64,000 bases of DNA from positions 124,001 through 188,000 of the forward strand of contig JACZJK010000020.1 in NCBI GenBank assembly GCA_014860575.1, in the 5' to 3' direction. The stretch's first letter is position 1; each line of letters begins with the position of its first letter. The position numbers and the translations under genes were made by a program. Positions 1 through 64,000 of the stretch are shown one piece after another. The notes under the pieces were generated by a model. It saw only the letters and a list, made by a program, of their open reading frames with translations. It did not search any database and was not told the DNA's origin. The stretch comes from Bacteroidales bacterium (lineage in GTDB: Bacteria > Bacteroidota > Bacteroidia > Bacteroidales > JAAYJT01).

Positions 1-348
1 GATACTTTTTTGCCCTGGATTGCCGACGAATACAAGATGGGCTACACAGTTGAAGATATTAAGTGGTGCAAAAAAAATGAAAGCAATATGTGGGCTTATT
101 TTATAGAAAACGAGTTGCTATTTTCATCCGATCCTCTTGTAATTAACCGCTTTATTAACGATGGACCTTTCACCACAGCGTTTCATAATGATTCACCCGC
201 CCGGGCAGCATTATGGGTTGGATGGCAGATAGTAAAGGCCTATGCGGATAACAGCCCAGACGATGTCCACAGCAAGCTTTTATCAGCGCCTGATTCCAGG
301 GAAATTTTAAAGGCCTCAGGCTATAAACCCAGCCGCTTTGTGTTCTGA
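1..348 (+). CDS. gldB: GldB-like gliding motility lipoprotein, C-terminal part (cut by left edge)
   Basis: The frame is open from base 1 and ends with TGA at 346-348, so this is the last 115 codons of a gene starting outside the window. The stretches KMGYT, ESNMWAYFIENELL, DSPARAALWVGW and QIVKAY match the conserved C-terminal half of GldB. GldB is a Bacteroidota lipoprotein needed for gliding and for the function of the type IX secretion system. Two T9SS cargo proteins further along the window fit this. The signal peptide and lipobox would lie off the left edge and cannot be checked. Internal TTG or ATG codons are not real starts. Confidence 0.8.
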   Translation, partial: DTFLPWIADEYKMGYTVEDIKWCKKNESNMWAYFIENELLFSSDPLVINRFINDGPFTTAFHNDSPARAALWVGWQIVKAYADNSPDDVHSKLLSAPDSREILKASGYKPSRFVF

Positions 349-612
349 TCTTTAATTCTCTAAAAAGCTGGTTGCTACGAGGATTATTTCCCCATCTTGA
401 GGTTTTATTTCTATATTTACAAACTTTCAGGAGGTAAAATGATGTTTCGATGGTAATATTGGTTCGTTGTCTGGCGTTGGTTAATAACTTAAACTTCCTG
501 CAATTAGGACCTTGCATGATTATTCTGGCATGGTATTTAATGCCAATGTCATTCCATATACATATCCAGTATTAATCAAGGGGGTTTTAATAATTAACAA
601 AACAAAAGAAAA

Positions 613-1479
613 ATGAAAAAGTTCCTAATTTTATCACTAGCTGTGCTACCACTGTTTTTTAGTTGCGAAAACAAAAAACAAACGGCACACATTCAAAGCT
701 TGCAGGCTGACAGCTTGCGCCTTACTCAGTTAGCTCAGGAAAAAGAAACAGCTATCAATGCCCTTTTTCAAACACTCAATGAAATTGAAGAAAATCTTGC
801 AACAGTCAGAGCAAAGGAGTCATTGATTGCTGATCAAACCGGCGATTCACAGGAAATGAAAGCCGATGTAAAAGACCGCATCAACCAAAGTATTGCTGAA
901 ATCAACCAGTTAATGGACAAAAACAAGGAACTTGTGAACCGCCTGAATGTGCAGGTGAAAAATTCCAGCCTGAAGGTTACGGATCTCAACAAAACTGTTG
1001 AACGGATGAATGAAACTGTTGCTACCAAGGAACAGGAAATTGCTCAGCTTAAAGATAACCTGGGCAGACTGAATATAGAGATTGAAAACCTGAACGTAAG
1101 GGTTGCTGATCTTGAGACTGAAAGTACGGGAAAAACAGCAATGATTGATCAAAAGATAGTTGACATGAATAAGGTATGGTACGTTGTGGGTGAGAGAAGC
1201 GAATTGGATGATAAAGGTATCATTGACCGCCAGGGTGGCTTTATGGGAATTGGAAAGACTACTATTCCGGCTGAGAACTTCATTAAAAATGAGTTTACAG
1301 AAGCTGATATGCGTCAAATTACTGAAATTATAACCAATGCCAGCAAGGTGGAAGTTGTAACTGCACATCCTGCCGGTAGCTACGAGTTAGTAGGTGAGAA
1401 TCCTATCGAAAAGCTTGTCATCAAAGATCCGGAGCAATTCTGGAAAGCCTCAAAATATCTTGTAGTAAGCACCAGATGA
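613..1479 (+). CDS. Coiled-coil lipoprotein of unknown function
   Basis: This 288-residue protein begins with a lysine-rich n-region, a hydrophobic core and a lipobox ending FFSC (Cys18), so it should be a membrane-anchored lipoprotein. Residues about 25-190 are rich in E, K, N and L with heptad-like spacing (for example MNETVATKEQEIAQLKDN), which predicts a long coiled coil. A compact C-terminal part of about 95 residues follows, with a GIIDRQGGFMGIGKT segment. Similar small coiled-coil lipoproteins are common in Bacteroidota, but I know no function for them. It is followed by a strong terminator, so it is probably a single-gene unit. Confidence 0.75.
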   Translation: MKKFLILSLAVLPLFFSCENKKQTAHIQSLQADSLRLTQLAQEKETAINALFQTLNEIEENLATVRAKESLIADQTGDSQEMKADVKDRINQSIAEINQLMDKNKELVNRLNVQVKNSSLKVTDLNKTVERMNETVATKEQEIAQLKDNLGRLNIEIENLNVRVADLETESTGKTAMIDQKIVDMNKVWYVVGERSELDDKGIIDRQGGFMGIGKTTIPAENFIKNEFTEADMRQITEIITNASKVEVVTAHPAGSYELVGENPIEKLVIKDPEQFWKASKYLVVSTR

Positions 1480-1496
1480 GTGCGCAGATAATCTTG

Positions 1497-1526
1497 AACC
1501 CGGATCCAAACAGGTCCGGGTTTTTT
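1497..1526 (+). terminator. Rho-independent terminator after the coiled-coil lipoprotein gene
   Basis: AACCCGGA at 1497-1504 pairs perfectly with TCCGGGTT at 1515-1522 around a 10-base loop. The descending arm runs into a T tract at 1521-1526. It lies 18 bases after the TGA of the lipoprotein gene. Confidence 0.85.
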
Positions 1527-1568
1527 ATTTATGTGCAATCCGGTTATAGTAAATAATAACCAGACGAT

Positions 1569-1576
1569 TAATTTTG
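1569..1576 (+). promoter_or_regulatory. Bacteroidota -7 box (TAATTTTG) for the P-loop gene
   Basis: The octamer TAATTTTG matches the Bacteroidota -7 consensus TAnnTTTG and lies 23 bases before the ATG at 1600. No clear TTG -33 element is seen at the right distance. The box lies inside the longer open frame that begins at 1531, which argues for the ATG at 1600 as the true start. Confidence 0.55.
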
Positions 1577-1599
1577 CAGTTTTTTCAAACCTGGCCACT

Positions 1600-2148
1600 A
1601 TGCTAAAAATAAACAATTTACTGCTGGTTGGAGGCAACTCCCGCCATATTGGTAAAACTACATTGCTATGTGAGATTATCAGTGCTGCTGCATCTGTTGA
1701 ACCGGTTATCTCATTAAAAGTCACAAGCATTTATCAAAATAACGAAGGGTATCATGGCGAACATGAATTGCTCAGCGCAGGGTATTTTACGATTGATGAA
1801 GAGATGGGTAGCGGCCGACCCAAAGACACATTAAAAATGCTTGAAGCCGGGGCAACCCGATCGTTTTACATTCAGGTCAGGGATCATGCAGTAGAGGCGG
1901 CATGGAATGCATTCTTAAAGATGGTTCCGGCGGACCACTTGATTGTTTGCGAATCAAGAAGTTTACGGCGCTTTATTGAACCAGGGCTTTTCATTTATCT
2001 AAAAAGTAGCAGGGGGCAAAAGGAAAAACCTTACAGCTTATGGCTCGAAAAACTCGCTGATAAGGTACTATATGACCCTCAACCACAGGATATTTCGTCC
2101 TTGGTTTCTGAAATTTCGTTAGCGCAAAAACAATGGATTATTTCCTGA
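1600..2148 (+). CDS. Small P-loop NTPase of unknown role
   Basis: A protein of about 182 residues opens with LLLVGGNSRHIGKTTLLCEII, a Walker A motif close to the N-terminus (GGNSRHIGKTT). Stretches such as KMVPADHLIVCESRSL could hold a Walker B-like strand and base-recognition loop. The arrangement resembles MobB-type or other SIMIBI GTP/ATP-binding proteins, but the similarity is too thin to name a substrate. The start at 1600 is preferred because the upstream in-frame ATG at 1531 lies before the -7 promoter box. The gene stands between a terminator and a separate sulP promoter, so it is probably monocistronic. Confidence 0.7.
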   Translation: MLKINNLLLVGGNSRHIGKTTLLCEIISAAASVEPVISLKVTSIYQNNEGYHGEHELLSAGYFTIDEEMGSGRPKDTLKMLEAGATRSFYIQVRDHAVEAAWNAFLKMVPADHLIVCESRSLRRFIEPGLFIYLKSSRGQKEKPYSLWLEKLADKVLYDPQPQDISSLVSEISLAQKQWIIS

Positions 2149-2170
2149 TAACACATCTGGTTTATTCAAT

Positions 2171-2178
2171 TACTTTTG
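2171..2178 (+). promoter_or_regulatory. Bacteroidota -7 box (TACTTTTG) for sulP
   Basis: TACTTTTG fits TAnnTTTG and ends 24 bases before the ATG at 2203. The -33 region has no obvious TTG. Confidence 0.55.
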
Positions 2179-2202
2179 CAGCGAAATTTTTAACTCCCTG
2201 TC

Positions 2203-3951
2203 ATGCTTAAAAGTGCAAAAGCCCTTTTCAATTCCAATTCATTTCAGCATTGGTTCGCACAATCCTTCCACCCGAAAATTTTCACAACCCTGAAGGATTA
2301 TAAGCTCAGCACTTTCTTATCCGACCTGGGAGCCGGAGTAATTGTTGGCGTGGTAGCGCTCCCTTTGGCCATTGCCTTTGGTATTGCATCCGGCGTATCA
2401 CCTGAACGAGGTTTGATCACCGCCATCATTGCCGGGTTCCTCATTTCATTTCTTGGCGGAAGCAAGGTCCAGATTGGTGGCCCTACCGGAGCATTTATTG
2501 TGATTGTGTATGGCATCGTTGAACAGTTTGGTGTTGAGGGCCTGATCATTGCTACAATCATGGCCGGTGTAATGCTGGTTGCCATGGGATTATTGAAGCT
2601 CGGAACCATCATCAAATTTATGCCTTATCCAATCGTGGTTGGGTTTACCAGTGGAATTGCCGTTGTCATATTCTCTTCGCAGATCAAGGATTTCTTTGGT
2701 ATGATTGCCGAAGGCAACGTACCGGCTGGCTTTGTTGAAAAATGGATTTATTATTTTCAGAACCTCAACCAGGTAAACCTGTATGCCCTGGGAATTGCAT
2801 TGTTCACGCTGGCAGTTGCATTGCTCTGGCCTAAAATCAACAAGAAAGTTCCCGGTACCCTGATTGCTCTTGTTCTTACTACGCTTGCAGTAACGCTTTT
2901 CAATCTTCCGGTTGAAACCATTGGTAGCAGGTTTGGAGAAATACGGGCTACTATTCCGGCGCCACATATCCCTGCCATTGATTATTCCACTTTCCGGATG
3001 CTCTTTGTTCCGGCATTTACAATTGCAATGCTGGGAGCCATTGAATCGCTGCTGTCGGCCATGGTGGCTGATGGAGCTATCGGGGGACGGCACCGTTCAA
3101 ACACCGAACTTGTAGCCCAGGGAATTGCGAATATTGTTACACCGCTATTTGGTGGAATTCCTGCCACCGGCGCCATTGCCCGCACCATGACAAACATCCG
3201 CAATGGAGGGAAAACACCGGTTGCGGGTATTATTCATGCAGTTGTTTTGTTGTTGATCCTTTTATTTTTTGGCAAATGGGCCAAACTCATCCCTATGAGT
3301 TGCCTTGCCGGAATTCTTGTGATCGTAGCCTATAACATGAGCGAATGGCGCTCCTTCAAAGGATTGCTGAAGAACAACAAGAGTGAAGTTGCGGTATTGC
3401 TTACTACCTTCTTACTTACGGTGCTTATTGATCTTACCGTTGCCATACAATTTGGATTGCTGCTGGCAGTATTCCTGTTTTTACGAAGGGTGATAGAAAC
3501 CACCGATGTCGAGGTTTTAAATGAAGAAGTGGAGGATGAGCGTTCGGAAAAATTCGACGAAGGCGAAATGCTTGAGATACCAAAAGGCGTTGAAGTTTTT
3601 GAGATACGCGGGCCCTTTTTCTTCGGGATTGCCAACAAATTTGAAGAAGCTGAAAAGCAGGTTAGCAAACTGCCCAAAATAAGGATCATCCGGCTGCGGC
3701 GAGTGCCTTTTATTGATACAACCGGAATCAACAATCTCCGGAGTTTTATTCAGAAGGCTCAGAACCAGGGAATCAGGATTATTTTATCCGGTGCGAACCC
3801 AAAGGTTTATGAAACTTTGGTGAAGAACAACATTCACCACCTGGTAGGAGAGGAGCAGATTTGTGCAGATATTTTTGCTTCACTTGAGCAGGCAAAAAAA
3901 CTTAAATGTATCAAAGGGAATCCTGTCATTTCCAAAAGCACTAACCACTAA
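2203..3951 (+). CDS. SulP family inorganic anion transporter with STAS domain
   Basis: The 582-residue product has the SulP layout: a hydrophobic transport domain over residues about 35-430, then a soluble STAS domain (about 455-565). The family signature GGPTGAF is at 92-98. The conserved stretch GGRHRSNTELVAQGIAN sits in the middle, and the STAS domain carries FIDTTG (Asp505). SulP proteins move sulfate, bicarbonate or other oxyanions across the inner membrane; the ion cannot be read from sequence. No carbonic anhydrase is fused or adjacent. The gene ends only 3 bases from the convergent outer-membrane protein gene, so the two transcripts must overlap or end very close together. Confidence 0.93.
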   Translation: MLKSAKALFNSNSFQHWFAQSFHPKIFTTLKDYKLSTFLSDLGAGVIVGVVALPLAIAFGIASGVSPERGLITAIIAGFLISFLGGSKVQIGGPTGAFIVIVYGIVEQFGVEGLIIATIMAGVMLVAMGLLKLGTIIKFMPYPIVVGFTSGIAVVIFSSQIKDFFGMIAEGNVPAGFVEKWIYYFQNLNQVNLYALGIALFTLAVALLWPKINKKVPGTLIALVLTTLAVTLFNLPVETIGSRFGEIRATIPAPHIPAIDYSTFRMLFVPAFTIAMLGAIESLLSAMVADGAIGGRHRSNTELVAQGIANIVTPLFGGIPATGAIARTMTNIRNGGKTPVAGIIHAVVLLLILLFFGKWAKLIPMSCLAGILVIVAYNMSEWRSFKGLLKNNKSEVAVLLTTFLLTVLIDLTVAIQFGLLLAVFLFLRRVIETTDVEVLNEEVEDERSEKFDEGEMLEIPKGVEVFEIRGPFFFGIANKFEEAEKQVSKLPKIRIIRLRRVPFIDTTGINNLRSFIQKAQNQGIRIILSGANPKVYETLVKNNIHHLVGEEQICADIFASLEQAKKLKCIKGNPVISKSTNH

Positions 3952-3954
3952 TTG

Positions 3955-5139
3955 TCAAAACGAGTATTTCAGTGATGCGAACCACGACGATCCGGCTTCT
4001 TCAAAGATGGAATCATTTCCACCAATGAAAATCTGAGCGACAAAACCCAAATCAAGGTTGGTTACAACGGAGTAGCTTATACTGGGCATTATAAATCCAG
4101 CTTCAATATCCGGTAAAGCCATGATGGCCAGTCTGCCCTGTACAATGGTTGACAACGGATGCTGGGCGCTTAATGTGACAGCAAATTCGGAAAACATGAG
4201 GTTATCTGCCTGAAGTGGTTGCGTGATAAGCATGATTTTATCCGGTGTGCGTTTGTAACCTCCGTTATAAAGAAATTCAAGCACCACAAAAGTTCCGCTA
4301 CCAAACATGTAATCAACGCCGCTGGCAGCAACGAGGTTTCCGCGTTTAACACCTGCTCGCCGTTTGAGGTCGTAAAACCAGGTAGCTTCACCTTTGAAGC
4401 CGGCTCCGCCGATGTGGCCGGCCCAGCCGGCGCCCAAAGCAAGACGGTTGTTGTAATATCCGGCCAGGGTTTGAAAATCATAATTCCAGCGGTTGAGATT
4501 AATCATTATTGCTGCCACCATCTCTTCTTTTTTCCTGCCAGGACTTATGGCGAGTTGCGCCTTCGACATATCCCCAAAATAATGCTGCAACCTCAACGCA
4601 TCTGTTCCAGGACGTTCTGCATAATCAAAATCAAAAAATGAATAAGTGTTGAAGAGGTCGTTGGGGTTCGAAACCATGTTCACGCCCCAGTTGATGCGCT
4701 GCCGGCCAACACGCATTTGCCAGTTGCTTTGTTGCCAGTCAACATACAGGCGGTCAACCATGGAGTGGGCAATCCAGGAACCTTCATGCAGCCATGCAGA
4801 AGACATATCGAAATAGCTTGCGTCCATTTCAAGAAGATCCTTGAATATCAGGTTATTCTGAAACATTTTGCTGTAATAAACCATGTTGCGCCCTTCGGCA
4901 GCGAAATGGAGATCCTTTGTAATGTTCCATCTGAAGTTCAGGCGGTTCTGAAAAATATTCATGAATGAAGGATCAGTAAAACCTTTTCCAAATTGCAGCG
5001 CCGGCATTTCCTTCACATAACCACGAAATATTAACGGCGGATTCTCCCCCGAACCAAAAGTCTGCGCAGAAGTTATTGTAACTATAGCGAAAAACGCAAG
5101 CAAAACTGCTGTATTTTTTATGACTACTGTATTCTCCAT
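3955..5139 (-). CDS. Outer-membrane beta-barrel protein, last gene of the LolA-like/ABC operon
   Basis: About 394 residues. From the ATG at 5139 there is a signal peptide (NTAVLLAFFAIVTITSAQ), followed by alternating aromatic and polar strands ending in SLKYSF, a C-terminal aromatic residue typical of barrels. Motifs such as RLYVDWQQSNWQMRVGRQR and INWGVNMVSNPNDLFNTY recall the alginate-export/DUF1302-like porin group, where a conserved GRQ..WG segment lines the barrel. Upstream in-frame ATGs exist at 5172 and 5148, but the later start gives a more compact signal peptide. It follows the ABC ATPase gene on the same strand and is inferred to be the outer-membrane end of the same transport route. 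Confidence 0.75.
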   Translation of the reverse strand: MENTVVIKNTAVLLAFFAIVTITSAQTFGSGENPPLIFRGYVKEMPALQFGKGFTDPSFMNIFQNRLNFRWNITKDLHFAAEGRNMVYYSKMFQNNLIFKDLLEMDASYFDMSSAWLHEGSWIAHSMVDRLYVDWQQSNWQMRVGRQRINWGVNMVSNPNDLFNTYSFFDFDYAERPGTDALRLQHYFGDMSKAQLAISPGRKKEEMVAAIMINLNRWNYDFQTLAGYYNNRLALGAGWAGHIGGAGFKGEATWFYDLKRRAGVKRGNLVAASGVDYMFGSGTFVVLEFLYNGGYKRTPDKIMLITQPLQADNLMFSEFAVTLSAQHPLSTIVQGRLAIMALPDIEAGFIMPSISYSVVTNLDLGFVAQIFIGGNDSIFEEAGSSWFASLKYSF

Positions 5140-5274
5140 AATTCTCATCTGAATAATATCATTTCTTATCATACTTCAGAAGTACAGTGTAAGAAGTGAT
5201 CTCTTAGTCTCCCCACCTCTCCCTTTCTCCCTTTCTCCTTCTCCTCCGCCTTCTCCTCATCCTCAACCTTTCCT

Positions 5275-5964
5275 CTATCTCTCAAAATACTCATCCCGTG
5301 CCACGGCGCCATCCACCAGCGTTATCACCCTTCGTGCGCGATCAATCACACGTTGGTCGTGGGTGGAGAAAATGAGTGTTACTTTTTCTTCTTTGTTGAG
5401 TCTGGCCATGATATCGAGCAAGTTGAATGCCGATTCGGTATCCAGGTTGGCCGTAGGTTCATCGGCGAGGATAAATTTTGGCTTCGAAGCCAACGCCCTT
5501 GCAACCGCCACACGTTGTTGCTGCCCGCCCGAAAGTTTCGTGGGTCTCACATTCATCTTGTCTTCAAGCCCGACTTGTTTGAGCAGTTCAGTAGCCCTGG
5601 CTTCCATCTCAGCGGCGTTGGTTTTTTGCAGCAACATGATGAAAGAGACATTCTCCTTTGCGGTGAGAACCGGCAGCAGATTGTATGATTGAAACACAAA
5701 ACCAATATTGTGCAGCCTGAAGTCAATAAGTTTTGAATCGGAAAGCGCCGTGATGTCTGTATCATTGATAACGATTTTGCCCTCGGTTGGCTTATCGAGT
5801 CCGCCAATCATATTAAGGAAGGTTGTTTTACCGCTGCCTGATGGGCCTACCACTGCCGTGAATTCGCCTTTCTCAAAAGCCAGGTCAACTTTGTTCAATG
5901 CTCTTACGGGCAAGGATTTATCGTTGTAGATTTTTGTTAGCTGCTCAGTTTGTATGATTTTCAT
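5275..5964 (-). CDS. LolD/MacB-type ABC transporter ATP-binding protein
   Basis: This 229-residue ATPase has all the expected motifs: Walker A GPSGSGKTT (40-48), signature LSGGQQQRVAVARAL starting at 144, Walker B FILADEPTANLD from 164, and the H-loop FSTHDQ around 202. Size and motifs put it in the LolD/MacB/FtsE group, which works with FtsX-fold permeases rather than importers. It lies 25 bases after the second permease gene (5990-7213) and just ahead of the barrel gene. It is expected to power both permeases of the operon as a mechanotransmission-type machine in the inner membrane. Confidence 0.93.
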   Translation of the reverse strand: MKIIQTEQLTKIYNDKSLPVRALNKVDLAFEKGEFTAVVGPSGSGKTTFLNMIGGLDKPTEGKIVINDTDITALSDSKLIDFRLHNIGFVFQSYNLLPVLTAKENVSFIMLLQKTNAAEMEARATELLKQVGLEDKMNVRPTKLSGGQQQRVAVARALASKPKFILADEPTANLDTESAFNLLDIMARLNKEEKVTLIFSTHDQRVIDRARRVITLVDGAVARDEYFER

Positions 5965-5989
5965 GATCGTATAATTTTCTGATTGGATC

Positions 5990-7213
5990 TTATTCTTTTC
6001 TTATTGCTTCAGCGGGTTTCAGCCGTAATGCTTTCATAGCGGGGTAAATGGAAGTCAAAAATGCCGTGATGATCACCAACATTGTGAGCATCAGGAAAAA
6101 ATCTGCATTGAGGGATGGGTAAATCTTTGATGGAAACCCGAAACTATGGAGTGAGTCGCCTCCAACCTTTGCCAGATTGATTCCTGTACGGCCAAAGAAT
6201 TGCGTTGTTAAGAACCCAAACAACATGCCTCCCATAGCTCCCAGAAATGTAAGGAATGATGTTTCAAACATGATCATCCCAAATACTTTTTTGCGGTTCA
6301 TACCTACAGCCATGAGCATGCCCAGTTCATGAACGCGTTCGAAAACAGACATCAGCATTGTGTTCACCAAACCAAAAGCAAGGGCAAAAAGTATGATCGC
6401 CAAAATGATCATCAACATGGACTCGGACATTTCCTGCATATAACTGAGTTCAGGGGAAATCTCTGCCCAGGTGCGTACACTTAATCCGGGGAATCGTTGA
6501 CTGTAACTTTCGCTGAGGCCATTTACCGTTTCAAGGTCATGCGCAACAATTGCCAGTTCGTTGATGGTTTCATCATGCCCTATATAGCCTATGATGTCAG
6601 TTTGCAATACGTATATATTGCGTTCGTCCAACATAGTGTTGGCACTTTGAAAAATTCCTGCCACCCTGAATGATGCCGAAACCAGTTCTCCATCCTTGTT
6701 CTGAAACGTCAGCACCAGCCGTGAACGAATCTGCAATTTAGTTTTCTCAGCCAATTTTTTCCCGATAAGTACCGGATTCCTTCCGCTTTCAACGAAGTAA
6801 GTTCCTTCAAAAATATTTCGATCCAGTCCGGTTGTGTTGGCTTCGGCCAGCGGATCAATACCAATGATATTAATTCCACGTGTGAGTGTAGCGGTGGCAA
6901 GCATTCCGTTTACGATAGTGCGACCCGAAAAAGTTTTTATTTCAGGATCGGACGAAACGGCTGCCATTAGGGATTCCGATTCAGCGATACCATACTTCAC
7001 GTTATTGTCTTTCAGGAATTCGGGATTGTGTATTTGCAGATGGGAAACATGTTGCTCAATACTGGTTTTGAAGCGCTGATCAAGCAGTCCGAACATAAGC
7101 GCGCTTACGCTAACGCCTGCCCACAGCCCCAAAGTAATCGCAATGATCATCACCATGCTTCGCTTGGGATTGCGCCAGATATTGCGCCATGATATTTTCA
7201 GCAATGTTTTCAT
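5990..7213 (-). CDS. LolC/E-like (FtsX/MacB fold) ABC permease, second of two
   Basis: About 407 residues. It starts MKTLLKISWRNIWRNPKRS, an amphipathic N-terminus typical of this family, then one transmembrane helix, a periplasmic MacB_PCD-like domain (about 45-265), and three transmembrane helices in the FtsX domain (from about MLMIILAIILFALAFGL onward). It ends KALRLKPAEAIRKE, the usual C-terminus. A second in-frame ATG lies 18 bases upstream (7231). It is similar in layout, though not identical, to the permease at 7271-8497, so the pair could act as a heterodimer like LolC with LolE. Confidence 0.88.
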   Translation of the reverse strand: MKTLLKISWRNIWRNPKRSMVMIIAITLGLWAGVSVSALMFGLLDQRFKTSIEQHVSHLQIHNPEFLKDNNVKYGIAESESLMAAVSSDPEIKTFSGRTIVNGMLATATLTRGINIIGIDPLAEANTTGLDRNIFEGTYFVESGRNPVLIGKKLAEKTKLQIRSRLVLTFQNKDGELVSASFRVAGIFQSANTMLDERNIYVLQTDIIGYIGHDETINELAIVAHDLETVNGLSESYSQRFPGLSVRTWAEISPELSYMQEMSESMLMIILAIILFALAFGLVNTMLMSVFERVHELGMLMAVGMNRKKVFGMIMFETSFLTFLGAMGGMLFGFLTTQFFGRTGINLAKVGGDSLHSFGFPSKIYPSLNADFFLMLTMLVIITAFLTSIYPAMKALRLKPAEAIRKE

Positions 7214-7270
7214 TTTTTGTTTTATTTCCACGTTCGTATGCAGAATAAACCAGTGGCCTGGGATTTTTAA

Positions 7271-8497
7271 TTATTGTTGTTTCACTTCCACGATATTGAT
7301 CTTATACACCCGGTATATTGGGTACAATCCTACCAGGAATGCGAATGTCAGAACAATCATGGCCTGGTTCAGAAAAATATTCGGGTCAGAAGAAAAAGGC
7401 ATCAAGGGTTCAAAACCATAATCCAGCATGGATTCAGCCATTTCGCCTTTCAACTTAATGGGGTTGAAATGGAAATAAGCCACAATTGGAATTGCAGCGA
7501 TAATTCCCGCCAGCACACCGGTAAAAGAGATAAAAATTGATTCGAGAAAACATACCAGCGCCAGCCGCGACCGTTTCATGCCCAATGAAATAAGCATTGC
7601 AAACTCGCGCTGCCGCTCAATCATCATGGTAAGTATGGTTCCGAACAAGCCAAAGGTAATAACGATGTATAAGATCATCATCATGACTTTTGAGCCTGCT
7701 GTGTCGAATTCCATGAGCGCCAGCAGGTCTTTCAGCATTTGTTGCCACGTAAGCACGCTATACCATTCTGTGTCAATATTCTCACGAAGTTCAGCGGCAA
7801 GCTGTTCACTGGATCTTGGGTTCACCGGCATGATAATGAGAGAAGTAAGCCTGTTTTCGGCCATATAAAACCAGCGGGCGGTTTCAATGGTCATATAGAT
7901 GGCGTTGTTATTCATTTCAGGGATTTTCATATCAACCAGACCTTTGATCCTGTATTTTCCAGCAGCTGTTGAACCCTGGAAGCCCTGGCCAAGAAGAACG
8001 AGTGTGTCGCCCACGTTCACCGCCAGGATTCCTGCAAGGCCTTCGGCCAGCAAAATATCACCATCATCACGGTTCAGAAATTCACCTGAAACTAAGTTGT
8101 CAGTAAGATCGTTAAGCCTGATCTCAAGTTCTGGATCAATTCCCATCACCATTGTTCCACGTGTCTGGGTTTCGGTGGCCGCCAGGGCAAAGTTCTGAAT
8201 GCGGGGCACGGTGTAAGCAATATCGCTGCTGTATTCGTTAATTAAGTCTGTAAGCTGTTCGTCGAACAACAGACTGTTATCAATTGAAGGTTCTTCTTCA
8301 TACATTACATCCTGGATCTGGATATAACCGGTACTGTACTTCACCATGCTGTCAATCATGCGTTCGTACGATCCTCTTTCCATGGAATCGAAAACGATGG
8401 CAAGCAGCACCGCGAACAGCACTGAGCTTATAGTGATCATGGAACGCTTGCGGTTCCGCCATAAATTGCGCCAGGCCAGGATGAAGAGAAGTTTCAT
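7271..8497 (-). CDS. LolC/E-like (FtsX/MacB fold) ABC permease, first of two
   Basis: The 408-residue protein begins MKLLFILAWRNLWRNRKRS, has one N-terminal transmembrane segment, and a periplasmic domain with the family stretch GTMVMGIDPELE. Three C-terminal transmembrane segments follow (for example MMMILYIVITFGLFGTILTM). RQREFAMLISLGMKRSRL is the cytoplasmic coupling segment before the second helix. It lies between the LolA-like gene upstream and the second permease downstream on the minus strand with short gaps, as in an operon. The likely role is extraction of a lipid or lipoprotein from the inner membrane for handover to the LolA-like carrier. Confidence 0.88.
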   Translation of the reverse strand: MKLLFILAWRNLWRNRKRSMITISSVLFAVLLAIVFDSMERGSYERMIDSMVKYSTGYIQIQDVMYEEEPSIDNSLLFDEQLTDLINEYSSDIAYTVPRIQNFALAATETQTRGTMVMGIDPELEIRLNDLTDNLVSGEFLNRDDGDILLAEGLAGILAVNVGDTLVLLGQGFQGSTAAGKYRIKGLVDMKIPEMNNNAIYMTIETARWFYMAENRLTSLIIMPVNPRSSEQLAAELRENIDTEWYSVLTWQQMLKDLLALMEFDTAGSKVMMMILYIVITFGLFGTILTMMIERQREFAMLISLGMKRSRLALVCFLESIFISFTGVLAGIIAAIPIVAYFHFNPIKLKGEMAESMLDYGFEPLMPFSSDPNIFLNQAMIVLTFAFLVGLYPIYRVYKINIVEVKQQ

Positions 8498-8521
8498 GGT
8501 AAAAAGATTTTATTGATGCAA

Positions 8522-9283
8522 TTACCTGACGTTTGTAAGGTTTTGAAGCGTAAAAAAGTTTTGAGAAAGATCAATCTGATAATCAGCTTTTGTGGTTGTA
8601 AGAATGGTTTTGTGGCCGGGTTTGCTTGCCGGAATGATTTCAAGAACCGCCGGTACATCCCTGCCGCCCATGGTTTTTATGTCCTTGAAATTGATGGTGC
8701 TGGCCAGTTCGCCAAATTCATCAAAATTCTCAACCTTCACCGGCAGCATGTATTTTTTTGAGATCCAATAAACCACTTTGTCATACACAATAGGAGCATC
8801 GGGTTTCGGGATCATCTCAATCACATAGCATTCATGCCCGTCCATAGTTTCTGTCCGGAGCAAGGTGTGGGTGTAATCGTCAATGGTAGAAACCCCGCGT
8901 ACAAGGTCGTCGTTGGTCAGATCCGAACCCATCCAGGATTGCGACATCATGGAAGGCGGCATTTTTACCGTGCGGTCAATGCCGGGCACGTAGTTCCAGA
9001 TTTCATTGGCTCTTTTCAGGAAAGCGGTGCCCTGGTCGCGGGCTGGCGCTGTAATGAGGATAAGTGCATAATCTTCGCCGAGGCTCCATGATTTCATTGA
9101 GATTTCGCGGGTAAAGCGTGGCCTCACCGAAGTCATTGTCATTTCAGCGTAGGAAGCTTCGCCCCGCATTTTATCTTCCATCTGGCGGATAATTTCTCGG
9201 GGATCTTGTGCTTTCAGGGTCAGGAAAGGTAGAATGATGATCGACAACAAAAAGACGGTTCTTACTATTTTGAGGATTTTCAT
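8522..9283 (-). CDS. LolA-like outer-membrane lipoprotein-sorting protein (periplasmic carrier)
   Basis: About 253 residues from the ATG at 9283: a signal peptide (VRTVFLLSIIILPFLTLKAQ) and then a LolA/LolB-fold domain. DPREIIRQMEDKMRGEASYAE at the N-terminus, EIWNYVPGIDRTVKMPPSMM and SWMGSDLTNDDLVRG in the middle match the outer-membrane lipoprotein-sorting family (PF17131-like), which folds as an open half-barrel that holds acyl chains. An open frame extends to 9385, but the promoter lies inside that extension, so 9283 is the start. It is the first gene of a five-gene unit with two permeases, an ATPase and an outer-membrane barrel. Confidence 0.85.
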   Translation of the reverse strand: MKILKIVRTVFLLSIIILPFLTLKAQDPREIIRQMEDKMRGEASYAEMTMTSVRPRFTREISMKSWSLGEDYALILITAPARDQGTAFLKRANEIWNYVPGIDRTVKMPPSMMSQSWMGSDLTNDDLVRGVSTIDDYTHTLLRTETMDGHECYVIEMIPKPDAPIVYDKVVYWISKKYMLPVKVENFDEFGELASTINFKDIKTMGGRDVPAVLEIIPASKPGHKTILTTTKADYQIDLSQNFFTLQNLTNVR

Positions 9284-9354
9284 AGTACAAGATATTATTT
9301 TCAACTTGCTCCGGTTCAAAAGCCTGGATGCAAAATTGATTGATTCTAGCAGGA

Positions 9355-9386
9355 CAAAGATATAGTCGTTGATTGCATCAGCCAAA
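9355..9386 (-). promoter_or_regulatory. Promoter of the LolA-like/ABC/barrel operon
   Basis: Read on the minus strand, TTTG at 9386-9383, a 20-base spacer and TATCTTTG at 9362-9355 match both elements of the Bacteroidota consensus (TTTG, 17-23 bases, TAnnTTTG). It is about 70 bases before the start at 9283 and is the only good promoter seen for the five genes. Confidence 0.7.
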
Positions 9387-9546
9387 CTTTCGGCTGTGAA
9401 CTACGGAAATCAGCAGGTGAATAACGGAAAAGCAGGCCTGGATCAGACCCGTGGTGAAAAGTAGAATTCTAAATCTTGAGCACACATTGAAGACTCATTT
9501 TGCCCCTAAAGAGGATGTCTCAAAACCCCTGATTTTGCTGTTTTTT

Positions 9547-9580
9547 GTCATTCTTCTCCGCCGCGGCGGATCAGGATGAC
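9547..9580. repeat. 34-base imperfect palindrome (intergenic)
   Basis: Two 17-base arms meet at CCGCCG/CGGCGG with 14 of 17 positions paired, and the outer ends are GTCAT/ATGAC. It lies between the divergently placed end of the GIN-domain gene and the promoter region of the LolA-like operon. It looks like a dispersed intergenic palindrome rather than a terminator, because no T tract follows on either side at the right place. Confidence 0.6.
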
Positions 9581-9631
9581 AAGATTCAAGCTGTTGAGAT
9601 TTTTTGGTGAGGTTGCTAACTTTGAGCCATT

Positions 9632-10372
9632 TTAATTGGCATTGATAATTTTTCCCGATCCGGTGATCACCGAGCTAATGTCAGGATAATCCTTGTATTT
9701 CACCACTCCGCTGCCGCTGATGTTCACATCCAGCCGGTCAGAAACTCTTACTTCGCAGTTTCCTGAACCGCTCACTGTGATATTGGTACGTTCAGTATAA
9801 AACGGAAATGAGTAAATATTGCCCGATCCGCTGATTTCGATATTATGTTCATAAGCCTCGCCTTCGATCCAAATGCTTCCGGAACCCGAAACCCTGCTAT
9901 TGGCCATCGCGGTGATCAAACCCACATCTATGGAGCCTGATCCGCTCAGGTTCAGGTCAATATCAGCAACATCCAGCATATTTGTTGAAATGATTTCACC
10001 GGAGCCACTTACCTTCAGCTTCGAGAAATCGGGAGCGGAGATAAACACTTCAATGTCGTCGTTCCTGACATTGAGGCAATGGTCGTTTTCGATGATGAGC
10101 GTACTTCCGTTCACATAAGTAAGTATTTCAGGAAGCAGGTTGTCGAATGTTTTCACTTCCACGCTAATATTATCAGCTTGCGTAATGGTTACGGTTGCAG
10201 GAACCCTGAGGTCAACCGATATAAAATCGGGGGTGTTGCGTGTTTCGGTGAAAACGGTTCCTTTGCCCCTTATGCAGTTGAAGTCGTCGGGATCGCAGGA
10301 TGAAAATGTGAAACTGATGAGCCCTGTAATGACTAACATTAAAAAGACGTTGGGTGTAAGTTTTGTTTTCAT
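9632..10372 (-). CDS. GIN-domain (DUF2807) lipoprotein
   Basis: This 246-residue protein has a signal with a lipobox (FTFSSC, Cys26) and then the putative auto-transporter adhesin head domain, GIN. The diagnostic feature is a run of repeated SGSG turns (KVSGSGEI, NLSGSGSID, RVSGSGSIW, EISGSGNIY, TVSGSGNCE, NISGSGVVK, VITGSGKI) spaced 20-24 residues apart, which build a right-handed beta helix. These proteins are abundant lipoproteins in Bacteroidota with no settled function. It has no obvious operon partner and no good TAnnTTTG box just upstream. Confidence 0.9.
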   Translation of the reverse strand: MKTKLTPNVFLMLVITGLISFTFSSCDPDDFNCIRGKGTVFTETRNTPDFISVDLRVPATVTITQADNISVEVKTFDNLLPEILTYVNGSTLIIENDHCLNVRNDDIEVFISAPDFSKLKVSGSGEIISTNMLDVADIDLNLSGSGSIDVGLITAMANSRVSGSGSIWIEGEAYEHNIEISGSGNIYSFPFYTERTNITVSGSGNCEVRVSDRLDVNISGSGVVKYKDYPDISSVITGSGKIINAN

Positions 10373-10588
10373 AGCGAAGGTTTTATTTTACGGAATCAAG
10401 CAATTCCAATGCCAAAAACATTAGGTTTTATGTTTGACGAAATTATTAACAAAACGTTACTTTAAATTTCCTGGCATTGCGAAATTCTATCACTGCTTTA
10501 GTGTGAAAGTCAGCCTTTGCAGATGATGATGCGTGAAAATTACCATCTTTTGCAAGAAAAGTCCTATCCCCTGGCCTCCGTTCCGAAG

Positions 10589-10596
10589 TACTTTTG
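10589..10596 (+). promoter_or_regulatory. Bacteroidota -7 box (TACTTTTG) before the lectin/adhesin gene
   Basis: TACTTTTG fits TAnnTTTG about 70 bases ahead of the ATG at 10668. The rest of the 295-base intergenic region 10373-10667 holds no gene that I can support. Confidence 0.45.
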
Positions 10597-10667
10597 AACA
10601 GCTTTAATTAAGGAGGAAGCCGAAAATCCTTTTAACAGAGTAGGCATGTCTCAAACATTTTATTTTT

Positions 10668-13172
10668 ATGAAAAAACAATTACTGAAACCTATTTTAATA
10701 GGTTGTCTTTTAGCACTCAGTTTCACCGGTTGGTCGCAATATGTGATCAACGGAAATGCGATCAGCCTCGGCAACGATTGCTTTCGATTAACACCGGCCT
10801 TGACGTTTCAGGCTGGATCTGTCTGGTTTCAGAACAAGATTACTCTTAACTCCGATTTTGAGGTTACCGGTACGCTGAATTTTGGAATACTGGATGCAAA
10901 TGGTGCCGATGGAATAGCTTTTGTTTTGCAACCGGTTTGCAATGGATTGGGAACCGCTGGAGGAGGAATTGGATACCAGGGTATCTCACCTTCGCTTGCA
11001 GTGGAATTTGATACCTGGCAGAATGTAAGTGATCCGTTTGCAGATCATATCGCATTGATGAGAGATGGGGTAGTGAATCATAACACTCCAAACAATCTGC
11101 AAGGCCCCATCCCAGTGCCAAACCTGGAGAATGGCGCGAATCACCCGTATATAATCAAATGGGACGCTACCACTCAAAACATTAAGGTTTGGCTGGATGG
11201 TATACTAAGGATTGATTATACAGGTGATGTCGTCAGTGATATTTTCGGCGGTAATGCTAATGTTTTCTGGGGATTTACGGCTGCCACCGGAGCTGCGGTC
11301 AACAACCAGTCTGTTTGTATCGCTACTGTTGATTTTACTGAAGAAGGATCATTTATTGTAACTAGTCCTACCTGCCCGGATTATGATAATGGCGCCATTG
11401 ATTTCAACCCGGCGGGAGGAATTGCCCCATTCACTTTCTCATGGAGCAATGGGGAATCAACCGAGGATATCTCAGGCCTTACAGCAGGAACCTACACCCT
11501 TACCGTTACTGACGGCAACGGTTGCCAAAGTAATTATTCCATCGAAGTAACAAATGAACCGGATGTTGAAAATCCTGTCATCACCTGCCCGGACGACATC
11601 ACACAATCGGCTGATGCCGGTGAGTGTTCTGCAACAGTAGCTATAACACCTGCAACAGCCGCCGACAACTGCGGCGATCCTGCCATTGAAGGCGTAAGAA
11701 GCGATGGATTGGCATTGTCCGACCCTTATCCGCTGGGAATAACAACCATCACATGGACTGCAACTGATGATGCCGGAAACACAGACGAGTGTGTTCAGCA
11801 AGTAGTTGTAACTGATGATGAACCACCCACAATCACTTGCCCGGATGACATTGTTATGGGCAATGACCCCGGGGAGTGCGGAGCCGAGGTAGATTATGAT
11901 GTTCTTTTCGGTGATAACTGTTCGGTGGCTTCGTTGCCTGGCTTTACCCTTATAGGCACAATGGATAACACCAGCTATTTTCTTTCAGATGAATCATTTA
12001 CATGGCTTGATGCCTTTGCACATTCGCAGTTAAATGTTGGCCACATGGCTACCATTACTTCAGCCTCGGAAAATGATTTTGTTGTAAACGCACTCATTTC
12101 CAATGGCTTTGCCGCAAGCAACCCATGGATCGGCCTGACCGATGAAGAAACCGAAGGTGTGTGGAAATGGGTCACAGGAGAACCCTTTGCATACAGTAAC
12201 TGGCACGCCGGTGAACCCAATAACCTGGGAGGCGAAGATTATGTGAATTATTATAATATTGGCGGGAACATTAGATGGAATGACCTTCCAAATTCTCTTC
12301 CACCTTTCTGGACACCAAATCCTTATATCCTGGAAGTTAAAAATACGCACCTGGTGTTATTATCAGGATTGCCTTCAGGCGAGATGTTTCCGAAAGGAAC
12401 TACTACTGTCACTTACCAGGTTGTTGATGCTTCAGGAAACACAGCCGAATGCTCATTCACAGTCACTATCGAGGATGGCTGTACCTATTCACAGGGTTAC
12501 TGGAAAACACATTCGGAGTTTGGCCCTGCACCTTATGATGAAACCTGGGCATTGCTACCTGACGGAGCCAGCACGATTTTCTACCTGAGTGGAAAATCAT
12601 ATTATGAAGTAATGTGGACTGCACCTAAAGGTAATGCTTATTACATTTTGGCTCATCAGTTCATAGCTGCCGAATTGAACTTCCTTAACGGCGCCTGCCA
12701 TGAAGATGCCCAGGCTGCCGTTGCAGAAGCAACTGCTTTGTTTAACATGTACACACCTGCTCAAATCGCATCGTTGAAAGGGAATAACGCGCTTCGCCAG
12801 CAGTTCCTTGCCCTTGCCTCATTACTTGATGACTATAACAATGGCATGATTGGTCCCGGACATTGTGATGGCGGCGAGAAGTCTTCGGCTGTATATTTTG
12901 GTTCTGACGAAGCAGCAGAGATGATGGTTTATCCTAATCCTGTATCAGAAATTGGAACTGTAGAGTTTACTGCAACAGAAGATACAAGGACTACCATTGA
13001 GCTTTACAACCTGGTTGGACAGCGTATGGGAATATTGTTTGATGAAGTTGCGCAGGCAGGAACGACCTATCAGGTTGTTCTGGATGCTAAATCATACAAT
13101 AAAGGATTTTATATTGTTGTAATGAAGAGCGATAACAGTATTCAAAAGGAAAAAGTCACTATCAGCTACTAA
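10668..13172 (+). CDS. T9SS-secreted multidomain lectin/adhesin
   Basis: The 834-residue protein is a secreted mosaic. A signal peptide (1-23, ending GWSQ) precedes an L-type lectin-like domain (about 25-225, with GADGIAFVLQ and LAVEFDTWQN). Then come an SprB-type repeat (about 232-297, PFTFSWSNG and GTYTLTVTDGNGC) and a HYR domain (about 300-383). A second HYR domain begins at about 385 but is split: a C-type lectin-like domain (about 425-560, with NPWIGLTDEETEG, WHAGEPNN and WNDLP) sits between DNCSVASLPG and LLSGLPSGEMFPKGTTTVTY. A YWKTH-containing module (605-735) and a type IX sorting domain (about 750-834, VYPNP to VTISY) end the protein. It should be exported across the outer membrane, attached to the cell surface or released, and bind glycans. 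Confidence 0.9.
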   Translation: MKKQLLKPILIGCLLALSFTGWSQYVINGNAISLGNDCFRLTPALTFQAGSVWFQNKITLNSDFEVTGTLNFGILDANGADGIAFVLQPVCNGLGTAGGGIGYQGISPSLAVEFDTWQNVSDPFADHIALMRDGVVNHNTPNNLQGPIPVPNLENGANHPYIIKWDATTQNIKVWLDGILRIDYTGDVVSDIFGGNANVFWGFTAATGAAVNNQSVCIATVDFTEEGSFIVTSPTCPDYDNGAIDFNPAGGIAPFTFSWSNGESTEDISGLTAGTYTLTVTDGNGCQSNYSIEVTNEPDVENPVITCPDDITQSADAGECSATVAITPATAADNCGDPAIEGVRSDGLALSDPYPLGITTITWTATDDAGNTDECVQQVVVTDDEPPTITCPDDIVMGNDPGECGAEVDYDVLFGDNCSVASLPGFTLIGTMDNTSYFLSDESFTWLDAFAHSQLNVGHMATITSASENDFVVNALISNGFAASNPWIGLTDEETEGVWKWVTGEPFAYSNWHAGEPNNLGGEDYVNYYNIGGNIRWNDLPNSLPPFWTPNPYILEVKNTHLVLLSGLPSGEMFPKGTTTVTYQVVDASGNTAECSFTVTIEDGCTYSQGYWKTHSEFGPAPYDETWALLPDGASTIFYLSGKSYYEVMWTAPKGNAYYILAHQFIAAELNFLNGACHEDAQAAVAEATALFNMYTPAQIASLKGNNALRQQFLALASLLDDYNNGMIGPGHCDGGEKSSAVYFGSDEAAEMMVYPNPVSEIGTVEFTATEDTRTTIELYNLVGQRMGILFDEVAQAGTTYQVVLDAKSYNKGFYIVVMKSDNSIQKEKVTISY

Positions 13173-13203
13173 TCGCTGAAAGATTTCCAACGAATCATTT
13201 ATG

Positions 13204-13235
13204 GCTGGCCTGGTTTTACCGGGCCAGCTTTTTTT
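13204..13235 (+). terminator. Rho-independent terminator after the lectin gene
   Basis: A 10-base stem (GCTGGCCTGG with CCGGGCCAGC, one wobble pair) closes a TTTTA loop and is followed by seven T residues. It lies 31 bases after the stop codon. Confidence 0.9.
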
Positions 13236-13357
13236 ATGCAATGGTATGCTTAATCAGTAAACACCTTCACCCGTTCAACCAGGTTATGCAAACTACTTTC
13301 GGGCTGATGTGTGGTTATCTAGCGGATCAGAAAAAACATTCTCATAGGAGCATGTAA

Positions 13358-15658
13358 TTATTTCTGTTTTTTCACAGGGATATCAGACATGTGGAATACA
13401 ATCTCACCGCCATTGACAAGCTCACCGTGAAGCAGATAATTGCGTTTGATTTCTTTTCCATTTACGAGTACTTTCTGCACATATACATTTACAGGCCCCT
13501 GGTTCATGGTTCGAACCCACAATAGTTTTCCATTTTCAAGGTTTAGTCTTGCCTGTTCCACCAGCGGGCTGCCAATAGCATATTGGTCGCTGCCAGGAAG
13601 CACGGGGTAAAATCCCAACGCGCTGAAAATGTACCATGCGCTCATTTGCCCGGCATCGTCATTACCGCAGAGGCCGTCGGGAGCGTTGGCGTACATGGTT
13701 CGCATGATCATTCTTACCCTTTCCTGGGTTTTCCATGGCTCGCTGGTCCAGTTGTACAAATATGGGATATGGTGCCCCGGCTCATTGCCATGCACATAGG
13801 CGCCGATCATGCCATCGCGGGTGATGTCTTCGTTTTTCTCAATGTATTTGTCGTCCAGTTCAATGTTGAAGATCATATCCAGGTGGCTGGAGAATTGGTC
13901 TTTTCCTCCCATCATGGCAACCATGGTATCTGGTTCATGGGGAACGTACAAACCGTAATTCAGCGCGTTTCCTTCAATAAATCCCTGTCCGTGGGTGTCC
14001 AGCGGATCGAAACCCGGGCGCCAGTTTCCATCAGTATTTTTGGGTCGCATATAACCCAGTTCCGGATCGTACAAAACCTTATAGCTCTTTGAACGATCGA
14101 GATATGTTTTCTGCACAGTGCGATCCCCGGCCTGCTTTGCCATTTGGGCTATACACCAGTCGTTGTAGGCATATTCAAGTGTTTTGGTAACCGAATAAAC
14201 GCTGCGGTCCTCAGGTACGAAACCCAGGGCCATGTAATGCTCAAGCCCATCGAAGTAAGGAACTATGGAAGTGTTGACCGCCGCTTTCAATGCACGGTTC
14301 ACATCTGCATCAGTAGTTCCCTTTGCCATTGCATCGGCAATAACCGAAACGGCGTGGTAGCCGGTCATGCACCAGTTCTCGTTGGCGTGGTGGCTCCAGA
14401 TGGGCAACATGCGGTGCACGCTTTGATCATGATGGGCAAGCATGGATTTGATCATGTCGTTGTTTCGGGCAGGCTGGATCAGGTTAAACAGCGGATGCAG
14501 TGCGCGATAGGTGTCCCACAACGAAAAAATGGTATAATTTGTAAAACCGTTGCTTTGATGAATGTTTTGATCCAGGCCGCGGTATTGGCCGTCAACATCT
14601 TCATAAATGACCGGCGACAACATGGTGTGATACAGCGCCGTATAGAATACGACTGTGTCATTATAAGTGGGCAGAGTTGCGTCAATTTTCGAAAGCTCAC
14701 GATTCCATTTTTTCTGGCCTTCGCTGCGAACACGATCAAAATCCCAATGCGGAATTTCCTGCTGCAGGTTGTTCAAAGCCCCCTCTGTGCTTACTGCCGA
14801 CAAGGCAAATTTGACCATGAGTTGTTCCTGGTCTGTAGTGCTGAACCTGAACCAGGCCCGAATGTTCCTGCCCGCCATTTCAGGGAAATTCTCCGCTTCG
14901 TTGAATTTGCGGTAAAATCCGTTGTAGCGGTTTTCGTCGTATTTTTTATGACCGTAAGCAATGAAAGGCTTTGAAAACTGCATGGCAAAAAACATCAAAC
15001 GAGTGCGCGCCCAGCCATGCGTTTGCCTGTAACCGGTAACCGTGGAATCGTTTTCAACCCTGAGGAAAACCCAAACGTTTTTATCATCGTGGTTGTAAAT
15101 ATTGTACATCATGTCGAGCAGGAGGTGGGCGGTATCGGCTTGCGGGAAAGTATAGCGGTGAAAACCTGTTCGCTCACTGGCGGTAAGTTCAGCAAGTATG
15201 TTGTAATCATCCAGTTGCACGCGATAGTAAGCCGGTTCTGCAGCTTCGTTTTCATGGCTGAACCTTGAAAAATATCCGCTTCGGGTTTTGGCGGGATTTC
15301 CGGGTTCAAGAACCAGCGGACCGGTGCTTGGCATCACCAAAAAGTCGCCGAGGTCAGAATGGCCTGTACCACTGAAGTGTGTATGTGCGAAGCCAAAAAT
15401 CGTCGAATCGCTATACTGATATCCGGCGCAATAGCGGTAGGTTTCGGGGTTGTACTTTCCATCAATATGGAATGGAACCTGGTTGGTGGCCGGACTCAGT
15501 TGCACCATCCCGAAAGGAAGTGTGGCGCCCGGAAATGTATGGCCCATATTATCCGTTCCGGTCATTGGGTTCACAAATTTTGTGTAATCAACAAGTGCAG
15601 GTTGGCCGGATGTTGACAGGCCAAGAGAAAGCAGCAGAGGCAGAATGGTTCTTTTCAT
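13358..15658 (-). CDS. GH92 family alpha-mannosidase, exported
   Basis: About 766 residues from the ATG at 15658, with a signal peptide (RTILPLLLSLGLSTSGQP). The sequence is GH92 throughout: VNPMTGTDNMGHTFPGATLP at the N-terminus, then the catalytic-region motif YVHGNEPGHHIPYLYN (Glu near residue 626) and CGNDDAGQMSAWYIFSALG (Asp pair near 667-668). GH92 enzymes are calcium-dependent exo-acting alpha-mannosidases that trim mannans or N-glycans in the periplasm or at the surface. The longer frame to 15691 is rejected because the -7 box covers it. It stands alone, with no SusC/SusD pair beside it. Confidence 0.95.
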   Translation of the reverse strand: MKRTILPLLLSLGLSTSGQPALVDYTKFVNPMTGTDNMGHTFPGATLPFGMVQLSPATNQVPFHIDGKYNPETYRYCAGYQYSDSTIFGFAHTHFSGTGHSDLGDFLVMPSTGPLVLEPGNPAKTRSGYFSRFSHENEAAEPAYYRVQLDDYNILAELTASERTGFHRYTFPQADTAHLLLDMMYNIYNHDDKNVWVFLRVENDSTVTGYRQTHGWARTRLMFFAMQFSKPFIAYGHKKYDENRYNGFYRKFNEAENFPEMAGRNIRAWFRFSTTDQEQLMVKFALSAVSTEGALNNLQQEIPHWDFDRVRSEGQKKWNRELSKIDATLPTYNDTVVFYTALYHTMLSPVIYEDVDGQYRGLDQNIHQSNGFTNYTIFSLWDTYRALHPLFNLIQPARNNDMIKSMLAHHDQSVHRMLPIWSHHANENWCMTGYHAVSVIADAMAKGTTDADVNRALKAAVNTSIVPYFDGLEHYMALGFVPEDRSVYSVTKTLEYAYNDWCIAQMAKQAGDRTVQKTYLDRSKSYKVLYDPELGYMRPKNTDGNWRPGFDPLDTHGQGFIEGNALNYGLYVPHEPDTMVAMMGGKDQFSSHLDMIFNIELDDKYIEKNEDITRDGMIGAYVHGNEPGHHIPYLYNWTSEPWKTQERVRMIMRTMYANAPDGLCGNDDAGQMSAWYIFSALGFYPVLPGSDQYAIGSPLVEQARLNLENGKLLWVRTMNQGPVNVYVQKVLVNGKEIKRNYLLHGELVNGGEIVFHMSDIPVKKQK

Positions 15659-15688
15659 TTGGAGTAAGCTGGATTTAATTCGCTGCGG

Positions 15689-15720
15689 CAAATCTAAGAC
15701 ATTCTGAAAATTCTTGACAA
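15689..15720 (-). promoter_or_regulatory. Promoter of the GH92 gene
   Basis: On the minus strand, TTG at 15720-15718, a 21-base spacer and TAGATTTG at 15696-15689 match the Bacteroidota promoter. It ends 30 bases before the start at 15658 and fits between the methyltransferase stop codon and the GH92 gene. Confidence 0.65.
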
Positions 15721-15723
15721 TGT

Positions 15724-16512
15724 TTAGCGTGTTGCGTTGATCACAACAAACGGCACGCTAAGGCTCAGACTGCCTGCTTGCAAAACCTGCTCATTCATCC
15801 GGGACTCAACTTCGCCTAAAATTTCATCTGCATTTGTTTCCGGAAGCAGTTTTCTCCATGATGGCAGAAAGGAGGTTCGGATGAAATGATGTTGAAACAT
15901 AGCCGTTGCATCTGTGAACCTGTAACTAAATTCTTCCTTGCCCACGGTTTTGATCTGGAAACCAGATTGCTGCATAAGAGCTAGCATTTCATCAAGCGGG
16001 CGGCGTTTTTCATAGATGTGCTGATGCATTTGCCGGATGGCAACCGGCAAGTTAATTTCTTTGAGTACTTCTTCCAGTTGCTTGTAAAATTCAATAAAAG
16101 TCTGATCCAGGTTTATGCTGAGCACAAATTGTCCAATAGGTTTGAGCACTCTTGCACATTCATTCAGCACTATGTGGATATCGCTGACATTGTTGATTCC
16201 GTTGTTGCTCACGATCAGATCAATGCTGTGATCGCCAAGCGGAATCTCTTCGGCCACTCCTTTAATCAGATGGATGTTGCCAATACCAAAGGTTTCCGCT
16301 TTGCTGCCAGCAAGAGAGAGCGATTCACTATCAGGGTCAATACCATACACTTTACTGGAGTTGCCCAAACGCATGGCCAGTTCAAGCAGCGGAAAACCCG
16401 CACCGCAGCCGATGTCGAGCGCTGTGATCCCGGGCTTATAATTTACAAAATCCAGCAGCTTCAGCCCAAAGGGCGCCGACCAGAGGGGGATTTCGTCGAA
16501 GAGTTCAGACAT
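15724..16512 (-). CDS. Class I SAM-dependent methyltransferase
   Basis: The 262-residue protein has the methyltransferase motif I ALDIGCGAGFPLLELA (about 30-45), the acidic end of strand 2 (VYGIDPD) and the motif IV region DLIVSNNGINN. An ARVLKPIGQFVLSI strand follows. The substrate cannot be told; the C-terminal half (from about 160) has no recognisable specificity motif. It is the gene directly downstream of the truncated HepT fragment and has its own GH92 neighbour further on behind a separate promoter. Confidence 0.85.
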   Translation of the reverse strand: MSELFDEIPLWSAPFGLKLLDFVNYKPGITALDIGCGAGFPLLELAMRLGNSSKVYGIDPDSESLSLAGSKAETFGIGNIHLIKGVAEEIPLGDHSIDLIVSNNGINNVSDIHIVLNECARVLKPIGQFVLSINLDQTFIEFYKQLEEVLKEINLPVAIRQMHQHIYEKRRPLDEMLALMQQSGFQIKTVGKEEFSYRFTDATAMFQHHFIRTSFLPSWRKLLPETNADEILGEVESRMNEQVLQAGSLSLSVPFVVINATR

Positions 16513-16544
16513 GCTTATGGGTTGGTTCAGAACTGTGCTTTGAT

Positions 16545-16637
16545 TTAAAGTCTGTTTGGCTTATCTTCATAATAGCCGTCAATTTCCCTGATAGATTGCT
16601 TGATATCGAATAGCCAGGTCTTTATCTCATTGTCCAT
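16545..16637 (-). pseudogene. HepT-like (DUF86, HEPN) toxin, N-terminal remnant
   Basis: Reading from the ATG at 16637 gives 30 codons, MDNEIKTWLFDIKQSIREID followed by GYYEDKPNRL, and then TAA. This is the standard N-terminus of HepT/DUF86 HEPN proteins, which continue for about 80 more residues to the RNase motif RxxxxxH. That part is absent: the methyltransferase start lies 33 bases after the stop. The ATG overlaps the end of the nucleotidyltransferase gene by 11 bases, the normal arrangement of an intact MNT-HEPN pair. The gene is therefore read as a deletion remnant without nuclease activity. Confidence 0.65.
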
Positions 16638-16929
16638 AAATCATTCTTTTTGAAGAGTCAATAGATTGACGCAAATAGGGATTGTTCACGGCCTTTTCTT
16701 CTAGTAGATCAATAGGACGATTTAATAAATTTTCAAGTGATCCTTTCAGATCAAAATAGTTGTCTGCATAGTCAAACAGGTCAACGCCGGCAAAATCAAC
16801 CAGCAAATCTATGTCACTTGATGTATTAAAAGAATCCGTGAGAACAGAGCCAAATACAAAAAGCCTTGTCACTTTATGCCGGTCACACAAAGCTTTGATC
16901 TGATCCATATTTTTTTCAATAATAACCAT
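16627..16929 (-). CDS. MntA-type minimal nucleotidyltransferase (antitoxin)
   Basis: This 100-residue protein has the nucleotidyltransferase core FVFGSVLTDSFNTSSDIDLL: the GS motif followed by SDIDLL with two metal-binding aspartates, and VDF after it. Proteins of this size act as MntA antitoxins that AMPylate the paired HEPN toxin HepT. Here the partner is reduced to 30 codons (16545-16637), so the antitoxin would have no toxin to modify unless one is encoded elsewhere. The frame and the key residues look intact. Confidence 0.82.
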   Translation of the reverse strand: MVIIEKNMDQIKALCDRHKVTRLFVFGSVLTDSFNTSSDIDLLVDFAGVDLFDYADNYFDLKGSLENLLNRPIDLLEEKAVNNPYLRQSIDSSKRMIYGQ

Positions 16930-16951
16930 TTCAAAAAGTTAAACTATTTTA

Positions 16952-17005
16952 TCAGGAAGGGTGGTCGTTGGGTTTTGAAATTTCTTGTACTAATTCAATC
17001 CTCAT
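16952..17005 (-). pseudogene. 17-codon overlapping frame, possible toxin remnant
   Basis: ATG at 17005 overlaps the stop of the antitoxin-like gene by 11 bases and opens a frame of 17 codons (MRIELVQEISKPNDHPS) ending in TGA at 16954-16952. The overlap is of the kind seen in toxin-antitoxin operons, where the toxin follows directly. The frame is too short to assign to any family and could be chance. Confidence 0.2.
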
Positions 17006-17198
17006 TTGTATGAAGTTTCTTCATTATTTTTTTCCGTGAAACATTCTTCCCAGTTTTTACCAAATCCATCTGCGAACCCAACGCAAAATCCTCAAATTGT
17101 GTGTTTGTTATATTAAGAACTTCACCCTCTAATCTCCTGGCAAGTTCCGACAAAATTTCAATGGTCTTTCTATCAGCCTTAATGATAATCGCGCCCAT
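16995..17198 (-). CDS. Small antitoxin-like protein (orphan)
   Basis: The 67-residue product starts IIIKADRKTIEILSELARRL and ends in a basic helix (VSRKKIMKKL). The length, the helical content and the FEDFALGSQMDLVKTG stretch resemble small Bacteroidota antitoxins that precede RelE-like or PIN toxins. No full toxin gene follows: only a 17-codon frame overlaps its end. A weak -7-like box (TACTTTTA on the minus strand near 17211) lies just upstream. The antitoxin label is inferred from size, composition and context. Confidence 0.5.
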   Translation of the reverse strand: MGAIIIKADRKTIEILSELARRLEGEVLNITNTQFEDFALGSQMDLVKTGKNVSRKKIMKKLHTNED

Positions 17199-17251
17199 AT
17201 CATTTTTTCGTAAAAGTAGAAATAAATATCTGTTTAGATGAAAAGCCCCAA

Positions 17252-17285
17252 CTGCATCACTGTATCACTGTATCACTGCATCACA
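17252..17285. repeat. 8-base tandem repeat, four copies
   Basis: Four head-to-tail copies of ACTGYATC (ACTGCATC, ACTGTATC, ACTGTATC, ACTGCATC) lie in the gap between the antitoxin-like gene and the thioredoxin-like gene. No other feature is seen in this gap. Confidence 0.75.
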
Positions 17286-17356
17286 AAAAATGATCCCGAC
17301 GTGGGAGTTACTTTCAAAATTTAAGTATTCATAAAAGTCAGTTATACTGACCATCC

Positions 17357-17674
17357 TCACTCAAACATCATCCCATATGGCCGTGCGATGCGGTTGTGCA
17401 GTTCGTTCATGGAGATCATACCGTTGGCGCGGAATATTTCCTGCCCTTCCATAAACAGTACAATGCCCGGCACGCTCAGCATGCGGAGCTGGCCTGCCAG
17501 CTCGCGGCTTTCGGTGGCATTTACACGTATAAGCCTGATTTCCGGAAATTCCTCTTTGACCAGCGCTTCTACTTGCGGCCTAAGCGTTTTGCACACACCA
17601 CAGGTATCGTTGTAGAAATAGAGCATGAAGGAGGGGTGGGAGGAGAGGAGGATTTCAAATTCAGTAAAAGTCAT
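17357..17674 (-). CDS. Thioredoxin-like protein
   Basis: This 105-residue single-domain protein has the active-site motif DTCGVCK (Cys25 and Cys28) near the N-terminus and the conserved cis-proline loop LSVPGIVLF further on. No signal peptide is present, so it should be cytoplasmic. CGVC differs from the CGPC of housekeeping thioredoxins, so it is a thioredoxin-fold protein rather than TrxA. It is followed by nothing obviously related, and the partner is unknown. Confidence 0.85.
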   Translation of the reverse strand: MTFTEFEILLSSHPSFMLYFYNDTCGVCKTLRPQVEALVKEEFPEIRLIRVNATESRELAGQLRMLSVPGIVLFMEGQEIFRANGMISMNELHNRIARPYGMMFE

Positions 17675-17792
17675 TTTCGCACAGACAATTTATAGGTGAA
17701 TTGAACTCTAACAAGTGAAGACCGAAGTTTACCCATTAAGTTTAAAATTTTGTTTAAGCTATTTACATTCGTACAGTCTAATGTATTTAATC

Positions 17793-20081
17793 TCATTTAA
17801 CCTTGCACTTCATCAATTCGGTGAGGCTTGCGGTAAAAGGAATGGCAGACGCTCTACCAGGGGAATAATTTGTGAGTTTTTTGAAACGCCATTTAACATT
17901 CTCAAATTCAAAATCTGTTACCGCTTCTATCTGAATCACTAAATAGTTATCCTTTGCCTTAGAAAGATTTGGATAGCCTTTTCTTCTTAAATCATCTTGT
18001 GAAAAAACTCTTGGACCCCTACTCACAATTCTCCATAAATCACCAGAAGCAAGATCTCCGGCTGAATGTAATAAGAGGTATTTCGCACTAACGGTTTCTT
18101 TATCAAGAACTAGAGAGCCCTTTCCTGAGCCCATTCTGAAATTATAAAGCTTATTGCGAACTATCCAACTGTATTGTTCTGGGGATTTGTAATAACCGAT
18201 AAGTACGAAGGTGTCATCTGGAATTAAGTCCCTATTTATATCGTAGGTCTCAGGTAATGCTTCATTAATTTCATTTGAAGGGTCGGGAGGTTTCTTATAA
18301 ATATCAAATGTTCTAAAGGCCTGTTTTTCTCTTTGTGAAGCCCTGTTAATGAAATGCTTCAATATGTCCAAGATGAACGCTTTTAATTCTCCAATTCCGC
18401 TATCCATTTTTGAAGGACGAACCGGAAAGGCACCTAAACCCGGAATAATTTCGTGAAAACCTTTTTGCTTGATGGATTTATCTCCGGGATATAACACGTA
18501 TGATCCACCAGTTCTTCTGATTGCGTCTTTATAAGCATGCATTTTGAGAAGGTCGGCATTTTTATAAATACCTTTCCGGTTTTCGTATTTTTCTTCTCTT
18601 AGTTCCTCTTCACTGCACTCTTCGCGAAGTTCAAAAAGATTGGCAACTTTATATTTTGCATCAAAATGAATGTGAACAATCAATTCTTGTTTTTCAGCAT
18701 CCATTTCTGAAATTCCTACGGGCCAGACCGAAAGTGTATAATCGGGTCGAAGCGTCGTTGTCCAACTTCCTAATTCGGGGTACTCCTTTTTTCCGCTAAA
18801 AGTACGATTGTAGTTGAAACGTATGTTAAGGTTTCTTGATCCAGAATTAAAAACACCATTGAGTGCCGTATATTTTCCTTGTCTCAATTGAAGATTTAAA
18901 CCATCTGGAGTTTCTTTAATCAGTTCGGCAATATCTTTGGGTTCAATTTGAAAAATGGATTGAAACAGGTCTAGAAGTTTGAAAAACAACCAGTATTCAT
19001 ATAGCGTTGCAATATCCTTTTTGCCTCCACTATAGATATCATCACCGCCAGTCCATATCAATTTGGCGGCAAGATCGAACATTAACCACACTCGTAATAC
19101 TTCGCGATAACCTTCCTTTCGCTGAAGCACCGGACTGTTTAGTCTCAGTGTGGTGGGTCTTGAAATTGACTTAAGTACGGCGTGATGCAAGTGAGATTCC
19201 AACAATCGTATTTGAATCAGCGATTCTTTCTCCAGTTTGCTACTCTTAGTAGCCGCTTTGTTTATGTCCGTACAAAACTTCAGAAAAACTTCCAGTGCGT
19301 GTTTAACAAAGCGATTTTCGGGAGTATCAACCGTATCGGATTTGCGAACAGATGTAACCCGATCGGGAAGAGCGATTAAACCATAACTCCTTAAATGATG
19401 TGTGTCGGGCAGCATTGTTCGGTTACCTTGTTTCAAGAGCTCTTTTAAATTGGCATTTGAAAATCTTCTGGATTGACGAATGTCTCTTAATTCTGAGATT
19501 TCAGTCCATTTGGTAACCGGTGCAGTTACAATTCGGTGAATGGCCTCAGAAAATTCATCCGTGCCAATAACCGATTTAATAAAAGCGAACTTTTGATATA
19601 GAGTCTGACTATCTTTCGTGTAGTCTATTTCAAAGTGCTGGGAAACCGGAGAGTTAGCTTGCAATAACAAGTCAGTACATTTTTCGGTAATCAACTCAAG
19701 CATGTCGCGATAATCGTCCCTATAGCCAGATTTTATAGACTGAACTTCAAGTTCAACGATAGCTAGTTCTTCAACTTTGCCATTTTCAATCACTGGCAAC
19801 GAAAGAGTTCCAACAAAAATATTCGGGGATATTGTCCCTGTATGTTTGTTTCTTGAATGAGGCTGAATAATTTGGTCACCAATATTCCCTAATAAATAAT
19901 CTGGATCACTAAATGCGAAATCATAATAGCAGCCTTCTACAAGTTGAAATCTCGCTTCGTTATTTTCCATAGCGCTTCCATCCGCATCAAATAGCGTATC
20001 AGATTTGCGGGAATCTATGTAAAGCCGTAAACCTTCCTTGATCGAATCAAGGCTGATAACTATGGAGTTATTAGATTTCAT
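17793..20081 (-). CDS. McrC-like DUF2357 nuclease subunit
   Basis: The 762-residue protein lies 3 bases after the McrB-like gene. Its middle part matches DUF2357, and residues 445-476 carry a PD-(D/E)xK nuclease core: LRPDYTL (Asp447) followed by IHFDAKYK (Asp474, Lys476). An acidic residue in YEYWLFFKLL (about 361-370) could be the upstream member of the site. The N-terminal 200 residues are probably a beta-rich regulatory domain and the last 150 residues look like a separate module. Such proteins are the nuclease partners of McrB-type AAA+ proteins in type IV restriction systems that cut modified DNA. Confidence 0.82.
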   Translation of the reverse strand: MKSNNSIVISLDSIKEGLRLYIDSRKSDTLFDADGSAMENNEARFQLVEGCYYDFAFSDPDYLLGNIGDQIIQPHSRNKHTGTISPNIFVGTLSLPVIENGKVEELAIVELEVQSIKSGYRDDYRDMLELITEKCTDLLLQANSPVSQHFEIDYTKDSQTLYQKFAFIKSVIGTDEFSEAIHRIVTAPVTKWTEISELRDIRQSRRFSNANLKELLKQGNRTMLPDTHHLRSYGLIALPDRVTSVRKSDTVDTPENRFVKHALEVFLKFCTDINKAATKSSKLEKESLIQIRLLESHLHHAVLKSISRPTTLRLNSPVLQRKEGYREVLRVWLMFDLAAKLIWTGGDDIYSGGKKDIATLYEYWLFFKLLDLFQSIFQIEPKDIAELIKETPDGLNLQLRQGKYTALNGVFNSGSRNLNIRFNYNRTFSGKKEYPELGSWTTTLRPDYTLSVWPVGISEMDAEKQELIVHIHFDAKYKVANLFELREECSEEELREEKYENRKGIYKNADLLKMHAYKDAIRRTGGSYVLYPGDKSIKQKGFHEIIPGLGAFPVRPSKMDSGIGELKAFILDILKHFINRASQREKQAFRTFDIYKKPPDPSNEINEALPETYDINRDLIPDDTFVLIGYYKSPEQYSWIVRNKLYNFRMGSGKGSLVLDKETVSAKYLLLHSAGDLASGDLWRIVSRGPRVFSQDDLRRKGYPNLSKAKDNYLVIQIEAVTDFEFENVKWRFKKLTNYSPGRASAIPFTASLTELMKCKVK

Positions 20082-20084
20082 CCC

Positions 20085-21962
20085 TTACGCTTCAGCGAAA
20101 CTTGTGAAGCCATTATCAACGGCTCCTTTATACATGCGTGTTATTTTCTCCAAAGATAGAGGGTAAAGCACTTCGCCACCGTTGAAATCAAAATCGTCCT
20201 TTTCAAAAACATCCTTTTCAATTTTTACATCCCCCTCAATACAAAACTTACCTAGGGTTGCCAGAACAGGACTGAGTTTTCTGCGCGATCCGTGAAGTTT
20301 TGGCAATAGCTTTTGCATTATGGCTATGTCAACTTTGTCTTTGGTCGTTAAGGCATTCTCTAATACACTGAGGTGATGAATAAGTCTAAGAATTTCCGTT
20401 GCAGTTCGGTAACCGAATTCAGCGCCGGTTTTCTTTAATTCACCGAAAAATCGCACTAGGGTTTCATTGATTTCGTCAACGTCTTTAGTTGAAAATGACT
20501 TATTTCTAGCCATCTCAAGAAAGCTTGTGGCCATAGCAGAACCTTGGTTTTTCAGCGCATTCATGTTTAGATCTCTGATGTTTTTCAAGAAGTTAGTTAT
20601 TTCATCCTTAGTTAACCGGAATTCAATGGTGTTGGCTCTGTCAAGCACTTTTGGGCTGAACATATTGGTGGTTTCATCAATATTCACTGTACCAATTATA
20701 AAAAGATTGGAGGGAAGAGGAAGTTTAGCCGGAACTCCGTTTTCAACAGTTCCTTCCGCGTAAAGCGGTATTTCTTCTTTTGATTCCATTGCGCTTAAGA
20801 AATCAGCGAAATAGCGTTCAACCTGGCTCAGATTCATTTCATCCAATATCAAAAAGTAGGGTTTATCCGAGTTTTCGGCTTTGCCCGCATCTATGATTAA
20901 ATCCAAAACTCCGCTATCGGGCTTTACATATTGCTTTGGATTTAATGCGTTTGGATAACCAAGCAAAGGCTCACGATTGGTCCAATCAGCGCCTACGGGG
21001 ATAATACGGTATTGACTTTCGTCCTGACAAATCCATTGTGTAAAAGCTTGAGCCAGCTTAGTCTTTCCGGAGCCTGACAAACCAGTAAGGATGACAAAAG
21101 GCTTTGTTATTAATGAAGCAGAAAAGCGTAAGATCAAAGTATTATTGAAAAACAAACCTGCGTTATTGACAGCATCATTCAATTTAGAGTAAGTAAATTC
21201 TTTTGCTGGACGCTTGGGGCCATAAATATTAGAGTTTTTATAATAGTCTAAAAGCTTTATTAGATCAGCATCTACCTTTTGTTCATTTAACTCTTTAGGA
21301 TCATAAACACGATAAACATAAGAACCCCCATATCTTTCTGGAATCCCTAAATCCTTCTCTTCAAAATATTCGCGAATAGTTTTTTTGTCAGATAATCTCC
21401 AACTTTCATTTGGTTGTGTGGTTTCACTAATACCATAGGCTAGGATTAATAGATCTTTATTTTTAAAATAAAGATAAACTGGGTAGATTCCATTCTGAAC
21501 AGTATTTGGTGGTTCCAGAAATGCGATCCAAGGGACTCTTGCTGGAGTTCCTTGTCCAAAACCAACCTTAAGCTTAAGCCCATAAAAATCTGATAAGTAA
21601 TTGGATGTAGTAAGAGCATTGGTTTTCGTTTGAACTAAGAATTTATTCAGCTCTGCAAAGTAGCTTAGCTTTTTTGTGGCACTTTGCTTGATAGCTTCAT
21701 TAAGTCCTATCTTGCCTTCAATAACATTATATCCCTTCTTTTTCAAATAATCTTTCGCTTGGATAGCATTATAGGAATTATCCAATTCTTTACCGGTGGC
21801 TATTTTAAAAGCTTCACTTATAACATATTTCGGAGGGAGATGCTTGCCATTAACCACCAGAAAATACTCTCGTGATAATCTTTTTCGCGGAATATCTTCA
21901 GTTTGAAGAATTTGTATAGCATTATCTATATGCTCTCGATCAATGATGGCTGGAATTGTCAT
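20085..21962 (-). CDS. McrB-like AAA+ NTPase of a type IV restriction system
   Basis: The 625-residue protein has three parts. Residues about 5-80 (KHLPPKYVISEAFKIATGKELD) resemble the small N-terminal head of ScoMcrA-like proteins. Residues about 95-250 resemble the MrcB_N (DUF3578) domain. The AAA+ motor occupies about 280-560, with Walker A GLSGSGKTK (294-302), Walker B FLILDEMNLSQVERYFADF (from 370) and TVNIDETTNMFSPKVLDRAN (from 425) in the sensor region. The last motif is the common non-enteric variant, so nucleotide choice (GTP or ATP) is uncertain. Together with the DUF2357 gene it forms a complete two-gene defence locus. Confidence 0.87.
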   Translation of the reverse strand: MTIPAIIDREHIDNAIQILQTEDIPRKRLSREYFLVVNGKHLPPKYVISEAFKIATGKELDNSYNAIQAKDYLKKKGYNVIEGKIGLNEAIKQSATKKLSYFAELNKFLVQTKTNALTTSNYLSDFYGLKLKVGFGQGTPARVPWIAFLEPPNTVQNGIYPVYLYFKNKDLLILAYGISETTQPNESWRLSDKKTIREYFEEKDLGIPERYGGSYVYRVYDPKELNEQKVDADLIKLLDYYKNSNIYGPKRPAKEFTYSKLNDAVNNAGLFFNNTLILRFSASLITKPFVILTGLSGSGKTKLAQAFTQWICQDESQYRIIPVGADWTNREPLLGYPNALNPKQYVKPDSGVLDLIIDAGKAENSDKPYFLILDEMNLSQVERYFADFLSAMESKEEIPLYAEGTVENGVPAKLPLPSNLFIIGTVNIDETTNMFSPKVLDRANTIEFRLTKDEITNFLKNIRDLNMNALKNQGSAMATSFLEMARNKSFSTKDVDEINETLVRFFGELKKTGAEFGYRTATEILRLIHHLSVLENALTTKDKVDIAIMQKLLPKLHGSRRKLSPVLATLGKFCIEGDVKIEKDVFEKDDFDFNGGEVLYPLSLEKITRMYKGAVDNGFTSFAEA

Positions 21963-22164
21963 GATTATTTGCTGTTTAAAGACTTATCAGGAAATTAGAG
22001 TTATGAATTAACTTTTGTAAAAGTAGATATTCTATCACCATCTCCGGCTTTGTATCCTTGCCTTTGATCCGGCTCATATTAAAACTCCGGGTTTTTTTAT
22101 CGTGCACATCGGCCATGGTTCACAAAGGGGGATTGATAATGGCTGGTAAAATTAGTAAAATCGT

Positions 22165-22535
22165 TTATTCACCACATTAGGCACACCAGGGCACAGTAGG
22201 TTTTATGAAAATGTGTTTGTTTACCACAATAGGCACAACAGTGCTCAGTAGTTTCTATAAAGTTTTCTATGTGGTATTGCTATGTGTTCTACTGTCGCTA
22301 TGTGGTTCAAAAAGGTATTGCTATTGTGTTCTACTGTGGCTATGTGGTTCAAAAAAAAAGATTCACCACAATAGGCACGGTAGGTCACAGTAGTTTTTAA
22401 TAAATGCATTTCTATTGTGCCTACTGTGGTTCAAAAAGGTATTGCCATTGTGTTCTACTGTGGCTACTGTGGTTTAAAAAAAGGTGATTCACCATAATAG
22501 GCACACTGGATTTTAAGTAATGGTTGTGGTTCAAA
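22165..22535. repeat. Cluster of hairpin-forming palindromic repeats
   Basis: The 578-base gap 21963-22540 has no gene. From 22165 it holds at least four copies of a forward motif (around TTCACCACAATAGGCAC and CACAGTAG, near 22168, 22220, 22362 and 22488). About five inverted copies (around CTATTGTG and CTACTGTGG, followed by TTCAAAAA) lie near 22269, 22321, 22410, 22445 and 22520. A forward copy, a loop with AATAAATGCATTT and an inverted copy form one unit at 22362-22436. The same unit, with the same loop, recurs at 25848-25937. Open frames crossing the cluster have repeat-derived sequence and are not genes. Confidence 0.8.
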
Positions 22536-22540
22536 AAACT

Positions 22541-23566
22541 TTAAGGTGATTCGAATCCCTTCAGCAGCTTAATGAATTCCTGCTTAGCGGGAAGGATGGT
22601 TTTGTAACGGCTGGCAAAGATGCTGTTGTTGTCTTCGGGCAGGGTAATTTCAACGAGGGTGTCGTTTTTATCTTTGCACAGGATGATGCCCACGGTTTTA
22701 TTCTCATCGGGAAGCCGCACATGGCGGTCGTAATAGTTTACGTACATCTGCATCTGGCCCAGATCCATATGGGTCAATTCACCTATTTTCAGGTCAATCA
22801 CAACAAAACATTTCAGGATACGGTTAAAGAAAACCAGGTCAACCCTGAAATGCTTTTCATCGAAAGTAAATCTGACCTGCCTGCCCACAAAAGTGAAGCC
22901 TTTACCGAGTTCAAGCAGGAAATATTCGAGTTTGTCAATAATGGCTGTTTCAAAGTCGCTTTCTGAGTAGCGTTGATTATCGGGCAGGTTTAAAAATTCA
23001 AGGATGTAGGGGTCTTTGAGCATATCGGCCGGTTTTTCAATAATCTAACCTTTTTCAGCAAGTTGTTTTACACCATCCTTGTCGCGGCTCAGCGCCAGCC
23101 GTTCATACAGGGCGCTATCGAACTGGCGCTTGAGTTCCCTGACGCTCCAATTGTTGTTGAGTGACTCAATTTCATAAAACCTGCGTTCGTCAGGATTTTC
23201 GATGCGGATGAGTACTAAATAGTGAGTCCAACTCAGCGTACTGTTATTCTCAGAAATCCTAATCAGTGATTGGGATTTCTGGTCAAGGGAGTAGAGTTGG
23301 AAAAATTTACGCATATTTTCAAGATTTTGTACTGAAAAACCTCTCCCAAACTCATTTGTGAGCCTGTCAGAGATTTCTTTCAACACTCCTTTTCCGTATG
23401 CTGCACGCTCTTTTCCCTGCTGCTCATCTTCTACAATCATACGTCCGATTTCATAGTAAGTGTAAACCATGGTTTGGTTCACAGTTCGCACCACATTTTG
23501 CCTTGCAGTGTGTAGTAGTTCCGCAATCTTCGAATAAAGAAATCTGGCAGGCAGTGAATTCTCCAT
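22541..23566 (-). pseudogene. DUF1016 (YhcG-type) PD-(D/E)xK nuclease, interrupted by one in-frame TAG
   Basis: One frame of 342 codons runs from 23566 to 22541 and is broken only by TAG at 23047-23045. The N-terminal 173 codons match DUF1016_N (VNQTMVYTYYEIGRMIV, FGRGFSVQNLENMRKFFQLY, LSWTHYLVLIRI). After the TAG the frame continues as IIEKPADMLKDPYILEFLNL and then the nuclease core FRVDLVFFNRILKCFVVIDLKIG, with the D...DLK site intact. Homologues have Gln or a similar residue at the stop, so one C-to-T change (CAG to TAG) explains it. Either both halves are dead, or the C-terminal half is restarted at the ATG at 23023, or the TAG is read through. YhcG-type proteins are candidate defence or repair nucleases. 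Confidence 0.85.
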
Positions 23567-23729
23567 GATTCAGCGTTTTGGAGGTAAAAATAGCGAAAAA
23601 ACTAAATGAGGTTTTCGGAACCCTTTATTGTTTTCCATTTAGTTTTCTTAGGTGGGCATTACACCAAGGCGCACAAGCTGTTTCTATATGGTTGTATGCA
23701 TCAGAATCCGGCAATTTTTGCTGGCTGGT

Positions 23730-25121
23730 TCAATCCAACACAAGCTTACTGCTGCTTATGTAGCCGGCATGTTGCACCTGCAGCAAAAACATTCCATGCA
23801 GGTTTGCAGGGAGAAGTTGTGAACTTCCAACATTCATTTGTGTACTGAACACTTGCTGCCCGCTGAGTGAGAAGATTTTGATATCTACCGTGTCGCCGGC
23901 ATATTCAGGTTGAATTACGTTGATATGCAGCGTGCGGCTCACCACATGAATGGCAAATGGTGGGTTGGTGTCCAATGTTTCAGTTCCTGTGTTGTCAACC
24001 GGGAACAACCATTCAAACGCTTCTTCGAACTGGGTTCGCCAAAGTAACTCATTGTGCTGCCCGCCGGGAACGGTTTTCAGAAAAACTTCCTCAGTACTGA
24101 AGCCTGCTGCCAGGAGTGTGTCCACCATATCATTCATTTGCTGAACCAGGGAGCCGCTTTCGTTGGTTCCACCCATCATGTAATAGCGCATGGGATGGAG
24201 TTTGCCGGTTTCGTAGGTAAAACTGTAACACGAGTCACTGAACCAGAACGAAGGCGAAAACACGCCCACTCTGCTGAACACTTCCTGGTATTCCAGGCAG
24301 ATATAATGGGAGACGAGTGCGCCCAGCGAACTGCCCATCACAGCGGTATGCTCACGTTGGGGCAGGGTACGGTAGTTGGCATCAATATAGGGTTTGAGGG
24401 TTTCCACAATAAATTGGGCGTACAATTCACCATCGCCACCCCCAAAGGTGGGATGGACCCAGGGAGTATATTCGTCAAGACGGTCAACTCCTCCATTGTC
24501 AATACCCACTACAATAGGCACTTCGCGGTTGGTGGCATGGAGTGCGTTCAGTGTTTCGTCCACTTCCCATTCGCCGGCAAATGAGGTGTAGAGGTCGAAA
24601 AGATTTTGTCCGTCGTGCATATAAAGAACAGGGTAATGTTTGGTGGTAGTATCGTAACCGGGAGGCAGGTAAAGCCAGATACGGCGGGTTCGGTTCAATT
24701 GGGGCATCTCAAAATCATTGCTCATAATAATCACATTTTCAGCTGCCGTGCTGTTGGTACTTCCGAGGTCTTCCCAGCCCTGAATAGTAATGAAAAGGGT
24801 ATCGGCTGAACCAAAAGTGAAAGTGCGGTTGGGCAGGAATCCGCCGGTAGCGTTACCCTCTACCTTTTGCCAGGAGCCCCGGGTAAATTTAAACTCTATA
24901 TTGCCGCTGCCCGTGATGACTATCTGCGGATGGCCGTTGGAGTTTGCCTGCAAGCGATAGGCAGGGTTGCCGGGATTCCATTCATTGAAGTTTCCTGCAA
25001 TGAAGATGCTGTCGCCGGGAGGAGTGTTGCCCGGCATAGATGTAACGATTATTGTAACTTCGGCTGCCCAAAGCTGGCATGAAGCCAGAATAAGAGCGAT
25101 ATGCAGGAATGCTTTTTTCAT
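23730..25121 (-). CDS. Secreted CE1-like esterase with CBM20-like and T9SS domains
   Basis: About 463 residues from the ATG at 25121, with a signal peptide (KKAFLHIALILASCQLWAAE). A starch-binding-like (CBM20-type) domain covers about 20-115 (DSIFIAGNFNEWNPGN). The alpha/beta hydrolase follows with LYLPPGYDTTTKHYPVLYMH and the nucleophile elbow MGSSLGALVS (Ser265). A His in the loop GGQHNELLW (about 356) completes the likely catalytic site. The C-terminus (IKIFSLSGQQVFSTQM to SSKLVLD) is a type IX sorting domain. Relatives are feruloyl-, acetyl- or siderophore-type esterases; the substrate here is open. The longer frame to 25163 overlaps the promoter box and is not used. Confidence 0.87.
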   Translation of the reverse strand: MKKAFLHIALILASCQLWAAEVTIIVTSMPGNTPPGDSIFIAGNFNEWNPGNPAYRLQANSNGHPQIVITGSGNIEFKFTRGSWQKVEGNATGGFLPNRTFTFGSADTLFITIQGWEDLGSTNSTAAENVIIMSNDFEMPQLNRTRRIWLYLPPGYDTTTKHYPVLYMHDGQNLFDLYTSFAGEWEVDETLNALHATNREVPIVVGIDNGGVDRLDEYTPWVHPTFGGGDGELYAQFIVETLKPYIDANYRTLPQREHTAVMGSSLGALVSHYICLEYQEVFSRVGVFSPSFWFSDSCYSFTYETGKLHPMRYYMMGGTNESGSLVQQMNDMVDTLLAAGFSTEEVFLKTVPGGQHNELLWRTQFEEAFEWLFPVDNTGTETLDTNPPFAIHVVSRTLHINVIQPEYAGDTVDIKIFSLSGQQVFSTQMNVGSSQLLPANLHGMFLLQVQHAGYISSSKLVLD

Positions 25122-25160
25122 AACCCACTGTTTTGTTTTTTTGCGAACCAGATGCTGCTG

Positions 25161-25168
25161 CAAATATA
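25161..25168 (-). promoter_or_regulatory. Bacteroidota -7 box (TATATTTG) for the esterase gene
   Basis: The minus-strand octamer TATATTTG lies 39 bases before the ATG at 25121 and overlaps the longer open frame, which settles the start. No convincing -33 TTG is seen. Confidence 0.5.
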
Positions 25169-25211
25169 GAGATGAATTGGATGGTGATTTGGATTGGAGA
25201 AAGCATTTCTG

Positions 25212-25285
25212 AAATGGTTCACAATAGACGTAACAGGAGATAGTTGGTTTGTTTTAGTACATTTCTATTGTGCTCCACTGTAGAG
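25212..25285. repeat. Degenerate copy of the palindromic repeat
   Basis: GGTTCACAATAGACGTAACAG and, after about 30 bases, ACATTTCTATTGTGCTCCACTGTAG share the arms of the repeat found at 22165-22535 and 25848-25937, though the first arm is worn. It lies between the esterase promoter and the RelE locus promoter. Confidence 0.55.
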
Positions 25286-25304
25286 ATAAGCCGGAGGGGA
25301 TAAA

Positions 25305-25333
25305 TTGTAGATCATAGCTTATGGCTATATTTG
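25305..25333 (+). promoter_or_regulatory. Promoter of the RelE-type toxin-antitoxin operon
   Basis: TTG at 25305-25307, an 18-base spacer and TATATTTG at 25326-25333 match the Bacteroidota consensus well. An open frame starting at 25321 lies inside this promoter, so the real antitoxin start is the next ATG at 25351. Confidence 0.65.
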
Positions 25334-25350
25334 CAGAAATAATACCCGCC

Positions 25351-25584
25351 ATGGAATCAATTGTTATAACACCAAAAAACAAAAAGGCCATTCCTTTCCT
25401 GAAACGTCTGCTGGAAAGCCTTGAACAGGTGAAACATGTTAAAATTATCAAAACCGGTGCCGGAGAAGAAGATGAAGACTCAGCATTGCTTGAGGAAATG
25501 CTTAAAGGTCGTGAGGAGGGATTTTTGTCCGCTTCCGAAAAGTCCGACTTTCTAAGGTTGCTTAAGCAAACTGCCGGATTATGA
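25351..25584 (+). CDS. Antitoxin of a RelE/ParE-type pair
   Basis: The 77-residue protein starts MESIVITPKNKKAIPFLKRLLES and has an acidic middle (GAGEEDEDSALLEEML). This is the size and composition of Bacteroidota antitoxins that pair with RelE-like toxins. Its TGA overlaps the toxin start in ATGA (25581-25584), giving coupled translation. The antitoxin probably binds and silences the toxin through its C-terminal half and represses the promoter at 25305-25333 through its N-terminal half; the second role is inferred only from the usual habit of such pairs. Confidence 0.72.
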   Translation: MESIVITPKNKKAIPFLKRLLESLEQVKHVKIIKTGAGEEDEDSALLEEMLKGREEGFLSASEKSDFLRLLKQTAGL

Positions 25585-25847
25585 AATATGAATTTAGCAC
25601 TTCCTTTTCAAGGCAATTTCAAGCCATCAAAAGCAAAGAACTGGCTTTAAATGTAATTACCATAATTGAGTTGGTTAGCAGGGCGGAAACTGCAAGAGAT
25701 ATCCCAAATATTAAAAAGTTGAAAGGGCATAAAACTGCTTTCAGAATACGTATCGGCGATTACCGTATCGGTGTTTTTATTGAAAGTAATGAGGTGTTTT
25801 TTACCGCACTTTTTCACCGCAAAGACATTTATAAGCGCTTTCCGTGA
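25581..25847 (+). CDS. RelE/ParE-family toxin
   Basis: The 88-residue protein has the RelE/ParE fold pattern. It starts MKYEFSTSFSRQFQAI, has the core IPNIKKLKGHKTAFRIRIGDYRIGVFI, and ends with the basic HRKDIYKRFP. The GDYRIG strand and the C-terminal Arg/Lys group are the regions that contact mRNA or the ribosome in RelE. The ATGA overlap with the antitoxin and the complete length suggest a functional pair. A palindromic repeat begins right after its stop codon at 25848. Confidence 0.85.
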   Translation: MKYEFSTSFSRQFQAIKSKELALNVITIIELVSRAETARDIPNIKKLKGHKTAFRIRIGDYRIGVFIESNEVFFTALFHRKDIYKRFP

Positions 25848-25937
25848 AATCACTACAATAGGCACAATAGGGCACAGTAGTTTTGAATAATTGCATTTCT
25901 ATTGTGTTCTAATGTGGCTACTGTGGTTCAAAAAAAG
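25848..25937. repeat. Complete copy of the palindromic repeat
   Basis: The unit starts right at the end of the toxin gene. A forward arm (CACTACAATAGGCACAATAG, then GGCACAGTAG), a loop containing AATAATTGCATTTC and an inverted arm (CTATTGTG, GGCTACTGTGG, TTCAAAAA) can fold into one long hairpin. It is almost the same as the unit at 22362-22436. It may also serve as the transcription end of the toxin gene. Confidence 0.75.
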
Positions 25938-25999
25938 TATTCCTATTGTGGTTAAACTTCTTTGCTCCCCCGCGCCTTTGCGGTTAAAAAATTATGGAT

Positions 26000-28645
26000 T
26001 TAACTAATCCCCAGCCTGTACGAAACCTTGATCAGGAAAACATTGTGCGGGTGTATCTGGTAAAGATCGCGGGTGTCGTCCATAAAGGAAAAGCCACCGT
26101 CAATAAAATAATCGTTACGACCTTGCGACCACACCAGGAATAGCGTTGAACCGGGCAAATATTCCCATCGCAGCACCAGGTTCGACTGGAAGAAAAGCGC
26201 CTTATAATCGGGGTTATCGAGAGTGTAATCGGTGATACCATCAAGGTTCTGATCTATGCGGTAAATTTCATCATCTGCTAAGTATTCAATCTGTTGCGCG
26301 GTAAGAATATTGTACCTGTTAGTATAAACATCAGCACGTGAATCGGTGATGTATTTGAAATCAGTGTATTTTCCCGTGCTGATAAATGGCCGGCCCCAGT
26401 ATTGTATAGTGAGGTCGGGTGTTAAATTCAAATTGGCGCGTAGGGCAAGGCTGAAGGTTTTCTGATCCAGAGAAGCATTTATATACTGCATGCCTGCATC
26501 CGTTTCAATGTTATCCACAAACTGCAGATTGTTGTGGGTTGCATTATACGATGGGCTAAGTGTAAAGCTGATTGCAGGAGCTGGCCTGTAAGTAAGCCCT
26601 GCCCAGAAATTTTGTGTTTCAGCATGCGAATCAAAATGTTTTGAAACAAACCATCCCAGGCTGATTCGGAAGGAACGACGGCTGTCGCTGTTGATATTGC
26701 TCCAGTTGCTGATCATGCCGGGGACTATAAGCATAGGGCCACCACGCAAGGCCGATTTGGCCAGTGAATTTCCCTGTGCATTTACTCCGCTGCTAACTGA
26801 CCAGTAGTTTTTGAACTGCATGTATCCGTTGATGTTTCCCCCCTTGAAAATATTGGTTCCTGAAAAGTTCCAGCCTGTCCATTGGTTGATGTTGAGACTC
26901 CAGCGCTGGTATAATCCGTTGGGTTCATTTACATTATATCCGACCCAAAAGACCTGGAAAACTTCATCGCTGCTGCGTATGTATCCGATGTCATTTAGTT
27001 CAAGCCCCGGCGATTTCCACATCACAAAACCCCCGAATCTGAGTTTTGCATTTCCTCCTTTCCAGAATTCAATGGCGCCGCCATGTCCGCTCAGGCTTGT
27101 ACGGGTTGAGTCGAGGCTGAAGTGTTCTGCATCAGGCCGGTGGAAATACCGTGCTGATGAACGCTGGGTCCGGATCAGGGCGGTACTGTCGCCACGCACA
27201 TGGCTGCCAATCAGTTTTAAACGAAATGTATAGGTTTTGTCTTTCCAGTTGTGTTCCATATCCAGGCCGCCGGTATAGGCAGCGCGGTGCAGGAAAAGCA
27301 GATCAGGATTGTTGAGTTCGCGGTTCACAGCAGTAAACATACCACCAACCACGGTGTTTCCGCGGTCGTAGTCTTTAGCTACCCGTGCTGTGAAATAATT
27401 GGTAGGAGGTTCTACTTCGTACTTGCGGTGTGTGCCTTCACTGTCAACTACCGCATGTTCACTGGCGGTGAAACTCTCCATGATGCCAATTGAAAGGCCG
27501 TTACGTGTTTTTCCGGTGAGTTTGGCAGCACCAAGTATGGCTGTATTCGAGGGGAGCTTGATGAATTCGTTATCGTTGACATCGGGACAAAATTGCGGAT
27601 GCCGGCCAATACGCCGGGAATAAAACATGTTTTCGTTGGCTTCGGTGTCGTTGCCGGGCTGAAGCTTGTAATTCATGATGTTACGGCCTTCGATAAAGAA
27701 TGGCCTTTTTTCATCGTAAAAGGTTTCAACGGCTGTGAGGTTCACAACTGATGGGTCGGCTTCCACCTGTCCGAAATCAGGGTTTACAGAAAGATCGAGG
27801 GTAAGATCATTGGTGAGACCTATTTTAACGTCCAGTCCAGCACTCAGGCTTTCGCGGTGACCGGTTCTGAAAGGATTGCCTTCTTCTTTTTCGAACCTTT
27901 CCAACTGACCCACGAAATAAGGTGTAAGAGCAACTTCCTTTTTGGGTTTGATACCGCCAATGCCGTGCATTTCGCCGATAAACCGAACCCATCCGGTTGC
28001 GTTACGCAACATCGGTTGCCAGAATGATAATTCCTGTTTGCGAAAGATATGGCGGCCAACCTGCAATCCCCAGATATGGTTTTCCTGATTGCCGAAACGG
28101 AGCTGGTTCAGTGGGATTTGCATTTCTGCAACCCATCCGGAATCCGTCAATGATGTTTTAGCATACCAAACAGGATCCCATGTATAATCCTGAGATTCGC
28201 CATCGTTCAGGTAAATACAGTCGGCTTTCACTCCAGCGGCTGTAACAAAAAAAGTGAATCCGGTACGCTGGTCAAAATAACTGTCAAATTGAATGGCTAG
28301 GTAATCGCCCTGGGTATCATCGCGGCGTGAGAGGCGGCGCACAATGCTGTCGGCTGCGGGATCGTAAGCCCGGAAGGCAACATACAGGTTGTTGTCATCG
28401 TAAAGAATTTTAAATTTGGTATCGAAAGCAGGGGCAGCATTTTCAAAAGGTTCGTACTGAACAAAATCACCTTCCCATCTTCCCTCTTCCCATACGAGAT
28501 CATCCAGGTTTCCGTCAATAACAGGCGCGGTTCCTTCAAGACGTTGAGTAGTATAATTTTTCTTTTCAGTTCCGTTTTGCGCCTGAAGCTGCATTTGCAG
28601 CATTCCAAACAACAAACACATTAGAACACAAATACCTGATCTCAT
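26000..28645 (-). CDS. CBM9-like/DUF5916 outer-membrane protein
   Basis: The 881-residue protein has a signal peptide (CVLMCLLFGMLQMQLQAQ). Next is a carbohydrate-binding family 9-like domain (about 35-230, with PVIDGNLDDLVWEEGRW and FKILYDDNNLYVAFRAYDP). A long DUF5916 domain follows (ALTPYFVGQLERFEKEE, FFIEGRNIMNY, YSRRIGRHPQF), ending in barrel-like strands with the C-terminus VSYRLGIS. This is a widespread Bacteroidota family predicted to sit in the outer membrane; some act on or bind surface glycans but no reaction is known. No neighbour suggests a substrate. Confidence 0.88.
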   Translation of the reverse strand: MRSGICVLMCLLFGMLQMQLQAQNGTEKKNYTTQRLEGTAPVIDGNLDDLVWEEGRWEGDFVQYEPFENAAPAFDTKFKILYDDNNLYVAFRAYDPAADSIVRRLSRRDDTQGDYLAIQFDSYFDQRTGFTFFVTAAGVKADCIYLNDGESQDYTWDPVWYAKTSLTDSGWVAEMQIPLNQLRFGNQENHIWGLQVGRHIFRKQELSFWQPMLRNATGWVRFIGEMHGIGGIKPKKEVALTPYFVGQLERFEKEEGNPFRTGHRESLSAGLDVKIGLTNDLTLDLSVNPDFGQVEADPSVVNLTAVETFYDEKRPFFIEGRNIMNYKLQPGNDTEANENMFYSRRIGRHPQFCPDVNDNEFIKLPSNTAILGAAKLTGKTRNGLSIGIMESFTASEHAVVDSEGTHRKYEVEPPTNYFTARVAKDYDRGNTVVGGMFTAVNRELNNPDLLFLHRAAYTGGLDMEHNWKDKTYTFRLKLIGSHVRGDSTALIRTQRSSARYFHRPDAEHFSLDSTRTSLSGHGGAIEFWKGGNAKLRFGGFVMWKSPGLELNDIGYIRSSDEVFQVFWVGYNVNEPNGLYQRWSLNINQWTGWNFSGTNIFKGGNINGYMQFKNYWSVSSGVNAQGNSLAKSALRGGPMLIVPGMISNWSNINSDSRRSFRISLGWFVSKHFDSHAETQNFWAGLTYRPAPAISFTLSPSYNATHNNLQFVDNIETDAGMQYINASLDQKTFSLALRANLNLTPDLTIQYWGRPFISTGKYTDFKYITDSRADVYTNRYNILTAQQIEYLADDEIYRIDQNLDGITDYTLDNPDYKALFFQSNLVLRWEYLPGSTLFLVWSQGRNDYFIDGGFSFMDDTRDLYQIHPHNVFLIKVSYRLGIS

Positions 28646-28707
28646 TTGATTAAAAAATTAATGGATTTTGAATGCGTATATGACGTGGTAAAAATGGATA
28701 TGTTACA

Positions 28708-28737
28708 GTTAGAGACGCAATGCATTGCGTCTCTAAC
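28708..28737. repeat. Perfect 30-base palindrome
   Basis: GTTAGAGACGCAATG is followed at once by its exact reverse complement, CATTGCGTCTCTAAC. It lies between the convergently arranged ends of other features, 28 bases past the stop of the MacB-like permease gene and before the DUF5916 gene. A related palindrome is at 31286-31311 on the other side of the permease gene. Confidence 0.8.
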
Positions 28738-28764
28738 AGGGCGTAAATGCCACATGGCAATTTA

Positions 28765-31131
28765 TTATTCATATTTCAAGGCCTTCACCGGATTGGCAAC
28801 AGCGGCCCTGATGGCCTGAAACGATATGGTTGCTATGGCTATTATCAGGGTGAGGATAGCGGCTATAGCAAACATCCACCATTGCATGTTTATGTGATAG
28901 GCGAAATTTTCGAGCCAGCGGTTCATAAAATACCAGGTAACAGGCCATGCAATAAGGTTGGCAATTAACACCCATCTTAAAAAATCACGGGTCAGTAAAA
29001 GTACAATGCCTTTTACCGACGAACCGAACACTTTACGAATGCCCACTTCTTTGGTTCTTTGCTGTGTTGTAAACAAAGCCAGCCCCGACAAACCAAGGCA
29101 GGCAACAAAGATTGCAAGGCCGGAGAAAAACAAAAACAGCTTGAATAAACGCTGTTCTTTAGCATATAGCCGGCCAATAGAATCATCAAGAAAACTGTAA
29201 GAAAACGGAAAGCCCGGTGCAAAGGATTCATAAACCTTTTCAATGCGATTAAGTGTTTGTGTGAGGTTGTGTCCACTTAACTTTACATTGATATAATTGC
29301 TCCAACCGGGCATATAAGCCAACACCAGCGGGCCAATACCATGATGCACCGGCAGGTAGGAGAAATCTTTTACTACCCCAATTACAGTGCCGTTCCAGAA
29401 CCTTACCCCAATTGGATTTTCCAGATTAAAACGTTTTACAGCTGTTTCGTTCAGAATATAAGTATTGTCGCGGTCGGTTGGCATTTTTTCATCAAAAGCC
29501 CTGCCTTCAACAATCTCAAAACCATAAACATTCAGGCATTCGGGATCGAGCGTGAGTGCATTCACCCGGCGTTCAACTGTATCAACTATTCTTCCCCATC
29601 CCATGCCAATACGGCCGGGTACACTGCTGGAGATTCCGACATATTCAACTCCCGGAATTTGCTTCAGTTCACTTTTAAACGATTCAAAATCGCGGGGGAT
29701 ATGTCCTGAGCTTGAGAAATAAATAATGTTGTTGCGGTCGAACCCAAGGTCTTTGTTACGGGCATACTCCATCTGACTGTAAATAACAATGGTTGAAAGG
29801 ATAATCGCTGTGGAAACTGCAAACTGAAAAACAATCAGGATTTTCCTGAGCGTGCTGCCGCGCTTTCCTTTAGTGGCTTCACCTTTCATTACCACAATGG
29901 GTTCAAACCGTGCAAGATAAAAGGAAGGATACAATCCGGCAAGCAATCCGGTTGCAATGGCAAATCCAATGATGATAGCAATAACCACCGGACTCGTATA
30001 AAAATTAAATTCTATTCCCGATTGGGTAAGCTTGTTGAATTCAGGAACCATAATCTCAAACAATACCAGGGCTAGTATAAGCGCCACAAGGCTGAGCAGT
30101 ACCGATTCGGTCAGGTATTGCCTGACAAGCATATTACGCGTGCTTCCCATTACTTTTTTAAGACCCACTTCGCGTGCACGCCTGAAAGCCATGGCTGTGC
30201 TCAGGTTAATGAAATTGATAACGGCTATGAACAAAATAAACACTGCAATGGAAATATAAATCAGTATAAAAGACAGGTTGCCTTTATCCAACCCATCATA
30301 AGGAATGTGCCGGTTAAAATAAATGTCAGATATCGGGCGTAAAAGAAAACCAAGTTCCACATCAGTAAAACCAAGCCTCTCACTTGCCATCCTGTCCATC
30401 CCGGCTTCAAATTTATTGCTGACAGCACTTATGTCGTGATCTTTATGAAGAAGTGCCCAGGTATAGTAATTCCAGTTATTCCAGTCGTTCAGCATGGCCG
30501 AATCGCGCATAATTTGTGGTAATGCGTGGAAAGGGATCACCGCTGTAGGTTTTATAATGCTGTTGTCAGCTGGATCGACCATGACAGCGGTAACTTCAAC
30601 TGTGAAATCGTTGTTTATCACCAGGGTTTTACCAATAGGATGCTCATCTTCAAAAAACTTTTTTGCTTCGCTCTCCGTTAGAACAATACTCATCGGATTT
30701 ACAAGCGCAGTAGCCGCGTTGCCATGGATCAGTCCAAAGCTGAAGATATCGAAAAAGCTACTGTCAGCGTAATACAGGCTTTTTATCCATAATTGCTTTT
30801 CATCAATTTTCGCCAGTGTATTGCCGCCGCCTACATCTACACGGCAGATTTCAAGAGCTTCGGGTAATACTTCCCGGGCAAAGCTTGCTACCATGCTTGC
30901 CGTAATGGCGTACTGTGCAGTTTCAATGCGGTAAATCTCATTATAATTCTTGTGAAATTTATCAGTTTGAAATTCCATGTATACATAAACTGCAATAAGC
31001 AGAAACAACGCCATGCCCATGCCCAGTCCTATTATATTTACCAGGGTATAACCTTTCTGCCTCATCAGGCTGCGGATGGAGAATTTAATATTGTTAGTCC
31101 GGAAGGCCATAAGGATATAATTTGTGAACAT
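28765..31131 (-). CDS. MacB-like ABC permease (large, two FtsX domains), orphan
   Basis: The 788-residue protein starts MFTNYILMAFRTNNIKFSIR and has the double-permease layout common in Bacteroidota. It has an N-terminal transmembrane segment, a MacB_PCD-like periplasmic domain, three transmembrane helices (about 280-420), a second periplasmic domain with PGVEYVGISSSVPGR and FNLENPIGVRFWNG, and a final set of helices. RTKEVGIRKVFGSSVKG is the cytoplasmic FtsX-loop signature, and it ends NPVKALKYE. No ATPase gene is adjacent, so it must use one encoded elsewhere. Such permeases often act in antimicrobial peptide resistance or envelope stress; the specific role here is unknown. Confidence 0.9.
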   Translation of the reverse strand: MFTNYILMAFRTNNIKFSIRSLMRQKGYTLVNIIGLGMGMALFLLIAVYVYMEFQTDKFHKNYNEIYRIETAQYAITASMVASFAREVLPEALEICRVDVGGGNTLAKIDEKQLWIKSLYYADSSFFDIFSFGLIHGNAATALVNPMSIVLTESEAKKFFEDEHPIGKTLVINNDFTVEVTAVMVDPADNSIIKPTAVIPFHALPQIMRDSAMLNDWNNWNYYTWALLHKDHDISAVSNKFEAGMDRMASERLGFTDVELGFLLRPISDIYFNRHIPYDGLDKGNLSFILIYISIAVFILFIAVINFINLSTAMAFRRAREVGLKKVMGSTRNMLVRQYLTESVLLSLVALILALVLFEIMVPEFNKLTQSGIEFNFYTSPVVIAIIIGFAIATGLLAGLYPSFYLARFEPIVVMKGEATKGKRGSTLRKILIVFQFAVSTAIILSTIVIYSQMEYARNKDLGFDRNNIIYFSSSGHIPRDFESFKSELKQIPGVEYVGISSSVPGRIGMGWGRIVDTVERRVNALTLDPECLNVYGFEIVEGRAFDEKMPTDRDNTYILNETAVKRFNLENPIGVRFWNGTVIGVVKDFSYLPVHHGIGPLVLAYMPGWSNYINVKLSGHNLTQTLNRIEKVYESFAPGFPFSYSFLDDSIGRLYAKEQRLFKLFLFFSGLAIFVACLGLSGLALFTTQQRTKEVGIRKVFGSSVKGIVLLLTRDFLRWVLIANLIAWPVTWYFMNRWLENFAYHINMQWWMFAIAAILTLIIAIATISFQAIRAAVANPVKALKYE

Positions 31132-31285
31132 AATGATGGATTTTGTAATGCCGGTAATCCAATATTATACCACGCTTTATTAAACTTTGGTTAATAGATA
31201 ATTACATATATTTTGGGTAAAGGGAAATCCATCAAAGTGTTCGTATGGGAGCAGGAGATTGTACGGAAATGTACACAGGGTTCAG

Positions 31286-31311
31286 CAGAGACGCCATGCA
31301 TGGCGCTTCTG
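31286..31311. repeat. 26-base imperfect palindrome related to that at 28708-28737
   Basis: CAGAGACGCCATG and CATGGCGCTTCTG pair except at one position from each arm, with the same AGAGACGC core as the perfect palindrome at 28708-28737. The two flank the MacB-like permease gene. Confidence 0.6.
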
Positions 31312-31383
31312 CATGGCGTTTTTACAATCAACGAATGATGAACAATTCATTGTCATCTACGGTTATAAGAAGTAAAAACGATT

Positions 31384-31947
31384 ATGGCACGCACACCCAC
31401 AAACATGATACCCCTGGGCTTTACCGCCCCTGATTTTACACTTCCTGATGTTGTATCGGGAAAAGAACTTTCGTTGAGCGGACTCAAATCTGACAAGGCT
31501 ACAGTAGTGGCCTTCATCTGCAACCACTGTCCTTTTGTGAAACACATTATCAAGGAAATGGTGCAGGTGGGCAAAGACTATATTCCCAAAGGCGTTTCGT
31601 TTGTGATGATCAATTCAAATGATGTGGAGAATTACACCGAGGATTCGCCCGAGAAAATGATAGTTTTTGCAACTCAAAATGATTTCCCCTTTCCTTATCT
31701 TTTCGATGAAACCCAGGAAGTAGCCAAAGCTTACGATGCTGCCTGCACCCCCGATTTCAATGTTTTGGATGGCGAAGGCAAAGTGGTTTACCGCGGACAA
31801 TTTGATGCTTCTCGGCCTGAAAATGGAATGCCAGTAACGGGAACTGACTTGCGCAACACACTTGATCTTCTCTTAAAAGGTGAAAAGGTTCCTGAAGAAC
31901 AACTTCCGAGTATTGGCTGTAATATAAAATGGAAGGTGCAATTGTAA
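31384..31947 (+). CDS. Peroxiredoxin-like/thioredoxin-family protein
   Basis: The 187-residue protein has the AhpC/TSA-redoxin fold: a start APDFTLPDVVSGKELSLSGL, the active-site motif VAFICNHCPFVKHI (Cys46, Cys49), and a conserved C-terminal Cys in LPSIGCNIKWK. No signal peptide is seen, so it is cytoplasmic. The family is widespread and often annotated only as thioredoxin family or AhpC/TSA-like; it may reduce peroxides or disulfides. The intergenic region before it (31132-31383) holds only the palindrome. Confidence 0.88.
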   Translation: MARTPTNMIPLGFTAPDFTLPDVVSGKELSLSGLKSDKATVVAFICNHCPFVKHIIKEMVQVGKDYIPKGVSFVMINSNDVENYTEDSPEKMIVFATQNDFPFPYLFDETQEVAKAYDAACTPDFNVLDGEGKVVYRGQFDASRPENGMPVTGTDLRNTLDLLLKGEKVPEEQLPSIGCNIKWKVQL

Positions 31948-32128
31948 GCGCCGTTGCTGATTTCAATGTTGAGTCCCCTCGAAATGGTGTTTTTTGCCAC
32001 GAACCTGTCCGCCGGGGTGGATGCACGAATAATGAATTCTAAAATACAGACAATCACTGATATCAAACGGACTTATTTTAGATAATCTCACGAATAATGT
32101 CTTTTCAGAACAGACTCATACCTAATGA

Positions 32129-32746
32129 TTATACCTGCCGCTGAATATCGGCAACATCCACCAGTTTATTCAGGATCGCGTAAACCGTAAGACCCGAAAC
32201 CGTTTTGATACCAAGTTTGCGGGTGATGTTTTTCCGGTGGGTCATTACTGTATGCGTACTTATAAATAGCTTTTCAGCTACTTCTTTGTTGGTCTGACCC
32301 AGGGCCAGCAACTGCAAAACCTTCTTTTCCTGTTTGCTGAGATCCCTTGAACTGCAGTTGTCATCTTCATCATGGCTCAGTTGGTTGACCCAGGTTTCAA
32401 TTTTCTGGTGAATCGAATCAAATTCCTCAAGGTAAGAGATCACATCATAAAACTTCGCATTGGCCAGGCCATACTCTTGATCAGGAGACAGGGCAATAAA
32501 CCGCGTTGTGGACGTTCCCGGAAATTCATTTATTAAATTGAAATCATTGGTTAACCTAAGTAAGGCGGTATCCAATATGGCATAATCGGGTCTGTAATGC
32601 TGCACCTGGTCAGTGAGCATAAAATTATTAGTAATTTGTTTCACCACTTCTGCATGAGGTCTTTGCTGGATCAGACCATCGAGCGCCGAGCGCATCAGGA
32701 ATGAAGGGCTTGCTATGACGAAACTTACTTTTCGCATAGCGCTCAT
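32129..32746 (-). CDS. LuxR-type regulator with a degenerate receiver
   Basis: The 205-residue protein has a C-terminal LuxR helix-turn-helix (about 137-184: LSKQEKKVLQLLALGQTNKE and STHTVMTHRKNITRKLGIKT). The N-terminal part looks like a receiver domain (PDYAILDTALL holds a possible phospho-acceptor Asp), but the usual acidic pair is replaced by VIASPS, so phosphorylation is doubtful. Its ATG overlaps the stop of the hemerythrin gene in ATGA (32743-32746), so the two are translated together. A role as output partner of the hemerythrin protein is inferred from this coupling. Confidence 0.85.
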   Translation of the reverse strand: MSAMRKVSFVIASPSFLMRSALDGLIQQRPHAEVVKQITNNFMLTDQVQHYRPDYAILDTALLRLTNDFNLINEFPGTSTTRFIALSPDQEYGLANAKFYDVISYLEEFDSIHQKIETWVNQLSHDEDDNCSSRDLSKQEKKVLQLLALGQTNKEVAEKLFISTHTVMTHRKNITRKLGIKTVSGLTVYAILNKLVDVADIQRQV

Positions 32747-33516
32747 TCATTTTGAAGATTTGATGATCCTGATCTGCTTTTACTCGCAGTGAGTTTCTTT
32801 TCCATCATCTTCACCTTTGGAACCAGCACTTTATCTTCAATTCTTGCATGATCGCGTAGATCGCTTTCAAGTTGAAATAGGGCATCAAGTATCTTGTTGC
32901 AGAGATTGCTGTTCAAAGGCGAATCAATGTACTTAATGATGATGTTTTTGAGATCAAGCAACTGGTCTTCGAGATTGCTGTGTTCTTCAATAAATTCATA
33001 CATGCTGTATTCTTCATTAAGCTTTTCAGTTCCTGATTCCTGCACTATTCCATCAAGCTGGCGTTGTAGCGACAATACATAAGGGAAAGTGCCTTGCTCT
33101 TCAAGTTTGAGGTGATCTTTCAGCTCGGCAACATAATTGCTGAAAAAGCTGCTCAGCAGTTCGGAAGTATTCCTATGCTCCGGACCTGTATTCTCAACCA
33201 GCCTGTCAATAAGCAATTGCAATTCCGGAACCTTCACTTCAAGATAATAATGATGGGTTGCACTTAAATAATTAATGATCATACCTGCATCAAATTGCTG
33301 AAGATGGCTTGCCGGGAAATATTTCTCGTCATGAAATGCATTCACTATTTCCAGAAAAAACCTGGTATCAACATTAAAGGATCGGCATACTTCATCAATG
33401 CTTTGGTCGCCGAAGCCCAGCCTGATGCCGAAGCGGTTAATTACTGGCAGAAGCCGGGGATCAAGATGGATCAACCCGGCCATTTTCATATCGCCGTTGA
33501 TGGTGCGTTGTGTCAT
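32743..33516 (-). CDS. RIC/ScdA-like hemerythrin-domain protein
   Basis: The product is about 257 residues from the ATG at 33516; a longer frame to 33612 is rejected because a -7 box lies inside it. Residues about 15-55 (DPRLLPVINRFGIRLGFGDQ, then SIDEVCRSFNVDTRFFLE) align with ScdA_N, but the usual Cys-Cys is replaced by a GFGD stretch. The rest is a hemerythrin four-helix bundle with candidate iron ligands: ATHHYYLEVKVPEL, HRNTSELL, HLKLEEQGTFP, EEHSNLEDQLL and HARIEDKVLVP. RIC-type proteins repair iron-sulfur clusters after NO or oxidative damage. The LuxR neighbour suggests a sensing role instead. Confidence 0.83.
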   Translation of the reverse strand: MTQRTINGDMKMAGLIHLDPRLLPVINRFGIRLGFGDQSIDEVCRSFNVDTRFFLEIVNAFHDEKYFPASHLQQFDAGMIINYLSATHHYYLEVKVPELQLLIDRLVENTGPEHRNTSELLSSFFSNYVAELKDHLKLEEQGTFPYVLSLQRQLDGIVQESGTEKLNEEYSMYEFIEEHSNLEDQLLDLKNIIIKYIDSPLNSNLCNKILDALFQLESDLRDHARIEDKVLVPKVKMMEKKLTASKSRSGSSNLQNE

Positions 33517-33539
33517 TGTTAGTTGTTTATATCCGGGTT

Positions 33540-33547
33540 CAAAAGTA
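33540..33547 (-). promoter_or_regulatory. Bacteroidota -7 box (TACTTTTG) for the hemerythrin/LuxR operon
   Basis: The minus-strand octamer TACTTTTG lies 24 bases before the ATG at 33516 and within the longer open frame. No clean -33 element is visible. It points away from the TonB-dependent receptor promoter at 33690-33720. Confidence 0.5.
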
Positions 33548-33689
33548 ACAATTATGTCAGACCACTGTTCATTGATTTTCTGAAGCCGGATTCCGATATT
33601 GAAGACAACCAATTGTGATTCTATGATTTAGCAACTCCAGCGGCATATTCCTTGTGGTAATCCGGTAAAAAAATACCTAAAATGAGGGA

Positions 33690-33720
33690 TTGTACTGATA
33701 TTTGAGTGGGATTAGTTTTG
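33690..33720 (+). promoter_or_regulatory. Promoter of the TonB-dependent receptor gene
   Basis: TTG at 33690-33692, a 20-base spacer and TAGTTTTG at 33713-33720 match the Bacteroidota consensus. The ATG at 33744 follows after 23 bases. Confidence 0.65.
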
Positions 33721-33743
33721 TGCCCTAAATAAAAAACCAATCA

Positions 33744-36218
33744 ATGAAAGCCACAATATCACTCCTAACCCTCATCATTCTATTGTTTTCTCCAAATGCC
33801 TTTGCCGGTTCAGAAAATGTGCGAACCACAAGAGTCTTCGGCAAAGTTGAGAGCCTGTCAGGAACGGCTTCGTTTGTTAACGTTTATGCTAAAGGCACTC
33901 ATCATGGCACAGCCACAAGCGAAGATGGATTTTATCAGTTGCAGCTTACACCCGGCCATCATACCTTGCGTGTGCAGGGAATTGGTTACCAGGCAGTGGA
34001 AAGGGAGATTGTGATTGCAGCTGATCAGGAACTTGAAATAAATTTTATAATTGACCCGGATATCCGGATGATAGAAGAAATTGTTATATCGGGCAGCAGG
34101 GTAGGGCAGTTGCGGATGTTACCAGGATCCATCAGCGTGATAGGACAACAAGAAATGAAAGATAGGGCGCCATTGAGTGGAAATGAATTGTTAAGAGGAA
34201 TTTCGGGTTTGAACGTTGTGGAAGAAGAAGGCGCTGGTTTGCGTTTAAACATTGGCATCCGCGGGCTCGACCCCGATAAAAGCCGTACCGTACTTATACT
34301 CGAAGATGGAATCCCGGTAGCTTTGGGGCCTTATGGAGAACCTGAAATGTATTTTACACCAGCCATTGAACGCATGGCCGGTCTTGAGGTTCTCAAAGGC
34401 AATGGACAAATACTTTACGGGCCGCAAACCATTGGTGGCGTTGTAAATTATATCACAGCCGACCCGCCTGCTGAAAGCTCCGGCAATGTTCTGATCCGTG
34501 GTGGCGAAGGAGGTTTTTTTACCGGCCAGTTCAATTACGGAAATACTTTCGGTAATTCCGGCATATTGGTGAATTACCTGCGCAAACAGGCCGATGCATT
34601 GGGGCCAACCACTTTCCAGCTCGATGATCTTTCGCTGAAATACAAAACGACCCTCAACGCACGTTCCGGTCTTATGATCAAGATGGGGGTTTATGATGAG
34701 AATTCCAATTCAACCTATATCGGGCTTACCCAGGCCATGTATGATGAAGGTGGAAATGATTTCACGGTTTTAGCGCCCCACGACAACCTTGATGTTCGGC
34801 GTTATTCGGCAAGCGCCGTGCACAATTACCGGATCACAGAACAAACAAAACTCAAAACAATACTTTTTGGCTATACAACCACCCGCAACTGGCGGCGCCA
34901 GGATTTCTCGGGCTCTTCCACGGCTTCCAACCAAACGGGTGTTGTTTTTGGCGATGAAAGCTTATCAGGTGGCGCTATTTACATGCGCAACAGCACCGGC
35001 AACCGCAACCGGCAATTCGAAGTTGCTGGTATCGAACCCCGTTTGAGTAGCCGCTTTTTTATCGGAACCATGCAAAACCACCTGGATGCCGGAATTCGCT
35101 TTATGTTTGAGCGTGCTTATGAACAGCGGGTGAATGGCCAAATGGCCGATGCGATTTCAGGGAATCTGCAGGATGATGAAATCAGAACCGGAAAAGCCGC
35201 AAGTGCATATTTACAAAACAAGTTCCTTGTTAGCGAACGCCTGGCATTTACTGCAGGATTCCGTTTCGAAAGCCTGTTTTATGAAAGATCCATTCTCAGG
35301 CTCGGCAACAAGGATACACTTCTTGGTACAACGGGCAACGTGCTGGCAGCAATTCCCGGCGCCGGGTTTAATTTCAGCGCCAGCGATCAGGTTGATATTT
35401 TTGGCGGCATACACCGTGGGTTCGCACCACCTCGCATCAAAGATGCCATAAGTAACAGCGGGGAGGATTTACAACTGGATGCCGAAAAAAGCTGGAATAT
35501 GGAATTAGGCAGCCGCACATTGCTCGCAGGGGAAGTTGAACTTGAACTAACGGCATTTTATATGGATTTCTCGAACCAGGTGATTCCGGTTTCAGAATCA
35601 TCGGGTGGTAGCGGGACTGGATTGATCAATGGTGGTCATACACGCCATACAGGAGCTGAACTAAGCCTTTTTGCGAACCGCATAGCACTTGCAGGCAGCG
35701 GATATTTTGTTGGGTTCAGATTAAATGCAACCTACGTGAAATCAGTTTTCAGCAGCGAGCGCCTGATCATCGAAAAGATAGCAAAGGGCAGTGCCGCGGA
35801 CACCTTGTTTGTAAACGTTGAAGGCAAGCGCACACCCTACGCCCCCGAATGGATGCTGAATGGCCATGCAATGCTTGATTCTCCGTTTGGGCTCGGATTG
35901 AGGATTAGTGGCACTTATACGGGCGCGCAATTCACGGATGTGCTCAATACACGAAATGTATTTGATTTTATCCAACTCTCTGCAAGCGACCCAGATTATA
36001 AGTACATGCAGGCAACTGCCAACGGCCAGATCGGTGAAATGGATGCATTCCTTCTCTTTGATGCTGCGGCTTATTATGAAATTGGCGATACCGGACTGGA
36101 AATTTCAGCAACTGTTAAGAACCTTTTTAACGAACGCTATATTGCCTCACGCAGGCCACAGGGAATCCGGGTTGGCTTGCCGAGAATGCTAATGATTGGC
36201 CTCGGCTGGAACTTTTAG
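33744..36218 (+). CDS. TonB-dependent receptor, FecA-like
   Basis: The 824-residue protein has a signal peptide (about 1-21, ending NAFAG). A carboxypeptidase-regulatory-like domain follows (about 30-105, GKVESLSGTASFVNVYAKGT and TSEDGFYQLQL). The plug domain is at about 120-230 (GSISVIGQQEM, LNIGIRGLDPDKSRTVLILE, GVVNYITADP), then a 22-strand barrel ends in LMIGLGWNF. TonB receptors take up iron chelates, vitamins or glycans through the outer membrane. The plug pattern resembles FecA-like ferric-chelate receptors more than SusC, and no SusD gene follows. It is divergent from a hemerythrin/LuxR pair, which could link it to iron control. Confidence 0.9.
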   Translation: MKATISLLTLIILLFSPNAFAGSENVRTTRVFGKVESLSGTASFVNVYAKGTHHGTATSEDGFYQLQLTPGHHTLRVQGIGYQAVEREIVIAADQELEINFIIDPDIRMIEEIVISGSRVGQLRMLPGSISVIGQQEMKDRAPLSGNELLRGISGLNVVEEEGAGLRLNIGIRGLDPDKSRTVLILEDGIPVALGPYGEPEMYFTPAIERMAGLEVLKGNGQILYGPQTIGGVVNYITADPPAESSGNVLIRGGEGGFFTGQFNYGNTFGNSGILVNYLRKQADALGPTTFQLDDLSLKYKTTLNARSGLMIKMGVYDENSNSTYIGLTQAMYDEGGNDFTVLAPHDNLDVRRYSASAVHNYRITEQTKLKTILFGYTTTRNWRRQDFSGSSTASNQTGVVFGDESLSGGAIYMRNSTGNRNRQFEVAGIEPRLSSRFFIGTMQNHLDAGIRFMFERAYEQRVNGQMADAISGNLQDDEIRTGKAASAYLQNKFLVSERLAFTAGFRFESLFYERSILRLGNKDTLLGTTGNVLAAIPGAGFNFSASDQVDIFGGIHRGFAPPRIKDAISNSGEDLQLDAEKSWNMELGSRTLLAGEVELELTAFYMDFSNQVIPVSESSGGSGTGLINGGHTRHTGAELSLFANRIALAGSGYFVGFRLNATYVKSVFSSERLIIEKIAKGSAADTLFVNVEGKRTPYAPEWMLNGHAMLDSPFGLGLRISGTYTGAQFTDVLNTRNVFDFIQLSASDPDYKYMQATANGQIGEMDAFLLFDAAAYYEIGDTGLEISATVKNLFNERYIASRRPQGIRVGLPRMLMIGLGWNF

Positions 36219-36240
36219 TACACATCTTTTACCTTTTGAA

Positions 36241-36264
36241 GCACCCTTTCTGCAGGGTGTTTTT
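36241..36264 (+). terminator. Rho-independent terminator after the TonB receptor gene
   Basis: CACCCT at 36242-36247 pairs with AGGGTG at 36254-36259 around a 6-base loop, followed by five T residues. It sits 23 bases after the stop codon. Confidence 0.8.
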
Positions 36265-36307
36265 CGTCATTCACCGGAATAGATTTTACCAGGCTTTATC
36301 GCTGGTT

Positions 36308-36315
36308 TAGTTTTG
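36308..36315 (+). promoter_or_regulatory. Bacteroidota -7 box (TAGTTTTG) for the DUF116 gene
   Basis: TAGTTTTG lies 24 bases before the ATG at 36340. The open frame can be extended to a TTG at 36313 inside this box, so the ATG at 36340 is the start. Confidence 0.55.
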
Positions 36316-36339
36316 CCAAACCATATATTTCGCGGCAAG

Positions 36340-37566
36340 ATGAAAACTAATAACACGCTAACTTACTCATTAGAAAACGGATCGGATAATGCTGAAAAGT
36401 ATTATGAGGATGTTGAAAGATTTACCAAGGTAGTAATGCAGGTTTGTGAAGAACAGGCAGGCGACCTGGTTGACGAATACCTTGTGTACCGCACTGAGCA
36501 ATATCCTGCGCAAAAATTACTCAGCCGCAATGAATATCTTTTTGAGGCACTATTGCTCGGTGTTTATTACCGGAGATATGGCGGATATACAAAAGGATCA
36601 ACATATTTGTCGAGGGTTTTTATGCAGGGCCTTGCTTCTCTGCGCCGTAAGGGTGGAATTTACAAAAAAATAGCTGATTCAATGAGGGGGCGCTTTGGTA
36701 TGGCGCTTTTAATGAAAGAGAAATACAAGCACAGCTTTCTTTTTCCGTCAACCCCGAATCTTCAACGCCTTATTCATTGGCTTGAAGCTACAGCAGAGTT
36801 CAGGCCCGAAGCCAGAAGAATCAGAAACTGGTATGAATTCCTGAAGTCACTTTCAGCAATTGAATCATCCGTTTATCTTTCCGTAGCAGGCCAGTTGGCC
36901 GATTGGTTCGAAGCCTATGCCGAAAAAAAGATGGGCGCTTATACCCAGCACGTGAACGACTTCCTTGAAAAGGTTCGCACCTCATACCTCCACCGCGAAG
37001 ATGCCATATCTGTGAACAAGACAAGTGTGGAGTATCATTTGAACATGCTGGCTGCAGAAGTGATGAATGAAAGTAGTTTTGAAAATTTTATGAAAACAAG
37101 GAGGAAAGTGCTGCTACTTCCGCCCTGCATGAGAGGCAGTGCCGCAGCCGGATGCAAGGCCACGGTGAACAGTCCTGAAGGCGATAAGTGCAAAGCTTGC
37201 AATGAAAACTGTGCGATTAACCGATACAGAAAACTTGGGCAACAACATGGGTTTGAAGTATTCATCATGCATCACGCTTCCAGACCACCCGATTGGCTGA
37301 AGGATAATACCAATGGGCAAACCGCTGTGGTTGGGGTTGCCTGCCTTACGAACCTGGTTTCTGGTGGATGGACATTACAGGAATTAAACATCCCGGCTCA
37401 ATGCGTGGTGCTCAACAGCAGCGGATGCAAACATTGGCGAACGGTGGCTACTGCCACAACGTTGAATGACACGGAACTTGTAAGGAAATTTAATGGCGGA
37501 AGAGCTCCGCTTCTCAACCGTCCCGTTTCGAACAAGAGAAAAGAACTGATCGCCTGCAACGCCTGA
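36340..37566 (+). CDS. DUF116 domain protein with cysteine-rich C-terminal part
   Basis: About 408 residues from the ATG at 36340. The N-terminal half is helical (VERFTKVVMQVCEEQ). The C-terminal part, from about residue 255, carries the DUF116 cysteine pattern: LPPCMRGSAAAGCKATV, DKCKACNENCAINRY and, later, AVVGVACLTNLVSGG and LNSSGCKHW. The Cys groups look like a metal or iron-sulfur site. DUF116 proteins occur in anaerobes and have no known reaction. The protein has no signal peptide, so it should be cytoplasmic, and no neighbour clarifies its role. Confidence 0.82.
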   Translation: MKTNNTLTYSLENGSDNAEKYYEDVERFTKVVMQVCEEQAGDLVDEYLVYRTEQYPAQKLLSRNEYLFEALLLGVYYRRYGGYTKGSTYLSRVFMQGLASLRRKGGIYKKIADSMRGRFGMALLMKEKYKHSFLFPSTPNLQRLIHWLEATAEFRPEARRIRNWYEFLKSLSAIESSVYLSVAGQLADWFEAYAEKKMGAYTQHVNDFLEKVRTSYLHREDAISVNKTSVEYHLNMLAAEVMNESSFENFMKTRRKVLLLPPCMRGSAAAGCKATVNSPEGDKCKACNENCAINRYRKLGQQHGFEVFIMHHASRPPDWLKDNTNGQTAVVGVACLTNLVSGGWTLQELNIPAQCVVLNSSGCKHWRTVATATTLNDTELVRKFNGGRAPLLNRPVSNKRKELIACNA

Positions 37567-37586
37567 ACCTGAAATTCAGTTAAGAT

Positions 37587-37614
37587 GGTACTTTTGGCTT
37601 GAACCAAAAGTACC
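37587..37614. repeat. Inverted repeat with 11-base perfect arms
   Basis: GGTACTTTTGG (37587-37597) and CCAAAAGTACC (37604-37614) enclose CTTGAA. The motif is of the kind often dispersed through Bacteroidota genomes. It is 20 bases after the DUF116 stop codon, but no T tract follows on the plus strand. It begins the 426-base gap 37567-37992, which has no gene. Confidence 0.7.
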
Positions 37615-37669
37615 CAAAAGTTCAAGGCTTAATAAAAACTCCTTGAATTCTACGTCAGGTTTTGGCAGC

Positions 37670-37741
37670 GCAGCACGAACCGTGCCGCAGTAAACTTATG
37701 TTTTCATAGTGCAGAGAGCAGTGCGGCACTACGCGTGCTGC
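37670..37741. repeat. Long imperfect inverted repeat
   Basis: Arms of 22 bases (37670-37691 and 37720-37741) have the form GCAGCACG, a variable tetramer, then GTGCCGCA, and the complement in the other arm, with a loop of 28 bases. Pairing is broken only at the centre of each arm and at the tips. The GC-rich hairpin lies between the DUF116 and MFS genes and has no T tract, so it resembles a mobile or dispersed palindrome rather than a terminator. Confidence 0.6.
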
Positions 37742-37930
37742 TGGCGCAAGGCCCGCCCTGAGAAATGCATGTGTTTATCTTCGTAGTTTAGTCTGGTAGC
37801 TTTCTCAGTGCTAAGCCCGCAAAACCTTCCTTGTATTACTACGGAGTTTTTATTATGCCGATCAGTCCTTCCGCCATTGAGCGAACCCAAAATTAGCTTC
37901 GCGGCCTGTGGTACTTATTAATTATTACAA

Positions 37931-37938
37931 TACATTTG
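37931..37938 (+). promoter_or_regulatory. Bacteroidota -7 box (TACATTTG) for the MFS gene
   Basis: TACATTTG fits TAnnTTTG, with a 54-base leader to the ATG at 37993. There is no clear TTG at the -33 position. Confidence 0.5.
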
Positions 37939-37992
37939 CCTCACTTTTTTGAAAGTGTTCTGTAATAGTTTAAATAAATTAAATCAAACCGT

Positions 37993-39393
37993 ATGAAAGA
38001 AAACGTCAAAAAACTACTGAGCGAGTCAAAAACGGCCCGTTGGATTGCCCTCGCACTTATCTCATTAACAATGTTCTTTGCTTACTTTTTTGTGGATGTT
38101 GCTGCACCTCTTCAAAGTTTGCTTGAACGTAACCACGGATGGACACCAGAAACTTTCGGCATGCTGGGAGGTTCAGAGTTTTTCCTGAACGTTTTCGCCT
38201 TCTTCCTGATCCTTTCGGGGATCATACTGGATAAGATGGGCATTCGGTTCACAATTATTACAGCAGGCCTGGCAATGGTTGTGGGTGGAGCCATCAAGTA
38301 TTATGCGCTTACCGAAGCTTTTGCCGGAACCGGTTTGGCCAATTGGCTCGATACTTTCTGGACGGTCGTTCCTTCTTCAGCCAAGCTGGCTTTCTTCGGG
38401 TTTGCTATTTTTGGTATTGGTGTTGAGATGGCGGGTATTACTGTTTCAAAAACAATTGTCAAATGGTTCAAAGGCAGAGAACTGGCCCTGGCCATGGGAC
38501 TGGAAATGGCGGTGGCCCGATTAGGCGTTTTTGCTGTATTTCGCCTTTCTCCTATTTTCGCCGAAAATGGTGGCGCAGTCAATGCCATCTTCTGGGGAGT
38601 TGCTTTCCTTATGGTAGGTTTTCTCACATTCTTTATTTACACCTTTATGGATGCGCGCTTCGACAAGGAAAAAGGTGTTGTTGCCGGCTCTGAACCCGAA
38701 GAGGCTTTTCGCATAAGCGATCTCTGGCTGATCCTGAAAAACCCTGGCTTCCTGGCTATTGCCGGATTATGCGTGTTGTTCTATTCGGCTATTTTCCCGT
38801 TCCAGAAATTTGCAACTGATATGCTGGCCTCCAAACTTGATATCAATATCAAAGATGCTGCAGCCATGTTCTCATACTTCCCGATCGGCGCTATGGTTCT
38901 TACTCCATTTATTGGCGCATTCCTCGATAAGAAAGGTTGGGGGGCTACCATGATGCTGTATGGGGCTATTCTGCTTACTGTTTCGCATTTAATTTTTGCG
39001 CTTGTACCTGCTGCAGCGTTTACTCCATTTATTGCATATGCCACCATTGTTATCCTTGGACTGGCTTTTTCACTGGTTCCTGCTTCAATGTGGCCTTCCA
39101 TTCCCAAGATTGTAGAAGAGCGATTCCTGGGTTCAGCATACGGCTTAACATTCTGGATTCAGAATATCGGCCTGCTGGCCGTACCCATTCTGATTGGTTG
39201 GGCGCTTACTGCCTCCAACCCTGGTGTAGCCGAGGCTATCGCAAGCGGAGACCTCAATGCAAAATATAATTATACTGTGCCGGAACTAATTTTCGCTGGT
39301 TTTGGTGTACTGGCGATGATCCTTGCACTAGTGCTCAAAGCAGTAGATAAGAAACATGGTTTTGGCCTTGATCTACCAAATAAAAGAAGCTAA
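37993..39393 (+). CDS. MFS transporter
   Basis: The 466-residue protein has about 12 hydrophobic helices, beginning with ARWIALALISLTMFFAYFFV. A loop between helices 2 and 3 (ILDKMGIRFTIITAG) matches the MFS G-x-x-x-D-R-x-G-R pattern in degraded form, and similar helix-flanking stretches recur later (FLDKKGWGATMMLYGA). The family is similar to MFSD1-like carriers; no substrate motif is visible. It is preceded by its own promoter and followed by a good terminator, so it is transcribed alone. Confidence 0.85.
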   Translation: MKENVKKLLSESKTARWIALALISLTMFFAYFFVDVAAPLQSLLERNHGWTPETFGMLGGSEFFLNVFAFFLILSGIILDKMGIRFTIITAGLAMVVGGAIKYYALTEAFAGTGLANWLDTFWTVVPSSAKLAFFGFAIFGIGVEMAGITVSKTIVKWFKGRELALAMGLEMAVARLGVFAVFRLSPIFAENGGAVNAIFWGVAFLMVGFLTFFIYTFMDARFDKEKGVVAGSEPEEAFRISDLWLILKNPGFLAIAGLCVLFYSAIFPFQKFATDMLASKLDINIKDAAAMFSYFPIGAMVLTPFIGAFLDKKGWGATMMLYGAILLTVSHLIFALVPAAAFTPFIAYATIVILGLAFSLVPASMWPSIPKIVEERFLGSAYGLTFWIQNIGLLAVPILIGWALTASNPGVAEAIASGDLNAKYNYTVPELIFAGFGVLAMILALVLKAVDKKHGFGLDLPNKRS

Positions 39394-39410
39394 AAACCTT
39401 CAGTAAAATT

Positions 39411-39447
39411 AAAACGGCTGACTTCCGCAAGGAAATCAGCCGTTTTT
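39411..39447 (+). terminator. Rho-independent terminator after the MFS gene
   Basis: AAAACGGCTGA pairs with TCAGCCGTTTT, with an inner TTCC/GGAA stem after one mismatch and a GCAA loop, followed by TTTTT ending at 39447. Confidence 0.9.
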
Positions 39448-39710
39448 GGTTCAAAGTTTAAAGTTCAAGGTTCAATGTTCCAGTCGCTGAGCTTGCTGAT
39501 CCGCGCCGGGTTAAATGTTCAAAGTTCAAGGCTCCGGGTTGAGTACAATCTAACTTAGATGTGGACTACTACTGCCACTGCCGCTGTTTCGGGTTCAAGA
39601 TTCAAGTTTCCGGATCTCTTCATCTCAAATTCTCAAATTCTCATTTTCTCCTAGTCCCTCAGTCTCTTGTCTCCCCATCTCTCTATCCCTAAGCCCCAAG
39701 CTCTTCGCTA
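39448..39710. repeat. Gene-free region with GTTCAA-type repeats and a pyrimidine-rich end
   Basis: Up to about 39550 the sequence is a degenerate series of GTTCAAAGTTCAAGG-like words (for example 39450-39480 and 39510-39530). From about 39600 it becomes pyrimidine-rich (TCTC and CTCCC runs). A similar pyrimidine-rich stretch lies before the operon end at 5200-5275. I see no gene, promoter or RNA in it. Confidence 0.5.
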
Positions 39711-41045
39711 TCAACCCTTATACCTCAGCCACTTCCACAACTCCGCATAATCCACCTTTTTGCCGTACATCAAAATTCCGGTGCGGTAGATTTTTGCAGC
39801 CATCCAGGTAGCGCCCAGAAAGCCAAGAACAAGCAGGGTTGCCGATAAGGCAAGGTCGAAAAACGGCACGCCGAAAGGAATTCGTATCATCATAATCACT
39901 GGTGAAGTGAGCGGGATGATTGAGAACCAGAAGGCAATAGCGCCATTGGGTTCGTTAATCACATACTGTGCCATCACAATGGCGATGATCAACGGTATTG
40001 TGATCGGGAACATGAACTGTTGAGAATCGGTTTCGCTGTCAACGGCCCCTCCGATAGCCGCAAACAAGGCTGCATACAGCAGGTAACCACCAATGAAAAA
40101 GAAAAGGAATGAAAAAATGATGGTTCCGAAATTAATTGAACGGACGCCTTCGGCAACCTGAGCCATCATAGAGTCGTCCATCTGCATGGTGTCCTCTGTA
40201 ATTTGAACCGGGCTTGCAATGCGGCTATCGGTTACAAGCATTTTATCGGTTTGCGGGGCTTTGAATTTTGAAGGAAATGCTGTTTGAAAGCCAACTACGA
40301 TCAACAAAGTGAGTACGATCCAAAGCAGAAATTGAGTGAGACCTACCATGCCAACGCCAATAATCTTGCCCATCATTAACTGAAATGGCTTCACTGACGA
40401 AACAATTACCTCCACGATGCGACTGGTTTTTTCCTCGATTACGCCACGCAACACCTGGCTTCCGAACATGAAAATGAAAATGTAGATCATGAACGCGGAA
40501 GCAAAACCCACAATGGTTGCTACTTCCGAGAATTTCTTTTCCTCTTTGCCGCCTTCGTGCAGTTTGATGGTCATCAGGTTCACACTGCTTTTGATGGATT
40601 TTACAATATCCGGATCAAGACCCGAAGCGGCCAGTTTCAGGCTTTCCACTTCGCGGCGCATGGTGCTGCTGATATGCGATTTCATGACCATGGTTGGCTG
40701 TTTGTCGAAATAAAGGAATGCCGAAGTGGGAACGCTTAATTCTGTTGCTGGAATGTACAACAGGGCGTCATCGCCGCTGCGTGGAAAATGCTGCTTGGCA
40801 GTCTCAATATCGGTAAGCTGTGGTTTGAAGGTAAGTTGCTCGGTATCTTCGAAGCGTTCAATGAACAGTCCGGTTTCATCAACAACCTGTATGGTTTTGG
40901 TATCTCCCCCCATTTGCGATAAATACACCGGCACAATAAACAATGCTGCCATCAGGATTGGGCCGAGGATTGTCATTACAATGAATGATTTTTTCTTGAC
41001 CCTTGTAAGGTATTCCCTTTGTATGATAAGTGATATTTTGCTCAT
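39711..41045 (-). CDS. NatB-like ABC-2 permease
   Basis: The 444-residue protein starts MSKISLIIQREYLTRVKKKS, has an N-terminal transmembrane helix (about 22-42, FIVMTILGPILMAALFIVPV), a long extracytoplasmic loop (about 45-170), and five further helices near the C-terminus (for example IVGFASAFMIYIFIFMFGS and FLFFFIGGYLLYAALFAAIG). This is the ABC-2 NatB/YhaP layout. It lies 11 bases after the ATPase gene (41057-42010), with which it should form an exporter, in known cases for sodium or peptides. The substrate is not readable here. Confidence 0.87.
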   Translation of the reverse strand: MSKISLIIQREYLTRVKKKSFIVMTILGPILMAALFIVPVYLSQMGGDTKTIQVVDETGLFIERFEDTEQLTFKPQLTDIETAKQHFPRSGDDALLYIPATELSVPTSAFLYFDKQPTMVMKSHISSTMRREVESLKLAASGLDPDIVKSIKSSVNLMTIKLHEGGKEEKKFSEVATIVGFASAFMIYIFIFMFGSQVLRGVIEEKTSRIVEVIVSSVKPFQLMMGKIIGVGMVGLTQFLLWIVLTLLIVVGFQTAFPSKFKAPQTDKMLVTDSRIASPVQITEDTMQMDDSMMAQVAEGVRSINFGTIIFSFLFFFIGGYLLYAALFAAIGGAVDSETDSQQFMFPITIPLIIAIVMAQYVINEPNGAIAFWFSIIPLTSPVIMMIRIPFGVPFFDLALSATLLVLGFLGATWMAAKIYRTGILMYGKKVDYAELWKWLRYKG

Positions 41046-41056
41046 GACTTTCAGGC

Positions 41057-42010
41057 TTAAAGGTTGTTTGCAATTTCGTTAACTGTAGATTTGCCGGTGG
41101 CATCGCTCACCTTTTGTATAAAGATATCATTCATGGATGGCAGTATTTCCTGGAAACTGTGGATTTCAACATGAGGTAGCAGGTTCTGAAGCAGTTCGTT
41201 GGGTCTTGTTTTTTCAGGAACCTTGATCTTATATAATTTCAAACCTTCGTCTTCTGAAGTTTCAATAACATTAAACCCGGGTTTCAGCACCTGGTTCAAA
41301 TCGCCGTTCAGCGAATTGCATACTACTTTGAATGTGTTGCTTTTGTAATCCTGACGGATGTCTTTCACACGTCCTTCAAGGATTTTCTCTGATTTGTTGA
41401 TCAGGGCAATATCGTCGCAAAGTTCTTCAACTGAAGCCATGTTGTGGGTGCTGAAGATGATGGTTGAGCCTTCCTTGCGCAGCCGCAGAATTTCCTCTTT
41501 CAGGATGTTGACGTTGATGGGATCGAAACCGCTGAAAGGTTCGTCGAAGATAAGTAAGCGCGGTTCATGAATCACAGTAACAATGAACTGTATTTTTTGC
41601 TGCATGCCTTTTGAAAGCTCTTCCACCTTTTTATCCCACCACCCCTGTATGTCCATTCGTGTGAACCATTTTTTCAGACGCAGGTCGGCTTCGTTCCTGC
41701 TCATACCTTTGAGACGGGCAAGGTACAGCGCTTGTTCACCGACTTTCATTTTTTTATAAAGTCCGCGCTCTTCGGGCAAATAACCGATTTGCTCCGTGTG
41801 TTTTGGAATGAGCCGGGTTCCGGCAAAAAACAGCTCACCTTCATCGGGCGCGGTGATCTGGTTGATGATCCTGATCAGCGTTGTTTTACCAGCGCCATTG
41901 GGACCCAGCAAACCAAAGATACTTTGCTCGCGAACGCTGATGCTAACTTTGTTTAGCGCCAGATGGTTCGCAAATTGTTTAACTACATTGTTGGCAGTAA
42001 AGAGTTCCAT
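41057..42010 (-). CDS. NatA-like ABC ATP-binding protein
   Basis: The 317-residue ATPase has Walker A LLGPNGAGKTT (36-44), signature LSKGMQQKI (from 132), Walker B LLIFDEPFSGFDP (from 152) and H-loop STHN (His189). Residues about 215-300 form the DUF4162-like C-terminal domain of the NatA/CcmA subgroup. It is the first gene of a two-gene exporter operon with the ABC-2 permease downstream. Confidence 0.93.
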   Translation of the reverse strand: MELFTANNVVKQFANHLALNKVSISVREQSIFGLLGPNGAGKTTLIRIINQITAPDEGELFFAGTRLIPKHTEQIGYLPEERGLYKKMKVGEQALYLARLKGMSRNEADLRLKKWFTRMDIQGWWDKKVEELSKGMQQKIQFIVTVIHEPRLLIFDEPFSGFDPINVNILKEEILRLRKEGSTIIFSTHNMASVEELCDDIALINKSEKILEGRVKDIRQDYKSNTFKVVCNSLNGDLNQVLKPGFNVIETSEDEGLKLYKIKVPEKTRPNELLQNLLPHVEIHSFQEILPSMNDIFIQKVSDATGKSTVNEIANNL

Positions 42011-42153
42011 TGTTATTGATTGAGTGGTTTTTGAAGAAGTGATCCAAAAAGAATATCGAAGATTGTTAACGTGTTCAGATTATTAATGTTTGCATTGCGC
42101 AAGGTTAAAAGCGCCTGTAAATATCTTACATGTTTAGGAGGCAGCAATTCTTT

Positions 42154-43317
42154 TTACTGAAAATATTCCCTCATCCGTTCGTAAAAGTTCTTTTCCTTGC
42201 CGGTAGGGCTGGGCTGAAAATTCTTTGAATCCCTGAGTTTCTCAATAATTGCGCGCTCTTCTTTTGAAAGCGCCTGCGGGGTCCAAACATTTATTGAAAC
42301 CAGCAAATCGCCACGCCCATGACTGTCAACTGAAGGCAACCCCTTGCCCTTTAAACGCAATACTTTACCGGATTGTGTTCCAGGCTCAATTTTAATACGG
42401 GCACGGCCTTCAAGGGTAGGAACTTCAAGGCTTTCGCCGAGGGCTGCCTCGGAGAAACTCACATAGTGTTCAAAAAACAGGTTTTGGCCATCGCGGATCA
42501 ATTGCGGATGTTTTTGCTCTTCAATCAATACAATCAGATCGCCGGGAATGCCACCCCGCGCGGCGGCATTTCCTTTGCCGCTCACGGAGAGTTGCATTCC
42601 TTCAGCGACTCCAGCAGGAATATGAATGCTGATGACTTCCTCGCCCCTAACAATGCCATTTCCGGCACAGGCCGGGCATTTATCGCTGATGGTACGCCCA
42701 TCACCCCCGCAAGCCGGACAAGTGCTTGTAGTTTGCATCTGACCAAGAAAAGTGTTGGTAACACGCGTTACCTGCCCCGAACCATGACAGGTTGAGCAGG
42801 TATTGTACGATCCTCCGCCACGGGCGCCGCTTCCGCTGCATTCGTTGCAACCGACATATTTCTGAACTTTAATCTTTTTCTCAACGCCTTTCGAAATTTC
42901 TTCGAGCGTGAGCTTAACTTTCACGCGAAGGTTGGTTCCACGGTTCACACGCCTGCGCTGTTGCGATTGCCTTCCGCCGAAATTACTGAAACCACCGAAA
43001 CCGCCAAATGCATTTTCAAAGACATCGCCAAACTGGCTGAAGATATCTTCCATGCTCATGCCGCCTCCGCTGTATCCGCCACCGCCCATATTCTTCAGGC
43101 CGTCATGGCCAAAACGGTCGTATTTAGCGCGTTTGTCGGCATTGCTTAACACTTCATAAGCCTCGGCAGCTTCCTTGAAGTTTTCTTCGGCTTGCTTGTC
43201 GCCCGGGTTTTTATCCGGGTGATATTTCAGGGCGCACTGCCGGTAGGCCTTCTTGATAGCAGTTTCGTCAGCGTTGCGTTCAACACCCAATATTTCGTAA
43301 TAGTCTCTTTTTGCCAC
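42154..43317 (-). CDS. dnaJ: Chaperone DnaJ
   Basis: The 387-residue protein has the complete type I DnaJ order. The J domain has HPD at 33-35, and a Gly/Phe-rich region (about 70-120) with GGGYSGGG follows. Four CxxCxGxG zinc motifs are present ([32 protein letters not shown]), then the substrate-binding C-terminal domains. It presents unfolded proteins to DnaK. It lies 33 bases after grpE on the same strand, giving a grpE-dnaJ unit; dnaK is not in the window. Confidence 0.97.
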
Positions 43318-43350
43318 AATTGCTTCTCCAGATAAATCTTTTAATTTGTA

Positions 43351-43914
43351 TTACGAACCCACAACAACCTTTGCAAAACGAATAACCTTGCCATGTAGTT
43401 TATAACCTTTCTGAACCACATCAACAATTTTATCTTTTTGGTTTTCGTCAGTAGCAGGGAAATGGCTGATTGCTTCGTGAAAATCCGTGTCGAATGCCAG
43501 GCCCATAGCCTGCATTTCTTCCAGTCCTTTGCTTGTAAGGGTTCTAAGCAGTTTGTTGTAAATTAGTTTTATTCCTTCTATAAAGGCATCATCCGCGTTA
43601 TTGTTCAGGTTTTGCAGTGCTCTTTCAAGGTCATCGAGTACGGGCAGTAACTCTGATATAACCTCTTCCGATGCTGTTTTGCTCAACTCAATCTTTTCTT
43701 TGATGGTTCGCTTCCGGTAATTGTCGAACTCGGCATGCAGCCTGAGATTGCTGTCTTTGAGCTCATCAACCTGTTTTCTGAGTTTTATTTCCAGCTCGCT
43801 TTGTTTCTCTTCAACTGGCTCTTGTGCTGAACCAAAATTTTCTTCCTGCTTCATTTCGTTCTCCTTAGTTTCGGGATGCTGCTTCTCGGTTTTTTTCGAT
43901 TTCTTCTTTGCCAT
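43351..43914 (-). CDS. grpE: GrpE nucleotide exchange factor
   Basis: From the ATG at 43914 the product is about 187 residues, the usual GrpE length. An acidic, lysine-rich disordered tail precedes a long coiled coil (about 35-85). The conserved core LHAEFDNYRKRTIKEK and the C-terminal beta domain (YKLHGKVIRFAKVVV) follow. The longer frame to 44037 adds a cysteine-rich, un-GrpE-like extension and is not used. GrpE drives ADP release from DnaK and forms an operon with dnaJ here. Confidence 0.93.
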   Translation of the reverse strand: MAKKKSKKTEKQHPETKENEMKQEENFGSAQEPVEEKQSELEIKLRKQVDELKDSNLRLHAEFDNYRKRTIKEKIELSKTASEEVISELLPVLDDLERALQNLNNNADDAFIEGIKLIYNKLLRTLTSKGLEEMQAMGLAFDTDFHEAISHFPATDENQKDKIVDVVQKGYKLHGKVIRFAKVVVGS

Positions 43915-44085
43915 GGTCAAGCGGTATTTTATGTTTGTTTTTGTTTGAACCAATAAATAATGTTGCCACAATTCGCAGGCAGCAGGCGGAAGCTTATCAA
44001 ATAACCTGCCAGCAGCGTGTTTGCGACAAATTGACATTGAAATGAATTTTTGTGAAGTGTGCTTTTGCCCGCATGGCTTCCATCA

Positions 44086-45393
44086 TCAATTGATCCGGTT
44101 GATGGATGCCCCCAATTGTCTCAGGCGCTCATCAATGTTTTGGTAGCCTCTGTCAATCTGATCAATATTATCAATGATGCTTGTGCCTTTGGCTGAGAGC
44201 GCCGCAATCAGCAGCGCCACGCCAGCACGGATATCAGGCGATGTCATCCTTACCCCGCGCAACGGATACTTGCGGTTCAAACCAATCACGGTAGCGCGGT
44301 GGGGGTCGCAAAGAATAATCTGGGCTCCCATATCTATAAGTTTGTCAACAAAGAACAGCCGGCTCTCAAACATTTTCTGATGAATAAGCACGGTACCTCT
44401 GGCCTGAGTTGCCGTCACCAGCGCGATACTGATAAGGTCAGGGGTGAAGCCCGGCCAGGGTGCGTCAGCAATGGTCATGATGGAACCATCCAAAAAGGTT
44501 TCTACTTCATAATGATCCTGGGCCGGAATGTGAAGGTTCAGGCCTTGCTGTTCCATTTTTATTCCAAGGCGTTTAAAAACATCAGGGATTATCCCCAGCT
44601 CCTGAAAGTCAATGTTTTTGATCGTGATATCCGATTGGGTCATGGCTGCCATGCCAATAAAACTGCCAATTTCAATCATGTCGGGCAACATGGTATGCTC
44701 GCAGCCTTTGAGCGCGTCAACACCTTGTATTGTAAGCAGGTTGGATCCCACACCACTGATCCTGGCTCCCATGCGGTTGAGCATGCGGCAGAGTTGGGCA
44801 AGATAGGGTTCGCAGGCTGCATTGAAAATGGTAGTGTTGCCTTTTGAGAGCACTGCTGCCATCAGGATATTGGCTGTGCCGGTTACGGAGGCTTCATCCA
44901 AAAGCATATAAGCGCCTTTCAATTTGCTCGCATCCACGCGATAGATTTTGAGATCCGGGTCATAATCAAATTTAGCCCCCAGGTTCTGAAATCCGCTAAA
45001 ATGCGTATCGAGCCGGCGCCGGCCGATTTTATCGCCGCCAGGTTGCGGAATGTATGCCACTCCGAAACGTGCCAGCAGCGGGCCCATAATCATGACAGAA
45101 CCCCTGAGACTGGCAGCCTTTTTCCTGAATTCCTTTGTTTTTAATATTTCAATATCAACTGCGTCGGCCTGGAATGTGTAGGAATGTGGTGTATGTTTTT
45201 CAACTTTGACACCCAGGTCCTGCAGCACTTCAATAAGTTTGTTTACATCAATGATGTCGGGGATGTTATGGATGCTGACTTTTTCAGGTGTAAGCAAAAC
45301 GGCACACAATATCTGCAAAGCTTCGTTTTTGGCTCCTTGCGGGGTGATTTCACCGCTTAGCTGTTTTCCTCCCTGGATTTCGAATGAACTCAT
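44086..45393 (-). CDS. murA: UDP-N-acetylglucosamine 1-carboxyvinyltransferase, Asp-type active site
   Basis: The 435-residue enzyme catalyses the first committed step of peptidoglycan synthesis, joining phosphoenolpyruvate to UDP-GlcNAc. GAKNEALQIL near the N-terminus and GVAYIPQPGGDKIGRRRL in the loop are diagnostic. In this loop Asp121 takes the place of the catalytic Cys115 of the Escherichia coli enzyme (PGGCxIGxRP). Asp forms are known to give fosfomycin resistance in other bacteria. In many Bacteroidota a DUF4290 gene is the direct upstream neighbour of murA; here dinD and other sequences separate them (see 47374-47991). Confidence 0.95.
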   Translation of the reverse strand: MSSFEIQGGKQLSGEITPQGAKNEALQILCAVLLTPEKVSIHNIPDIIDVNKLIEVLQDLGVKVEKHTPHSYTFQADAVDIEILKTKEFRKKAASLRGSVMIMGPLLARFGVAYIPQPGGDKIGRRRLDTHFSGFQNLGAKFDYDPDLKIYRVDASKLKGAYMLLDEASVTGTANILMAAVLSKGNTTIFNAACEPYLAQLCRMLNRMGARISGVGSNLLTIQGVDALKGCEHTMLPDMIEIGSFIGMAAMTQSDITIKNIDFQELGIIPDVFKRLGIKMEQQGLNLHIPAQDHYEVETFLDGSIMTIADAPWPGFTPDLISIALVTATQARGTVLIHQKMFESRLFFVDKLIDMGAQIILCDPHRATVIGLNRKYPLRGVRMTSPDIRAGVALLIAALSAKGTSIIDNIDQIDRGYQNIDERLRQLGASINRIN

Positions 45394-45413
45394 GGTTTGT
45401 GTTTTGTTTAAAT

Positions 45414-45530
45414 TGGTTTAGAAGGTTTCGAGGGTTTAAGGGTTTAGTTGGGTTTAGAGGTTTAGAGGGTTTAGAGGGTTTAGAGGGTTTAGAAAGTTTA
45501 AAGGGTTTAGTTGGGTTTAGAGCGTTTATT
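45414..45530. repeat. Degenerate 9-base tandem array (GGTTTAGAG) upstream of murA
   Basis: About 12-13 units of 8-10 bases, most of them GGTTTAGAG, run along the plus strand, with a longer word (GGGTTTAGTTGGGTTTAGAG) appearing twice. On the minus strand this is the region just upstream of murA. An open frame through it reads repeated Lys-Pro-Ser and Asn-Pro-Thr-Lys-Pro words and is not a gene. The rest of the 369-base gap 45394-45762 holds nothing I can assign. Confidence 0.75.
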
Positions 45531-45762
45531 AAAATTTTAGCCAAATTTCTTAAATAAGAACTCTTGTTATTTAAAAATCAAGACTGATTCTTTTATGAAG
45601 GATGTTCTTAGCCTTGTTGGCGCACATTTATAATTAATTGCGGAATACGGGGTGCTTTCTTATCGATAAGCACCGAGGCTGATGCGGTTGATAATGTTGA
45701 TTGTCAGCACCGCAACGGCAATTAATTATACGATGGTACCGCCTGGTATTCTTTAACTTCCG

Positions 45763-46599
45763 TCATTTTTTCTTTTTATTCCCTTTCAATAAATTTTTCT
45801 CATCTCCATCAAGTTTCCGTTGCAATTTCTTCACATCTTCAGCAGGTGGAAGATTTTCTGGGACTATTCCTCTTTGTGTGAGCATATTTCTAACGGCAAA
45901 ATTGTTATCAATATGTTCCTTTTCAATTTTTGTTTGTCCTTTCAAGTCTTTGCTTTGTACATTCAATCCTGTCATTTCTGCTGCCAGGTCTTTTGCTTTT
46001 ATGCTGATTGTTGGAAGAAAATCAGCAACAGGTCGACTATCTGGCACTCTCATTTTGCGTTTGAGCATTTTGGTATTTAACCTAAATAAAGCTTGATCTC
46101 CTTTACTCCTAATTACGGCAAAGCCTTGGCTGTCAACCCCACGCTCATAAAGAATACCCGAAAGTTGTTTTTCAGTTTGGCTTAATTTCTCACGAGCTTT
46201 TACTCTTTCAAATTCCAGAATTCGTTTTTCAACTAATTCTGCTCTACGAGTTTGTACTGCAAAATAGTTTTGAGCAAACGCAATTTCCTCTTTTCTACTA
46301 TCTCCATTTTGCGCAATCAGATAGCAAGCATACCGTGTTAAAAGAATGTCATCTATTTCTTTCACAGCTCCTTTTGGCATGGGTATCGTTTTCCTGATGT
46401 CAGGAAAATGATAATCCACTACTCCGCCAGCATTACTACATGCGTCCCTTGCTTTTTGGATTACCTTTTCAAAATTTTCCCATTTGCTATATCCTAATAA
46501 TTCTTGTAAATCTCTTGCGCTCCAGCATTCTACACCCTCTAAATCTGAGGCAGCAGCCTCAAATTGAGCAAACAAATTTTTAATTTCGTCAGATTTCAT
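45763..46599 (-). CDS. dinD: DinD-like DNA damage-inducible protein
   Basis: The 278-residue protein matches DinD along its length. The N-terminal BRO/KilA-like part is WSARDLQELLGYSKWENFEK, with VVDYHFPDIRK and DDILLTRYACYLIAQNGD further on. The EEIAFAQNYFAVQTRRAELV segment, the middle GDQALFRLNTKMLKRKM and the C-terminal RNMLTQRGIVPENLPPAED are also present. In E. coli DinD is a LexA-controlled inhibitor of RecA function. The gene is in an AT-rich stretch between DUF4290 and murA, which are neighbours in many relatives, so it looks inserted. Confidence 0.9.
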   Translation of the reverse strand: MKSDEIKNLFAQFEAAASDLEGVECWSARDLQELLGYSKWENFEKVIQKARDACSNAGGVVDYHFPDIRKTIPMPKGAVKEIDDILLTRYACYLIAQNGDSRKEEIAFAQNYFAVQTRRAELVEKRILEFERVKAREKLSQTEKQLSGILYERGVDSQGFAVIRSKGDQALFRLNTKMLKRKMRVPDSRPVADFLPTISIKAKDLAAEMTGLNVQSKDLKGQTKIEKEHIDNNFAVRNMLTQRGIVPENLPPAEDVKKLQRKLDGDEKNLLKGNKKKK

Positions 46600-46893
46600 T
46601 TAGCATTATTTTAAGCTCTGGAATTATCATTTTAGCAGTGTGACTGAAATTTTTCTTTATCACATGAAACCAAAACCCCTAAAAATAATACTCATAAGAT
46701 TTTGGTTTTCATAGCCATCTATTTCGGTTTTTAAATGGTAGGCACTGTTTTAGCTTTAATGATAACGCCCGTGAGTATGAGTCTTTGCGTGATCAAGGTG
46801 CTGTGATGTCGAGTTGCCATAAGGTAACCAGAGGACCAACCCTCGCAAACCCTCTGCCAGCAATGGCTTATACACGCTAATAGCACCTAGCTT
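46600..46893. other. AT-rich gene-free stretch (294 bases)
   Basis: There is no open frame with protein-like composition and no convincing TAnnTTTG box on the minus strand for dinD. The right half (46760-46880) has a different composition from the left, as if two unrelated segments meet here. I see no tRNA or integrase site. Confidence 0.4.
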
Positions 46894-47121
46894 TTAATCA
46901 TTATCTATCCAATCAATTACTGTACCGTTACATTCTGGCGCATTTGGGCAGCATATAAATTCAAAACAGGTTTCATCTTTATATACTTTATAAACGCCAA
47001 CCGTAAAAATTGAACTGCAGTGAATGCATTCAATTCTATCTGTTAATTTAGGGGCGCCTTCAAAAGGGTAATTTTTTTCCAGATACTTTTGTTTGTCAGT
47101 GATAATTAATTCTTTAATCAT
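46894..47121 (-). CDS. Small Cys-rich (putative zinc-ribbon) protein
   Basis: The 75-residue protein has two pairs of cysteines, IECIHCSS (about 31-36) and FICCPNAPECNG (about 55-66), arranged as in a zinc ribbon, and ends in VIDWIDND. It is probably a cytoplasmic metal-binding protein; the function is unknown. It lies upstream of dinD in the same AT-rich segment. The gap 47122-47373 after its start contains the 12-base word TATATGTATGAC twice (47178 and 47221) and no gene. Confidence 0.6.
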   Translation of the reverse strand: MIKELIITDKQKYLEKNYPFEGAPKLTDRIECIHCSSIFTVGVYKVYKDETCFEFICCPNAPECNGTVIDWIDND

Positions 47122-47373
47122 TTGGTTTAATTGGTTGTTAAAAGGTGTCTGTTTCTTAAGCTGGCCGTTAATTCGTTTATATGTATGACAAAATCACACC
47201 AATACAACCCAAAATGGCTGTATATGTATGACTGCAATCATTTCTTTTCTCCTTTGAAGAAGTAAAAATAAAACAATTACCTAAGGATCATCGAAGGATG
47301 ATTTTATTTTTTGGAGAATTTTAAAGTTACACGGGTGTATAACTCAGTGGGCTTGCCTAGTTTATGCAGCATT

Positions 47374-47991
47374 CTACTTCTTCCGGCCCCTGTTTTTCAT
47401 TTGGGGCTTGGGAATGAATTTCTTTTTACTTCGCTGACGGGCAAGAATATCACTGGTTTCGTGCAATCGGGTTGTTTCACTGAGTGTGAGTTTACCCTTG
47501 GAAAGGTTGTTCAGGTGATCGGCAATGATGTCGTCGGTTACTGAATCGCGGTTCCAGTTCAGATAAGATTTTTTCAGGTGATTGGCAATGGCCCTGGTAA
47601 GGTTTTCCTTTTCGGTTCCTTCTTCTAGGTCGGCAACGGTTTCAATGATCCTGATAATATTTTTGCCATAATGGCGCAAGGGAATCTTTTCCTGTGCATA
47701 AGGCATGGGATTGGGCTTTTTCTCAAGCAGTTCCTTCAAAGGTTTTGGGTAGGGCGAGTCAACATCCAGCTCAAAATTGGTGATGATGTGCAGGTGATCC
47801 CAGAGTTTCGGGCGGGCATCGGGAGCATCTTTGATTTCCGGATGCAACTGCCCCATGATATGCACCAGGGTTTTGGCCATGCGGCTGCGTTTTTCGCGGT
47901 CTTCGATGGTGAGAAGATGGTTGGCCATTTTTTGTACGTTCCGGCCATATTCAGGAACGATAAGCTTTGAACGCTGACTGTTGTATTCCAT
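47374..47991 (-). CDS. DUF4290 family protein
   Basis: The 205-residue protein matches DUF4290: LIVPEYGRNVQKMANHLLTI and KTLVHIMGQLHPEIKDAPD, then WDHLHIITNFELDVDSPYP, with a basic C-terminal tail (RSKKKFIPKPQMKNRGRKK). The family is found only in Bacteroidota and is usually encoded next to murA, which suggests a link to cell-wall synthesis or a shared operon. Here 2.6 kb with dinD and a small gene separates the two. It has its own promoter. Confidence 0.85.
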   Translation of the reverse strand: MEYNSQRSKLIVPEYGRNVQKMANHLLTIEDREKRSRMAKTLVHIMGQLHPEIKDAPDARPKLWDHLHIITNFELDVDSPYPKPLKELLEKKPNPMPYAQEKIPLRHYGKNIIRIIETVADLEEGTEKENLTRAIANHLKKSYLNWNRDSVTDDIIADHLNNLSKGKLTLSETTRLHETSDILARQRSKKKFIPKPQMKNRGRKK

Positions 47992-48078
47992 AAAATGAAT
48001 TAAAGGAGTTTAGCCTGGGTAAATGTGTGCGGCATTGAAGGTAAAGCGATTATTTGCCTGCATTTGAGTATTCGGCGG

Positions 48079-48110
48079 CAAAGTTACGAAATCTCTTTTG
48101 ATTGAAACAA
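48079..48110 (-). promoter_or_regulatory. Promoter of the DUF4290 gene
   Basis: On the minus strand TTG at 48110-48108, a 21-base spacer and TAACTTTG at 48086-48079 fit the Bacteroidota consensus. It is 87 bases before the ATG at 47991. Confidence 0.6.
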
Positions 48111-48157
48111 GTGTAAAAATTCTGGTGGCTGAGCTTGTCGAAGCCTGGATTGGTTTA

Positions 48158-48203
48158 TTTGTCAATTTGTTAATTTGTTAATTGGTTAATTGGTTAAATG
48201 GTT
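48158..48203. repeat. GTTAATT-type short tandem repeats
   Basis: Six or so degenerate units of 7-8 bases (GTCAATTT, GTTAATTT, GTTAATTG, GTTAATTG, GTTAAATG) lie in the 351-base gap 47992-48342. A CTGAGCTTGTCGAAGCC word at about 48129-48145 is also of a dispersed-repeat type. No gene is seen in the rest of the gap apart from the DUF4290 promoter. Confidence 0.55.
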
Positions 48204-48342
48204 GGAGTAATGGAGTAATGTCCACTCGAACCTGCCGCTTCGGTACGGGCGGGGAGCGATGTATTTTATTGCCAACTGCATATTGCCAACTGCCTGCTCT
48301 TCCCCGCGATTATCCGCCGCATCCGCGTCATCCGCGTTCCAT

Positions 48343-50646
48343 TCACTTTATGATCCTCAGCTTGGCGAACTTCAGCAGCAATTGCTTTTGACCTATTTGC
48401 GGGAAAAAAACTGTTGCCTTGCGGTTCGAACCTACCCCTTCGAGGCTGATGACCTTGCCCCGGCCAAAGCGTTCATGCTCTACTTCCATCCCGGTTTGCA
48501 GTTCAGTGAAATCAGGGCTTAGCACATTGGCATTGCCCGCCATCAGTTCGGCCTGCTTAAATGGTTTCAGGTTTTTGTTTGTTGGCAGCGAAACCGGAAT
48601 GCGTGCTGCATCTTCCGGGTTCGAACCTGGCACTTTCATCTGGAAATGCCGCCCACGGTTCGAAGAAGGCATTTCAATGTACCTTGAATCAATCTCTCCA
48701 AGGAAGCGGCTGGGTTCGCAACTTATCAACTCGCCCCAGCGGTAACGGTTTTCGGCATAGGAAATGAAAAGACGATCGCGGGCACGGGTCACAGCAACAT
48801 AAAACAGGCGGCGCTCTTCTTCCAGGTCGGCACGCGCCATCTGCGACTGGAATGAAGGGAAAAGATTTTCTTCCAGGCCGACCACAAAAACATAAGGAAA
48901 TTCCAGCCCTTTGGCTGAGTGTACGGTCATCATCGAGACCTTGTTCATATCGTCCTTGTCGTCAGTATCGGCATCGGTGAGCAGGGCAATATCGAGCATA
49001 AAATCTTCGAGACCAAATTGCTGCTTTTCACCATTGCCGTTTTCTTTCGGCAGCTCGGGCTCTTTTTCGGTGAATTCCCTGATGGCATTTAGCAATTCCT
49101 CAATATTATCCAAACGGTTCACACCCTCGGGGGTTTTATCTTCTTCAAGATCCTTTATAATGCCCGAAGACGAAGCAATAAGCTTTGCCAGCTCGTAAGC
49201 ATTGCGGGTTTTCAACTGCACCGTAAAACTCCTGATCATTGCCGTGAAATCGCTGATCTTCTGCGCTGTGCCTGAATTAACAAGTCCGCGAAGGATGTTA
49301 GGTTCACCGGCAATTTCCCAGAGACTTTTGCCGCTTTCGCCCGCAGTAGCTGTGAGTTTTTCCATGCTGGTTTTACCAATGCCACGGGCCGGGTAATTGA
49401 TGATGCGGTTAAAAGCTTCTTCATCGTTATGATTGATGGCGATACGGAAATACGCCAGCAAATCCTTTATCTCCTTGCGTTTGTAAAAGGAAAGCCCGCC
49501 ATAGATTCTGTAAGGAATATTCAGTTTGCGCAGCGCCTCTTCCATAGCCCTGGATTGTGCATTGGTTCGGTAAAGAATGGCAAATGCGCTGTTTTGCAAC
49601 TGGAAATTCATCTTGTTTTCAAAAATGCTTGCGGCTACCAGGCTGCCTTCTTCATTGTCGGACTGTGCCTTCAGAATTTTAATCCTGAAGCCTTCCTCGT
49701 TTTCAGTCCATATTTCTTTAAAAATCTGATCCTTGTTGTTAACGATGATGGAATTGGCGGCGTTCACAATCATCTTGGTGGAGCGGTAATTCTGTTCCAG
49801 CTTAAATACTTTGTGATCGGTGTAATCGTATTTGAAGTTGAGAATATTCTGAATGTTGGCCCCGCGAAATGCGTATATGCTCTGGGCATCGTCGCCGACC
49901 ACACAGATGTTTTCGTTATTGGCAGCCAGCTTTTTTATGATCTGGTATTGCACATGGTTCGTATCCTGGTACTCGTCAACGAGGATGTATCTGAATCGTT
50001 GCTGGTATTTGTACAATGCATCCGGGAAATCCCTCAGAACAATATAGGTATTGAACAAGAGATCATCAAAATCCATGGCGGAAGCTTTGAAGCATCGTTG
50101 CTGGTAGAGCAGGAAAATCCGGCCGGTTTCGGGTTTGGCGGCCAGCTTGTCGTTGGTTGTAAACTCTTCGCTCTCATTATATTCCTGAGCCGAAATCAGG
50201 TTTGATTTGCATGATGAAATTTTTCCAAGCAGGTAGTTTGGCTGGTAAACTTTCGGATCAAGGTTCTGTTCCTTCACAATGTTTTTGAGCAGGCTTTTGG
50301 AATCATCGGTATCATAAATCGTAAAGTTGGAAGGATACCCCAGACGGTGGCCTTCAGCGCGCAGCAATCGGGCGAAGATAGAATGGAAAGTTCCCATCCA
50401 CACATTGCGGGCATCCGGCCCAACCAGGTGCACAATGCGTTCTTTCATTTCCTTGGCAGCCTTGTTTGTAAACGTTAAGGCCAGGATATTGAACGAGTCA
50501 ACCCCTTTATGTACGAGCCATGCCACCTTGTAAGTAAGCACCCGTGTTTTTCCTGATCCGGCGCCGGCAATTACCATGCTGGGGCCATCGGTATGCAGCA
50601 CGGCCTCACGTTGTTCCTTGTTTAAATCATTGAGCAGTTTATCCAC
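48343..50646 (-). CDS. uvrD: UvrD/PcrA-type DNA helicase
   Basis: About 767 residues. The start is taken as GTG at 50646 (VDKLLNDLNKEQREAV) because a -7 box covers the TTG at 50673 that would add nine codons. Superfamily 1 motifs are all present: IAGAGSGKTRVLTYK (motif I), LALTFTNKAAKEMKER (Ia), ILVDEYQDTNHVQY (II), VVGDDAQSIYAFRGA (III), LEQNYRST (IV), MTVHSAKGLEFPYVFV (V) and VAVTRARDRLFIS (VI). The Tudor-like C-terminal domain (GMEVEHERFGRGKVISLEG) is also present. The enzyme unwinds DNA in nucleotide excision and mismatch repair and clears stalled complexes. Confidence 0.95.
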   Translation of the reverse strand: MDKLLNDLNKEQREAVLHTDGPSMVIAGAGSGKTRVLTYKVAWLVHKGVDSFNILALTFTNKAAKEMKERIVHLVGPDARNVWMGTFHSIFARLLRAEGHRLGYPSNFTIYDTDDSKSLLKNIVKEQNLDPKVYQPNYLLGKISSCKSNLISAQEYNESEEFTTNDKLAAKPETGRIFLLYQQRCFKASAMDFDDLLFNTYIVLRDFPDALYKYQQRFRYILVDEYQDTNHVQYQIIKKLAANNENICVVGDDAQSIYAFRGANIQNILNFKYDYTDHKVFKLEQNYRSTKMIVNAANSIIVNNKDQIFKEIWTENEEGFRIKILKAQSDNEEGSLVAASIFENKMNFQLQNSAFAILYRTNAQSRAMEEALRKLNIPYRIYGGLSFYKRKEIKDLLAYFRIAINHNDEEAFNRIINYPARGIGKTSMEKLTATAGESGKSLWEIAGEPNILRGLVNSGTAQKISDFTAMIRSFTVQLKTRNAYELAKLIASSSGIIKDLEEDKTPEGVNRLDNIEELLNAIREFTEKEPELPKENGNGEKQQFGLEDFMLDIALLTDADTDDKDDMNKVSMMTVHSAKGLEFPYVFVVGLEENLFPSFQSQMARADLEEERRLFYVAVTRARDRLFISYAENRYRWGELISCEPSRFLGEIDSRYIEMPSSNRGRHFQMKVPGSNPEDAARIPVSLPTNKNLKPFKQAELMAGNANVLSPDFTELQTGMEVEHERFGRGKVISLEGVGSNRKATVFFPQIGQKQLLLKFAKLRIIK

Positions 50647-50670
50647 AAATTTTCCCTTCGGTTGAGGAGG

Positions 50671-50678
50671 CAAAAGTA
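50671..50678 (-). promoter_or_regulatory. Bacteroidota -7 box (TACTTTTG) for uvrD
   Basis: The minus-strand TACTTTTG overlaps the TTG start codon of the longer frame (50673). A transcript would begin near 50664, so translation must begin downstream, at the GTG at 50646. Confidence 0.5.
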
Positions 50679-50775
50679 GTAAAATGCGTGGAGGTGGAAG
50701 GTGTTAACGCGTTAATGTGCTAAGGTTAATCCATCTTTCACCTACCTGCAGGATACCGAAATGTGGGCTGTCATA

Positions 50776-51753
50776 TTAATCACTGCTTTGCAATACTTCA
50801 ACTCCGCATTTCAGGTAAATCGGAAAGTGATCTGAGCCAATGTTTGGAAGGCGCTTCATTGTTGAAACTTGGAAATGATCGGAAAGGAAAACATGATCGA
50901 GCGCCCAACGCATAAATGGTTTTTTCGCATCGTAGGTATTGTAAAAACCCCGGCCCTTGCGTGGATCCCTCAAATTGCTGATGCGCAGAAATTTAATGGA
51001 AGTATCCGACCAGGCAACATCGTTAAGGTCGCCAAGCACGACCCATGGCCCGGGAGTTTCTTTCACTTTATGGGCCATCAACAGAAGTTCCCGGTCGCGG
51101 GGGCGCGAAGTTTCGGCTTCTTCGGGAGTCGGGGGTTCTGGATGCAGGCAACTGAGTTTAAAAGTAAAGTTTCCGGCAATCACATCTGCATGAATCGAAG
51201 GAACGGATTTTTTCACAAGGTGTTCAATCTTTCCGTTTTCAAGTGCGAACCTTGAATAAAGCAGCATTCCATAGGTATTGTCCATCGGGCATTTGATATG
51301 ATGCGGGTATTGCTCTGCAATTGCATCGAGCTGCGTGGCCCACCAATCGTTGGTTTCAATGGCAAGAAAAATATCGGGTTGATATTGTGCCACAAGCTTC
51401 AGCAAGGTTTTGCTCTCCCGGTTATCCATCAGCACATTGGCCACCAATATCGAAATGGTTTTGACTGATGATGATTTTATATCGGGCACTTCTTTTTTAG
51501 CAAAAGGGAAGTAGGGAAAGATATAGGTAATCTGAACTCCAAGGGCCAGAAGCGTAATGCCTGCATGAATACCATTGGTCAACGACAGGTTTTCTTCGAT
51601 CAATAGCAATCCGGCAATTGAAATAATCTGAACTAAAATGATTTGCGGTCGCGGGAAATCAAAAATCCTGATCCACCAGGCTTTTTTATCTGCCATGGCA
51701 ATTACCGTAGAGATGACAGTTAATACGGACAATACAATAAACACGGTGTTCAT
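50776..51753 (-). CDS. Membrane-anchored endonuclease/exonuclease/phosphatase family protein
   Basis: The 325-residue protein has three predicted N-terminal transmembrane helices (about 1-20, 36-53 and 61-82) followed by an EEP domain. The domain shows ILVANVLMDN, FLAIETNDWW, LSCLHPEPPTPEEAE, WVVLGDLND and the C-terminal RLPNIGSDHFPI. The GDLND and GSDH motifs carry the catalytic Asp/Asn and Asp/His residues. The fold serves DNA or phospholipid phosphodiesters and endonucleases; the substrate here is unknown. Confidence 0.87.
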   Translation of the reverse strand: MNTVFIVLSVLTVISTVIAMADKKAWWIRIFDFPRPQIILVQIISIAGLLLIEENLSLTNGIHAGITLLALGVQITYIFPYFPFAKKEVPDIKSSSVKTISILVANVLMDNRESKTLLKLVAQYQPDIFLAIETNDWWATQLDAIAEQYPHHIKCPMDNTYGMLLYSRFALENGKIEHLVKKSVPSIHADVIAGNFTFKLSCLHPEPPTPEEAETSRPRDRELLLMAHKVKETPGPWVVLGDLNDVAWSDTSIKFLRISNLRDPRKGRGFYNTYDAKKPFMRWALDHVFLSDHFQVSTMKRLPNIGSDHFPIYLKCGVEVLQSSD

Positions 51754-51772
51754 ACGCCTGGAATAATTTCAC

Positions 51773-51780
51773 AAAGCTAA
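51773..51780 (-). promoter_or_regulatory. Bacteroidota -7 box (TAGCTTTG) for the EEP protein gene
   Basis: The minus-strand TAGCTTTG is 20 bases before the ATG at 51753. There is no clear TTG -33 element. Confidence 0.5.
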
Positions 51781-52053
51781 CAAAAATCAGCAAGCGAGTT
51801 TAATTGAGTGGTCAGACATAAGAGACGTTACACCGGATAATTTGTAATTTTCAAATGCCACATTTTCCGACATTTTCACTTTTTGATTGCTTTGCCGCTA
51901 CTGGCAGAGCTTCTTAAAGCAATAATGAAATATTGAATTGCACATTCAATGATGTTCTCCGCGGAAACAAAATCTCCACTTTGTTCTTGATGAGATCATT
52001 GGTGCATATTCTTATGACCGGCAAGCCAAATAAAAAAATATTTTACCCCATGA

Positions 52054-52083
52054 TTTGTTAATTAAAAACTATTTCTATCTTTG
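52054..52083 (+). promoter_or_regulatory. Distal promoter (P1) of the ribosomal protein cluster
   Basis: TTTG at 52054-52057, an 18-base spacer and TATCTTTG at 52076-52083 fit the Bacteroidota promoter consensus very well. It is about 340 bases before rpsL. The stretch 51781-52053 upstream shows no gene. Confidence 0.7.
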
Positions 52084-52089
52084 CACCCG

Positions 52090-52345
52090 CAAAAAATGGG
52101 GCCGGAACAGGGAAAATATCCCCTGGCTGACAAGCTTTAAAGCTTAGTAAGTTTTAAGGAAACCTGAGAAGAGCAGACAATTATAGGTTTCACCGGTATC
52201 AGATCATTAAGGCACGCCCCTGGCCTTTAATCAATTAAGATACTGTGGATGTCTGGTTAACTACCCTTCTCTCCATTCCTATCTTACATAGTGAAAAGTT
52301 CTCAGTCGTCCGGTTCGCAGGAAAGCCTGACCTATTTTTTATTTT
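52090..52345 (+). ncRNA. Candidate small RNA or attenuating leader before rpsL
   Basis: A transcript from P1 would begin near 52090. The sequence has short inverted repeats (CAGGGAAAATATCCCCTG near 52112, AAGCTTTAAAGCTT near 52131, and GAAACCT/AGGTTTC at about 52159-52191) and reaches a terminator-like hairpin at 52312-52332 followed by TATTTTTTATTTT. No open frame of note lies in it. It is either a free small RNA or an attenuated leader of the ribosomal operon. I do not recognise a known RNA family. Confidence 0.3.
52312..52340 (+). terminator. Terminator-like hairpin in the rpsL leader
   Basis: GGT and CAGG (52312-52321) pair with CCTG and ACC (52326-52332), with a three-base bulge (TCG) in the 5' arm. 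A T-rich run follows to about 52345. The stem is short, so it may only be a partial terminator. Confidence 0.4.
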
Positions 52346-52374
52346 GAACAGGTTCATTGGTAAAATTAAAGTTG

Positions 52375-52382
52375 TACTTTTG
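52375..52382 (+). promoter_or_regulatory. Proximal -7 box (TACTTTTG, P2) before rpsL
   Basis: TACTTTTG lies 44 bases before the rpsL ATG, downstream of the terminator-like hairpin. The nearest TTG (52357-52359) gives a spacer of 15 bases, shorter than usual. Confidence 0.45.
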
Positions 52383-52426
52383 CACCCCCAAATTCAAAGG
52401 GTGTTTAATAAATCAAAGCGTAAATT

Positions 52427-52807
52427 ATGCCTACAATTCAGCAACTGGTAAGAAAAGGACGCAAAGAACTGGTTGATAAAAGTAAATCGCCGGCCCTTGA
52501 TTCATGTCCGCAACGACGCGGTGTTTGTGTCAGGGTTTATACCACTACTCCCAAGAAACCTAACTCAGCCATGCGTAAAGTGGCCAGGGTAAGGCTCACC
52601 AACGGAAAAGAAGTGAATGCTTACATCCCTGGCGAAGGCCATAACCTCCAGGAACACTCCATCGTGATGATCCGTGGCGGCAGGGTGAAAGACCTTCCGG
52701 GTGTAAGATATCACATCATCCGCGGCGCTTTGGATACTGCCGGAGTTGATGGCCGCAACCAACGCAGATCGAAATACGGAACCAAAAGGCCTAAGGCGAA
52801 AAAATAA
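52427..52807 (+). CDS. rpsL: 30S ribosomal protein S12
   Basis: The 126-residue protein is standard S12: [14 protein letters not shown], the decoding-site motif [34 protein letters not shown] and [18 protein letters not shown], with the Asp in VKDLPG being the usual methylthiolation site. The Lys residues that change in streptomycin-resistant mutants are wild type. It is the first gene of the str part of the cluster and lies 34 bases before rpsG. Confidence 0.98.
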
Positions 52808-52841
52808 TTTACCCGCATTAATAATATAAGGTAATTGCACA

Positions 52842-53309
52842 ATGAGGAAGTCAAGACCCAAAAAGAGAATAATTCTCCCCGACCCCAGATTCAATGATCC
52901 CTTGGTCACAAAGTTTGTGAACAACATTATGTTAATGGGAGCCAAAAGCACAGCCTACAGAATTTTTTATGAAGCCATTGATAAGGTTTCTGAAAAAACA
53001 CAGGAAGATGGCCTGGAATTGTTTAAAAAAGCATTGACCAATGTTACCCCTGCCGTTGAGGTTCGAAGCCGTCGCGTGGGTGGTGCAACTTTTCAGATTC
53101 CATCTGAAATCCGCCCCGGACGTAAACAATCCATCGGCATGAAAAACCTCATTGGGTATGCACGCAAACGTCATGAAAAATCAATGGGCCAGAAACTGGC
53201 TTCTGAGATCATGGCTGCAGCAAAGGAAGAAGGCGGAGCCTTCAAAAAGAAAGAAGATACACACCGTATGGCAGAAGCCAACAAGGCATTCAGCCATTTC
53301 AGGTTTTAA
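52842..53309 (+). CDS. rpsG: 30S ribosomal protein S7
   Basis: The 155-residue protein starts [17 protein letters not shown], and has the conserved [18 protein letters not shown] and [18 protein letters not shown] stretches. It initiates assembly of the 30S head by binding 16S rRNA and sits near the E site. The spacing to fusA is 36 bases. Confidence 0.98.
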
Positions 53310-53345
53310 TCAATAATTAAGGTAAAGCAACGGGATACAATAACA

Positions 53346-55451
53346 ATGTCAGGCAGACAAAAATATACGCGCAACATTGGCATTATGGCTCACATAGATG
53401 CGGGTAAAACCACAACTACTGAGCGGATATTGTATTATACTGGTGTGAATTACCGTATGGGCGAAGTACACGACGGCGCCGCCACCATGGACTATATGGT
53501 GCAGGAGCAGGAACGTGGCATTACAATCACTTCAGCCGCAACCACTGTTTTCTGGAACCATCACGACCAGAAATTCAAGATTAACATCATTGATACTCCC
53601 GGCCACGTAGATTTCACGGTTGAGGTTGAGCGTTCGCTTCGCGTACTCGATGGCGCTGTTGCGCTGTTCTGTGCTGTGGGCGGTGTTGAACCACAATCGG
53701 AAACTGTTTGGAAACAAGCGGATAAATACAAAGTTCCCCGTATAAGCTTCATCAATAAGATGGACAGGTCGGGCGCTGATTTCTTTAATGTAGTGGGTCA
53801 GATCAGGGAAAGATTGGGAGCCAATCCAATTCCACTCCAACTACCCATTGGCAGCGAAGATAATTTTATTGGCGTGGTTGATCTGATTGCAAACAAAGCC
53901 TATGTATGGGACGATGAGAGCCTGGGGTCGAATTTCGACGAAGGCCCGGTTCCCGAAGATATGGTAGAATTGGTTCATGAATACCGCACCAAATTGATTG
54001 AAGGCACTGCCGAGGAAAGCGAAGCCTTACTCGAAAAGTTCCTTACTGATCCTGATGGAATCTCTGAAGCAGAAATTATTGAAGCGGTTCGCAAAGCTAC
54101 GCTTGAACTCCGGATTACACCGGTAATCTGCGGAGCTTCATTTAAAAATAAAGGCGTTCAGCATTTACTCGACGCCATCGTGGCATATCTTCCAAATCCG
54201 TATGATCTTGAAGCCGTAAAAGGAATCAACCCATACACCGAGAAAGAAGAATTGCGCCACCCAACCAACAAAGATCCTTTCTGCTCCCTGGCATTCAAGA
54301 TCACAACCGATCCGTTTGTCGGGCGCGTTGCATTTTTCAGGGTCTATAGCGGTGAGCTCAAACCTGGTACAATGGTTCTGAACACAACAACCGGGAAAAA
54401 AGAAAGAATTTCGCGCATTTTCCAGATGCACGCCAACAAGCAAAACCCGATTGATTATATCGAGGCCGGAGATATCTGCGCCGCCGTTGGGTTCAAAGAT
54501 ATTCGTACAGGCGATACACTTTGCGAAGAGAAAAGTCCCCTCGTACTCGAAAACATTACTTTCCCCGAACCTGTGATCAGCATGGCGATTGAGCCAAAAA
54601 CACAGGATGATATTGATAAACTGGATATTGCCTTACATAAACTCGCCGAAGAAGATCCAACTTTTATTGTAAGAGTTGATTCAGAAACCGGTCAGACCCT
54701 CGTCAGCGGAATGGGTGAACTGCATCTTGATATCATTACCGATCGGCTAAAAAGAGAGTTCCGTATTGAAGTAAGCAAGGGTGCACCACAGGTTGCTTAT
54801 AAGGAAGCTTTCCTTTCAACAGTGAAACACCGCGAAACTTATAAGAAACAAACCGGCGGCCGCGGCAAGTTTGCCGATATCGTATTTGAATTTGGCCCTG
54901 CTGATGAAAACGAACGCGGATTGCAGTTTATCAACAAGGTTACAGGCGGAAACATCCCAAAAGAATATATTTCTCCAATTGAAAAAGGATTTAAACTTGG
55001 TATGCAGAATGGCGTTCTTGCCGGTTTCCCGGTCGAAAGCCTGAAAGTTACCCTGCTCGACGGCTCTTTCCATGCTGTTGACAGCGATCAGCTTGCATTT
55101 GAGATTGCTGCCCGTTTGGCTTTCAAGGAAGCCGGACGCAAAGCCCAGGCTGTTTTGCTCGAACCATTTATGAGCCTTGAGGTTGTTTGCCCCGAAGAAT
55201 TTATCGGCGAAGTTACAGGCGATCTTAACCGCCGCCGTGCCAGCGTTGAACGCATTGAGGTAAGAGGCAATATGCAGGCTGTTAGAGCCACAGTGCCACT
55301 TTCCGGAATGTTCGGTTATGTGACAACACTTCGTAGTCTCACTTCCGGCCGTGGAACTTCCACTATGGAGTTTTCTCATTACAGCGAAACGCCAAAGAAT
55401 GTTACAGAAGAAGTTGTTTTAAAGACCAAAGGTTATTTAGTAAAAGCATAG
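53346..55451 (+). CDS. fusA: Elongation factor G
   Basis: The 701-residue GTPase has the five G motifs: G1 [14 protein letters not shown]2 RGITITSA, G3 [10 protein letters not shown]4 NKMDR and G5 near CGASFKNKG. Domains II-V follow, with [14 protein letters not shown] and the conserved [12 protein letters not shown]. It drives translocation on the ribosome. Unlike the E. coli str operon, no tuf gene follows: rpsJ is next, 33 bases on. Confidence 0.98.
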
Positions 55452-55484
55452 AATTTTTGAACTCAATAAATAAAACATACAAAC

Positions 55485-55790
55485 GTGAGCCAAAAGATCA
55501 GAATTAAATTAAAGTCCTATGATTACAATCTGGTGGATAAATCAGCCGAAAAGATTGTAAAAACTGTAAAGTCAACAGGTGCAGTGGTAAATGGGCCTAT
55601 TCCTTTGCCTACAAACAAAAAGATCTTTACGGTGCTAAAGTCCACCTTTGTAAACAAGAAATCGAGGGACCAATTTCAGTTATGCACCTACAAGCGATTG
55701 CTTGATATTTACAGCACCACATCCAAAACGATTGATGCTTTGATGAAGCTGGAACTTCCAAGTGGTGTTGAAGTGGAGATTAAAGTATAA
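55485..55790 (+). CDS. rpsJ: 30S ribosomal protein S10
   Basis: The 101-residue protein has the standard core [18 protein letters not shown], then [17 protein letters not shown] and the [15 protein letters not shown] segment. The same protein is the transcription elongation partner NusE. The start codon is taken as GTG (ttgaactcaataaataaaac upstream, then GTGAGCCAAAAG), as no ATG is near. It opens the S10 part of the cluster. Confidence 0.96.
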
Positions 55791-55832
55791 TTGATTGTTA
55801 AGGCTTCGTTAACCGAATAAAAAGAAGAAGAG

Positions 55833-56462
55833 ATGTCAGGAATTATAGGTAAAAAAATCGGGATGACCAGCATTTTTAATGCTGCAGGCAAAAATGTGCC
55901 CTGCACTGTTATTGAAGCAGGACCGTGTGTGGTTACCCAGATTAAGACAAAAGACGTAGATGGATATGAATCCATCCAGTTGTCGTACGACGAGAAAAAA
56001 GAGAAGCACACTACCAAGGCTTTGCTTGGACATTTCCAGAAAGCCGGTACGACCCCAAAGAAAATGGTTGCTGAGTTTACCCGTTTCGAAGTTGGTCACC
56101 AGAAAAAGTTTGGCGACCTTGTTACAGTAGATATTTTCGTTGAAGGTGAGTTCATTGACGTTGTGGGTGTTTCAAAAGGTAAAGGTTTTCAGGGTGTTGT
56201 AAGGCGTCATAAATTCGCCGGTGTTGGACAAGGATCACACGGCCAGCACGACCGTTTGAGAGCCCCCGGTTCAATTGGAGCATCATCCTATCCTTCGCGG
56301 GTCTTTAAAGGAATGCGTATGGCCGGCCGCATGGGTGGCAACCGTACCAAAATGATCAACCTGCAGGTAGTACGAATTTTGCCAGAAAAGAATCTTATTA
56401 TTGTGAAGGGTTCAATACCCGGAGCCAAAGGATCATACGTAATAGTTGAAAGATGGAGCTAG
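55833..56462 (+). CDS. rplC: 50S ribosomal protein L3
   Basis: The 209-residue protein starts [16 protein letters not shown] and carries the long-loop motif [18 protein letters not shown] (the Gln is a methylation site in E. coli), then [19 protein letters not shown]. It helps start 50S assembly near the peptidyl transferase centre. Its last 10 bases overlap the start of rplD. Confidence 0.97.
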
Positions 56463-57079
56463 AAGTATATAACATTAAAGGTGAGAAGACCACCAGGACT
56501 GTAACGCTGAATGACGAAATCTTCGCCGTTACCCCAAATGATCATGCCCTGTATCTTGATGCCAAACAATATATGGCCAATCAACGTCAAGGCACTCATA
56601 GCAGTCTCGAAAAATCTACGATTTCAGGAAGCACCCGCAAACTGAAACGCCAGAAAGGAACTGGTACAGCCAGGGCCGGAAGTATTAAATCGCCGTTGCT
56701 TCGTGGTGGAGCCAGGGTTTTTGGCCCACATCCCCGCGACTATTTTTTCAAGCTCAACAAGAAGCTGAAAAAGATTGCACGCAAAAGCGCATTGAGCTAC
56801 AAGGCACAGAGCAATAGCATTGTTGTTGTCGAGGATTTCACTTTCGAAACTCCAAAAACAAAGAGTGTGATTGAGATGATCAATGTTTTCAAAGTGCAAG
56901 GTAAAAAGGTTCTGTTTGTGGTTCCCGAATCCAATACCGGACTTTTTCTTTCGTCAAGGAACATTCCCAATACAAAAGTTGTGTTGGCCGATAGCCTTAA
57001 CACCTACGATATACTCAATGCACACAGCATGTTCTTTTTCGAGAGCTCGCTTGGCAAACTTGAACAGGTATTGGCTTAA
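56453..57079 (+). CDS. rplD: 50S ribosomal protein L4
   Basis: The 208-residue protein has the conserved [20 protein letters not shown]-type segment (here [20 protein letters not shown]) followed by [20 protein letters not shown]. Its ATG at 56453 lies 10 bases before the end of rplC, so translation is coupled. L4 lines the exit tunnel; in E. coli it also represses the S10 operon by binding its leader, which has not been shown for Bacteroidota. Confidence 0.97.
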
Positions 57080-57112
57080 ACAGCAAATTAACAACTCATA
57101 AACCTCATCACG

Positions 57113-57403
57113 ATGAGCATCATAGTAAAACCTATAGTAACAGAGAAAATGACAGCCCAGGGCGAGCGATTGCAACGCTACGGCTTTGTTGTGCGCAAAG
57201 CAGCCAACAAGCTTCAGATCAAGAAGGCTGTTGAAGATCTGTACAGTGTTGATGTCAAGGATGTGAACACCATGAATTACAGCGGCAAGAACAAATCGCG
57301 CTTTACAAAACGTGGATTCATTTCCGGACGTACATCAGCGTTCAAAAAGGCTATTATCACATTAGCCCAGGGACAAACAATTGATTTTTATAGCAACATT
57401 TAG
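57113..57403 (+). CDS. rplW: 50S ribosomal protein L23
   Basis: The 96-residue protein starts MSIIVKPIVTEKMT and has FVVRKAANKLQIKKAVEDLY, the family core. L23 sits at the tunnel exit and is the docking site for trigger factor and signal recognition particle. It is 12 bases from rplB. Confidence 0.97.
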   Translation: MSIIVKPIVTEKMTAQGERLQRYGFVVRKAANKLQIKKAVEDLYSVDVKDVNTMNYSGKNKSRFTKRGFISGRTSAFKKAIITLAQGQTIDFYSNI

Positions 57404-57415
57404 AAATTAAGATAA

Positions 57416-58240
57416 ATGGCTTTAAAGAAATTCAAACCGACAACACCCGGTCAGCGCTTCAAGGTCATCAGCGCGTTTGATGACATTACGACCATGGAAC
57501 CCGAAAAGAGTTTACTGGTTCCCCGCAAGAAATCCGGGGGCCGTAACAACCAGGGAAGAATGACCATGCGTTATATCGGTGGAGGTCATAAGCAACAATT
57601 AAGGTTAATTGACTTCAAGCGCGACAAAGATGGTATTCCGGCAGTAGTTAAAACGATCGAATACGATCCGCTGCGTACTGCCCGCATTGCATTACTTGTA
57701 TATGCCGACGGAGAAAAACGTTACATCGTTTCGCCTCATGGATTAAAAGTAGGACAAACTGTTTCCTCCGGAAAAGGCGTAAGCCCCGACGTTGGCAATA
57801 CTTTGTTCCTGAGTGAGATTCCTTTCGGAACAGTAATTCATAATATTGAGTTGCGACCCGGACAAGGAGCAAAGATGGCACGCAGTGCAGGTTCATCAGC
57901 ACAGTTGATGTCGCGCGATGGAAAGTTCGCAATAATTAAACTGCCCTCAGGTGAGAGCAGGATGATATTGCAGACATGTAAAGCAACCGTGGGTATGGCT
58001 TCAAATATTGACCATAGCCTCGAAAAGTCTGGCAAGGCAGGACGTAGCCGCTGGTTTGGCCGCAGGCCCCGCGTACGTGGCGTTGTTATGAACCCGGTTG
58101 ATCACCCTATGGGTGGTGGCGAAGGCAGGGCAACAGGTGGTCATCCAAGATCACGCAATGGTATCCCGGCCAAGGGCTTCAAGACACGTTCAAAAAAGAA
58201 GGCGTCAAGCAAGTATATCCTTGAAAGAAGGAAGAAATAA
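57416..58240 (+). CDS. rplB: 50S ribosomal protein L2
   Basis: The 274-residue protein has the expected motifs: [40 protein letters not shown] and, near the end, [19 protein letters not shown] with the functionally important His. It binds 23S rRNA and is needed for subunit joining and peptidyl transferase activity. Confidence 0.98.
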
Positions 58241-58283
58241 TCAATAGTATAATATTGCTCTATAATATTAAACACAGATACAA

Positions 58284-58562
58284 ATGAGCCGTTCGCTGAA
58301 AAAAGGCCCTTTCCTAAATCATAAACTCGAGAAGAAAGTGATGGGCATGCTCGAGAGTAAAAAGAAAACTGTGATCAAAACATGGTCCAGGAGTTCGGTG
58401 ATAATTCCCGATTTTGTCGGGCAGACAATCGCTGTTCATAATGGCAACAAGTTTATCCCTGTTTATGTGACTGAAAACATGGTTGGTCATAAGTTGGGAG
58501 AATTTGCACCCACCCGTATTTTTAGAGGTCATGCTGGAAGTAAAGATAAAGGCAAAAAATAA
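58284..58562 (+). CDS. rpsS: 30S ribosomal protein S19
   Basis: The 92-residue protein starts [20 protein letters not shown] and has the conserved [19 protein letters not shown] and [17 protein letters not shown]. It sits in the 30S head beside S13. Confidence 0.98.
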
Positions 58563-58574
58563 AGGACAAGAATA

Positions 58575-59009
58575 ATGGGATCAAGAAAAAATATCAGCGC
58601 AGAGCGCCGTAAGGAAGAGAAGAAGACAATTGCTTATGCCCGCCTGGGCAATGTGCCAACATCGCCAAGAAAGATGCGATTGGTCATTGACCTCATCCGT
58701 GGAAAGGATGTTGACCAGGCTCTTTATATTCTGAAAACCTGCCCGAAAGAACCGGCAGTTCGCGTTCGCAAACTCCTCTTGTCAGCAATGGCAAACTGGC
58801 AGGTAAAGAATGAAGGCGTTAGAATAGAAGACAGCAGTTTGTTTGTAAAAACAATACAAGCTGATGCCGGCAGGGTTCTGAAAAGGATCAGGCCTGCTCC
58901 CCAGGGACGCGCACATCGGATTCGCAAACGCTCGAACCATGTTACCCTGGTATTGGGAAGCAGGGTTGAAATTCCGGTAAAAGAAACAGAAAATAAAACT
59001 CAAGAATAA
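58575..59009 (+). CDS. rplV: 50S ribosomal protein L22
   Basis: The 144-residue protein has the L22 core [20 protein letters not shown] and the long beta-hairpin region [18 protein letters not shown] that reaches into the exit tunnel. It is somewhat longer than E. coli L22 (110 residues), with N- and C-terminal extensions (the tail ends [10 protein letters not shown]). Confidence 0.97.
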
Positions 59010-59054
59010 ACAAACAATTTTGCCTGAAGGCAGCACAAATAAATAATCTGTTTA

Positions 59055-59819
59055 ATGGGACAAAAAACTAATCCGATCGGTCTTAGGTTAGGAATCATCA
59101 AAGGATGGGATTCCAATTGGTATGGCGGAAAAAGCTTCGAGGGGAAATTGGTGGAGGATGAAAAAATCCGCAGATACCTCAATGCCCGTCTGGCTAAAGC
59201 CGGCGTTTCAAGGATCATAATTGAACGTACACTGAAGCTTGTTACCGTGACCATCAATACTGCACGCCCCGGTATAATTATTGGCAAGGGCGGACAGGAA
59301 GTTGACAAGCTGAAAGAAGAGCTTAAGAAACTTACCGGGAAAGAAATTCAGATCAATATCTCGGAAATTAAGCGCCCCGAAATTGATGCTGTAATTGTAG
59401 GTCAAACCATTGCCCGCCAGATTGAAGGCAGGATTTCGCACCGCAGGGCCATTAAAACTTCCATTGCTTCAGCCATGCGCATCGGAGCAGAAGGTATTAA
59501 AGTTTTGATTGGTGGCCGTTTGGGTGGCGCTGAAATGGCCCGCCGCGAGCAGTATAAAGAAGGCCGCATCCCATTGCATACTTTGCGGGCCGACATTGAC
59601 TACGCTACAGCCGAAGCACATACAACCTACGGTCGTATTGGTATTAAAGTCTGGATCTGTAAAGGAGAAATTTACGGCAAGCCCGATCTTTCACCAGCAA
59701 CTGAAAGCTCACAGAAACCTAAAACATCAGCACCTCAGCGCTCAAGGGGCGGAAGGCCAGGTGGTGGCGACAGAGACAGGGACAGGGACAAAGGCGGAGC
59801 ACGCCGCAGGACCAGATAA
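59055..59819 (+). CDS. rpsC: 30S ribosomal protein S3
   Basis: The 254-residue protein starts [20 protein letters not shown], has a KH domain with the GKGG loop ([17 protein letters not shown]), and the C-terminal domain [21 protein letters not shown] basic, low-complexity tail ([10 protein letters not shown] followed by [10 protein letters not shown] and RRRTR) extends beyond the usual end. S3 lines the mRNA entry site. Confidence 0.97.
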
Positions 59820-59852
59820 TTTAAAATTAAATAACCTTAATTCCTTACTATA

Positions 59853-60281
59853 ATGTTACAGCCGAAAAAGACCAAGTACAGAAAGATGCAGAAGGGCAAA
59901 ATGAAGGGCAATGCCATGCGTGGAAACCAGCTGGCTTTCGGTTCCTTTGGTATCAAAACCCTGGAAGAAGCATGGATTACCGGTCGTCAGATTGAGGCAG
60001 CACGTCAGGCCGTGACACGTTTTATGAAACGTGAAGGACAAATCTGGATCAGAATTTTCCCCGATAAGCCGGTAACCAAAAAACCCGCCGAAGTACGTAT
60101 GGGTAAAGGTAAAGGCGCTCCTGAATATTTCGTTGCTCCCATCACCCCTGGCCGCATTCTTTTCGAAGCCGAAGGTGTTTCGCTGGAAGTAGCAAAAGAA
60201 GCCATGAGGCTTGCTGCACAAAAACTTCCGATAGCTACCAAGTTTGTGGTACGGCGCGATTATGTTGAAGAAACTATATAG
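59853..60281 (+). CDS. rplP: 50S ribosomal protein L16
   Basis: The 142-residue protein has [40 protein letters not shown] and [20 protein letters not shown], the standard L16 motifs. It sits by the A-site tRNA arm and completes the peptidyl transferase centre. Confidence 0.97.
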
Positions 60282-60317
60282 CCTTTTCCAGGCAAAAACG
60301 GATAAGACACGATAAAT

Positions 60318-60524
60318 ATGAAACAGTCAGTAATCATAGAACTTTCCACCCCCGACATTATTGAAAGGCTGGAAGAAGAGCGCAAACAGATTGTCAGGCT
60401 CAAGTTAAACCATTCTGTTTCTCCTTTGGAGAATCCTAACAAGATCAAGGATTACAGGAAAACCATTGCCAGGCTCCAGACCGAGTTAAGGAAAAGACAG
60501 CTTGACCAACGGGCAAAATCATAA
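60318..60524 (+). CDS. rpmC: 50S ribosomal protein L29
   Basis: The 68-residue helical protein has the L29 pattern, ending in NPNKIKDYRKTIARLQTELR and KRQLDQRAKS. It lies at the tunnel exit beside L23. Confidence 0.94.
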   Translation: MKQSVIIELSTPDIIERLEEERKQIVRLKLNHSVSPLENPNKIKDYRKTIARLQTELRKRQLDQRAKS

Positions 60525-60542
60525 ATGTTTAATCGCTAAACG

Positions 60543-60800
60543 ATGGAAATCAGGAAATTAAGAAAAGAAAAGACAGGTCTTGTAGTCAGCAATAAAATGG
60601 ACAAGACCATTGTTGTGCTCGTTGAGCGCCGGCTTCGTCACCCCAAGTATGGCAAGTACGTTAAAAAGTCATCAAAGTTTATGACCCACGACGAACAGAA
60701 CGAATGCCAGATTGGTGATACCGTGCGCATCATGGAAACCCGTCCGCTGAGCAAGGACAAATGCTGGAGGCTAGTCGAAATCATTGAAAGAGTAAAATAA
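60543..60800 (+). CDS. rpsQ: 30S ribosomal protein S17
   Basis: The 85-residue OB-fold protein has [20 protein letters not shown] and [20 protein letters not shown]. It binds the central 16S rRNA region early in 30S assembly. rplN begins 2 bases after its stop. Confidence 0.97.
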
Positions 60801-60802
60801 TT

Positions 60803-61171
60803 ATGATACAGCAGGAATCAAGATTAAATGTTGCCGATAACAGCGGCGCCAAAGAAGTACTCTGCATCAGGGTGCTCGGTGGAACCAAACGCAGGTACGC
60901 ATCCATTGGCGATAAAATTATCGTTACGGTAAAAAACGCCCTTCCATCGGGCAACATTAAAAAGGGAACAGTAGCTAAGGCCGTTGTGGTCAGAACCAAA
61001 AAGGAAATTCGTCGCAACGATGGTTCCTATATCCGTTTCGACGATAACGCAGTGGTGCTGCTGAATGCCGCAGGCGAAATGTCAGGCACCCGTATTTTCG
61101 GGCCGGTTGCCCGCGAGCTTAGGGAAAAACAATACATGAAGATCGTATCATTGGCACCAGAAGTGCTTTAA
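60803..61171 (+). CDS. rplN: 50S ribosomal protein L14
   Basis: The 122-residue protein starts [20 protein letters not shown] and has the conserved [20 protein letters not shown] and [20 protein letters not shown]. It lies at the subunit interface and binds the silencing factor RsfS. Confidence 0.98.
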
Positions 61172-61185
61172 TTGAGCAGTGTACT

Positions 61186-61512
61186 ATGACACAACAGAAA
61201 TTACATATCAAAAAAGGCGATAACGTAATGGTAATCTCCGGCGACTACAAAGGAACACAGGGAAAAGTCCTGGAAGTAGATGCAGGTAAATACCGCGCCA
61301 TCGTTGAAGGAATAGCGCTGGTATCAAAACATACCAGGCCCGATGCCAAAAACCCTAAAGGTGGCATCATTAAAAAAGAATCATTTGTTAACCTTTCGAA
61401 CCTTATGGTGGTTGATGGTAGCGGAAAACCTACCCGCACAGCACGTAAAGTGGATGAAAAATCAGGCAAAGCGGTTCGTATTTCTAAAAAATCAGGGGAG
61501 GTAATCAAGTAA
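61186..61512 (+). CDS. rplX: 50S ribosomal protein L24
   Basis: The 108-residue protein has a KOW motif near its start ([20 protein letters not shown]) and the typical [20 protein letters not shown]. It begins 50S assembly. Its last base is the first base of the rplE start codon (overlap at 61512). Confidence 0.97.
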
Positions 61513-62066
61513 TGGAATACCAGGCAAGATTAAAACAAAAGTACCAGGCCGAAATCATTCCTGCCATGCAGGAACAGTTCAAGTATAAAAGCCCGATGCA
61601 GGTTCCGCGATTGCTGAAAATCTGCATCAATCAGGGTCTTGGTGATGCTATCACCGACAAAAAACTGATTGATAGCGGCCTCAACGAAATGACCATGATT
61701 TCAGGACAAAAGGCGGTTCCTACAAAATCAAAGAAGGACATCTCCAACTTCAAACTGCGTAAGGGCATGCCTATTGGCACGAGGGTCACACTTCGCCGCG
61801 AACGTATGTATGAATTCCTCGACAGGCTCATTTCAGTTTCCATTCCACGTATCCGCGACTTCCGCGGTATCAACGAAAAAGGATTTGATGGCCGCGGCAA
61901 CTACACACTCGGAATTCCCGAACAGATCATTTTCCCGGAAATCAATATTGATAAGATTGCCAAGATCAATGGGATGGATGTCACTTTCGTGACTACTGCC
62001 AATACTGATAACGAGTGCCTGGCATTACTCAAAGAATTTGGTTTACCCTTTAAAAATCAGAAATAA
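61512..62066 (+). CDS. rplE: 50S ribosomal protein L5
   Basis: The 184-residue protein has [20 protein letters not shown] and [20 protein letters not shown], with [20 protein letters not shown]. It binds 5S rRNA in the central protuberance. Confidence 0.98.
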
Positions 62067-62069
62067 CCC

Positions 62070-62339
62070 ATGGCAAAAGAATCAATTAAAGCAAGAGAAA
62101 TAAAGAGGCAGCGCATGGTTGCAAAATTCGCTGAAAAGCGTGCAGCACTGAAAGCCGCAGGAGACTATTATGGTTTGCAGATGCTTCCCAGAAATGCTTC
62201 GCCCGTTCGTTTGCATAACCGTTGTAAAATCACTGGCAGACCCAAAGGTTACATTCGTTTGTTTGGCGTTTCGCGTATAAATTTCCGCGAGATGGCACTC
62301 AATGGATTAATCCCCGGAATCACCAAAGCCAGTTGGTAA
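62070..62339 (+). CDS. rpsN: 30S ribosomal protein S14 (non-zinc form)
   Basis: The 89-residue protein is the longer S14 form: it has one Cys only, not the CxxC pairs of the short zinc-binding form. Motifs are [20 protein letters not shown] and [20 protein letters not shown] with the tail TKASW. rplE stops 3 bases before its start. Confidence 0.97.
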
Positions 62340-62373
62340 ATAAGGCATTAATTTGAAATAATAATAAAATCTC

Positions 62374-62772
62374 ATGATTACCGATCCAATTGCAGATTAT
62401 CTGACTCGAATAAGGAACGCCGTGATGGCCAATCACAGGATTGTTGAAGTTCCTGCATCGAACATCAAAAAGGAGATGACAAAAATCCTCTTTGAAAAAG
62501 GCTATATCCTGAACTATAAGTTTGAAGACGATGGCCGGCAGGGCACAATCAAAATTGCCCTTAAATACCATCCTGTTTCCAAACAGCCTGCCATCACCAA
62601 ACTGGAAAGAATAAGCAGCCCCGGTTTACGCCAATACTCCGACTCACATACCCTTCCAAGGGTTATGAACGGAATGGGTATTGCCATTCTTACAACATCG
62701 CAGGGTGTTATGACCGACAAAGAAGCCCGTGTGAAGAAAATTGGCGGCGAAGTATTGTGTTACGTTAGTTAA
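62374..62772 (+). CDS. rpsH: 30S ribosomal protein S8
   Basis: The 132-residue protein starts MITDPIADYLTRIRNAVMA and ends with the conserved GMGIAILTTSQGVMTDKEAR and VLCYVS. In E. coli it binds 16S rRNA helix 21 and represses the spc operon; such control has not been shown for this lineage. The stop codon overlaps the region of a strong ribosome binding site for rplF. Confidence 0.97.
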   Translation: MITDPIADYLTRIRNAVMANHRIVEVPASNIKKEMTKILFEKGYILNYKFEDDGRQGTIKIALKYHPVSKQPAITKLERISSPGLRQYSDSHTLPRVMNGMGIAILTTSQGVMTDKEARVKKIGGEVLCYVS

Positions 62773-62780
62773 TAAGGAGG
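62773..62780 (+). promoter_or_regulatory. Strong Shine-Dalgarno site (TAAGGAGG) for rplF
   Basis: TAAGGAGG lies 8 bases before the ATG at 62789. Most genes here lack a clear Shine-Dalgarno sequence, as is usual for Bacteroidota. It decides the rplF start against the in-frame ATG at 62741, which falls inside rpsH. Confidence 0.75.
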
Positions 62781-62788
62781 CCAGAAGA

Positions 62789-63343
62789 ATGTCAAGAATC
62801 GGAAAATTACCAATAGCTATTCCTGCCGGCGTAACAATAGATGTTTCAAGTAACAATATTGTAACCGTAAAAGGCAGTCATGGAACCCTCAAGCAAACTG
62901 TTGATCCAGGCATCACCGTTAAAGTTGATGATGGCAATATTGTTTTAGAGAGGCATACAGAACAGAAGCGACATAAATCAATGCATGGCCTTTACCGTTC
63001 CCTTATCTGGAATATGGTAAAAGGCGTTTCTGAAGGATTTAAAATCACCCAGGAACTGGTTGGTGTTGGTTATAAAGTAACAAACAACGGCAATGTGCTT
63101 GAATTAGCGCTCGGATATTCTCACAACATTGTTATGGAACTTCCCGAAGAGATCAAGGTTCAGACCATCACCGAAAGAGGTAAGAACCCAACCATTATTC
63201 TGGAGTGTGCAGATAAACAATTGATTGGCCAGGTGGCGGCTAAAATCCGTTCACTCAGGAAGCCTGAACCTTACAAGGGTAAAGGTATCCGCTTTGCCGG
63301 TGAAGAAATACGTAAGAAAGCTGGTAAAACAGCAGCCAAATAA
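62789..63343 (+). CDS. rplF: 50S ribosomal protein L6
   Basis: The 184-residue protein starts [20 protein letters not shown] at 62789 and has two L6 domains, with [20 protein letters not shown] and [20 protein letters not shown] between and the tail [21 protein letters not shown]6 sits beside the sarcin-ricin loop where factors bind. The longer frame from 62741 overlaps rpsH and is rejected. Confidence 0.97.
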
Positions 63344-63393
63344 AGTTAGTTAATTGGTCCGGCAGAAATCGGGCCCTAAATGAACAATGTAGA

Positions 63394-63756
63394 ATGGCTA
63401 CAAAAAATTTCAAGGAATTCAGAAGAAACCGGATCAAAATGCGGATCCGCAAGGTAATAAAGGGAACTCCCGAACAGCCTCGCCTGACTGTTTTTCGCAG
63501 TAACAAGCAAATTTATGCTCAGGTTATTGACGATGCAGCAGGACAAACCCTGATCTCAGCATCGTCGAGGGCAGCTACCATTGCTGACAAAAAAGTCAAC
63601 AAGATTGACCAGGCAAGCCTGGTTGGTGAGCTGGTAGCCACCAAAGCGATCGAAGCCGGTATAAACACCGTGGTGTTCGACAGGAATGGTTATTTATATC
63701 ATGGACGGGTCAAATCGCTGGCGGAAGCTGCCAGAAAAGCGGGCCTTAAATTCTAA
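63394..63756 (+). CDS. rplR: 50S ribosomal protein L18
   Basis: The 120-residue protein has the core [20 protein letters not shown] and ends [12 protein letters not shown]. It binds 5S rRNA with L5 in the central protuberance. rpsE starts 7 bases further on. Confidence 0.97.
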
Positions 63757-63762
63757 AACATT

Positions 63763-64000
63763 ATGTCCAACGTGAATACAAAAAGAGTAAAATCAAGCGA
63801 AATTGAACTGAAGGATCGCCTGGTTAGTATCCGAAGGGTAACCAAGGTGACCAAGGGAGGACGTACTTTCAGCTTCTCAGCCATTGTTGTTGTAGGAAAC
63901 GAAAGCGGAGTAGTAGGCCACGGGCTTGGAAAAGCCAAAGAAGTAACTGCTGCCATTGCAAAAGGCATTGACGATGCAAAAAAGAACCTGGTAAAAATCC
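63763..64000 (+). CDS. rpsE: 30S ribosomal protein S5, N-terminal part (cut by right edge)
   Basis: From the ATG at 63763 the frame is open to the last base. It has the S5 double-stranded RNA-binding core [40 protein letters not shown] and [17 protein letters not shown]. The C-terminal half lies outside the window. Confidence 0.95.

Follow-up and report, generated by a model that had tools for sequence, protein, structure and literature searches.

Molecules are known to cross the periplasm by protein bridges, through adaptor tunnels or, in a few cases, on soluble carriers. A design of pump, carrier and channel is known mainly with a kind of motor other than the one described here. In Castellaniella defragrans, AmeABCD comprises an RND/HAE3 pump, a DUF1329 protein of the LolA fold, a DUF1302 outer-membrane protein and a COG4447 protein; when the system is deleted, cells tolerate monoterpenes less well and accumulate more Nile Red (PMC6394551). 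A Pseudomonas putida system joins PP_0765/PP_0766, which are needed for growth on Tween20, with PP_2018/PP_2019; its DUF1302 barrel and DUF1329 protein are predicted by co-folding to be in contact and the latter is also predicted to contact an efflux transporter, but these contacts were called weak (PMC10866462). The seven-gene BBJ23–BBJ29 cluster, known from Borrelia only, unites a LolA-like protein, a MacB/LolE-like ABC permease, an ATPase and an outer-membrane barrel (PMC13078400). Operons of Porphyromonas gingivalis (PG1175–PG1181) and Prevotella intermedia, strongly up-regulated under low iron or low hemin, contain TetR, ABC ATPase genes, a LolA-like protein and hypothetical proteins (PMC10434189, PMC10470040). 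Finally, YbbAP-TesA is a type VII ABC system for which extraction of hydrophobic compounds is proposed (PMC12646458).

The locus described here lies in a window of 64,000 nt (the whole stretch analysed) from a Bacteroidales bacterium (GCA_014860575.1, contig JACZJK010000020.1, forward-strand positions 124,001–188,000). It is an operon of five ORFs on the minus strand (3955–9386 of the window), in the order carrier, permease, permease, ATPase and barrel; all five genes of the initial annotation are present and Pfam matches bear out their families. We lean towards reading it as an accessory trans-envelope exporter whose cargo would be a lipid or a hydrophobic or amphiphilic small molecule; it would then be an ABC-powered equivalent of RND/DUF1329/DUF1302 systems, AmeABCD among them. 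As in AmeABCD, a LolA-superfamily periplasmic protein, an outer-membrane protein, here putatively of the DUF1302 type, and an inner-membrane motor are encoded together, and the carrier passes the DUF1329 threshold. Unlike AmeABCD, the window motor is a two-permease ABC transporter, RND/HAE3 (MMPL) motors being confined to sister systems; the five genes include no fourth soluble protein, and the barrel falls below the DUF1302 cut-off and is shorter (405 versus 605 residues). The P. putida system differs in having its pump at a separate locus and in its link to Tween20 growth (PMC10866462), the Borrelia cluster in its homodimeric permease and two TPR proteins and probably in its Omp85-type barrel (PMC13078400), and the P. 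gingivalis and P. intermedia operons in including an MMPL pump (PMC10434189, PMC10470040). MacAB-TolC and Aat likewise couple a type VII or LolCDE-like ABC motor to an outer-membrane exit (PMC7943197), but their adaptor and TolC-type duct have no counterpart among the five genes, from which the Lnt-like acyltransferase and cargo gene of Aat are also absent. The RND/DUF1329/DUF1302 precedent was given correctly in the initial annotation (PMC6394551); its statement that no characterised system has exactly this set holds for the literature found, although close analogues (Borrelia BBJ23–BBJ29 and AmeABCD) have been published.

From its sequence and the homologue alignment, the carrier most likely starts at the ATG at 9283 rather than at 9385/9386. 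The starts chosen for permease 2 (ATG 7213) and the barrel (ATG 5139) draw on sequence and homologue alignments, and with the revised starts the intergenic gaps are 24, 57, 25 and 135 bp. The assignment of a single well-matched promoter to the operon is weak: a sigma-70 scan near the operon start gave 9-of-12 sites at best, and across the region such sites show no excess (21 observed versus 25.2 in shuffles). The Bacteroidota-type promoter consensus is TTTG-N18-TATATCTTTG. A weak candidate for it was found by pattern match at 9355..9386 on the minus strand; the pattern has four occurrences in the window versus 2.2 expected, a count reached by 15 of 100 shuffles.

The carrier (8522..9283) is a LolA-like, DUF1329-related periplasmic protein, with Pfam matches to LolA_like (PF17131, 189.5 bits) and DUF1329 (32.1 bits; cut-off 23.1) and profile matches to the solved structures 9tp6, 3buu, 4z48 and 3bk5. 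Canonical LolA (PF03548) is absent from its Pfam matches, and its score against the canonical LolA model NF053572 is 12.8, under the cut-off of 100. Judged by eye, it has an ordinary signal peptide, and a lipobox pattern was found in none of 21 carrier rows, that of L013 being without its N-terminus.

Permease 1 (7271..8497) and permease 2 (5990..7213) are inner-membrane subunits of the FtsX/LolC-E type (FtsX, 57.7 and 61.8 bits, respectively); permease 2 also has a MacB_PCD periplasmic domain (30.1 bits) and matched LolF, LolC and LolE chains with phmmer. The ATPase (5275..5964; ABC_tran, 130.3 bits) is of the LolD/DevA type, scoring 238.1 against the LolD model (cut-off 307.75) and 216 against DevA (cut-off 295.8). 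FtsX-type permeases with a LolD/MacB-type ATPase give the pump part the make-up of a type VII (FtsX/LolC-E/MacB) ABC transporter. AF2 predictions were made for two proteins, the barrel and permease 1; the permease 1 model (pLDDT 88.9) lies nearest to LolE/LolC (Z range 29.8–24.9), with Z values of 29.8 for LolE, 27.5 for LolC, 22.9 for the heme exporter HrtB and 18.1 for MacB.

This resemblance and the LolA-like carrier, along with the export of an acylated protein by the LolC/E/D-like ABC part of Aat (PMC7943197), would suit a specialised lipoprotein route, in which the ABC part would extract a subset of lipoproteins, the carrier would ferry them and the barrel would insert or flip them in place of LolB. 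We consider such a route unlikely. The operon shares with LolCDE–LolA–LolB the ABC fold, two permeases and a LolA-fold carrier, but it is accessory, has neither lipoprotein acceptor nor Hook, and its outer-membrane gene encodes a barrel, not LolB. Its permeases and ATPase score far under the curated LolCE and LolD cut-offs, the permeases reaching 93.9 and 126.8 on the LolC/E model TIGR02212; its cut-off of 362.45 is strict for this phylum, since the better LolC/E candidates elsewhere in the same genome (218 and 175) miss it too. A PF03548 LolA is also encoded elsewhere in this genome, relatives often carry TetR upstream and no cargo or acyltransferase gene recurs. The proposal that the barrel stands in for LolB in lipoprotein sorting is therefore unsupported.

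The Hook by which LolC docks LolA spans residues 167–179 in Escherichia coli (PMC10865981). At this position permease 1 has a conserved GQGY/FxGxxAAGKY hairpin in the alignment. Anchor to anchor, the hairpin measures 22 residues in 20 of 21 permease-1 rows (L014, whose row contains a gap, gives 18) and in all 17 permease-2 rows, versus 28 in LolC and 27 in LolE of E. coli (a hand count from the alignment), and its turn in the permease 1 model has five residues. By hairpin length in the alignments, and by the turn in the permease 1 model, a LolC Hook was found in neither permease. Length alone is not diagnostic because LolE, with 27 residues, does not bind LolA in vitro; since it varies even among LolC/E candidates, it is weak evidence on its own (in this genome the candidate in L091, aligned pairwise with E. 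coli LolC, keeps approximately the full hairpin length, and that in L092 is shorter). Scores, Hook, distribution and better candidates elsewhere in the genome were together the grounds for rejecting a canonical Lol operon. In the part of the F. johnsoniae study considered here, a surface lipoprotein reporter stays exposed without LolA/LolB homologues, which neither requires nor excludes the window system (PMC11885536).

The barrel (3955..5139) is a distant DUF1302 relative, scoring 15.2 bits (cut-off 23.2) in Pfam; by hhalign it aligns (probability 93, E 2.8e-7) with another barrel encoded in this genome, whose DUF1302 score of 41.5 bits lies above the cut-off. No solved structure was matched by sequence at E up to 1. 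The AF2 model (pLDDT 86.4, pTM 0.80) has OprD/Occ porins and AlgE as its nearest folds (VIA Z of 23.7 to OprD and 22.2 to AlgE); Omp85 and FadL have no row among the fold matches listed. A lipobox pattern occurs in one of 24 barrels (L025). The nearest solved folds among the matches listed are mostly channels for hydrophilic solutes, which speaks against the exporter reading.

OprD/Occ porins are uptake channels, and the barrel might thus admit a hydrophobic nutrient that the carrier would bring to the inner membrane for loading by the ABC part. The requirement for PP_0765/PP_0766 on Tween20 (PMC10866462) could also mean uptake and so counts against export. Nevertheless, we give uptake only a slim chance: the type VII ABC systems that PMC12646458 describes extract or export, and AmeABCD mutants gain Nile Red (PMC6394551).

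Conservation of the set was assessed across 296 genomes from the phylum. This carrier type occurs in 66 of them and the barrel in 66 of these 66, a co-occurrence whose p value includes no adjustment for the relatedness of the genomes; in 61 of the 66 both lie on one contig and strand. The 230 genomes without this carrier type include two with the barrel (G005 and G087; loci L096 and L107), in which an MMPL pump of the RND type stands beside a barrel related to that of the window (107 and 103 bits), with a more distant LolA-like carrier; we read this as an exchange of motor, not as unrelated company. Seeding with the carrier gave 58 loci, in 53 of which the five genes are complete and in order, each time with an ABC motor. 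Two of the other five are cut by contig ends and three are exceptions, with a displaced barrel (L073 and L084) or with broken permeases and no ATPase match (L069). The order is also found in 21 of 23 barrel-seeded loci, the carriers of L009 and L013 being cut by the contig start, but these loci match by construction, as the five search profiles were built from the window and L004–L026; the 58 carrier-seeded loci do not. The remaining barrel-seeded loci, L012 and L022, begin at the barrel and within permease 2.

An automatic gene caller recovers the exact five-gene string in 42 of 71 loci, a figure kept low by intervening spurious ORFs and long frames. These 71 are what remained of 81 loci after the loss of ten without a called carrier ORF scoring above 200 bits. 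By domain coordinates, the L085 barrel falls after the ATPase (sorting by frame start puts it before), and the permeases of L006, L014, L021, L026 and L058 appear as two pieces. L005, a locus from a Gemmatimonadota MAG that may be mis-binned, also has the five genes. L017 comes from Flavobacterium luminosum HXWNR70, a host of the operon that can be cultured.

The displaced barrels (two of 58) and the broken L069 locus are what could be cited for a chance or merely positional cluster of genes with independent functions, but even in the exception loci the barrel is in the genome. We hold this explanation to be scarcely credible: the clustering is not chance, because every one of the 66 genomes with the carrier also has the barrel, and in 61 the two lie together on one contig and strand. 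As initially proposed, the five genes belong to a single system. Searches from both ends found no regular lack of barrel or carrier, and the barrel was otherwise seen only alongside an RND pump that has a LolA-like carrier of its own. The system is accessory, with a patchy distribution (66/296).

Two of the 71 loci have no upstream ORF; among the other 69, the ORF directly upstream has TetR_N in 34; relatives with an upstream TetR gene include L018 and L031. A TetR profile built from these 34 matches 34 of the 69 upstream ORFs versus two of 307 further ORFs lying up to three genes away in either direction. The MarR-type match of L056 is below the Pfam cut-off. The gene directly upstream of the window operon is a DUF2807 gene, not TetR, and no TetR was found directly upstream of L004, the nearest relative of the window copy; both observations and the 35 of 69 loci without a TetR gene there count against the exporter reading, as does the lack of a recurrent substrate, biosynthetic, cargo or acyltransferase gene in the neighbourhoods of the 71 loci (clusters judged by eye from representatives). 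A recurring cargo gene was rejected, the recurrent neighbours other than regulators resembling, by eye, histidine-biosynthesis and general chromosomal genes and being read as positional.

Two sister systems are encoded in the same genome, one ABC-driven (L028; TetR–barrel–ATPase–permease–permease–carrier) and one RND-driven (L029; MMPL–PLA1-like–carrier–DUF1302 barrel). The L028 barrel aligns with that of the window at a probability of only 62 across 141 columns, and close kinship of the two was rejected. Of 31 lower-scoring carrier places 20 were examined, of which 11 have ABC and nine RND partners, with a profile-recognised barrel in 19 of the 20 and a TetR-type ORF in the stretch in 11. In the carrier tree the system types separate with two changes, the minimum possible; the window is represented there by L004, truncated or absent carriers (at least L009, L012 and L022) were dropped and L089 was omitted because it represents one and the same locus as L094.

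The PLA1-like ORF of the RND sister operon, below the Pfam cut-off at 16.8 bits (cut-off 27), would fit a role in lipid homeostasis or remodelling, with a phospholipid or other envelope lipid carried from one membrane to the other, inwards or outwards; acyl chains are also handled by LolA-fold carriers and type VII ABC machines, according to passages of PMC12646458. We regard this role as improbable, in that the TetR/MarR gene adjoining many relatives and the patchy distribution fit a conditional exporter better than a housekeeping system.

The exporter reading is supported by the co-occurrence of carrier and barrel, the order retained in 53 of 58 loci, the upstream TetR genes, the ABC and RND sister systems, the partners found at the lower-scoring carrier places, the MMPL-linked barrels of L096 and L107, the carrier tree and the precedents of AmeABCD and YbbAP-TesA. 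We infer that the products would act as a complex in which the pump part would extract a greasy molecule from the inner membrane, the LolA-fold carrier would ferry it over the periplasm and dock on the barrel, and the barrel would admit it to the outer membrane or conduct it to the far side; the TetR- or MarR-type product encoded upstream in many relatives would probably sense the substrate as its ligand.

ABC and RND motors swap around related carriers and barrels, which suggests that carrier and barrel are the core of the machine. More tentatively, and with some doubt on our part, the PF17131 systems may form a class of 'shuttle exporters', in which a soluble LolA-fold carrier, and not an adaptor tunnel, joins an exchangeable motor to an OprD/AlgE-like barrel made of a single chain, frequently with a TetR-type ligand sensor in control. 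The motors of such a class would be two kinds of type VII ABC transporter, or RND/MMPL pumps. The window operon, the form seen most often in the sampled genomes, would be the first clear case in this class of an ABC motor combined with such a barrel. The passage of hydrophobic molecules over the aqueous periplasm in Gram-negative bacteria is a subject of current interest, and a widespread and conserved five-gene set that brings together motor, carrier and exit opens the soluble-carrier route to tests in culturable Bacteroidota.

The five-gene operon occupies window positions 3955-9283 on the minus strand and runs from the LolA-like carrier through permease 1, permease 2 and the ABC ATPase to the barrel; gene order and Pfam matches bear out this arrangement as initially annotated, with a sub-threshold trace of DUF1302 in the barrel. 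The carrier matches LolA_like at 189.5 bits and also DUF1329 at 32.1 bits (cut-off 23.1), both permeases match FtsX and the ATPase matches ABC_tran; operon proteins match NCBIfam models for LolCE and LolD with scores under the cut-offs. Start codons were reset to ATG 9283, 7213 and 5139 from homologue alignments. Of the extent first proposed (3955-9386), the 3955 end was retained and the other end was moved with the carrier start; evidence for the well-matched promoter described ahead of the operon proved weak. A repetitive purine-rich stretch (AGGAGAAGG...) lies between ATPase and barrel (5195-5275). Elsewhere the window contains a protein that combines legume-lectin-type, HYR, C-type lectin and SprB domains with a Por_Secre_tail sorting domain (10668-13172), a McrBC-like defence candidate of two genes (MrcB_N/AAA protein and DUF2357/PD-(D/E)XK nuclease; 17793-21962) and a further FtsX/MacB_PCD permease of 788 aa with two matches per domain (28765-31131).

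A barrel-seeded search of genome contigs gave 23 loci, 21 with all five genes in order (the carrier of L009 and L013 being cut by the contig start); the other two begin at the barrel (L012) or within permease 2 (L022), and L023 has an additional permease-1 copy. In a panel of 296 genomes from the window's phylum, inferred to be Bacteroidota from the names of related loci, the carrier profile matches 83 genomes at E up to 1e-20 and 66 at 244 bits or more. Outside the window's genome, 58 of the 65 loci with at least 244 bits were sampled, and one further locus, from G200, was obtained separately. The complete order was present in 53 of these 58; the remainder are interrupted by contig ends (L063 and L072), have broken permeases and no ATPase match (L069) or have the barrel 8.5 kb away (L073) or on a different contig (L084). 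The initial annotation had suggested a search for this order elsewhere; made from both seeds, it bears out the five genes as one system. The barrel profile matches 68 genomes of the panel, namely all 66 carrier genomes and two others (Fisher p about 2.5e-64, uncorrected for kinship of the genomes). In these two (G005, locus L096; G087, locus L107) the barrel has as neighbours a TetR-type gene, an MMPL pump and a more distant LolA-like carrier. At L065 and L068 the barrel is followed by extra permease genes from the same two families. The operon is accessory, because the barrel is present in six of 21 genomes (the window's own and 20 relatives) and two genomes of the same genus lack it.

The window's genome has three PF17131 genes and two sister systems. 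L028 (C56:82000-97000, locus 4819-11512) is a second complete ABC/LolA-like/barrel set that differs in gene order from the window operon: TetR, barrel, ATPase, permease, permease and carrier, followed by a metallo-beta-lactamase-fold gene. L029 (C36:14000-26000, locus 5095-10426) comprises an MMPL pump, a carrier and a DUF1302 barrel (41.5 bits), with a PLA1-like ORF (match under cut-off) between pump and carrier. Among 20 of the 31 lower-scoring carrier places, ten were of the L028 type, nine of the RND type and one an ABC variant (L098); the barrel was recognized by profile at 19, the twentieth (L109) having a 398-aa ORF without a Pfam match at its position, and a TetR-type ORF lay within the stretch at 11. 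Two changes of system type suffice for the carrier tree (99 rows), in which the RND and L028 groups each form one side of a branch (support 98/88 and 100/98, respectively) and L098 sits on a long branch adjoining the L028 group. At L100 (1-10312), a single contig has an L028-type and a window-type system arranged head to tail, preceded at the upstream end by a TetR-type gene; the contig end cuts the final barrel.

The barrel model (pLDDT 86.4) has 19 strands of at least three residues (DSSP), and the homologue alignment contains a conserved segment, GRQRINWG...NPND...DFDY.ERPG. Its nearest solved folds are OprD/Occ porins together with chitoporins, at Z about 23.7, and AlgE, at Z 22.2; Foldseek placed OmpM1 and other porins on top, AlgE among them (E about 1e-10 to 1e-9). 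OprD and AlgE are 18-strand barrels. By itself, a modelled fold of this kind is a poor guide to the substrate. Among structures of the LolA superfamily, the carrier profile matches 9tp6, 3buu, 4z48 and 3bk5, and the permease-1 model (pLDDT 88.9) has a LolE/LolC-like fold. The Hook of LolC, placed at aa 167-179 in PMC10865981, is absent from both permeases as judged by hairpin length: the stretch between the anchors spans 22 residues in 20 of 21 permease-1 rows and all 17 permease-2 rows, versus 28 in LolC (counted by hand). Permease 1 has a conserved GQGYxGxxAAGKY turn at this place. The control was mixed, the long hairpin being kept in one of two LolC/E candidates of the window's genome and not in the other.

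At 34 of 69 loci, TetR_N occurs in the ORF that immediately precedes the carrier; a TetR profile built from these ORFs matches 34/69 at that position versus 2/307 elsewhere within three genes. MarR-type winged-helix genes occupy the position in some other loci (PF12802 at seven of the 69; an ORF cluster of eight members, of which the one checked was under the Pfam cut-off). No TetR gene was found directly upstream of the window's operon, where the gene is DUF2807.

The operon is less likely to serve a specialized lipoprotein. Against this, the genome encodes a PF03548 LolA as well as two LolC/E candidates outscoring the operon permeases (218 and 175 versus 126 and 93 bits, all under cut-off), the operon is accessory and often adjoined by TetR in relatives, and no cargo gene recurs among the neighbours of operon loci. 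What the data show is the parts and their order, their retention together, the folds of the barrel and permease 1 as modelled, and regulator genes upstream in relatives. In the favoured reading, export of a hydrophobic small molecule or lipid, the ABC part would extract the substrate from the inner membrane, the carrier would shuttle it onward and the barrel would hand it on, with a ligand-sensing repressor probably governing the system in many species. Precedents are AmeABCD (PMC6394551), PP_0765/0766 (PMC10866462), YbbAP-TesA (PMC12646458), BBJ23-29 (PMC13078400), Aat (PMC7943197), P. gingivalis and P. intermedia operons of the MMPL/LolA-like type, which respond to iron or hemin (PMC10434189, PMC10470040), and F. 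johnsoniae LolA/LolB (PMC11885536). Within open-licence PMC papers, preprints excluded, no description of the five-gene set was found, in keeping with the initial statement that no characterized system with exactly these parts was known; the closest ones described are those of Borrelia and Ame. The combination proposed here is an ABC motor with a LolA-like shuttle and an OprD/AlgE-like exit.
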